25,205 nt of DNA from a virus. The DNA is taken from positions 1 through 25,205 of the IMG/VR virus record IMGVR_UViG_3300024259_000146; one strand, given 5' to 3'. Position numbers and translations under genes: made by a program. Positions 1-25,205 of the stretch are shown one piece after another; positions within the stretch are counted from its first letter, which is position 1, and each line of letters opens with the position of its first letter. The notes beneath the pieces were generated by a model, which worked only from the letters and a program-made list of their open reading frames with translations, was not told the DNA's origin and made no database searches.

Positions 1-2
1 TA

Positions 3-1067
3 GCAGGTATTGTCCACAACGTCAGAACGGATGAGCTTATAGGCGGAAACCAACGCTCGGAAGCAATAGAAGGAATTATCAGCGGTATCTTGCAACCCGT
101 TATCGTCAAGGAATATGATGAGCCAACGGAAGCAGGTACGCTTGCAATCGGCTTCTACGAGTGGCACGGTGAACAGTATTCTTACCGCCGCGTGGATTGG
201 GACGAGAAGACGGCAGAGCTGGCTAACTTGATAGCAAACAAAGCGGGCGGGTTTTGGGATTGGGATATTCTAGCGAATGATTTTGAAGTAGAAACGCTTT
301 TTGATGCGGGGTTTAGTGAAGATGAATTACTAGGAAATGATTTTGATTTAGGTCTTGACGAAAGCATGGACGCAGAGCCGCAAATTGACAGGGCAGCCGA
401 GTTGCTAGAAAAATGGGGCGTGAAGCTGGGAGATTTATGGCAATTGGGAACGCATAAATTAATTTGCGGCGATTGCACAGACCCCGCAGTCGTTGAGCGG
501 GTTATGGGTGGGGAGAAGGCGGGCGCGTTTGTAACAGACCCGCCATATAATATCTCAAAGGACACATGGGACACAATCGAGAATTATGTTGACTGGTGCA
601 AAAGTTGGTTTTCAAATATAAAAAAATCTCCTGCTTATATTTTTACAGGCTCTTTGCATAGCGGTTTATGGTGGCAAGTATTACCGCCTAATATGGTGTA
701 TTGCTGGCATAAACCAAACGGACAAGGAAACAATCCTGCACGCGGGACAACAAAATGGGAGCCTATTTTATCGTGGAACACTGTGCAGGATAAGCAAACC
801 GATTTTATAGAGCATAATAACGAATATGGCGAAAAAATAAACACGTTACATCTTACGCCAAAGCCGATTGGGCTTATTGAAAAGATTATAAAAAAAACAG
901 ACGGAATAATTGTTGATTTATTTCTAGGCTCAGGAACAACAATGCTTGCATCACAAAACCTATCCCGCCAATGCCGAGCGGTAGAGATAAGTCCTGAGTA
1001 TTGCAGCGTGATTTTAGAGAGAATGAGCGAAGCGTTCCCCGCTCTCGAAATAAAGCGGATAGAGTAG
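3..1067 (+). CDS. ParB-domain DNA methyltransferase (partial, 5' end outside window)
   Basis: The reading frame is open from base 3, so the gene starts before the window; the TTG at 90 is only an internal codon. The visible N-terminal part (ggNQRSEAIEGI, about bases 36-80) matches the ParB/sulfiredoxin-like domain that precedes phage methylases. After a linker comes a short 'LGTHKLICGD' segment, then catalytic motif IV DPPY (bases 537-548) and, near the C-terminus, the SAM-binding motif FLGSGTT (about 920-940). The order DPPY before FxGxG is the beta class, which methylates adenine N6 or cytosine N4. No restriction nuclease gene is adjacent, so it is probably an orphan methylase that marks phage DNA or blocks host restriction. 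Its place just upstream of the terminase genes is common in siphophages. The target sequence cannot be read from the protein. Confidence 0.88.
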   Translation, partial: AGIVHNVRTDELIGGNQRSEAIEGIISGILQPVIVKEYDEPTEAGTLAIGFYEWHGEQYSYRRVDWDEKTAELANLIANKAGGFWDWDILANDFEVETLFDAGFSEDELLGNDFDLGLDESMDAEPQIDRAAELLEKWGVKLGDLWQLGTHKLICGDCTDPAVVERVMGGEKAGAFVTDPPYNISKDTWDTIENYVDWCKSWFSNIKKSPAYIFTGSLHSGLWWQVLPPNMVYCWHKPNGQGNNPARGTTKWEPILSWNTVQDKQTDFIEHNNEYGEKINTLHLTPKPIGLIEKIIKKTDGIIVDLFLGSGTTMLASQNLSRQCRAVEISPEYCSVILERMSEAFPALEIKRIE

Positions 1068-1120
1068 ACTATGGCAAAGCCCACTAAAGCAGCAATAAAA
1101 GAATAGTATCTTGGATTAGT

Positions 1121-1681
1121 ATGAAGCAAGGACAAAGGCGACCACCAATACAACTTGAAAGAGACCGCAGAGAGATTGCGCGTCTCTATTTGCGTGGAGA
1201 GTTACAGTCTGAGATAGGGGATAAGTTAGGACTATCACAGCAAACGATAAGCAACGACCTAAAAGTCATCCAAGAGCAATGGAAGGTTGACCGCGTTGAC
1301 GATATAAACGAGCGAAAGAATATAGAACTTGCGAAGATTGACGCGCTCGAGATAGAGTATTGGTCTGCATGGATTGAAAGCCTGAAAGATGAGCAAACGA
1401 AAAAGGCTATCAAGGCTGGAGATAAAGAAATCAGGCAAGAAATGATAGTGAAGGGGCAAAGCGGAAACCCTGCTTTTCTTCGTGGTATTGAGTGGTGCAT
1501 CAATAAGCGTTGTGATTTGCTGGGGTTGGATGCGCCTAAAAAGTTAGAAAACATGAATTATGACATGAGCATATTACCGGACGAATATCTTGACCGTATA
1601 GCTGGTGGGGAAGATGTTGGTAAAGTATTCGCTGAGTTTTTCGGCTCTTTAGCTGATAAGGTGATCGGTTCGGATGAGTAA
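1121..1681 (+). CDS. terS: Terminase small subunit-like HTH protein
   Basis: This 186-aa protein has an N-terminal helix-turn-helix (residues about 29-50, around LGLSQQTISNDL), a charged helical middle and a C-terminal part (SGNPAFLRGIEWCINKRCDLLGL) of the kind seen in phage small terminase or DNA-packaging proteins. Its last 8 bases overlap the large terminase gene, which supports the role: binding the packaging site and loading the ATPase motor. No clear Shine-Dalgarno lies before ATG 1121. A 11-codon mini-ORF (1071-1106, MAKPTKAAIKE) sits between it and the methylase in another frame. It could be a leader peptide or the lost original N-terminus. The small-subunit role rests on position plus the HTH, since these proteins diverge fast. 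Confidence 0.72.
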   Translation: MKQGQRRPPIQLERDRREIARLYLRGELQSEIGDKLGLSQQTISNDLKVIQEQWKVDRVDDINERKNIELAKIDALEIEYWSAWIESLKDEQTKKAIKAGDKEIRQEMIVKGQSGNPAFLRGIEWCINKRCDLLGLDAPKKLENMNYDMSILPDEYLDRIAGGEDVGKVFAEFFGSLADKVIGSDE

Positions 1682-3023
1682 TGCCGTTATGCAAGCAAAG
1701 GCTGTCAAGGAAAGACGAAAGCGGGACAGAAGCGGGGTAAAAAGAACGAGTGTGTACATCAAGGAAAGAGACGCTTATTTTACTAAGGATATAATAAACG
1801 AGATTTATTTTCCTCATCTCGAAAATATGACCCGCACGCAAATTTTTTATGGCGGGTCTTCTTCTGGAAAGTCTGTATTTTTAGCGCAAAGAGCGGTATA
1901 TGACCTCCTGACCGGAGGAAGAAATTATCTCGCATGTAGACATATTGGCGGGTCATTGGCCGATTCTGTTTTCAAAGAAATAAAAAAAGTTATCATTGAC
2001 GGAAATCTTACTCACCTATTTCAGAAACTACCAAAAACTCTAGGAACCATTACTTGTACAAACGGGTATCAGGCAGTTTTTAAGGGATTGGACGATGCGG
2101 AAAAAGTAAAGTCGATTACCCCGATGGTTGGTGTATTTACCGACATCTGGATTGAAGAAGCTACAGAAACAAGTCGAAATACAATCAAAGCTCTCTATAA
2201 GCGTCAACGTGGTGGTGATCCAGAAACAAAGAAGCGCCTAACACTCTCTTTTAATCCTATCCTGCAAGACCACTGGATTTACTCAGAGCATTTTCAACCA
2301 AACGCATGGATAGATAAGCAAACCATATTTGATGGAGAAAATGTTTTTATTATCAAGTCCACTTATAAAGATAATCTCTTTCTTACCCCTGAAGATATTG
2401 AGGACTTGGAGAACGAAGAGGACAAGTATTTTTACGAGGTCTATACTCTAGGAAATTGGGGCGTACTCGGTAACGTCATTTTTAAAAACTACGAATTGCG
2501 CGATCTGTCAGGCATGAGAGACCAATTCACAGAACTACGTTTCGGTCTTGATTTCGGTTTTGCTGACGATGAGGCAGCCTTGTGGGCTTCTCATATAGAC
2601 ACCAAGAAAAAAGAAATCTACATCTTCGCAGAGGTTTACGAACTAGGTCTCACGAACCCAGAACTCGCAGACAAGATACGCGCTATAGTCGGTCATCATA
2701 GGGTTGTCTGTGATAGTGCAGAGCCTAAATCCATCAAGGAATTACGGGACAACAGAATCAATGCGGTTGGAGCAAAGAAGGGGCAAGGAAGCGTTAATTT
2801 TGGTATCCAATGGATGCAACAGCATAAACTTATATTTGACCTTAGCTGTATTAACGGTCATAATGAGGTAAGACAATATAAATGGAAAGAGGGACGGGAC
2901 GGAAAACCGGTTACCCCCCCAACGCCTGTTGGCAAAAACGATCACCTTATTGCAGCGGGTCGTTATGCACACGAGGAAGATAGCTATCTGGTTAAATCAG
3001 GTTTTGCCAGAGTAAGAAATTAG
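1674..3023 (+). CDS. terL: Terminase large subunit (PBSX-like ATPase/nuclease)
   Basis: This is the 449-aa DNA-packaging motor. The ATPase half shows Walker A GGSSSGKS (residues 60-67), Walker B DIWIEEAT (157-164, with the catalytic Glu pair) and coupling motif SFNP (192-195). The C-terminal RNase H-like nuclease half shows the acidic residues expected for two-metal catalysis: D293 in LDFGF, D347 in CDSAEP and D423 in KNDHLIAAGRYA. This layout and length match the PBSX/Terminase_3 family. The ATG at 1674 overlaps the small-subunit stop by 8 bases, so translation is probably coupled. The protein acts at the portal vertex to pump and cut concatemeric DNA. All key residues are present, so it looks functional. 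Confidence 0.96.
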   Translation: MSNAVMQAKAVKERRKRDRSGVKRTSVYIKERDAYFTKDIINEIYFPHLENMTRTQIFYGGSSSGKSVFLAQRAVYDLLTGGRNYLACRHIGGSLADSVFKEIKKVIIDGNLTHLFQKLPKTLGTITCTNGYQAVFKGLDDAEKVKSITPMVGVFTDIWIEEATETSRNTIKALYKRQRGGDPETKKRLTLSFNPILQDHWIYSEHFQPNAWIDKQTIFDGENVFIIKSTYKDNLFLTPEDIEDLENEEDKYFYEVYTLGNWGVLGNVIFKNYELRDLSGMRDQFTELRFGLDFGFADDEAALWASHIDTKKKEIYIFAEVYELGLTNPELADKIRAIVGHHRVVCDSAEPKSIKELRDNRINAVGAKKGQGSVNFGIQWMQQHKLIFDLSCINGHNEVRQYKWKEGRDGKPVTPPTPVGKNDHLIAAGRYAHEEDSYLVKSGFARVRN

Positions 3024-3034
3024 GAGAAATAATT

Positions 3035-4558
3035 ATGGAAATGTTAACGAGTTTATCATTCTTGGATAAAGGGGAGGAGTGGCCGCCACATAGCCAAACA
3101 GAGCGATTGAAAAAGTACGCAGACAATCGGAAGCGATTTAAAAACAAACTAGGCTTTGACCGCAAAAAATACAACCATATTATTAGTTTGGTTGGCAATA
3201 AATTTCGAGTAATTGATTATAAGTTCTTAGTGAATTTCTATAAAAAAGTATCGCTGAAAACTTCCGACCTTTTATTTGTTGAACCTCCTACAATTAGCGC
3301 AGGGGATGACGAAACAAAGAATACAGTAATTGAGCAGATCAAAGACTTAAGCGATCTTGATAACATCGGGGCGCAGGCAGCCATAGATGCATCGAGGTAT
3401 GGGGATGCCCTTCTAACTATTAGGATACCAAGTGCAGATGATGAGGAAACCCAAGCGCAAGCGTATATCGGTATCACCTCCCCCTTGTTTTGGTTCCCTG
3501 TTACCAGCCCCATGAACCTGAAAGAAATCACGCAGCACGTTATCGCTTGGACTTCCACCGAGACCATTATAGAGAACGGGAAAGAGAAAGAAGTCACATA
3601 TTTGGATTATCAAATCCATTACAAAGGGCATTACGAGCGCGGGAGAAAGTACGTTGAAAAAGGCACTATCGGAGATGCAATTTTTGTCGGGCAACCTGTG
3701 GAGGTAGAAGACGAGGAGGGCGTTATCGGAAAGCAAGTCTCGGAGCTTGAAAGAGTAGACACAGGGCTTTCGAGTTTTGCCATTATTCCAGCCCAAAATG
3801 TGGTGACAAGCGATACCATTTTTGCCATTGACGATTACGATGATTTCGCAAGCCTAGTCGAAGAACTCCAGGTACGACTTGAAAAGATAGCTCACGTCTT
3901 AGACAAGCACGCCGACCCCTCCCTTTCTGGCCCAACATCTGCCCTGACTTATGACGAAGAAACTGGCGAGTGGTTCTTAAAGATGGGTGATTATTATCAC
4001 CGCAACAGCAAGGAAGACCCCGCAGTCGAATACGTCACTTGGGACGGTAAACTTGAAAGCTCATTCCAAGAAATCGAATTGCTATTAGACCTTATCGCGG
4101 TATTATCCGAGATGGGTTCAGCGATATTTGACCGTGACAGTCTCAAAGGCTCTGGGTTATCTGGTCGGGCTTTACGGCTTCTTTACGTGAACCCGCTAAC
4201 AAAAGTCCGGCGCATCCGTAACCGCTTTGATAGGTCATTCAAAGAGGCAATCGCCCTATGCTCGGAAGTAGGATACGAAGGGAAATCAGTAGAGAAAAAA
4301 GATATTTCTATCAAGTGGAATGACGGTCTCCCGAATGACAAAAAAGAAGATGCAGAAATCGGCGTTATCCGTACAGGTGGCAAGGCTACAGATACGATTG
4401 TCGCTCAGATCATGGAACAGGACGGATTGACCAAAGAAGATGCAGAGGCAAAATACGCCGAGATAGTTAAGGAAACAAACGCCCGATTGTTATCAGAAGA
4501 ACCTGAACCCAACTTCTTTGAAGATGAAGAGGATGAGGGCGAGGGCGAAGAAATCTAA
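3035..4558 (+). CDS. Portal protein
   Basis: This 507-aa protein follows the large terminase by 11 bases and has the expected portal length and composition. An early basic helix-rich segment precedes the GDALLTIRI-type stretch (about residue 128), followed by beta-rich wing segments, a long helical part around residues 335-410 (LDLIAVLSEMGSAIFDR, LSGRALRLLYVNPL) typical of SPP1 Gp6-like portals, and a very acidic C-terminal tail. AGGAGA lies 8-13 bases before the ATG. The portal forms the dodecameric ring at one capsid vertex and contacts the terminase and the head-tail adaptors. Assignment rests on position and the general portal pattern; I saw no conflicting domain. Its stop shares one base with the next ATG (TAATG). 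Confidence 0.9.
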   Translation: MEMLTSLSFLDKGEEWPPHSQTERLKKYADNRKRFKNKLGFDRKKYNHIISLVGNKFRVIDYKFLVNFYKKVSLKTSDLLFVEPPTISAGDDETKNTVIEQIKDLSDLDNIGAQAAIDASRYGDALLTIRIPSADDEETQAQAYIGITSPLFWFPVTSPMNLKEITQHVIAWTSTETIIENGKEKEVTYLDYQIHYKGHYERGRKYVEKGTIGDAIFVGQPVEVEDEEGVIGKQVSELERVDTGLSSFAIIPAQNVVTSDTIFAIDDYDDFASLVEELQVRLEKIAHVLDKHADPSLSGPTSALTYDEETGEWFLKMGDYYHRNSKEDPAVEYVTWDGKLESSFQEIELLLDLIAVLSEMGSAIFDRDSLKGSGLSGRALRLLYVNPLTKVRRIRNRFDRSFKEAIALCSEVGYEGKSVEKKDISIKWNDGLPNDKKEDAEIGVIRTGGKATDTIVAQIMEQDGLTKEDAEAKYAEIVKETNARLLSEEPEPNFFEDEEDEGEGEEI

Positions 4559-5652
4559 TGCTAACAGCAAGCCAGATAGACAAAATCCCGAATGATTTTC
4601 TTGACCTTTGGGAAGTGTTTCAGCAAGAGACATTGAACGATATAGCTAGGCGCGTTGGCAACGTGAATTATGCAAGTGCATCCTGGCAAGTTCAAAGGTT
4701 AATTCAATCTGGCTTAGTTTACGAAGAGACAATAGAAAGGCTCGCCATAATCACAGGGCAAAGTGAGAAAGTTCTTAGGGACACATTCGAAAAAGCGGGG
4801 GTAACAGCTTTGCGATTTGACGATGCCATATACAAGGAAGCTGGGCTTACTCCCCCGCCGCTCTCCGCTTCTCCATCGGTTATAGAGGCAATCACGGCGG
4901 GATATATAAAGACGAACGGAATACTTACGAACCTTACCCGAACAACTGCGAACGCCTCTCAACGTCTTTTTATAGAAGCCGCTGATATTGCTTATCTTCA
5001 CGTATCAACAGGCACGCTCGGTTATGACCAAGCGATACGCAGAGCAATTGACAAAGTAGGCAAAAGCGGTCTATCTGTCACTTATCCATCGGGGCATGTT
5101 GACAAGTTGGACGTAGCAATGAGAAGGGCGGTATTGACAGGCGTTAATCAAACGGTCGGGGTTATGCAAAATGCACGTGCCGACCAAGTAGGGAGCGATC
5201 TTGTAGAAGTGTCTGCCCATATTGGAGCAAGGCCTGAGCACGCAGAATGGCAAGGTAAGATTTACTCACGAACTGGTACTAAATATCCTGACTTCGTGGA
5301 AAGCACGGGCTACGGAACAATGCTCGGTCTTAGCGGAGTCAACTGCCGCCATTCTTGGTTCCCGTTCTTCGCTGGCATTAGCGATAAAGTCTATAAGCAG
5401 GCGGAACTAAACGACATCGCTAATAAATCAGTAACCTATAACGGGCAAGAAATGACCATATACGAAGCATCTCAAGAGCAACGCAGAATTGAGCGCAAAA
5501 TCAGGGAGTGGAAGAGACGAATGGAAGCGCAACGGGCGGATGGCTTTGATGGCGCACAGGAATACGCTAAGGTCAGAGAGTGGCAAGCAAGAGCAAGGGA
5601 CCTGATAAGACAAACGGGGCTTCCGCGCCAATATATACGGGAGAAGGTATAG
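4558..5652 (+). CDS. Phage minor capsid protein (Phage_min_cap2/MuF-like)
   Basis: This 364-aa protein matches the minor capsid protein 2 family of Gram-positive siphophages. Visible hallmarks are the mid-region VEVSAHIGARPEHAEWQGK, the GLSGVNCRHSWFPF segment, and the C-terminal YEASQEQRRIERKIREWKRR-like basic helix. The first two stretches are the MuF-type conserved block (about residues 217-265), which in relatives links to portal-associated capsid morphogenesis. It starts on the last base of the portal stop, so the two are translationally coupled. It probably sits inside or at the base of the capsid, possibly ejected with DNA. No toxin domain is fused to its C-terminus, unlike some MuF proteins. 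Confidence 0.9.
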   Translation: MLTASQIDKIPNDFLDLWEVFQQETLNDIARRVGNVNYASASWQVQRLIQSGLVYEETIERLAIITGQSEKVLRDTFEKAGVTALRFDDAIYKEAGLTPPPLSASPSVIEAITAGYIKTNGILTNLTRTTANASQRLFIEAADIAYLHVSTGTLGYDQAIRRAIDKVGKSGLSVTYPSGHVDKLDVAMRRAVLTGVNQTVGVMQNARADQVGSDLVEVSAHIGARPEHAEWQGKIYSRTGTKYPDFVESTGYGTMLGLSGVNCRHSWFPFFAGISDKVYKQAELNDIANKSVTYNGQEMTIYEASQEQRRIERKIREWKRRMEAQRADGFDGAQEYAKVREWQARARDLIRQTGLPRQYIREKV

Positions 5653-5653
5653 C

Positions 5654-5809
5654 ATGAGCGATGAAGAAGTAATAGAAATTATAAAAAGGCTTGACGCTCT
5701 CGAAGCCACATCTACCCCGTTTTTGATAATTAAGTTTCTAAAACTACTATATTCACTTTGTAGACAATATTCATCCTGGTATGAAAAAGAAATAAAGGGG
5801 ACTTTGTGA
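5654..5809 (+). CDS. Small hypothetical protein (51 aa) downstream of MuF-like gene
   Basis: ATG 5654 begins one base after the MuF-gene stop; the frame encodes 51 aa starting MSDEEVIEIIKRLDALEA and ending KEIKGTL. An AGAAGGTATAGC stretch before the ATG gives a usable ribosome binding site. It has an N-terminal acidic helix and a hydrophobic middle (FLIIKFLKLLYSL, about residues 23-35) that might be an amphipathic or weak membrane helix. I do not recognise a family. The promoter of the following non-coding stretch overlaps its last codons. It is either a small head-region accessory protein or a short spurious ORF; tight coupling favours a real gene. Confidence 0.5.
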   Translation: MSDEEVIEIIKRLDALEATSTPFLIIKFLKLLYSLCRQYSSWYEKEIKGTL

Positions 5810-5831
5810 AAATGTAAAAATATGCTACAAT
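5804..5831 (+). promoter_or_regulatory. Sigma70-like extended -10 promoter before a non-coding RNA
   Basis: TTGTGA (5804-5809), a 16-base spacer and TACAAT (5826-5831), with TG one base before the -10 (TGCTACAAT), form a good extended -10 promoter. The predicted start is near 5838. It lies over the end of the 51-aa ORF and fires into the hairpin region before the scaffold gene. Confidence 0.6.
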
Positions 5832-5837
5832 GGCAAC

Positions 5838-5928
5838 ACAGCACAACGCCTTTGGGCGGGGTGCAGCTAACCAAGTAGGGCATTATGCCACGCTTTTTGA
5901 CAGAAGATCGTCAGAGCGTGGTTTTTTT
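5838..5928 (+). ncRNA. Candidate structured small RNA or leader before scaffold gene
   Basis: Between a promoter (-10 at 5826-5831) and an intrinsic terminator lies about 90 nt with no ORF of note. It contains a hairpin GCAC-AA-CGCC-TTTG-GGCG-GG-GTGC (5841-5864) with an AA/GG internal loop, a second hairpin GGCA-TTA-TGCC (5879-5889), and the terminator stem. The second hairpin shares bases 5888-5889 with the terminator stem, so the two compete slightly. It could be a free-standing phage RNA or a leader that controls readthrough into the capsid genes. I do not recognise any known RNA family. Confidence 0.5.
5888..5928 (+). terminator. Intrinsic terminator upstream of scaffold gene
   Basis: CCACGCT (5888-5894) pairs with AGCGTGG (5915-5921), with an inner TGAC/GTCA stem (5898-5901 and 5910-5913), followed by seven T (5922-5928). 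It would end transcripts from the promoter just upstream and could attenuate readthrough from the portal operon. Confidence 0.8.
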
Positions 5929-5937
5929 GTTACCCCA

Positions 5938-5995
5938 CCTTGAAGGGATATAAACTCAAGGAAAAATCAAGTCGGAGTAGACCGACATATAAACT
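5938..5995 (+). repeat. Two hairpins, each with an ATATAAACT direct repeat
   Basis: Hairpin one pairs CCTTGA (5938-5943) with TCAAGG (5956-5961). Hairpin two pairs GTCGG (5971-5975) with CCGAC (5982-5986). The 9-base direct repeat ATATAAACT occurs at 5948-5956 and 5987-5995, 39 bases apart, inside or just after the hairpins. They lie between the terminator and the scaffold gene, where a protein- or RNA-level control site would sit. Confidence 0.5.
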
Positions 5996-6015
5996 AAATC
6001 TAATGGAGCTATAGA

Positions 6016-6651
6016 ATGAAATTCTTGAAAGAACACTTAAGCGAAGACCTTTTCGCGCAGCTACAAGAGGCCTTGAAAGATAATAAGGATGTAAAACTTG
6101 CCAACCTTTCATCTGGCGACTATGTAGCAAAAGCGAAATTCGATACAAAGCTGGATGAGATATCAACTCTGAAAGAACAACTCGAAGGTCGCAATAATGA
6201 TGTAACCGCTCTCCAGGAACAACTGAAAGGCGTAGAAGGTGTGGACGATCTGAAAGGAAAACTTTCAGAACTCCAAACAAAATACGATGGAGATATGGCA
6301 AGTCATCAAGAAAAGATTGTCTTGGCAAACGCCTCGCTTAAGGTCATGGAGATGGGAGCAAAAAACGCAGCAAGCGTTCTGGCTCACGTTGATATGAGTA
6401 AGGTAAAACTTGGAGAAGACGATACTCTCCAGGGATTATCAGAACAGGTGACACCATTACAGGAGAGTATGGACTTCCTGTTTGGAGAGCCTAAAAAAGT
6501 TTATAAAAGCACACCGCCAAGCCCTCCCCCACCACCTGACGATAATCGCTCAGACTGGGAGAAGAAATTCAAAGATGCAAAAGATATAAGCCCTGTAGAG
6601 GCTATCAAAGTGAAACAAGCTGCATTTGCGGAGGGCATAATTCTAAATTAA
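6016..6651 (+). CDS. Capsid scaffolding protein (GP20-like)
   Basis: This 211-aa protein has the composition of a phage scaffold. It carries a long coiled-coil-prone stretch of heptads (about residues 43-105, KLDEISTLKEQLEGRN and ALQEQLKGVEG), a helical segment (105-125), a run of eight residues with seven prolines (167-174) acting as a hinge, and a short charged C-terminal helical domain that in relatives docks on the coat protein. It lies directly before the major capsid gene, as scaffolds do, and matches the minor structural protein GP20 pattern. GGAGCTATAGA gives the ribosome binding site. It is expected to guide procapsid assembly and then exit or be degraded; no protease domain is visible. 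Confidence 0.85.
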   Translation: MKFLKEHLSEDLFAQLQEALKDNKDVKLANLSSGDYVAKAKFDTKLDEISTLKEQLEGRNNDVTALQEQLKGVEGVDDLKGKLSELQTKYDGDMASHQEKIVLANASLKVMEMGAKNAASVLAHVDMSKVKLGEDDTLQGLSEQVTPLQESMDFLFGEPKKVYKSTPPSPPPPPDDNRSDWEKKFKDAKDISPVEAIKVKQAAFAEGIILN

Positions 6652-6665
6652 TGAGGTAATTAATA

Positions 6666-7619
6666 ATGGCACAGATATCAGGACAAGGCACTATTTGGAA
6701 TTTGCCTAACTATTTTGCTGAACTATTCACAGCAGATGTACGTCGTTTCCCCTTCCTAAGCATGATCGGAGGTCTCACAGGAGGCAAACAAACTGGCAAT
6801 TTTGAGTTTGCGTGCTCCAGCGAATATGACTTCCCTGCCGCTGCTCAACCAGCGTTAACCGAAACTGCTTCACTAACCGCACCCACCGCAACCGAAGCCG
6901 TCCGCGCACAAGTCAAAAACGTAACGCAGATTTTCCAGCAAGCGGTTAACCTGAGTTATGTGAAACTCTCTAACCAGGGTCGCTTGTCTGGGATCAACTC
7001 ACAGGGGGAAGAAAATAACGTAGAGGACGAAAACGCTTTTCAGATCAATTACAATTTACAGATCATTGCTCGCAATATCGAGTATGTGAACTTTAACGGG
7101 GCATATCAAATTGCCACATCGGCAGCCGTAGCCAATAAATCGCGCGGTATGTTTGCGGCATGTGCTCTATCTGGTGGCTCTGTAGTTGCAGCGGCAGGGG
7201 CAACCCTGAGCAAGGCACTTATGGACGAACTTCTCCGCACCATGTTTGACGCTGGTTCTGAATTCATTGTGCCTGTTATCTGGGCGAATGGCTTCCAGAA
7301 ACAAAAGCTGTCAGACATTTACGGTTATGCCCCAACTGACCGCACTATCGGCGGCGTAAACATCAAGCAAATTGAAACAGACTTTGGTGTTCTTGGCGTA
7401 GCAGACGCACATCGCTTTGTGCCAGCCGCTAGCTTGCTCGTAGCTGACATGGCCGTCATTGCTCCTGTTACCCAGCCCGTACCGAAGAAAGGCAATTTCT
7501 TCCTCGAGGAACTTTCAAAAACTGGTGCATCTGAGAATAGCCAGTTATTCGGTCAATATGGCCTCGATCACGGCCCAGCTTTTGCGCATGGCGCGATTAC
7601 TGGTCTTGCTACTTCTTAG
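6666..7619 (+). CDS. Major capsid protein (SU10/DUF5309-like)
   Basis: This 317-aa HK97-fold capsid protein follows the scaffold gene. Its N-terminus (ADVRRFPFLSMIGGL, then GKQTGNFEFACSSEYDF) and the block VTQIFQQAVNLSYVKLSNQGRL match the SU10/DUF5309 major capsid family. The C-terminal half has the expected Ala/Gly-rich P- and A-domain pattern (VIWANGFQKQKLSDIYGY, GGVNIKQIETDFG, LLVADMAVIAPVTQPVP). Relatives in this family are about 300-330 aa, so it is full length. No N-terminal delta domain is present, consistent with a separate scaffold gene. GAGGTAATTAATA precedes the ATG. It forms the icosahedral shell. Confidence 0.92.
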   Translation: MAQISGQGTIWNLPNYFAELFTADVRRFPFLSMIGGLTGGKQTGNFEFACSSEYDFPAAAQPALTETASLTAPTATEAVRAQVKNVTQIFQQAVNLSYVKLSNQGRLSGINSQGEENNVEDENAFQINYNLQIIARNIEYVNFNGAYQIATSAAVANKSRGMFAACALSGGSVVAAAGATLSKALMDELLRTMFDAGSEFIVPVIWANGFQKQKLSDIYGYAPTDRTIGGVNIKQIETDFGVLGVADAHRFVPAASLLVADMAVIAPVTQPVPKKGNFFLEELSKTGASENSQLFGQYGLDHGPAFAHGAITGLATS

Positions 7620-7630
7620 GAGGCTTAATC

Positions 7631-8083
7631 ATGGGTATTGAATTCACCCAAAAGCTCGAAGAAGCCATCGGCGTACAGCCCGAAGTAAAAGACCTGTTTG
7701 AACTTCTCGAAGCACGCCTAAGCGAAGCGATGGCTGGAGATATGGTTCTTGACATCTCTCCAGAAACCGTTGCCCCTGAACCCACCTCGGCAGCATGGAC
7801 GCGGAACGTAGTTCTTACCGTGAAAAACGCTGCTGGAGATGTCCACGATTGGCTAAATGCAGCCATTACTACCCGCCTTTCGATTGCGGATACTTCCACC
7901 GCTGGAACAGCATCGATTGTTTCAACTACCTTGACTTTGGTCAAGGGAACAGCAACTATTGTTGTAAGCGGTGATGCACAAGATTGGCTAAACGCAGAAA
8001 CAGATACCTTGACAGTTGCAGATTTAACTATCATGGGCTACACCGTAACGGGTGGTACATCTGTTGAGACGTTCACAGCCTAA
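7631..8083 (+). CDS. Head decoration-type beta-sandwich protein
   Basis: This 150-aa protein comes 11 bases after the capsid gene with a strong TAGGAGG site. After a helical N-terminus (about 45 aa) it has a Thr/Ala/Val-rich Ig-like beta-sandwich. Two pseudo-repeats are visible: GDVHDWLNA...LSIADT and GDAQDWLNA...LTVADL (about residues 70-130). This pattern is common in proteins encoded next to major capsid genes in phages with separate scaffolds. It probably decorates or cements the capsid surface. An intrinsic terminator follows 16 bases after its stop, so capsid and decoration genes can be made in excess over downstream genes. Confidence 0.65.
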   Translation: MGIEFTQKLEEAIGVQPEVKDLFELLEARLSEAMAGDMVLDISPETVAPEPTSAAWTRNVVLTVKNAAGDVHDWLNAAITTRLSIADTSTAGTASIVSTTLTLVKGTATIVVSGDAQDWLNAETDTLTVADLTIMGYTVTGGTSVETFTA

Positions 8084-8099
8084 CAGTAAAACTTTATAT

Positions 8100-8126
8100 A
8101 GCGCGGGCTTTTTAGTCCGCGCTTTT
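8100..8126 (+). terminator. Intrinsic terminator after capsid/decoration genes
   Basis: GCGCGG (8101-8106) pairs with CCGCGC (8117-8122), optionally extended by A8100/T8123, and is followed by TTTT (8123-8126). Partial termination here would lower expression of connector and tail genes relative to the capsid protein. Confidence 0.75.
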
Positions 8127-8143
8127 AAAAGGAGATTGCAAAA

Positions 8144-8497
8144 ATGAAATTTACTTCCCGTATAAAAGGATTGAAAGTTTATCACGCAAAGAGAAAAGCA
8201 TTACTCTCGTTTATTGATGGTGTTTACGAAACTGACGATCAGGCAGAAATCGCTTTGCTCTCAGTGGTAAAGGATGTTGAAACTGATAGCATGGATGGTG
8301 TGCCGCACTTAGAAGATGAAAACATAGAGCCTGTAGAGGAAGTTGATCTCGCAACCGAAGAAGAACTAAGCGAAATGAGCCTTGCACAGCTAAGAAATTA
8401 TGCAAAGAAAATGCGCTATGAAATCCATAGCAAGGCACGCTCAGCGGTAGATTATCGGGCTGCTGTATTAGAGGCTCAGACAAGCGAGGAAGAATGA
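8144..8497 (+). CDS. Head-region hypothetical protein with HeH/SAP-like C-terminus
   Basis: This 117-aa protein has a basic N-terminal beta-rich part (residues 1-45), an acidic linker rich in Glu/Asp (about 46-75) and a C-terminal helical unit MSLAQLRNYAKKMRYEIHSKARSAVDY. That last unit resembles the helix-extension-helix or Rho-N-like motifs often found in small head proteins located between the capsid and the connector genes. AAGGAG lies 12-17 bases before ATG 8144. The stop overlaps the next ATG (ATGA). It may bind DNA or a connector ring, but the function is not known from sequence. Confidence 0.6.
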   Translation: MKFTSRIKGLKVYHAKRKALLSFIDGVYETDDQAEIALLSVVKDVETDSMDGVPHLEDENIEPVEEVDLATEEELSEMSLAQLRNYAKKMRYEIHSKARSAVDYRAAVLEAQTSEEE

Positions 8498-8802
8498 CAC
8501 CACTCTCTAAAATTCAGGAAAGTTTAGCCTTACTAGAAACATTTTACAACGGTCAAGAGACCGTTGATTCCGCTGGTACTGCACAAACTATTGCAGCCTC
8601 CCAGGAATTACAAAAGGGAGTATTGGTCAAGGCTCTTGCTGGAAATACAGGTATTGTCTATGTCGGTGATGCCGACGTATCATCCTCGAATGGCTTTGAG
8701 TTATCAGCAAAAGAAGAGGTATTTATCCCCGTTGATAATTTAGTAAGCGTTTATGTTGATGCGGCAACCAACGATGATGGCGTTAGTTTTATAGGTGGTT
8801 AG
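8494..8802 (+). CDS. Small virion-associated beta protein (hypothetical)
   Basis: This 102-aa protein overlaps the previous gene by ATGA. After a short helix it shows the pattern AQTIAASQELQKGVLVKALAGNTGIVYVGD, then SSNGFELSAKEEVFIPVDNLVSVYVDA, which reads as an all-beta sandwich. Such short beta proteins often lie among tail-tip, head-fibre or capsid-decoration genes in siphophages, and the 'KGVxVKAL..NTGxVYVG' style is one I associate with phage structural proteins. Its place between capsid and connector genes suggests a head fibre or decoration role, but this is inference. No enzyme motif is visible. Confidence 0.6.
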   Translation: MTPLSKIQESLALLETFYNGQETVDSAGTAQTIAASQELQKGVLVKALAGNTGIVYVGDADVSSSNGFELSAKEEVFIPVDNLVSVYVDAATNDDGVSFIGG

Positions 8803-8804
8803 CG

Positions 8805-9332
8805 GTGACAATTACCGTTGGAACTGACACCTATATAAGCATAGCGGACGCAGATACCTTTGTCGCAGCAAACTACCTAACAACGGAGGCAAAATATATC
8901 GCTTGGGATGCTCTAGCAGATGCAGCAAAAGAGATATATCTAAAAAGGGCAACTAAGGCAATTGAGGCTATCCCTGTCCCAGGTCTAAAATACGATACTG
9001 ATCAGGCTCTAAACTTCCCCAGGGAAACAACCGCCTTTGTACCTGTCAGGCGATATGAGTATGATTATTTTTACGCTTCATCTGGGGAGGTTCCCCAGGC
9101 TGTTATAGATGCTGAGGTCGAAGAGGCTCTTGAAGCTGCTAGCCCCTCAACAGACACAACTAAGTTTGAAGCCAACAACTCGAACTTAAAATCCTTTTCT
9201 ATCAGCAAATTATCAGAGACCTACAAGGACAATGCAGCATCGAAAAACAGCGGAACGGCTATGCACCTAAAATCAATCAATGCACAGACTATTATGTCTC
9301 GCTATGTAGCCGGTGGCTTCGCGGTACGCTAA
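8805..9332 (+). CDS. Head-tail adaptor (DnaT-like/gp6-type connector)
   Basis: This 175-aa protein starts at GTG 8805, two bases after the previous stop. Its start TVGTDTYISIADADTFVAANYL and the helical stretch WDALADAAKEIYLKRATKAIEAI, ending in LNFPRE, are typical of the phage protein group annotated as 'DnaT-like ssDNA-binding' or head-tail connector gp6/gp15-like. In structures of relatives this fold forms the ring under the portal. The C-terminal half (about 115-175) is Ser/Asn-rich and ends IMSRYVAGGFAVR, common in this group. Context, between capsid and head-closure genes, favours adaptor over DNA binding. Confidence 0.78.
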   Translation: MTITVGTDTYISIADADTFVAANYLTTEAKYIAWDALADAAKEIYLKRATKAIEAIPVPGLKYDTDQALNFPRETTAFVPVRRYEYDYFYASSGEVPQAVIDAEVEEALEAASPSTDTTKFEANNSNLKSFSISKLSETYKDNAASKNSGTAMHLKSINAQTIMSRYVAGGFAVR

Positions 9333-9339
9333 AAATATC

Positions 9340-9741
9340 ATGTATACACCTGACACTATAACTATTTACAATAAAACGATTGAGAGCAATACAGAGGCTT
9401 ATTATCGCACAGTCGTTTCTGACGTATATTGGGAGAGTACCGTAGGTGCAAGCCGAAGAGCATCTGGAGATGCAGCAGAGGACAAAGCCTTTGTTGCAAT
9501 CCCCCTGGACGCTGAGAACTATATCGCACCTGTAGATTGGGAAGCACTAGCCGACCACTCTACAAACTGGACTTTGAAACCAGGAGATTATATCGTCAAG
9601 AACTCAGTAGCAGACGAGATCACAGCATTATTTACGATTTCAGACCTTCGAAAAAAATACGATGATGTCCGAAGGATCACATCTGTTGACCCTCTCCCAG
9701 GTAGATCAACAGTCGGACACTTCGAGGTGTCGGCTAAATGA
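9340..9741 (+). CDS. Head-closure / minor capsid protein 1-like
   Basis: I choose ATG 9340 (MYTPDTITIYNK, 133 aa) rather than an upstream in-frame GTG at 9313, because ATG 9340 lies just 7 bases after the previous stop and the GTG would lie inside the previous gene. The protein is beta-rich, with PGDYIVKN and a C-terminal DDVRRITSVDPL segment, which fits a head-closure (stopper) protein. It occupies the usual first position of the minor capsid 1-2-3 set, and the next two genes match Minor_capsid_2 and Minor_capsid_3. The stop overlaps the next ATG by ATGA. Confidence 0.68.
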   Translation: MYTPDTITIYNKTIESNTEAYYRTVVSDVYWESTVGASRRASGDAAEDKAFVAIPLDAENYIAPVDWEALADHSTNWTLKPGDYIVKNSVADEITALFTISDLRKKYDDVRRITSVDPLPGRSTVGHFEVSAK

Positions 9742-10163
9742 CACCGCCCATTATAAAAACGCCGAGAGGTAAAGTCGTCACCAATAAGAACGGGAAAGCC
9801 GAACTCGTTTGGAATACATCAAATTTCACTGGCGGCGGTAGTGGCAACACAAACAAAAACACATGGCAAGGTCGGTTTACGTCTGCGCAAATGTTTGTCG
9901 ATAGCGAGGTGCTGAGACTATCAGAACGCTATACACCGCTTCTAACAGGCACGTTAATAAAGTCAGGCATATTGGGTACGAAAATCGGTAGCGGTCTCGT
10001 AGAATGGATTGCGCCTTACGCGCGCTGGCAATATTATTCGCCCCGCTCTCCAGGCAGTACAACGGGCGCACTAAGAGGCCCGTTCTGGTTTGAAAGAATG
10101 AAGCAGGCATTCGGTAGAAAGATCATTGCGGGTGCCAAGAGAATTGCAGGAAAAGGAAAATGA
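9738..10163 (+). CDS. Minor capsid protein (Minor_capsid_2 family)
   Basis: This 141-aa protein shows the family's core: RFTSAQMFVDSEVLRLSERY, then TPLLTGTLIKSGI, GSGLVEWIAPYARWQYY and RGPFWFERMKQAF (residues about 40-125). In relatives this is a head-tail joining or tail-completion protein of the HK97 gp10 type. The N-terminal 30 residues (with VVTNKNGKAELVWNTS) are shorter and less conserved. It is linked by ATGA overlaps to the genes on both sides. The C-terminus is basic (KIIAGAKRIAGKGK). Confidence 0.85.
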   Translation: MTPPIIKTPRGKVVTNKNGKAELVWNTSNFTGGGSGNTNKNTWQGRFTSAQMFVDSEVLRLSERYTPLLTGTLIKSGILGTKIGSGLVEWIAPYARWQYYSPRSPGSTTGALRGPFWFERMKQAFGRKIIAGAKRIAGKGK

Positions 10164-10585
10164 GCGTATTATCTTCAATAAAAACTTACCTTTTAGCCTA
10201 CATCCAGAGCGTAGATGCAGACGCACCCCTTTGGGTTAATTATCTCAGGGATGAGCCTGTAGACTATTCGATTGTCCCTTTAGGCGGTAGCCGAAAGGTC
10301 ACGGAATGGATTAGCGGTAATTCGGGAGAGCGTGAATTTTTGTTCGCTTTTCAGTCTGCCAGGTTTACCGCTGACGAAGCGGAAAGAGTTGGCAGCATAG
10401 AATTTTTTGAAACCCTAGCTGATTGGCTTGACACCCAAAGCGAGACAGACACCTTGCCAAGCATGGGTGCAGGTCTGACACCTTTCAAAATAGAAGCCCT
10501 TGAATTCGGCTATCTTTTCGAGCAGGGTACAAGCGATACGGGCGTTTACCAGATACAATGTCGCCTAGAATATGAGAAGGCTTAA
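10160..10585 (+). CDS. Tail completion protein (Minor_capsid_3 family)
   Basis: This 141-aa protein has the pattern of Minor_capsid_3: an N-terminal helix, then LWVNYLRDEPVDYSIVPLGG, the WISGNSGEREFLFAFQSARF strand pair, a helix FFETLADWLDTQ, and a final strand YQIQCRLEYEKA. In Gram-positive siphophages this is the tail terminator-like protein that caps the tail tube and joins it to the head. It follows Minor_capsid_2 by an ATGA overlap. The next gene is not the expected major tail protein but an inserted MptE-like gene. Confidence 0.83.
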   Translation: MSVLSSIKTYLLAYIQSVDADAPLWVNYLRDEPVDYSIVPLGGSRKVTEWISGNSGEREFLFAFQSARFTADEAERVGSIEFFETLADWLDTQSETDTLPSMGAGLTPFKIEALEFGYLFEQGTSDTGVYQIQCRLEYEKA

Positions 10586-10589
10586 ATAT

Positions 10590-11279
10590 ATGACTATTTC
10601 TAAATTTAGAGACATTCACAAAGGGAAAACCATTTTGCTGGTCGGTAACGGGTCAAACCTGAGCCTCACGCCTCCAGAGAATTTTGACTTTCCTACTATC
10701 GGGATGAACACAATCCACCTGTACGAGGGTTGGTCTCCAGATTACTTTGTCACAGTAGATCGGCGCGTCATGCGAGAATTTGGCGAAGCCATCGAAAAGA
10801 AGTTCAGAGATATTCCGAAGTTCGTACCTGCACCCAGGCTTAACCAATGGCATGGCGAAAACTTCTATCGCTTCAAAAATGCGAACACGGGTTTTCTATG
10901 GCCAAAAAACAGGCGCAGTCTTTGGCAAGATGATATTGAAAACGAAGCCATTATTTACGGAAACGTAATGCACGTGGCTATAAAACTCGCGTATTATATG
11001 GGCGCCAAGAAAATCATTATTATCGGTATGGAACACGAGCCCCATAGATCAAACGCCAAATTTTGGGGCGAAGATAAAGGCATGAGCATTGACCAGCCTA
11101 CAAAGTTTTGGCAAGAGGGCTATCGCATTTTGAGCGAAGTCCTACAGTCCAAAGGCGTTGAATTATTGAATATTAGTCAGGATACATTCGTACCTGATAG
11201 TATTATCAAAACTGCAAGTTGGAAAAGGTTTATCAATAAACCTAAAAAGAAAGTAAAAAAGGAGCAAGATAATGACTGA
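10590..11279 (+). CDS. MptE/DUF115-like cargo protein inserted in the tail module
   Basis: I choose ATG 10590 (MTISKFRDIHKGKT, 229 aa) because AGAAGG lies 10-15 bases upstream, rather than ATG 10572 inside the previous gene. The Rossmann-like N-terminus KTILLVGNGSNLSL (residues 13-26), the IGMNTIHLYEGWSPDYFVTVDRR block, and the late YGNVMHVAIKLAYYMGAKKIIIIGMEH segment match the DUF115/MptE-like and sialyltransferase-like group that binds a nucleotide-linked donor. Members include pterin pyrophosphokinases and flagellin or surface-sugar transferases. The lysine-rich tail is a linker. Sitting between tail completion and major tail genes, it is cargo with no known structural role; it may modify a virion protein or a host surface sugar. 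Confidence 0.62.
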   Translation: MTISKFRDIHKGKTILLVGNGSNLSLTPPENFDFPTIGMNTIHLYEGWSPDYFVTVDRRVMREFGEAIEKKFRDIPKFVPAPRLNQWHGENFYRFKNANTGFLWPKNRRSLWQDDIENEAIIYGNVMHVAIKLAYYMGAKKIIIIGMEHEPHRSNAKFWGEDKGMSIDQPTKFWQEGYRILSEVLQSKGVELLNISQDTFVPDSIIKTASWKRFINKPKKKVKKEQDND

Positions 11280-11760
11280 AAAAAAGCGTTCAAAAGTCGC
11301 GCATTATGTAGATACCACGCCAAGCGCAACCGCTGACACCTACAAGCTGCTTGGGCTTGGGGTCTCTAGCGCACAAATGGCAATGAACCCGCAAGAAAGT
11401 ACCGAACAGTATATCCACCAAGACGTAGCGACTTCATTCGTTGATGGCTATCAGCCGAGCATGGATGTAGATCAAATCGTCTACCCCGGAGATGATCTGT
11501 TCGACTTTATTGATGCCATTCGCCAAGCCGGGCCAAGCATCGGCGTAAATGATGTGACTGAGCTTGTCGAAGTTCGTCTTTATGAAGACCCAGATACTGC
11601 TGGAACTTCCTACCCTGCAACAAAATGGGATGTACAGATTGCTATCGTAAACGCTCCAGGCGGTGACGGTGGAGGTCGCGCAAGTATCAGCTATAAGTTC
11701 GTTATCAAGGGCGAACAGACTGACGGCGATTTTAATACCAGTACGCTTGCATTTTCCTAA
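11272..11760 (+). CDS. Major tail protein
   Basis: This 162-aa protein lies directly upstream of the tail-chaperone genes, where the tail tube protein is encoded. The pattern is the usual one: a helical N-terminal lead (KRSKVAHYVDT), then beta-strands AQMAMNPQESTEQYIHQDVATSFVDGYQPSMDVDQ, a loop with PGDDLFDFIDAI, and C-terminal strands KWDVQIAIVNAPGGDGGGRASISYKFVIKGEQTDGDFN. The GDFN-type ending is common in Gram-positive siphophage tail tube proteins. AAAGGAGCAAGATA gives a strong ribosome binding site, in line with high expression. Its subunits stack as hexamer rings along the tape measure. Confidence 0.88.
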   Translation: MTEKKRSKVAHYVDTTPSATADTYKLLGLGVSSAQMAMNPQESTEQYIHQDVATSFVDGYQPSMDVDQIVYPGDDLFDFIDAIRQAGPSIGVNDVTELVEVRLYEDPDTAGTSYPATKWDVQIAIVNAPGGDGGGRASISYKFVIKGEQTDGDFNTSTLAFS

Positions 11761-11790
11761 AAAATAGACACCTAGCGAAAGGCTAAGAGA

Positions 11791-12234
11791 ATGGTAAAAA
11801 GCATTAAGATTGATAGCGGGCTTATTGAACTCGCTATCAACGATGACGAAAACAAAATTATTGCCTTCAATCCTGAGGACACAAGTTTTGCGGAGCGTTT
11901 CTATTTAGTGATAAAAGAGATACACGCTTTCGAGCAAAAACACGCAGCCCTCTTTGAAAGTAAGGAACTTGATGAGCTAGGGCTTCCCGCAAACTCAGAG
12001 GAGCGCATTGCCCTATTCAGCGAGTTTGATAGCTATATTCGCAAGAACGTCAATGATATGTTCGGAGAAAATGCAGCCGAATATGTTTTCGGCAAGACCG
12101 CAACCTTTACAAAGTTCGCCCAATTGGTCGAGGGCGTTACTCCCTACTTTTCAAAGGTGCGCAGCCAAAAAACAGAAAAATATAACAGTAGACCAAGATC
12201 AAATAAAGCATCGAGCAGAACCAAAGCAAAATAA
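11791..12234 (+). CDS. Tail assembly chaperone (gpG-like)
   Basis: This 147-aa protein sits between the major tail protein and Gp15. The N-terminus SGLIELAINDDENKIIAFNPEDTSFAERFY is a beta-rich block typical of Gram-positive phage tail assembly proteins, followed by helices and a basic, Ser/Arg/Lys-rich C-terminus. In such phages this gene plus the next (Gp15) acts as the G and T pair that coats the tape measure during assembly. Only AAGAG lies before the ATG. The stop shares one base with the Gp15 ATG (TAATG). I looked for a programmed frameshift at the C-terminus and found no convincing slippery site; the -1 frame has stops at 12183, 12189 and 12201. Confidence 0.8.
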   Translation: MVKSIKIDSGLIELAINDDENKIIAFNPEDTSFAERFYLVIKEIHAFEQKHAALFESKELDELGLPANSEERIALFSEFDSYIRKNVNDMFGENAAEYVFGKTATFTKFAQLVEGVTPYFSKVRSQKTEKYNSRPRSNKASSRTKAK

Positions 12235-12854
12235 TGAATAATATTCTTGTAGTCGATCTCCCCAAGGCATTAGAGATTGACGGGCAGGATCACAAAATTA
12301 ATACAGATTATCGGGCAAGTCTTTTAACAATTCTTGCTTTTGAGGATGACGAATTAACTCAGGAAGAAAAAGTCGGAATTATGCTCGATAATCTGTATTT
12401 TGATACAGAAACAGAAGAAAGCACCACCCCTGACAATATTATCGAAGCCATAAAAAAAGCACAATGGTTTTTGGATGGTGGCAAAGAGAGAGAAAAAAAA
12501 GAAGCTGACCGAAGACTTTATTCACTCTCTCAGGATGCAAATTTTATTTATTCAGCTTTTAAGCAAACGCACAACATCGACTTGCAAGATGTGCAGCTTC
12601 ACTGGTGGAAGTTCCTCTCGCTTATTATGGACTTGGGACAAGATACCACCTATTGCCAACTCGTAGGATTGCGGTCAAGATTTTACGATGGTAAATGCAC
12701 AGATGAAGAAAAAGAGCATATCGCCAAGATAGCTGATATATTCTACATCGACAATACGATAAACATGAGCGCAGAAGAAAAAGAAGAAGAGCGATTGTTC
12801 AGAGAAAAATACGAAGAAGCAAAAGAAGCGCAAGAGCGCAGAAGGTCTAAATAA
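12234..12854 (+). CDS. Gp15 tail assembly protein
   Basis: This 206-aa protein matches the bacteriophage Gp15 family. It opens with NILVVDLPKALEIDGQDHKINTDYRASLLTI, has the conserved middle FIYSAFKQTHNIDLQD...LHWWKFLSLIMDL, and a long charged C-terminal helix (EEKEEERLFREKYEEAKEAQERRRS). Its place between the chaperone and the tape measure is the family's usual one. It is thought to be the second tail assembly chaperone, read here by stop-start reinitiation (TAATG) instead of frameshifting. Its own stop overlaps the tape measure ATG (TAATG), so levels of the three proteins are tied together. Confidence 0.9.
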   Translation: MNNILVVDLPKALEIDGQDHKINTDYRASLLTILAFEDDELTQEEKVGIMLDNLYFDTETEESTTPDNIIEAIKKAQWFLDGGKEREKKEADRRLYSLSQDANFIYSAFKQTHNIDLQDVQLHWWKFLSLIMDLGQDTTYCQLVGLRSRFYDGKCTDEEKEHIAKIADIFYIDNTINMSAEEKEEERLFREKYEEAKEAQERRRSK

Positions 12855-14956
12855 TGGCTGGAAGATATGACGGATCTATAAGAATAGACAGCTCGATTGA
12901 TAGCAAGGGCTTTGATAAAGGCATTGCTGGCATGAGTAAATCTATAAAAGCACTAGGCGCAGCCCTCGCGATTGCTTTTTCTGTTAAAGTCATTGCGGGA
13001 TTTACAGCAGAATCGGCAAAACTAGCTGCTGAGTGGGAGAGATTAGCGTTTTCAGCGCAAGCCGTTGGACAGATAAATGGCATATCGGCAAAGAAAACAA
13101 GAGAGCTTGTACAGGAACTAAGAGAAAGTGGTATTCAATCTGACACTGCTAACAGATCATTTATTAATTTTGCAAAAGATGGGCTTGATACAAGCCTGCT
13201 ACCTGCACTTGCGGCAGGTGCTCAAGATTTGGCTACATTCGCGAATACTGGTGAAACTTCAAGCGATATGTTAGATAGGCTTACGCAGGGCATTTTAACA
13301 ATGAATTCGCTCATGCTTAGAAATGCAAAAGTGTCAGTTGATATTGAAGAGGCACAAAAGGCATACGGGGAAACTATTGGAAAAACTACCAGCCAAATGA
13401 CAATACAAGAAAAACGGCATGGTGTAATGTTAGCAGTTATGGAAAGACTAAAAAGCATAACTGGTTTATATGAACTTTCTCAAAAAACTGTTGCTGGGCA
13501 AATGGCATCCAATGTACGAGTGACAAATGATTTAAAAGACGCAATTGGATCACCATTCCAGGATGCCTTATTTAAGTTAATAAAAGCATGGAACACCATG
13601 TTAAAAGCCATGACAAGGGCAATCAGCGTAGGCGGGGCATTACGAAGCACCTTTGTAAATATCGGAGCTGTTGCTTCAATTCTTGCTGAGATCATAGCTA
13701 AATTATTTATGGCTATCGCCTCCCTCTTCGGATATGAAGCCTCTGCAGGTGGTGGCGGTGGCACAATGGAAAGCCTAGCCGATGGAGGACAGGCAGCCGC
13801 AGCAGGCCAGGACGCTTTGGCAGAAAGTACCGAGAAAGCAGGGAAAGCCGCCAAAGGCGCTCTAGCATCGTTTGATGATCTAAACGTACTCCAAAAGGAT
13901 ACCGCTGGTGCAGGGGCAGGGGCGGACGCAGGGGCTGGGCTAGACGGTCTAGTAGGAGACTATGGAGAAATTAACGTAGACGATTTTGTAAACCCGATGG
14001 ATGAGATCATAGCCAAAGCGGATGAACTGAAAGAGAAGATAGCGAATAATAAATTTTTTATTGCTTTCTCTAAGTTGTTCGAGGCAATTGGAAAAGTTTT
14101 ATCATCTGCATGGGAAGCTATTATGGTTACTTTTAAGCCCGCATGGGACTGGTTTGTTGAGAATGTTTTAGGAGATATAGACTTCGGGCAATTACTAGTG
14201 GACGCTATAGATTGGCTTACTAAAAAACTTGAAGAACTTAGTAAATGGATAGGTGAAAATAAAACTGCATTTACAATAATTTTAATCGTTCTTACTGCTG
14301 TTGCTCTTATAATGTCTGGCGTTGGAATTTCAATAGGGATTGTAATTGCTGTTATAGCAGCGCTTATTTTTATTTTAGCCAATGCAGGAAAGGCTTGGGA
14401 AATAATGAAAAGCCTTGCTGTTTTGGCGTGGAACATTATTGCTAAATTGTGGGGAAAAGCAAAAGAATGGTTTAAGTCTCATGTAACTGACCCAATAAAA
14501 GATGCTTTTAAATCATCCTTTGAAACTATCGAAAGTATTGTAAAGGGCGTTATAAATAAAGTGATAGATTTTATGAATACCATGATTGACGGTATTGTTA
14601 GCGGGATAAATACAATTATAGGGGCAGCAAACACAGTCAGTTCAATTCTTCCAGGTTCGCCGTCTATTGGTTATATTTCAGCCACAAAAATTCCCTATCT
14701 TGCAACAGGCGCGGTCATCCCCCCAAATGCACAATTCGCAGCCATTCTCGGAGATCAAAAGAGTGGGCGCAATCTGGAAGCCCCTGAAAACCTTATTCGC
14801 CAAATCGTCAGAGAAGAAAGCGGAGGGGGAGGCGAACAGAAAATAACGATTGAGTTTAGTGGATCTATGGCAGAACTAGTTCGTATGCTGAACCCAGAGA
14901 TTAAAAAGGATAACGCTCGAATAGGGAAAACCCTTATCAGCGGAGCGATAGCATGA
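12854..14956 (+). CDS. Tail tape measure protein
   Basis: This 700-aa protein has the features of a siphophage tape measure. The N-terminus GSIRIDSSIDSKGFDKGIAGMSKSIKALG is the typical opening. The middle is helical and has an Ala/Gly/Asp-rich linker near residues 295-380. Two membrane-like segments lie at about residues 470-512 (FTIILIVLTAVALIMSGVGI, then IGIVIAVIAALIFILANAG) and would be used for DNA entry. The C-terminus IPYLATGAVIPPN...LGDQKSGRNLEAPENLI is the conserved tape measure end in Gram-positive phages. At about 0.15 nm per residue the tail would be near 105 nm, which is an estimate. No peptidoglycan hydrolase domain is visible. Confidence 0.93.
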   Translation: MAGRYDGSIRIDSSIDSKGFDKGIAGMSKSIKALGAALAIAFSVKVIAGFTAESAKLAAEWERLAFSAQAVGQINGISAKKTRELVQELRESGIQSDTANRSFINFAKDGLDTSLLPALAAGAQDLATFANTGETSSDMLDRLTQGILTMNSLMLRNAKVSVDIEEAQKAYGETIGKTTSQMTIQEKRHGVMLAVMERLKSITGLYELSQKTVAGQMASNVRVTNDLKDAIGSPFQDALFKLIKAWNTMLKAMTRAISVGGALRSTFVNIGAVASILAEIIAKLFMAIASLFGYEASAGGGGGTMESLADGGQAAAAGQDALAESTEKAGKAAKGALASFDDLNVLQKDTAGAGAGADAGAGLDGLVGDYGEINVDDFVNPMDEIIAKADELKEKIANNKFFIAFSKLFEAIGKVLSSAWEAIMVTFKPAWDWFVENVLGDIDFGQLLVDAIDWLTKKLEELSKWIGENKTAFTIILIVLTAVALIMSGVGISIGIVIAVIAALIFILANAGKAWEIMKSLAVLAWNIIAKLWGKAKEWFKSHVTDPIKDAFKSSFETIESIVKGVINKVIDFMNTMIDGIVSGINTIIGAANTVSSILPGSPSIGYISATKIPYLATGAVIPPNAQFAAILGDQKSGRNLEAPENLIRQIVREESGGGGEQKITIEFSGSMAELVRMLNPEIKKDNARIGKTLISGAIA

Positions 14957-15336
14957 ATTTAACTATTGATAGCATCGATTACAACGTCCCTCTAATAGTA
15001 ATGTCTCGGACAGGTGAAATCCTTTTCAAGTACGCAGAGCGTACCGAAGACGGCGTTTTACACGCCGAAGCTATCGGGACTTATTACAACTTCAAGGTTG
15101 AATGCGGACAGTCTCTAAATAACGAAGCGGACTATACCGCCCTATGGTTAAAGATCACAGACCCAGACCACGAACACACGATGGTATTGCCTGATGGAAC
15201 GAGCGGTACAAAAACCGTAAACGTCTACTTTTCAGCCCAAAGAGATGAAGTAAAAAAATGGAAAATCGGCACACAAAATCTGTATCGCGCTATGTCCTTT
15301 TCAATTATCAGCATTGAGCCAGCGAGGACACCATGA
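14953..15336 (+). CDS. Distal tail / tail-tip protein
   Basis: This 127-aa protein overlaps the tape measure by ATGA and is in turn followed with the same overlap by the tail hub gene. It is all beta, with LTIDSIDYNVPLIVMSRTGEILFKYAERTEDGVLHAEAIG at the N-terminus and YRAMSFSIISIEPARTP at the end. The 'ERTEDGxLxxExIG' block is common in small tail proteins downstream of the tape measure in Clostridium-like phages. It most likely forms part of the tail tip ring to which the hub attaches. It is shorter than classical Dit proteins (about 250 aa), so a minimal Dit core is an inference. Confidence 0.72.
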   Translation: MNLTIDSIDYNVPLIVMSRTGEILFKYAERTEDGVLHAEAIGTYYNFKVECGQSLNNEADYTALWLKITDPDHEHTMVLPDGTSGTKTVNVYFSAQRDEVKKWKIGTQNLYRAMSFSIISIEPARTP

Positions 15337-17078
15337 CTGTAACATCTCCCCAAATCATTCTGAGCATGGGTGATGCTGTGCTTTCTGCTGCATCCTCTAG
15401 CGATACGCACACCAGGGCAGATATTGACGACCTTGTAAATGGAACTGCAAGCAGGATTTTGAAGTACGCTACATTTGAGCCAGATCAATGGCTACTTGAT
15501 GGAACGTATAAAATCGCTCCAGATCCAGCGAGCATCGGTTTTGTCAGTGACGAAATAAGCCTTATTGGTAGTACGTTTACAAGTGACCCTGTAGTCACCC
15601 TAACGCTTGATGCTGCAATAGATATTGAGCAGGGGATCACGTTTGAATTTTCGCAAGTCTCAGGAGATTATTGCACAAGTGTAAAGGTAGACTATCAGAA
15701 CGCAGCAACAGCATCGGTCTACAGCAAAACATATTCGCCAGATGGCTATAATTATTTTGCTGAAATATTAGAGGCATCGAAACCAGCAGCAGCTATTAAA
15801 TATATTGTCATCACGTTTTACGAAACGAACACAGCCTATCGCCATGTAAAACTCTTAGACGTTTTTGTCGATGGGGTTATGTGGGACAGAGCCAATATTA
15901 AAAGCGCAACTATCATCGAGGAAATTGATTTATCGCTTGCAACTATTCCAGGCAACGAATTGAGATTTACTTTATACGATCCAAGCGGTGGCTTTAGCAT
16001 CGTTGACCCAGGAGGCATTTACGCAAGCCTAGCAGAAAACCAAAGGGTTGATGCATACGAATTTGTAGACACAGACCGCATTTATATGGGGAGGTTTTAC
16101 TTAAAGGATATGGATAGTGTAAGTGAAAATATAGCATCTTTTAAGTGCGTTGATGCTTTAAGTCTCTTAGAGAGAATTGAATATCTCGGAGACCTTTTTA
16201 TTGATACCGCTACAAATGTTTTGGATACAATAATGGCTGATGTGTCTTTTATAGATCACGACATCGAAATTGATTTAGCATCAATCTCCATTGATGGATG
16301 GATACCGATCACAAACATTAGAGAGGCTCTGCACCAATTAGCATTTGCCATTGAAGGATATGTAACTTGCTCTCGCTCTAAGAAAATAACCATCAAGAAA
16401 GCAGATTTGATTGATGACATTTCAGTTTGGGATTATGATCTAAGCTATTCTGATATTAGAAAGGGTCACAAAATAACACAGAGACCGCTGGTAACAGGAA
16501 TTGATATTATCTCTCATGGCTTCGAGGAAAATCAGGAAAACTTGACTTCCTACTCGGATCTAGTAACCTATGTGTATCGAAACACAAATATTCCAACAGG
16601 TAACTATGTCATAAAACACCCGGAATATATTTCAACATATTTGGCATATTCCAGCACATCTGCGATTACTGTCCCCCCTACACCAAGCGCATCAAGTGCG
16701 AACAGCTTCACATTTGAAGTGACTACATCGGGAAGTATCAATATTCTTTTATACAGAAAATATACCCACAGCAAAGAGAGATACTTTCAAGGGGCAACAG
16801 GACTTCCAGCCAACGTATCAGACAATATTATGATTATAGAAAATACGACATTTATAAATAACTCTAATGTTGAAGATACAGCACAAAGAGCATTAGATTA
16901 TGCAGCCCAGAGATACAAGGCTGAGATAGGTCTCTTTGCCTCTTCCATATCTGTTGGAGATAGCGCAAAAATAGACACGCTAAGCGGTAAAGAACTTTGG
17001 GGAGTAGTCGAAAAGGTTGAGATAGATATGGTTAGTGGTTTTTTTCAAAAAGTAGTAGCAATAGGAGAAATACACTAA
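15333..17078 (+). CDS. Tail hub / tail-associated structural protein
   Basis: This 581-aa protein is the next gene after the distal tail protein. The N-terminal third is a beta-rich domain that may bind sugars (about residues 40-190, with YATFEPDQWLLDGTYKI and VTLTLDAAIDIEQGITFEFSQ). The C-terminal two thirds, from about residue 195, read as the hub fold: FTLYDPSGGFS, YMGRFYLKDMDSV, then FKCVDALSLLERIEY, IREALHQLAFAIEGYVTCSRSKKITIKK, and ending GVVEKVEIDMVSGFFQKVVAIGEI. The latter pattern (a field-of-view 'YVTCSRSKKITI...' segment) resembles gp27-like hubs in siphophages. It lacks a visible lytic domain. It probably closes the tail tube. Confidence 0.72.
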   Translation: MTVTSPQIILSMGDAVLSAASSSDTHTRADIDDLVNGTASRILKYATFEPDQWLLDGTYKIAPDPASIGFVSDEISLIGSTFTSDPVVTLTLDAAIDIEQGITFEFSQVSGDYCTSVKVDYQNAATASVYSKTYSPDGYNYFAEILEASKPAAAIKYIVITFYETNTAYRHVKLLDVFVDGVMWDRANIKSATIIEEIDLSLATIPGNELRFTLYDPSGGFSIVDPGGIYASLAENQRVDAYEFVDTDRIYMGRFYLKDMDSVSENIASFKCVDALSLLERIEYLGDLFIDTATNVLDTIMADVSFIDHDIEIDLASISIDGWIPITNIREALHQLAFAIEGYVTCSRSKKITIKKADLIDDISVWDYDLSYSDIRKGHKITQRPLVTGIDIISHGFEENQENLTSYSDLVTYVYRNTNIPTGNYVIKHPEYISTYLAYSSTSAITVPPTPSASSANSFTFEVTTSGSINILLYRKYTHSKERYFQGATGLPANVSDNIMIIENTTFINNSNVEDTAQRALDYAAQRYKAEIGLFASSISVGDSAKIDTLSGKELWGVVEKVEIDMVSGFFQKVVAIGEIH

Positions 17079-17450
17079 ATGAGAAAGCCCTTATTAATTA
17101 TTTGCTTTATTTTCGTGCTATTATTTTCTTTTCTACCTATCCCCCTAAATGGGGAGGATGGTATTTACAATACTTTTAGCGGTTTTATATGGTGCAGCCA
17201 ACCTAACGCTTGCATTCATGAAGCAGGGCATAAGATAGATCATTCGGGCGGGTGGGTAAGCAGTTCTCCAGAATACCAGAGAACAATCGAAGAGATGGGC
17301 TTAAGCATTCTGGATGATCCAAGAGAAAATTACGCAGCCCTTTTCGCTTTCGCCCAGGGCAAGAAAGAAAATATGCCTGAGCAGCTTCACAAGTTTTATG
17401 ATTTTGAGCTATCAGAAAGGTTATTAAAATGGCATATACAGCCCCAATAA
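17079..17450 (+). CDS. Signal-peptide HExxH metallopeptidase-like protein (ATLF/PPEP-like)
   Basis: This 123-aa protein starts one base after the hub stop. It has a clear N-terminal signal or anchor (residues 1-22, KPLLIICFIFVLLFSFLP). The zinc motif HEAGH (47-51) follows two Cys (39, 45), and a candidate third ligand E83 lies in PRENYAALFAF, 32 residues after the second His. HExxH followed by E(x)xA(L)F is the pattern of anthrax lethal-factor-like and Pro-Pro endopeptidase (gluzincin) domains; this one is small but includes both parts. It would act outside the membrane or in the wall. It overlaps the next gene by 22 bases. Lysis, receptor cleavage or immunity to other phages are possible roles. 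Catalysis is inferred, not shown. Confidence 0.62.
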   Translation: MRKPLLIICFIFVLLFSFLPIPLNGEDGIYNTFSGFIWCSQPNACIHEAGHKIDHSGGWVSSSPEYQRTIEEMGLSILDDPRENYAALFAFAQGKKENMPEQLHKFYDFELSERLLKWHIQPQ

Positions 17451-17908
17451 CTGACCGCACAATCGCGGACATTCTAGCCGAAAACTCTAAAGCATTTTTC
17501 AATGTAGCTGACTGGGTTCGCGTGTACGGAAACTCTTCAGAAGTCAACACGGCCTTGACTACTGCTTTAGGTATCACAATTTCATTTGACACAATTACAG
17601 CAAAAACAACGAAGGATATTGACACGGCATCACAGTTAAACGCCCTCCTAGCCAACATCGAAAGAATGCGTTTATGGCTTGCAACTTATGCCCCAATAGC
17701 GGATAATGATTTTATAGAGATCAAAGATAGTTGGCTCGGCGGTTTTGATAACCCCTCCCCGGATTATACTCACGTGAACACTTGGGAAAAGGTTATGGAT
17801 ATAATTTATCAGATTTACAAGTCGCCCTACACTGTGACAAGATCACCAAGAACAGGAGTCGCAGGATGTGGAAGCGGCATAACTAGAAATAATTTATTTA
17901 GAGGCTAA
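17429..17908 (+). CDS. Tail-tip hypothetical protein
   Basis: This 159-aa protein begins inside the metallopeptidase gene (22-base overlap), with AGAAAGG 11-17 bases upstream of the ATG. The start MAYTAPITDRTIADILAENSKAFFNVADWVRVYGN and the middle WLGGFDNPSPDYTHVNTWEKVMDIIYQIY are of the kind found in phage tail proteins that follow the tail hub. The first part resembles the 'TDRT..D......KAFFNVADW.RIYGN' block common to tail-fibre-associated proteins of Gram-positive phages. It has no enzyme motif. It probably joins the fibre to the tail tip; placement among tail genes is the main support. Confidence 0.62.
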   Translation: MAYTAPITDRTIADILAENSKAFFNVADWVRVYGNSSEVNTALTTALGITISFDTITAKTTKDIDTASQLNALLANIERMRLWLATYAPIADNDFIEIKDSWLGGFDNPSPDYTHVNTWEKVMDIIYQIYKSPYTVTRSPRTGVAGCGSGITRNNLFRG

Positions 17909-17910
17909 AT

Positions 17911-18435
17911 ATGTCATATACAAAAACTGTATGGGTTGATGAAATACTGGCAGGTGCAGAAACTTATAACGTTTCTGGTACTGGTGCAGGGGTAACAATT
18001 GCATTAGATCAAACGGTTACAACTCCAGGGACTGGATTAACCGCAGCAAGAATGAACAAGATTGAAGAGGCTCTTTATACATCCCTCAATAAGGGAAGTG
18101 ATATAGCCTCTGCAAGCGCATTGACTTTAGGTTCAGATGGGAATTATTTTGATGTAACAGGAACGACCACGATCACAAGTATAAGCACACTTGGTATCGG
18201 AAGAGTTGTACGACTGCACTTTGACGGTATTTTAACTCTCACTCACCACGCAACGAATTTAGTGTTACCAGGCGGGGCAAATATCACAACAGCAGCAGGG
18301 GATGAATTTACATTCGTTGAATATGCTTCAGGGGATTGGAGATGTGTAGCTTATGCACTAGCCAGCGGGGAGGCTATTATAGGTGGTAGTGGTGGTGGCG
18401 CAGACCTAGACGAAGTTTATGCTATGACAGCATAG
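17911..18435 (+). CDS. Tail fibre / receptor-binding-type protein
   Basis: This 174-aa protein starts YTKTVWVDEILAGAETYNV and carries TAARMNKIEEAL, a short N-terminal attachment block seen in many phage fibres. Then follows the beta-rich module GNYFDVTGTTTITSISTLGIGRVVRLHFDG...NLVLPGGANITTAAGDEFTFVEYASGDWRCVAYA (about residues 93-150), a pattern I associate with tail fibre C-terminal domains. A Gly-rich linker (GGSGGGADLDEVY) closes the protein. It is likely a trimeric fibre or fibre tip that sets host range. No depolymerase motif is visible. Confidence 0.68.
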   Translation: MSYTKTVWVDEILAGAETYNVSGTGAGVTIALDQTVTTPGTGLTAARMNKIEEALYTSLNKGSDIASASALTLGSDGNYFDVTGTTTITSISTLGIGRVVRLHFDGILTLTHHATNLVLPGGANITTAAGDEFTFVEYASGDWRCVAYALASGEAIIGGSGGGADLDEVYAMTA

Positions 18436-18446
18436 GAGAATAAATT

Positions 18447-18779
18447 ATGGCAACTTTTACCCCGAAAACCCTTGCAAGTGTACAAGCCCCTTCGACAAAG
18501 GGCGATTTGCTTGCACCCGCTGCGACACATATTTATCAGGTGCATAGCATAGAAATTCACAATACGAACACGACCACGGAAAACGTGATCTTATATCACC
18601 ACGACGGAACGAATGAGCGGATTATTTTCAATGCTGACCTTGTGGCTAATGAAACTGTATGGATACAGTATCCAGGTCCTGGAAAGCCGTTGGATGGTGA
18701 TGATAGTGCAAAGATCACAGGTGTTACTGATACAGCATCTAAAGTTAATGTCCTGTTTCATGGCTCTGACAGGGTGTAG
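18447..18779 (+). CDS. Small tail-associated beta protein
   Basis: This 110-aa protein has AGGAG 11-15 bases before the ATG. It is all beta: HIYQVHSIEIHNTNTTTENVILYHHDGTNERIIFNADLVANETVWIQYPGPGKPLDG, then SAKITGVTDTASKVNVLFHG. This pattern, including the 'HNT.....V.L...DG......A..L.....' step, is typical of small jelly-roll-like proteins in fibre clusters of siphophages. It probably decorates the tail tip or fibre. Family assignment is by style and neighbours only. Confidence 0.6.
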   Translation: MATFTPKTLASVQAPSTKGDLLAPAATHIYQVHSIEIHNTNTTTENVILYHHDGTNERIIFNADLVANETVWIQYPGPGKPLDGDDSAKITGVTDTASKVNVLFHGSDRV

Positions 18780-18782
18780 ATC

Positions 18783-19310
18783 ATGGGTTTGAAGCTACTC
18801 TCAGAAAAAACAAATGGGCATCTAACAAACTTTTTCAGTACCGAAGACGCTGGAATATCTCATTATGAGGGCGACCCGATAGATATAGGTTCGGCGGCTA
18901 TAAACAGGGTATCGACTCAAGTAGGTGGATATACGTTTATTGCGCTTGATAATCCAGCAAACGACACAGGCACAATAAACGAGGCGACAATCTACTCTGA
19001 CACCAATTTGGTTGGTGCGGTTTTGATTATATTTGAACGAAACACGACGAACACTTTCACGCCACGTTCGTTTGCGGTCTTGGGAGCTGTAACGGCTGGA
19101 GGAGATACTTTCTCTGGGCTTTCTTTAGCTGTTGAAACGGGTGATTTTGTGGCGTTATATTGGGATACTGGTGCGCTGGATGTGGTAGATACTGGCGGGG
19201 CAGGATGCTATTATAAATCTGGTGACCAATCAGAAGCAGGAATACAAACCTATGTAAACACTGGTACATCTGCTAGAGATATAAGCGTTTATGCAACAGG
19301 GATAACATAG
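18783..19310 (+). CDS. Tail-tip beta protein (hypothetical fibre component)
   Basis: This 175-aa protein starts 3 bases after the previous stop. It is Thr/Gly/Asp/Ala rich and beta-predicted, with FIALDNPANDTGTINEATIYSD, VGAVLIIFERNTTNTFTPRSFAVLG, and FVALYWDTGALDVVDTGGAGCYYKSGDQ. This reads as a galactose-binding-like or Ig-like tail-tip domain. Its last gene position in the fibre block fits a receptor-binding or fibre-cap role. I could not assign a family. Confidence 0.58.
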   Translation: MGLKLLSEKTNGHLTNFFSTEDAGISHYEGDPIDIGSAAINRVSTQVGGYTFIALDNPANDTGTINEATIYSDTNLVGAVLIIFERNTTNTFTPRSFAVLGAVTAGGDTFSGLSLAVETGDFVALYWDTGALDVVDTGGAGCYYKSGDQSEAGIQTYVNTGTSARDISVYATGIT

Positions 19311-19401
19311 GAGCGAAGAAAAATGCAGGCACTACAAGAAAAGAGAGAAAGTATAAAAATGGTTATAAAATAAATGTCTCGACAAATAAACCGGAGCTAA
19401 C

Positions 19402-19692
19402 ATGGAAGAAGACAGAATGCAGCAGCTAATAGATTTGATGGTAGAAATTGACAAAAAGCTGGATGTGCATATCGCAGAAGAAAAGTCTAACAAGCAAATA
19501 CTTATATTCCACGATAAGATTTTACGTGGAAGCGAAGACGCGCCTTCGTTGCCCGAACAAGTCAGAAACAACAGCAAAGATATTAGAGCATTTAAAAAAG
19601 TTCTTTGGTACGTTGCGACCCCCTTATTATTAGCAATTGGTGGCGGCGTTCTGTGGATAATTGTACAAGGGGCAAATCAGGCGGCGGGATGA
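19402..19692 (+). CDS. XhlA-like holin/hemolysin with C-terminal membrane helix
   Basis: This 96-aa protein has a charged, coiled-coil N-terminal region (about residues 1-60, MQQLIDLMVEIDKKLDVHIAEEKSNKQ) and one membrane helix near the C-terminus (67-88, VLWYVATPLLLAIGGGVLWIIV). This is the XhlA/phage hemolysin layout, and XhlA-type proteins act with a holin to open the membrane at lysis. CCGGAGC precedes the ATG. It follows the fibre genes and precedes a 26-aa membrane microprotein with an ATGA overlap, which fits a lysis cassette. No amidase or lysozyme is adjacent, which is odd. Confidence 0.72.
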   Translation: MEEDRMQQLIDLMVEIDKKLDVHIAEEKSNKQILIFHDKILRGSEDAPSLPEQVRNNSKDIRAFKKVLWYVATPLLLAIGGGVLWIIVQGANQAAG

Positions 19693-19769
19693 AGCTAGAG
19701 TACGTTGTCTATGCCCTCACCACTATAATAGTTTTTGGGATTATTTTTGCAATCATACTTACTTTATAG
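19689..19769 (+). CDS. 26-aa single-helix membrane microprotein
   Basis: ATG 19689 overlaps the XhlA-like stop (ATGA). The 26 codons encode MKLEYVVYALTTIIVFGIIF and a short hydrophobic end, so nearly the whole chain is one membrane helix. Size and coupling resemble small phage lysis or membrane-stress proteins that help the holin. It is too short for family assignment. The overlap and an almost uninterrupted hydrophobic frame argue that it is translated. Confidence 0.5.
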   Translation: MKLEYVVYALTTIIVFGIIFAIILTL

Positions 19770-19818
19770 TTAATGTCAGTATGAATGCAAAACAAGTCTG
19801 TAGAAAAGGAAGGACATA

Positions 19819-20685
19819 TTGAGCAGACAAATAAAAGACACTCTGGTATTAAATTTCTCAGATAAACACAGCGGGGGAAATACAGCCCTAATGATGCCTG
19901 AAATGTTTCAGGGTCTAAATGTAAATCACACACCATTCCCTATACAGCTAGAAATATTTGAACACTATGCTTATTGCGCTGAGGTGATTAAGAAGATGCG
20001 AAAGAAGAAGCGCATTATCATGGTTGAAAACGGGGATGCTGTAGACGGAAACCATCACGGGACGCACGAAGTCTTTACTCGCAACATTCAAGAACAAAGA
20101 AGCGTGCATATTGATTTAGTAGACTGGTTTATGCGCGAGATCGGATTTAGCAAAAAGAACGGGGACATGCTTTTTTATACGCTAGGCACAGAGATACACA
20201 CAAGAGATGACGAACACATAATAGGAGAATATTTAGGGGCAGTACCGCATAGGCGCGGTGACACGCTTCTCTACGCTCATAAAGCATTGAAACTGAATAT
20301 AAACGGGCGTTTGTTTTGGTGGCTTCATCACGGGGCAACCGCCGGCGATGGAGCAAACATCGGCAACGCTCACAAGAACTGGTTGAAAAATAAGTTTTGG
20401 AATAAGATACTGGCTAAAGAAGAAATCCCAGATGTTATCTCAACTGGTCATGTACATCATCCAAACTGGTATGATTATGTTGCCGGGGTTGGAAACAATT
20501 GGGCACGTATTCGCGGGTTGATAACCCCTAGCTGGCAAGCCCCGACACGTTACGGTCACAGGGCAAGCAAGGACAAGGCAACATGGATTGGTATGTGGGT
20601 GCAAGAAGTAAAGGCAGATGGACAAATGCCTGACCCTGTTCCGCTGATGCACAAGATAGATACGAGTAAGCCGCTCTTAGTTTGA
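19819..20685 (+). CDS. Calcineurin-like metallophosphoesterase
   Basis: This 288-aa protein starts at TTG 19819, with GGAAGGA 7 bases upstream. It shows most of the two-metal phosphoesterase set: D15 and H17 (SDKHSG), GDAVDGN (72-78), HHG (170-172) and GHVHH (210-214). The usual GNH(D/E) motif is replaced by GTEIH (123-127) followed by acidic TRDDE. A phage subgroup with GT.xH is, I believe, known, so this may still bind metal. Substrate is unknown; phage members are suspected to act on nucleotides or DNA ends. It sits in the late operon with an HD-like protein immediately downstream. Confidence 0.85.
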   Translation: MSRQIKDTLVLNFSDKHSGGNTALMMPEMFQGLNVNHTPFPIQLEIFEHYAYCAEVIKKMRKKKRIIMVENGDAVDGNHHGTHEVFTRNIQEQRSVHIDLVDWFMREIGFSKKNGDMLFYTLGTEIHTRDDEHIIGEYLGAVPHRRGDTLLYAHKALKLNINGRLFWWLHHGATAGDGANIGNAHKNWLKNKFWNKILAKEEIPDVISTGHVHHPNWYDYVAGVGNNWARIRGLITPSWQAPTRYGHRASKDKATWIGMWVQEVKADGQMPDPVPLMHKIDTSKPLLV

Positions 20686-20698
20686 AAAGGAAAATAAA

Positions 20699-21160
20699 AT
20701 GATTGAAATAAAAGAAAGTAAAACCGCAGACACAAGAACATGTGATGTTACAAAGGTTACGAAAGAACAATTGAAACAAAGCAGCGCACAGCACATTGGA
20801 GACGTAACAAATGGCATTTTCTTTTTCGTGAGAATGTTATGTGATGCTGCTCTCTTTCACGACTTTGACAAAGTGAGTGATGAAGGGTTAGACGCATTTT
20901 ATAAGGACTTTAAGAGAAACTTTGAAACAACGGATTGGTGGGATAATCATAGAAGAGTAAACAGACATCACTTATTACAAGCTGACGGTGTTCCTGATGA
21001 CGTGAATCTTATAGACGTGATAGAAATGATTGTTGATTGCGTCATGGCTGGTATGGCTCGATCAGGTGATGTGTATCCGCTAGACATAGACCTTAAAGTA
21101 TTACAAAAAGCGTTTGAAAACACCACGAAACTCTTGAAAGAAAATGTAACCGTGATATAA
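20699..21160 (+). CDS. DUF5662-like HD-type protein
   Basis: This 153-aa protein has HDFDK (residues 54-58), HH (90-91) and NLIDVIEMIVDCVMAGM (103-119). This is the pattern of DUF5662, a group of HD-like phosphohydrolase-type proteins carried by phages and bacteria. An N-terminal QHIGDVTNGIFFFV helix precedes it. AAAGGAAAATAAA gives the ribosome binding site 13 bases after the phosphoesterase stop, so the two are probably co-transcribed. The two hydrolase-like proteins may act on the same nucleotide or signal. The stop codon lies inside the -10 of the next promoter (TATAAT at 21156-21161). Confidence 0.68.
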   Translation: MIEIKESKTADTRTCDVTKVTKEQLKQSSAQHIGDVTNGIFFFVRMLCDAALFHDFDKVSDEGLDAFYKDFKRNFETTDWWDNHRRVNRHHLLQADGVPDDVNLIDVIEMIVDCVMAGMARSGDVYPLDIDLKVLQKAFENTTKLLKENVTVI

Positions 21161-21161
21161 T
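21134..21161 (+). promoter_or_regulatory. Sigma70 promoter before the 21-kb RNA region
   Basis: TTGAAA (21134-21139), a 16-base spacer and TATAAT (21156-21161) give a good promoter, located in the last codons of the DUF5662 gene. The predicted start is near 21168. It drives the non-coding stretch downstream and possibly the holin gene at 21388. Confidence 0.65.
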
Positions 21162-21166
21162 CTCAT

Positions 21167-21285
21167 TGTCGGGGCGCAGAGACCCACTTACTGTTACAAA
21201 ACCGTCTTGCTAACCGACACCTTCTCCTCTCCTTACAGCCAAAGGCTGGAAAGCATCCCCCTAACACCGGGGATGTCTTGTTTTA
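21167..21285 (+). ncRNA. Candidate small RNA B1 with terminator hairpin
   Basis: The predicted transcript is closed by an outer stem TGTCGG (21167-21172) with CCGACA (21214-21219), then a hairpin AGCC-AAA-GGCT (21237-21247) and a strong terminator stem CATCCCC (21254-21260) / GGGGATG (21269-21275) followed by a T-rich run. No start codon with a usable ribosome binding site lies in it. I do not recognise the family. Confidence 0.5.
21254..21285 (+). terminator. Intrinsic terminator of RNA B1
   Basis: CATCCCC (21254-21260) pairs with GGGGATG (21269-21275), loop CTAACACC, tail TCTTGTTTTA (21276-21285). The tail is not pure T, so termination may be partial. Confidence 0.65.
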
Positions 21286-21294
21286 TGGTAGAAT
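21286..21294 (+). promoter_or_regulatory. Extended -10 element before RNA B2
   Basis: TGGTAGAAT (21286-21294) matches the extended -10 pattern TGnTATAAT with one change. No clear -35 is seen. The predicted start, near 21301, falls on the 5' strand of the RNA's closing stem. Confidence 0.4.
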
Positions 21295-21298
21295 AATT

Positions 21299-21368
21299 GT
21301 GGCTGGCAAAATTCGGGTTCATCCGTGTGGTGGCAAGAAGAGCCACCCTATACCAGCCACTTTTATTT
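21299..21368 (+). ncRNA. Candidate three-way-junction small RNA B2
   Basis: An 8-bp closing stem GTGGCTGG (21299-21306) / CCAGCCAC (21353-21360) encloses two hairpins: CGGG-TTCA-TCCG (21314-21325) and GGTGGC-AAGAAGA-GCCACC (21329-21347). A T-rich tail TTTTATTT follows directly (21361-21368). It is thus a compact three-way junction whose ends coincide with a predicted start and terminator-like tail. Base pairing is Watson-Crick except one G-T pair. No known family is recognised. Confidence 0.58.
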
Positions 21369-21387
21369 AACTAGAAAAGGAAATAAT

Positions 21388-21624
21388 ATGCTAAACAAAT
21401 TGAAAGAATTTCAACCTGGTAAAAAGACCTATACTATATTCGGCTTGCTGTTAGCCGTTGCGGTTGCTGGTTTCTTTGGCCTTGATCTGTCCCCCATTGC
21501 TGATTGGGTAATCCCCGGCGCATCCTTGCCCGCTGACGTATCAGAAGCCGTTAGCACGTTGCTGAGTAATGTCATTGGTGCAATTGCCGCCGTTGGCGTA
21601 ATAATGCGATACGTAACAGAATAG
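21388..21624 (+). CDS. Two-helix membrane protein, holin candidate (78 aa)
   Basis: ATG 21388 (MLNKLKEFQPGKK) is chosen because AAAAGGAAATAAT lies right before it; an upstream in-frame ATG at 21325 would lie inside structured RNA B2. The protein has two predicted membrane helices (residues about 14-32 and 56-74) joined by a segment with an amphipathic-like LSPIADWVIPGASLP, and a short C-terminus. Small size, two helices and end-of-late-operon position fit a phage holin or holin-like protein. A strong bidirectional terminator follows 20 bases after its stop. It is the last gene of the late + strand block. Confidence 0.68.
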   Translation: MLNKLKEFQPGKKTYTIFGLLLAVAVAGFFGLDLSPIADWVIPGASLPADVSEAVSTLLSNVIGAIAAVGVIMRYVTE

Positions 21625-21644
21625 ACACTCTCTCCCCCATAACA

Positions 21645-21671
21645 AAAACCGCCTAGCAATTAGGCGGTTTT
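21645..21671. terminator. Bidirectional terminator between convergent blocks
   Basis: AAAACCGCCTA (21645-21655) and TAGGCGGTTTT (21661-21671) form an 11-bp stem with a 5-base loop. T-rich on the + side and A-rich on the other, it can end the late operon on + and the small-gene operon on -. Confidence 0.9.
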
Positions 21672-21674
21672 TTA

Positions 21675-21911
21675 TTAAACATTTTCTGTTCTCTTAACAA
21701 GATAATAAAACTCTCCGTTATCTTCGTCATACTCCCAGCCCAACTTATGCAACAACTCTTCTTCCTCGTTAGTGTCTACGCAATACCCACAGAAGATAAT
21801 CCCATTTCCCGCTGATAAATTATCCGCTCCGACCTTAGACATTATTTGCAATCCAATTATCAAATTTAAAAGATAATTTTCAGGTTCTACTTTGCTAGTC
21901 TTTTCACTCAT
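21675..21911 (-). CDS. Small acidic hypothetical protein (78 aa)
   Basis: The minus-strand ATG ending at 21911 (MSEKTSKVEPENYLLNL) is preferred to one nine codons earlier because AAGGAG lies just before it. The protein is acidic and contains KVGADNLSAGNGIIFCGYC and a C-terminal LLHKLGWEYDEDNGEFYYL. The latter looks like a small alpha/beta phage protein with a 'GW.Y....GEFYY' end. I do not recognise a family. It overlaps the previous (zinc-ribbon) gene by 8 bases. It is the distal gene of the minus-strand operon. Confidence 0.55.
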   Translation of the reverse strand: MSEKTSKVEPENYLLNLIIGLQIMSKVGADNLSAGNGIIFCGYCVDTNEEEELLHKLGWEYDEDNGEFYYLVKRTENV

Positions 21912-22116
21912 CGCTTTGCTCCTTTTGCTTCCCTTCATATAACTCTAAGCACTTTGAGCACACCCATAACCCGCTTCTCATTCTCCAGCCTTCTTTTCTT
22001 AATGATCTAATAAAATCTATTTTCGTATATGTGTGCCATGTCTCAAATCCATTACACATTACACCAGCGCAATCAACTGCATATGCAGTCGCGCCAGTGA
22101 TTATTGTTCCAGCCAT
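21904..22116 (-). CDS. Small zinc-ribbon protein (70 aa)
   Basis: This 70-aa protein carries Cys pairs at both ends of its core: CAGVMC (about residues 16-21) and CSKC (53-56), with WHTYTKIDFIRSLRKEGWRMRSGLWVC between. This 'C..C...LRKEGW.....WVC.KC' layout is common to small phage and bacterial zinc-ribbon proteins. AAAGGAGAATAA gives a strong ribosome binding site, and it overlaps the preceding gene by 16 bases. The target of the zinc ribbon (DNA, RNA or protein) is unknown. Confidence 0.62.
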   Translation of the reverse strand: MAGTIITGATAYAVDCAGVMCNGFETWHTYTKIDFIRSLRKEGWRMRSGLWVCSKCLELYEGKQKEQSDE

Positions 22117-22427
22117 TTATTCTCCTTTAACCTTTCGGTTCTCTCTCGCGGCTTCAACCGCTTTTGTATATCATGCAACTCTGGAAGCGTTGCGTGGATA
22201 ACCAGCGTGCGCTTTGCGATCTCGTCATCCGCTGGCTTGCGGCGGGGGTCTATGATGTCCAGAATATCCTTATCTTTCGGGAAGTAGTTATCACTAGGAT
22301 TTGCTATTCTCGACAGAACAATCGCGCTAACCTTGCCGTCATAAAGCGCGTTGCTTACGCCCCACCATGTGCCGTGTTGCTCTTTTGCCTTTCTAAGATT
22401 TTTGGCTATTTTCGCTTTGGAAGTCAT
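22101..22427 (-). CDS. HTH-like regulatory protein candidate (108 aa)
   Basis: This 108-aa basic protein begins TSKAKIAKNLRKAKEQHG, then has WWGVSNALYDGKVSAIVLSRIANPSDNYFPKDKDILDIIDP, in which GVSNALYDGKVSAIVLSRI can be read as helix-turn-helix. The C-terminal half is a charged helix (ELHDIQKRLKPRERTERL). It could be the phage repressor or an early regulator; the HTH reading is by eye and not certain. It overlaps the next gene by 16 bases and starts 109 bases after the attC-like site. Confidence 0.5.
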   Translation of the reverse strand: MTSKAKIAKNLRKAKEQHGTWWGVSNALYDGKVSAIVLSRIANPSDNYFPKDKDILDIIDPRRKPADDEIAKRTLVIHATLPELHDIQKRLKPRERTERLKENKWLEQ

Positions 22428-22535
22428 GGTTCTAGTCTATGCCACATAAATAGGGAATGAAACGCGGTACGAGCCGTACAAACGCTTCTAGCGGTATCCT
22501 AGATTGCGCTTCCTTTACTCAAAAGCGGTGACTGG

Positions 22536-22627
22536 GCTTACCGGTTCGCTTTACTGGCTTGCGCCCGTAGAGCCTTGTTCATCTTGCGCCGCCGTGGGCG
22601 CAAGTCCAGTGCAAGCGGTTGTTAGAC
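22536..22627 (-). other. attC-like integron recombination site
   Basis: On the minus strand the order is GTCTAAC (R'' box, exact RYYYAAC), a left arm, a GC-rich centre, a right arm, and GGTAAGC (R' box, 6 of 7 to GTTRRRY). The arms on + are CGCTTTACTGG-CTTGCGCCC (22547-22566) and GGGCGCAAG-T-CCAGT-GC-AAGCG (22596-22617), an almost perfect inverted repeat with extra T and GC on one strand, as in folded attC sites. Total span 92 bp is in the attC range. It sits at the 3' end of the ribbon-helix-helix gene, as expected for a cassette on the minus strand. Confidence 0.55.
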
Positions 22628-22784
22628 CCCGCCAATATTGACGGATTCCTTCGCTCAAATTACCTTTGCCTTGCTCGGTATAAAACTTTACGGTATCTTC
22701 ATCGAGCATGACGTTTATTCGCTTCATCGGTTTGGAGAAGAAGGCTGGTTTCCCAGCCCCCTTCTTTTCTTTTTTCTTACGCAT
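22551..22784 (-). CDS. Ribbon-helix-helix protein (77 aa) running into attC-like site
   Basis: This 77-aa basic protein has the ribbon-helix-helix core MKRINVMLDEDTVKFYTEQ and NLSEGIRQYWR (residues about 20-52), as found in Arc/CopG DNA binders and many antitoxins. The last 25 or so residues (GLTTACTGLAPTAAQDEQG and on) are low-complexity and encoded entirely by the attC-like palindrome. The natural stop is thus read through or lost when the site was joined. Its start codon overlaps the previous stop (ATGCGTAA). RHH proteins are frequent passengers of integron cassettes. Confidence 0.62.
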   Translation of the reverse strand: MRKKKEKKGAGKPAFFSKPMKRINVMLDEDTVKFYTEQGKGNLSEGIRQYWRGLTTACTGLAPTAAQDEQGSTGASQ

Positions 22785-22944
22785 GGATGATCCGATTTTT
22801 TACGATTGCCAGAACTGTGATGTTGTGTTCGTTATCGAGTGTGAGGCTTTGCGCTTTGCTGATTATTGCGATTTGCTCGGCTTTCGTGCTGGCTAAGGAC
22901 TTGATGTGTTTTTCAACTTCGCGAACTTCGATTCTGATTTCCAT
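22777..22944 (-). CDS. Small leader-proximal protein (55 aa)
   Basis: From the ATG ending at 22944 the minus frame encodes MEIRIEVREVEKHIKSLAS and ends VKNRIIHA, 55 aa. AGGAG lies 7 bases upstream. It is the first gene after the perfect promoter at 22991-23019. The chain is helical and charged, with no recognisable domain. Its stop overlaps the RHH start by 8 bases, suggesting coupling. It is probably a small regulator or antitoxin-like partner of the RHH protein. Confidence 0.62.
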   Translation of the reverse strand: MEIRIEVREVEKHIKSLASTKAEQIAIISKAQSLTLDNEHNITVLAIVKNRIIHA

Positions 22945-22990
22945 TAGATTTGCTCCTGTTTGTTAGTGGTTATTTCTTGACTGTGATAAT

Positions 22991-23019
22991 ATTATACACA
23001 CATTATTATATTTTGTCAA
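22991..23019 (-). promoter_or_regulatory. Perfect sigma70 promoter for the minus-strand operon
   Basis: On the minus strand TTGACA (complement of 23014-23019), a 17-base spacer and TATAAT (complement of 22991-22996) match the consensus exactly. The start is predicted near 22984. A CTTGAC (22976-22981) / GTCAAG (23015-23020) inverted repeat brackets the promoter, as an operator might. Confidence 0.92.
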
Positions 23020-23065
23020 GTATCAATTTGAGCAATTTTCAAAACTCGTTTGCAAGAATAGCAAG

Positions 23066-23257
23066 CTAACCGCAACACTGCGATAAGTTGCCAGGGTTTA
23101 TTGCCTTACATTTCTTTAGGTGCGTTGCTAGAGCGATAGCATGTTCGCATGTTTCTGAACTGCACGCCCAGCAATACACTCTGTTCGTATTTTTTTCATG
23201 CCATACTTCGACATTTTTAACTTTATAGATAAACGGGTTTACTTTTGTTATACTCAT
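23066..23257 (-). CDS. SWIM-like zinc protein (63 aa)
   Basis: This 63-aa protein has an N-terminal VNPFIYKVKNVEVWHEKN, then CWACSSETCEHAIALATHLKKC. The CEHAIAL end resembles SWIM zinc fingers (CxCxnCxH), although the first pair is CxxC rather than CxC. Such minimal proteins occur in phage early regions, but this one is not assigned to a specific family. It has no clear Shine-Dalgarno. A TGATATACT extended -10 on the minus strand (complement of 23296-23304) may drive it. Confidence 0.55.
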   Translation of the reverse strand: MSITKVNPFIYKVKNVEVWHEKNTNRVYCWACSSETCEHAIALATHLKKCKAINPGNLSQCCG

Positions 23258-23295
23258 AATTTAGACAGCCATATGGTAGCCATATCCATGCGCTC

Positions 23296-23304
23296 AGTAT
23301 ATCA
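23296..23304 (-). promoter_or_regulatory. Extended -10 for the SWIM-like gene
   Basis: Minus-strand TGATATACT (complement of 23296-23304) is an extended -10; no good -35 lies 16-18 bases before it. It would start transcription about 30 bases upstream of the SWIM-like ATG. Confidence 0.35.
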
Positions 23305-23389
23305 CGCGCCAAAAGCGGATACACCTGTGAAAAGTAATTACATATATATGATATTTGTCACTATTAACCTTCTCTCATCTATAAGATAA

Positions 23390-23420
23390 TATAATGTACT
23401 TATATAGTGGCAATAGCCAC
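23390..23420 (+). promoter_or_regulatory. Promoter and GTGGC leader hairpin before the 23432 gene
   Basis: A TATAAT lies at 23390-23395 with a weak -35. The predicted start near 23402 leads straight into TAGTGGC (23405-23411) and a hairpin GTGGC-AATA-GCCAC (23407-23420). GGAG follows at 23423-23426. The hairpin or its TAGTGGC motif may act as an operator. Confidence 0.45.
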
Positions 23421-23431
23421 GAAGGAGAAAC

Positions 23432-24130
23432 ATGAAGCATCTTGCAACTTGGATCGGGAAATTATTGTTTTGGGCAATGGCAACAGCACTGATTGTTTAT
23501 GCCGCAAGCCGAACATTGGACTTTGTAAACTCTACGCTCGAGGCAGAAGACCAGATTATCGGATATCTGGCTCTCTTCGCTACCACAGGCGGGGCTATTG
23601 CTTGGCTTATGGTGTTCTTGAACAACTCAAAAGGCATTGGACAAAAGGGCATCTCTCTTGTGATGGTCGTCATTGACGTGTTGGGGGAGATCACCCTGTT
23701 TACTGTGGATACACTCATGCGGTCTGGCGAAAAAGGGATGATCGTAACGCTGACGCAAGAAGAAATCAGGGTTACCGTTTTGGGAATGTCTCTTCTGATT
23801 GGTCTCAACATCATTGCTACATTTGCTTATCACATCATGGATTCAGACAATATGGCTGCAATGGAAGACCATTTCTCTGAGTGGCAGATTGACTTAGCTG
23901 TTCAGAAGGCAAAACGAGAGAAAGCAAAAAGCATTGCAGGTGAGATTGCAGAACGCGAGGCCAATGCTTACGCTATCGCTCAAAAAGCAAAAGACCGCAG
24001 CGACAAGGAGCTTCCTGAAAAAACACTCCTTGATACTCTTAGTGAACACTTTGGCAAAAAAGATACGCAGCCATTAATGGCTATGGAAGTTGAAGAAGAA
24101 GAACTTGACCCAAATTCACAGAGCCGCTAA
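23432..24130 (+). CDS. Four-helix membrane protein with coiled-coil tail
   Basis: This 232-aa protein has four predicted membrane helices (residues about 8-30, 42-64, 73-96 and 113-136), with short loops, followed by a soluble, charged C-terminal half rich in Ala, Lys and Glu (about 150-232) that should form a coiled coil (VQKAKREKAKSIAGEIAEREANAYAIAQKAKD). GAAGGAG precedes the ATG by 6 bases. I do not recognise a family; a membrane platform for a cytosolic partner is a guess. It is the first gene of the right-end + strand operon. The TAGTGGC motif in its leader and downstream genes suggests common regulation. Confidence 0.68.
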   Translation: MKHLATWIGKLLFWAMATALIVYAASRTLDFVNSTLEAEDQIIGYLALFATTGGAIAWLMVFLNNSKGIGQKGISLVMVVIDVLGEITLFTVDTLMRSGEKGMIVTLTQEEIRVTVLGMSLLIGLNIIATFAYHIMDSDNMAAMEDHFSEWQIDLAVQKAKREKAKSIAGEIAEREANAYAIAQKAKDRSDKELPEKTLLDTLSEHFGKKDTQPLMAMEVEEEELDPNSQSR

Positions 24131-24141
24131 GCAGAAATTTA

Positions 24142-24402
24142 GTGGCTAATAAAGCCACTAGCGACATAGAAGAAGAGTACAAGAAATGGCTTAGTGGCAA
24201 TGTCTCAGAAAAAAAAGCAATTAGTGGCAATCCTACCGCGTGGAGAGTAGAGCCACAGGGAAAGAATAGAAAGTACTGGCAATTGCGCCGAAGGATAACC
24301 AAAGATGACAAAAGGAAACGAGAAAGTAAATATATCGGGTCATGGGAGCAAGCCAAAGAAATCTACCCCGCAGAGTGCTCTAATTACAGACCCAGAAAAT
24401 AG
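24142..24402 (+). CDS. Small basic protein (86 aa) starting inside a TAGTGGC repeat
   Basis: The start is GTG 24142, which lies inside TTAGTGGC (24139-24146); no strong ribosome binding site precedes it. The protein is MANKATSDIEEEYKKWLSGN at its start, and NPTAWRVEPQGKNRKYWQLRRR with KYIGSWEQAKEIYP at its end. The core resembles small beta-hairpin proteins (DUF6788-like) in phages and bacteria. Two further TAGTGGC copies lie in its N-terminal coding part as LSGN and ISGN. The next frame overlaps its last 98 bases if its long form is used. Confidence 0.55.
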   Translation: MANKATSDIEEEYKKWLSGNVSEKKAISGNPTAWRVEPQGKNRKYWQLRRRITKDDKRKRESKYIGSWEQAKEIYPAECSNYRPRK

Positions 24403-24412
24403 ACCGCTCTTA

Positions 24413-24586
24413 GTGGCTAAGTTACGGGACGACCTAATGGCTCTAAAGAAAGCGGGTTTCTTTGTGTATGAAAGGGCTGGCAGATCGGAACTTATAGATT
24501 CTGTGGAGATAACCATTAGTGCACCTAGAGAAGATAGGTTGCTATACAATAGTGGCTATATCTATAATGGCAAAGAGGTGATATGA
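24413..24586 (+). CDS. Small hypothetical protein (57 aa), GTG start in a TAGTGGC repeat
   Basis: I favour GTG 24413, which sits in TTAGTGGCTAA (24410-24420), giving MAKLRDDLMALKKAGFFVYER at the start and ending GYIYNGKEVI. The longer in-frame ATG at 24305 would overlap the upstream gene by 98 bases. The protein has one helix and a few strands and no recognised domain. GTG starts in the same motif as for the 24142 gene suggest that either is a chance start or the repeat has a role in initiation. Confidence in the start is low. Confidence 0.45.
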   Translation: MAKLRDDLMALKKAGFFVYERAGRSELIDSVEITISAPREDRLLYNSGYIYNGKEVI

Positions 24587-24945
24587 GAAAGATAATTCTT
24601 TTAGTGGCTACGCTTCTGGTAATGGCTTGCGGCGTAACACAGCCACTAACGCAATCGCAACTAGCGCAAAAGCCATTACCAACACTCGTCCAGCGTCCTA
24701 CCGATACGATTCAGATCGTGCCAACGGAGATTGCAAAAGAAATCATCACAGCTACGGAAAACTATAATTTGCGATATAGTGTTGGCGGTGGGCAGTCTCT
24801 TGGCATCTTGTACGCAGGGATGCAAGCTGAGATCATCATCACAGCCACTAATGCTGACGGTAGCGCGTGGGCGTTGGTGCAAACTGTGGAAGAAGACCCG
24901 CTTGATGTTTTGACTGGCTGGGTGAATTTGGGGTGCTGTAGATAA
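24583..24945 (+). CDS. SH3-like lipoprotein (120 aa)
   Basis: This 120-aa protein has a lipoprotein signal (RKIILLVATLLVMAC, lipobox Cys16), a Thr/Gln/Pro-rich linker (residues 17-50), and a bacterial SH3-like domain (about 58-118: NLRYSVGGGQSLGIL, then DGSAWALVQ and GWVNLG). SH3 domains of this kind bind cell-wall peptides. It would be anchored in the outer face of the membrane. In a phage it may be a lysogenic-conversion (superinfection exclusion) or lysis-related lipoprotein; in a host it would be a surface protein. Three TAGTGGC repeats lie within it. Its ATG overlaps the preceding gene by 4 bases (ATGA). Confidence 0.8.
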   Translation: MRKIILLVATLLVMACGVTQPLTQSQLAQKPLPTLVQRPTDTIQIVPTEIAKEIITATENYNLRYSVGGGQSLGILYAGMQAEIIITATNADGSAWALVQTVEEDPLDVLTGWVNLGCCR

Positions 24946-25158
24946 GTGTCTAGCGGTCGCGTTCACCAAAAAGCAACGGTAATCCTTGCGGGGGTATCCG
25001 TTGCTTTTTGCTATCACTATGACTGGACGCAGTGGCACAGTGTTGGTGTGCTGAGTGGGCTAGTGTTGACCCCAGACCTGGATGTGGATCACGGTTCAAT
25101 TTCAAATCACACAGTTCGCTCTATTCCAATTATCGGAAGTTTGTCGGAACTTATCTGA
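24946..25158 (+). CDS. YdjM/DUF2227-like membrane protein, N-terminal part, frame broken
   Basis: From GTG 24946, immediately after the lipoprotein stop, the frame encodes SSGRVHQKATVILAGVSVAF, then GVLSGLVLTPDLDVDHG and RSIPIIGSL before a TGA at 25156. The 'SGR.H...T' and 'G....L.PDLDVD' blocks match the DUF2227/YdjM metal-binding membrane family, which is usually much longer. The + 1 frame from about 25145 reads RNLSDILQFFLIWYKLGLEN to the window end, a plausible continuation, so the gene may be frameshifted (mutation, error, or programmed). A strong hairpin (24968-25009) lies in its first codons. Confidence 0.5.
   Translation: MSSGRVHQKATVILAGVSVAFCYHYDWTQWHSVGVLSGLVLTPDLDVDHGSISNHTVRSIPIIGSLSELI
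24968..25009 (+). terminator. Terminator-like inverted repeat inside the DUF2227-like gene
   Basis: AAAAAGCAACGG (24968-24979) and CCGTTGCTTTTT (24998-25009) form a perfect 12-bp stem that ends in a T-run, with an 18-base loop. It would end the operon after the lipoprotein gene, or affect expression of the gene in which it lies. Confidence 0.6.
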
Positions 25159-25205
25159 TATATTGCAATTTTTTCTAATATGGTATAAACTGGGATTAGA
25201 AAATG

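Follow-up and report, generated by a model that had tools for sequence, protein, structure and literature searches.

Integrons and CALINs have already been described in phages, namely TJE1, PH101, P12002L and M16-3, and five of the six phage attC sites tested in that work were recombined by IntI1 (Qi et al. 2023, PMC9892861). As carriers of integron cassettes, phages have been suspected but little documented. The DNA studied here, which we call the window, is an entire IMG/VR virus record of 25,205 bp with genes for terminase, portal, minor and major head proteins and a tape measure protein, and the cassette carrier is a tailed phage. It has in common with the phage CALINs (PMC9892861) a small gene bounded by attC with no integrase nearby; it differs in that the attC lineage is another one (of the published phages tested, our covariance model matches M16-3 alone), in that the window site is single with a damaged R′ box, and in that many uncultivated phage contigs are involved, with a common attI-like motif and cassette differences among relatives. 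The kind of site is thus known from phages (2023, PMC9892861); the literature we searched, which covers the field in part, held no report of arrays on this scale in uncultivated phages and none of a common phage attI-like motif without an integrase.

Two other systems offer a comparison. With sedentary chromosomal integrons the family described below has in common the register between R′ and R″, an attC fold with extrahelical bases and a TIGR02249 integrase beside arrays, whereas the window has no intI. With the cassettes of class 1 mobile integrons (aadA type) it has in common the logic of the R boxes, the paired L boxes and two extrahelical positions, although sequence and spacing are too different for a match of our model to the class 1 cassette region (L162).

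An attC site is an imperfect palindrome of ∼55–150 bp, ordered R″-L″...L′-R′, with R″ fitting RYYYAAC and R′ fitting GTTRRRY, the triplets AAC and GTT being those of the crossover. The palindrome in the window (Table 1) is 92 bp long and is matched from end to end by a covariance model built from sites that did not include it. Its R″ fits the consensus, and its R′ has GGT for GTT, for which reason we class it, by its descent, as an attC whose R′ is damaged. On the minus strand, the arm CGCTT..ACTGG.CTTGCGCCC pairs with GGGCGCAAG.CCAGT.AAGCG. The G-C at 22612-22611 stands unpaired opposite A22552, and A22605 is also unpaired, which places an extrahelical G and T beside the L-box stem on the bottom strand; the columns C22611/G22612 and A22605 are unpaired in the family structure too. 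An earlier note, made from the letters of the window, had called this stretch attC-like on the grounds of an exact R″, a near-match at R′, long matching arms and extra T and G-C bases. All of these are present where it placed them, and a covariance search of the kind that it proposed, with a model built here, returned the site at exactly its coordinates.

Table 1. Features of the cassette, its attC site and the attI-like motif. Positions are those of the window unless a contig is named.
Feature	Position	Strand	Basis or remark
attC site, whole	22536..22627	- (cassette orientation)	held-out covariance model R1, 49.5 bits, E 1.3e-11, model positions 1-98/98
R″ box GTCTAAC	22621..22627	-	sequence; fits RYYYAAC
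Extended R″ GGGGTCTAAC	at 22621..22627	-	same letters in the homologous L123 cassette
R′ box GGTAAGC	22536..22542	-	sequence; GGT replaces crossover GTT, decayed; one mismatch to GTTRRRY
L″ arm GCTT-GC-ACTGG-A-CTTGCGC	22598..22616	-	unpaired G22612/C22611 and A22605; model alignment and family covariation
L′ arm GGGCGCAAG-CCAGT-A-AAGC	22548..22566	-	model alignment
Cassette: promoter, 55-aa ORF, ribbon-helix-helix ORF, attC	about 23070-22536	-	
Ribbon-helix-helix-type ORF, 77 aa	22551..22784	-	last ∼25 codons within attC
55-aa ORF MEIRIEVREV...	22777..22944	-	translation; overlaps start of ribbon-helix-helix ORF
Sigma-70-type promoter TTGACA-17-TATAAT, 12/12	22991..23019	-	cassette-borne
Probable 5′ boundary GTTAG/CTTGCT	23064..23070	-	alignment to GTTAGACCCCTTGCT in L123, 4 nt lost
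attI-like motif	L178 8796; L179 3594; L112 6773-; L125 6036-; L184; L186-L187; L188		

Other ways of finding the site were less informative. Plain folding was modestly better than that of shuffled sequences (z -1.7 / -2.3), so folding alone is insufficient to settle attC identity, and a generic inverted-repeat search missed the palindrome because its arms are interrupted. An Rfam search gave no relevant match, nor did BLAST of the site region against cultured phages give any. A second decayed attC, suspected by eye at about 23070-23190, was unsupported by the covariance model.

We then compared the site with its relatives. Three other viral contigs contain an exact copy of a 22-mer from one arm, and a single genome contig contains it with one base fewer; each of these copies sits in a palindrome of ∼125 bp with an intact R′ GTT and with differing flanks. 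A degenerate pattern built from these relatives found at least 120 viral loci, and the same pattern reversed gave zero matches in the same DNA. Together with the match of the held-out model, the shared 22-mer and this control set the site apart from a chance palindrome. Sites with a good stem number at least 142 distinct examples on at least 103 loci, so that, starting from a single attC, a large family of cassette arrays comes into view on contigs of uncultivated phages. Copies with variable flanks, for which the earlier note had suggested searching, therefore exist as cassette arrays on many viral contigs, and its remark that gene cassettes are rare in phages calls for a qualification, as at least about 100 viral loci make them not very rare in uncultivated phages. 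Among 40 records tested, 23, the window included, had a match to terminase (one family used).

For the covariance model we used 30 sites, all from viral contigs other than the window. The AAC and GTT triplets are constant in the alignment, a constancy that is partly by construction, since GTT and AAC, with parts of L, were prescribed by the seed pattern. The covarying stem was not built in by that pattern. In the 30 sites 97.5% of stem cells are paired, and double-sided changes, which fall at 10 stem pairs, number 122 compared with 35 in shuffles; the covariation score is 0.566, compared with 0.123 when shuffled and 0.05–0.15 when slid. Compensatory change of the kind expected of an attC hairpin is therefore found in the family alignment. 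All remaining matches of the model in the window have E > 1, the next best being 1.8. In the arrays, the bases that follow GTT in the R′ of one site complement the R″ of the next at 6.1 of 7 variable positions, compared with 3.4 of 7 in shuffles and a maximum of 4.3 in 5000 shuffles.

The model also matches Shewanella phage M16-3 (E 8.5e-6) where the published CALIN appears to lie, a position taken from the text of PMC9892861. The class 1 cassette region gave no match, and neither did the portions examined of the TJE1, P12002L and Vibrio phage genomes, which indicates a diverged attC lineage. The genome contig with the shortened arm 22-mer, the sole genome match, is a small contig in a Pseudomonadota MAG, and in 200 Pseudomonadota genomes the degenerate pattern found nothing beyond this MAG and a second match that is likely due to chance.

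Integron integrases were sought with the TIGR02249 profile (cut-off 265 bits). Integrases scoring 334–405 bits adjoin family attC sites on three contigs (G044, G024 and G028), in each of which the linked intI runs in the direction of the cassettes. On a fourth (G017, 44 kb, with a terminase match) an integrase at 257 bits, slightly under the cut-off, likewise adjoins family sites. Judged by its tandem arrays, the R′/R″ register, the covariation of the stem and the neighboring integrases, the family is a bona fide integron one. The window and ten related records gave no match to the profile, and a search for integrases on the contigs with the attI-like motif gave none either. A complete integron has intI and attI in one element; for the window phage an attI-like motif was found at another locus only.

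On these comparisons, the window palindrome is a genuine attC by descent with a damaged R′. It follows an ORF in the same orientation (-), the arrangement of a gene cassette, and the ribbon-helix-helix gene, as the earlier note had observed, reads into the palindrome, which it enters across R″. A homologue of this cassette lies on another viral contig (L123), in a row of at least nine attC sites, where the same promoter and leader, a small ORF and a ribbon-helix-helix ORF are followed by the same extended R″; elsewhere this contig encodes terminase, portal, head and Mom-like proteins. The two cassettes are identical over 47 nt from GTGTATAAT to the ribosome-binding site, and a 25-mer from this promoter and leader stretch is absent from all viral contigs besides these two. 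The ribbon-helix-helix proteins are 35% identical over 51 aa (E 5e-6), a weak homology. A weak match of the window protein to BrnA antitoxin (E 0.018) is below the cut-off. The protein would have a regulatory role through DNA binding. The interpretation given in the earlier note, an integron site that may record a cassette captured by a phage, is supported: the gene that reads into the palindrome belongs to a cassette whose homologue stands in the array of a second phage contig. The L123 cassette begins with GTTAGACCCCTTGCT, complementary to its own R″, and at the aligned place in the window (23070), the probable 5′ boundary, four bases are missing. The GGT in R′ together with these lost bases suggests that the window cassette is a frozen copy, and because of the GGT its attC is probably weak or dead. 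A search for relatives through a neighboring 288-aa protein gave none, and no empty-site relative of the locus was found: near-identical terminase relatives leave that part of the genome uncovered, and the phages with the attI-like motif have no match there.

Related phages point to cassette turnover at a second locus. One contig (G047) is 99.7–99.9% identical to the window over an overlap of ∼7.2 kb and extends it to the left, where it has three more attC sites (E 2.7e-7 to 5.9e-7) with TTCCGCATATCACCTAG/TTAGGC upstream of them. In the general form TGTACATTCCGCATATCACCTAG/TTRGGC this motif is present on eight viral contigs, where it has six different contexts; in most cases family sites follow it, and the cassettes to its right differ between contigs. 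The motif looks like attI, a function suggested by its position and conservation. A 325-bp cassette is 99.7% identical in G047 and G252, from the G of R′ exactly to R″, and beyond both of its ends the sequences are unrelated, except for the attI-like motif. G251 and G252 are identical on the left side and differ by one cassette unit between GAAGCC[GA]CCCAACC repeats; this difference is an R″-to-R″ exchange, unlike the textbook product of IntI. The one-cassette difference (L186 compared with L187) is resolved at R″, over a 14-nt direct repeat, instead of at R′, which would match either top-strand recombination or recombination between short repeats. In G049 the left arm matches G252 and the right arm the window phage, with the junction at the 325-bp cassette, for which recombination and chimeric assembly are both possible. 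A comparison of L178 with L179 as a simple gain of two cassettes was set aside, as the left arms of the two are entirely different, and L179, with one cassette in common, may have arisen by recombination or by chimeric assembly. The case for turnover consequently rests on the cassette common to L178 and L187 and on L186 compared with L187. The family model shows attC identity, and the comparisons show cassette homology, the array context in relatives and the cassette differences between related phages.

The simplest alternative, which the earlier note had named as a possible refutation, is that the palindrome is an ordinary intrinsic terminator ending the ribbon-helix-helix gene. The site does lie at the 3′ end of that gene and has a GC-rich stem, but no T-tract follows the stem on the transcribed minus strand, no terminator-like site was called there, and the gene reads into the stem. 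Moreover, R boxes, spacing and unpaired bases for which a terminator would have no use are conserved in the family, and we regard this explanation as scarcely credible. Hardly better placed is the idea that the family consists of mobile palindromes of a non-integron kind (REP/REPIN-like or phage-specific) that merely resemble attC. Model sites in other arrays nearly always have GTT in R′, yet only 71 of 142, among the matches listed, fit GTTRRRY strictly, which this idea would accommodate, as it would the failure of the model to match class 1 attC. It is made very improbable by the complementarity of R′ and R″ in the register of cassettes, by the TIGR02249 integrases that adjoin the same sites and by the match in phage M16-3. 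The extrahelical G and T of the bottom strand, which we take to be placed as in the aadA7 attC, also speak against it.

It might also be that the attC is real but owes its arrival to recombination with a host array, illegitimate or homologous, in which no integrase took part, and that it has never moved as a cassette in the phage. The phage has no IntI, one exchange between related phages ran from R″ to R″ over a 14-nt repeat and is not a standard IntI product, and the wholesale difference of the L178 and L179 left arms means that the R′ junction may be a module swap. Against this, the cassette common to different phages has its two ends precisely at R′ and R″, and several phages have the attI-like motif in common with different first cassettes behind it. 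We consider such an arrival unlikely, though much less so than the two explanations above. What we favor with high confidence is that the palindrome is a genuine attC closing a gene cassette captured by a tailed phage, in a lineage that gains and loses cassettes; the window copy looks frozen. In its active form the bottom strand would be folded as a hairpin in which G and T bases are extrahelical, and cutting of R′ at G^TT by an integron integrase would allow the cassette to be inserted or excised. The phage lineage would gain and lose cassettes in this way at least at the second locus, behind the attI-like motif. Given that the known phage sequence has no integrase, the host or a co-infecting element would supply the enzyme, and both IntI-mediated movement and the supply of IntI in trans are what we infer for these phages. 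The window copy is now most likely kept as an expressed accessory gene.

It appears that these viruses exchange genes by way of the integron system. We also put forward, tentatively and as something short of an even chance, that phages with the attI-like docking site, changing cassettes and no integrase might borrow the host IntI in trans and so form an integrase-less platform, on which accessory genes and possibly whole modules would be exchanged at R boxes. The sequences reported here are provided for testing the part of phages in integron gene traffic and which integrase is used.

Several further observations were made on these contigs. On L160 (G017 1-6000), in the region 516-4895, an integrase ORF (859-1908) starts within an attC and more attC sites of the same orientation follow, which puts a phage-linked integrase inside a cassette row. 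Between the head genes of the window, positions 5929-6021 (+) gave a match to the GP20-a RNA below threshold (32.3 bits, gathering 47.2, E 0.035). Part of a DNA methyltransferase gene (window 347-1136) finds no match at the nucleotide level in L179 6711-7529, the two being ∼99% identical elsewhere, and the phage contig has a gap of similar length at this place. A repeat of ∼117 bp, 95% identical and containing GCCCCGCC...GGCGGGGC, lies at L179 4033-4149 and L178 8672-8787; one phage has it ahead of the attI-like motif, the other within its cassette region.

Follow-up and report, generated by a model that had tools for sequence, protein, structure and literature searches.

What is a short DNA word doing when it is repeated again and again across several small genes of one phage operon, and which protein reads it? 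The window (the whole 25,205-base stretch analysed here) is a phage contig with TerL and a major head protein. An earlier note on it had reported nine TAGTGGC sites in one cluster, seven of them in a longer form, and two others at 9839 and 23405, and these counts are exact. TAGTGGC is found 11 times in the window, nine of them within 24140-24850 (711 bp), with six on the plus and three on the minus strand; outside the cluster only the copies at 9839 and 23405 are present. All seven copies of the longer form, TTAGTGGC, lie inside the interval that the note had proposed, with none elsewhere in the window.

Layout of the locus

The cluster occupies the first genes of a rightward early operon, which comes after the lysis genes and a block of small leftward genes. 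Behind a membrane-protein gene, three small genes encode an 86-aa protein (the W-x-E protein), a 93-aa protein and a 120-aa lipoprotein, followed by a 70-aa DUF2227-like fragment. The features of the locus are as follows.

23405..23421, plus strand: lone leader site TAGTGGCAATAGCCACG, an inverted pair with a TATAAT-like box on one side and the RBS of the membrane-protein gene on the other
23432..24130, plus strand: multi-pass membrane protein, 232 aa, around four TM segments and a charged tail; opens the rightward operon (from hydropathy and relatives)
24070..24081, no strand: GCCATTAATGGC, in which two opposed TAATGGC variants form a perfect palindrome; 3′ end of the membrane-protein gene
24140..24146, plus strand: TAGTGGC site 1
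24142..24402, plus strand: W-x-E protein, 86 aa, basic (net charge +10), with a W-x-E...Y-x-G domain, the proposed binder of the array (from alignments and AlphaFold)
24154..24160, minus strand: TAGTGGC site 2, inverted relative to site 1
24192..24198, plus strand: TAGTGGC site 3
24222..24228, plus strand: TAGTGGC site 4, the last one 5′ of the domain Trp codon
24305..24586, plus strand: gene of the 93-aa protein, with sites 5 and 6
24411..24417, plus strand: TAGTGGC site 5
24435..24441, plus strand: TAATGGC variant
24550..24556, plus strand: TAGTGGC site 6, within a promoter-like sequence (24539-24568, in its spacer) that precedes the lipoprotein gene
24565..24571, plus strand: TAATGGC variant
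24583..24945, plus strand: lipoprotein gene, 120 aa, with sites 7-9
24602..24608, plus strand: TAGTGGC site 7
24620..24626, plus strand: TAATGGC variant, one arm of the 12-nt inverted repeat TGGTAATGGCTT / AAGCCATTACCA
24642..24648, minus strand: TAGTGGC site 8
24672..24678, minus strand: TAATGGC variant, opposite arm of the 12-nt inverted repeat
24844..24850, minus strand: TAGTGGC site 9
24946..25158, plus strand: DUF2227-like fragment, 70 aa

The W-x-E gene has a GTG start that overlaps site 1, and the Trp codon of its domain is at 24241. The perfect inverted repeat TGGTAATGGCTT / AAGCCATTACCA (24617-24681) falls in the lipoprotein signal region and is interleaved with two TTAGTGGC copies that form an inverted pair. 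A second perfect inverted repeat, 13 nt long and terminator-like (CAAAAAGCAACGG / CCGTTGCTTTTTG, 24967-25010), lies close to where the DUF2227-like frame begins. Beside the terminase genes, at the other end of the window, one gene joins a ParB-like domain to a DNA methyltransferase (window 3-1067; in full at L133:12081-13232).

The sites are selected at the DNA level

TAGTGGC is expected 2.2 times per window. Dinucleotide shuffles contained at most 6 copies, and the observed total of 11 was reached in 0 of 100. The reversed control pattern of TTAGTGGC has no match in the window, and among all 7-mers and 8-mers of the window this word shows the strongest clustering. The variant TAATGGC shares the cluster, as 6 of its 12 window copies fall at 24070-24678. 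Based on this co-clustering, we define the motif as TARTGGCW, with around 15 sites. An EM profile of the region likewise yields TARTGGCW, with nearly zero information outside those positions.

The sites occur in different frames and encode different peptides (LVA, LSG, ISG, NSG, PLT, ATN or ATS), which rules out a protein-driven repeat. Synonymous recoding of the four genes with the phage's own codon usage gave a mean of 0.33 sites and a maximum of 3 (n=2000) against the 8 observed, a number reached in 0/2000 recodings. The cluster is therefore under selection at the DNA level, in agreement with the earlier claim that protein coding cannot explain it. Shuffles, recoding and the conservation described below together rule out a chance or compositional artefact. 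A search for Rfam RNA elements found none.

The KorB operator of plasmid RK2 is TTTAGCSGCTAAA, and KorB sites serve both partition and repression. The site at 24140 (TTTAGTGGCTAAT) resembles this operator; however, the KorB operator is a palindrome of 13 bp, whereas the motif here is asymmetric with a left half that is nearly information-free. No KorB-like protein was recognised at the locus. A palindromic or KorB-like operator is ruled out, since the EM profile is one-sided and its information limited to TARTGGCW.

The array accompanies a gene pair in other phages

Around 12 kb on the side away from the cluster is added by three IMG/VR contigs of this species, which share 99% identity from TerS to MCP; none of the three covers the cluster itself. 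The earlier note had suggested counting the 8-mer in further sequence, and it is not common elsewhere in the species: TTAGTGGC occurs once in the 12 kb added (L133). Outside the cluster, the species has a single TTAGTGGCTA, at L133:3963, within a 183-aa gene immediately upstream of DnaB.

We compared five lineages, namely the window, L159/L160, L139, L157 and L204/L208, for which the context records are G010 (L159), G009 (L139), G015 (L157) and G019/G020 (L204/L208). Most records are fragments. The near-identical duplicates L159/L160 (G010/G011) and G019/G020 were each counted once. Close relatives of the window's lipoprotein and membrane-protein genes were absent from IMG/VR, and homologues of the module proteins were absent from INPHARED phages and PLSDB plasmids. 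The membrane protein of L136, a MAG contig, is 55% identical to that of the window, and an alignment of these two proteins reached L159/L160 (25% identical). L159/L160, with 64% GC, carry nine GTAGTGGCA in 145 bp immediately 3′ of the membrane-protein gene. They were retrieved by membrane-protein homology without use of the motif and are the sole motif-independent lineage.

L139, L157 and L204/L208 were retrieved by scans for inverted TAGTGGC triplets, L139 independently of the route that led to L159. The shared 7-mer is thus partly a selection effect, as three of the five lineages were obtained through the motif. In each of these three a membrane-protein gene is followed by an array-bearing W-x-E gene, and the array gene of L139 is 73% identical over its C-terminus to that of L159. 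The earlier note had regarded a lack of conservation in relatives as the result that would speak against the cluster; instead, the position of the array is conserved in other phages, including the motif-independent L159/L160.

The order of the module in each lineage is a membrane-protein gene, a small and mostly basic W-x-E protein and a protein of 74-93 aa, with a lipoprotein gene closing the module in the window and in G019. The nearest analogue of the window is G019, in which membrane protein, W-x-E protein, small protein and lipoprotein follow one another and 12/12 TTAGTGGC lie within the W-x-E and lipoprotein genes. Its SH3-type lipoprotein, a positional match to the 120-aa lipoprotein of the window, holds seven sites, and the third gene of its module is weakly matched by the window's 93-aa protein (local E 0.003). 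L159 and G019 have homologous membrane proteins (E 3e-12). The counterparts in G009 and G015 are recognised by position only and show no clear homology to the window's. Most TAGTGGC copies are found inside the module (12/13 in G019, 9/12 in G010, 7/8 in G009 and 6/7 in G015), and the flanks are lineage-specific (TTAGTGGCWA, GTTAGTGGCG, TGTAGTGGCAY and TGGTAGTGGCACA).

The placement of the sites within the W-x-E gene is constant. In 5/5 lineages all of them are 5′ of the invariant Trp codon (4/4, 5/5, 9/9, 6/6 and 7/7), and in the W-x-E ORFs of the other lineages they are oriented +----, +++++----, -+-+-+ and ++++-+-. The linker peptides encoded at the sites are VVA/ATT in G009 and G010, GSG/PLP in G015, ATN in G019 and LSG/ISG in the window. 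The same placement with different peptides shows that selection acts on the DNA and that the protein accommodates it. The array is thereby linked to the pair of membrane-protein and W-x-E genes and placed ahead of the W-x-E domain.

In L136, a W-x-E-like frame begins with 0 TARTGGC, at which point the contig ends. This short MAG contig also carries an integrase, an excisionase-like HTH and a lipoprotein next to the 55% identical membrane protein (L136:1030-3419). Its assignment to an Omnitrophota bin is doubtful and it is probably misbinned, since the family is absent from 284 other Omnitrophota genomes.

A number of other repeats were seen in these scans. A first scan of viral contigs for TAGTGGC pairs gave mostly same-strand, codon-phased repeats and was dropped. 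Mixed-orientation repeats containing TAGTGGC are found in the linkers of wHTH replication-type genes in unrelated phages (L143:1923-2028, L145:8330-8415, L153:4504-4597 and L216:26-190), each with a longer repeat of its own (for example TAGTGGCAGAATCTG or TAGTGGCAAAAATGC); these four were set aside as members because the module is absent. L061:3941-4145 was also set aside; its tandem TAGTGGC heptamers, arranged between phage genes in four blocks (two direct, two inverted), resemble a short tandem repeat more than the module. Six TTAGTGGCACC-like sites in mixed orientation lie at the C-terminal end of a primase/helicase-like gene (L022:5964-6216, L205:612-864).

The W-x-E protein as candidate binder

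Alignments across the lineages show a W-x-E domain with invariant W, R, Y and G. AlphaFold models the window protein with a helix at the N-terminus, then three strands and one more helix (pLDDT 67), and the L139 domain, modelled with five homologues, has three strands and helices (pLDDT 82, pTM 0.60). Three strands and a helix are reminiscent of the lambda-integrase arm-binding and MBD/AP2 folds, a likeness that we assume to be a lead only. The domain gave no significant match in Foldseek searches against PDB and viral models, nor in a PDB sequence search, Pfam, NCBIfam or PHROGs. The membrane and W-x-E proteins match no curated family. As the domain matches no known DNA-binding domain significantly, its DNA binding is something that we infer. 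The earlier note had listed HTH, RHH, zinc-ribbon and SWIM-like proteins as candidate binders; the 86-aa product of the array-bearing gene appears the likelier one, and we consider it probable that this protein binds the array.

Possible functions of the array

Our preferred reading, to which we give slightly less than an even chance, is that the self-encoded W-x-E array acts with the membrane protein to position phage DNA. The basic W-x-E protein (gene 24142-24402) would bind the TARTGGCW sites in its own gene, 5′ of the folded domain, as well as those in adjoining genes of the operon. With this many sites, and with both orientations represented, binding would nucleate a nucleoprotein complex instead of simply covering a single promoter. 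The membrane protein encoded upstream would then hold this complex, so that the phage genome would be tethered or positioned at the membrane, either in early infection or upon prophage induction. Such a function would resemble that of a partition or DNA-positioning module. Whether the W-x-E protein works with the membrane protein seems to us evenly balanced, and that the purpose is positioning rather than regulation falls a little short of that balance.

The contig L134, from the same phage species and 99% identical to the window over TerS-MCP, bears on this question. A protein of 274 aa encoded in its early region combines membrane segments with an HTH-like segment at the C-terminus, the latter called by eye (Pfam and PHROGs gave nothing firm for it). 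Four ACTTGGACA in both orientations lie in the linker DNA of this protein (L134:1126-1205), with one more elsewhere in the contig. The protein apparently joins membrane and DNA-binding functions, with a different binding motif. Its membrane part has no detectable homology to the membrane protein of the window. A DUF2227 gene is found two genes past the apparent fusion, as DUF2227 likewise follows the cassette of the window. We prefer positioning over regulation on the basis of this apparent fusion, of the constant membrane-protein neighbour and of the 4/5 lineages that have no site at the operon start.

The main rival, which we regard as rather unlikely, sees the W-x-E protein as a repressor or silencer. 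Roadblocks along its own early operon would block initiation or elongation and so control the membrane protein and the lipoprotein. The operon opens the early region, and the sites run through it from the leader of the first gene, where the inverted pair at 23405 lies between the TATAAT-like box and the RBS. This pair, together with site 24550 within the spacer of the promoter-like sequence, gives autoregulation real weight. Nevertheless, nothing corresponding to the leader site precedes the operon in G009, G010, G015 or G019, which also lack a site at the first promoter; their sites start inside the W-x-E gene. The sites here are short, in both orientations and in one place, unlike L5 stoperators. 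The stoperators of cluster A mycobacteriophages are similarly short and numerous, serve a single phage-encoded protein and lie for the most part outside promoters, but they are 13-bp sites, predominantly in one orientation relative to transcription and dispersed over the genome (PMC6550527). L5-type stoperators thus fit badly with shorter sites that are 6 plus and 3 minus and confined to the module (PMC6550527).

It is improbable, in our view, that the W-x-E protein is a small replication initiator and the array its iterons inside the initiator gene, as in lambda O. Lambda O is a DNA-binding protein with its sites inside its own coding region (PMC3985674), and the W-x-E protein, if it binds the array, would show the same arrangement. 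In addition, the G019 array directly precedes replication genes, and several unrelated TAGTGGC arrays found by pattern sit in wHTH replication-type genes. However, lambda O is a large initiator with four regular 19-bp iterons (PMC3985674), whereas the spacings here are irregular (14, 38, 30, 189, 139, 52 and 40 in the window), which had already led the earlier note to consider classic iterons a poor fit, and at least two genes share the array in the window as well as in G019. Moreover, separate O-like wHTH genes, each containing repeats of its own, are present in G009 (AATTTCACCACATGAAACCAG, spaced by 21 bp) and G015 (GCGTGTAGGACTGTGCTTCGCA, spaced by 22 bp), so that the TAGTGGC array is a second array in these phages. 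In circular G015 the array is away from the GC-skew extremum; GC skew tracks transcription and located no origin. The iterons of the O-like genes (L199:1955-2074 in G009 and L196:13648-13704 in G015) are likely the true origins of those phages.

Still less probable is that the sites serve an unrelated host or phage protein (a host factor, a restriction or recombination enzyme, or an integrase with arm-type sites) and that the W-x-E gene merely carries them. An integrase does adjoin the membrane-protein gene in L136. Yet each lineage has its own flank, as expected if the sites co-evolve with a phage-encoded partner, and in G009 and G010 the integrase is many kb from the array, which excludes attP arm sites there. 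No integrase was recognised in the window contig.

ParABS partition is unsupported, as a ParA-type ATPase (PF13614) was found in 0/9 records, several of them fragments, compared to 14/14 controls. Among the options raised by the earlier note, an operator or a centromere-like array remains, while L5-type stoperators and an origin are disfavoured and ParABS has no support.

Relation to known systems

The closest precedent for DNA positioning is the AlpA/alpS/AlpC system of the Corynebacterium glutamicum prophage CGP3 (PMC4446434). One early operon of that prophage codes for a small adaptor protein, which binds DNA repeats located at the operon itself, and for a second protein that positions the phage DNA, in CGP3 towards the membrane (PMC4446434). 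Repeats, an early operon and a small basic protein, here a putative binder, are all present in the window. CGP3 differs in that alpS lies in the leader and not in the adaptor coding region, and in that the partner is an actin-like filament rather than a membrane protein. The actin-like NTPase profile PF06406 (ParM) had no match anywhere, a result that is uninformative because the positive controls were equally empty. In type III plasmid partition, TubY is a DNA-binding partition component that also binds membrane, but it does so in a system with an amphipathic tail and a TubZ motor (PMC7762940); no tubulin-like protein was noticed here.

More tentatively, the module may represent a motor-less form of phage DNA anchoring, in which the gene of the binder is itself the array and is paired (in L134 apparently fused) with a multi-pass membrane protein. 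The specificity cassette would be exchanged between phages, and anchoring of this kind would replace cytoskeletal positioning. With the array self-encoded and exchangeable, binding specificity would be readable from the genome alone; accordingly, families with other motifs could be searched for by an array and a membrane-protein neighbour. If this is right, phages of uncultured bacteria carry a compact module, recognisable by sequence, of membrane protein, self-encoded array and binder. It would give a testable account of how DNA reaches the membrane in phages that have no actin- or tubulin-like filaments.
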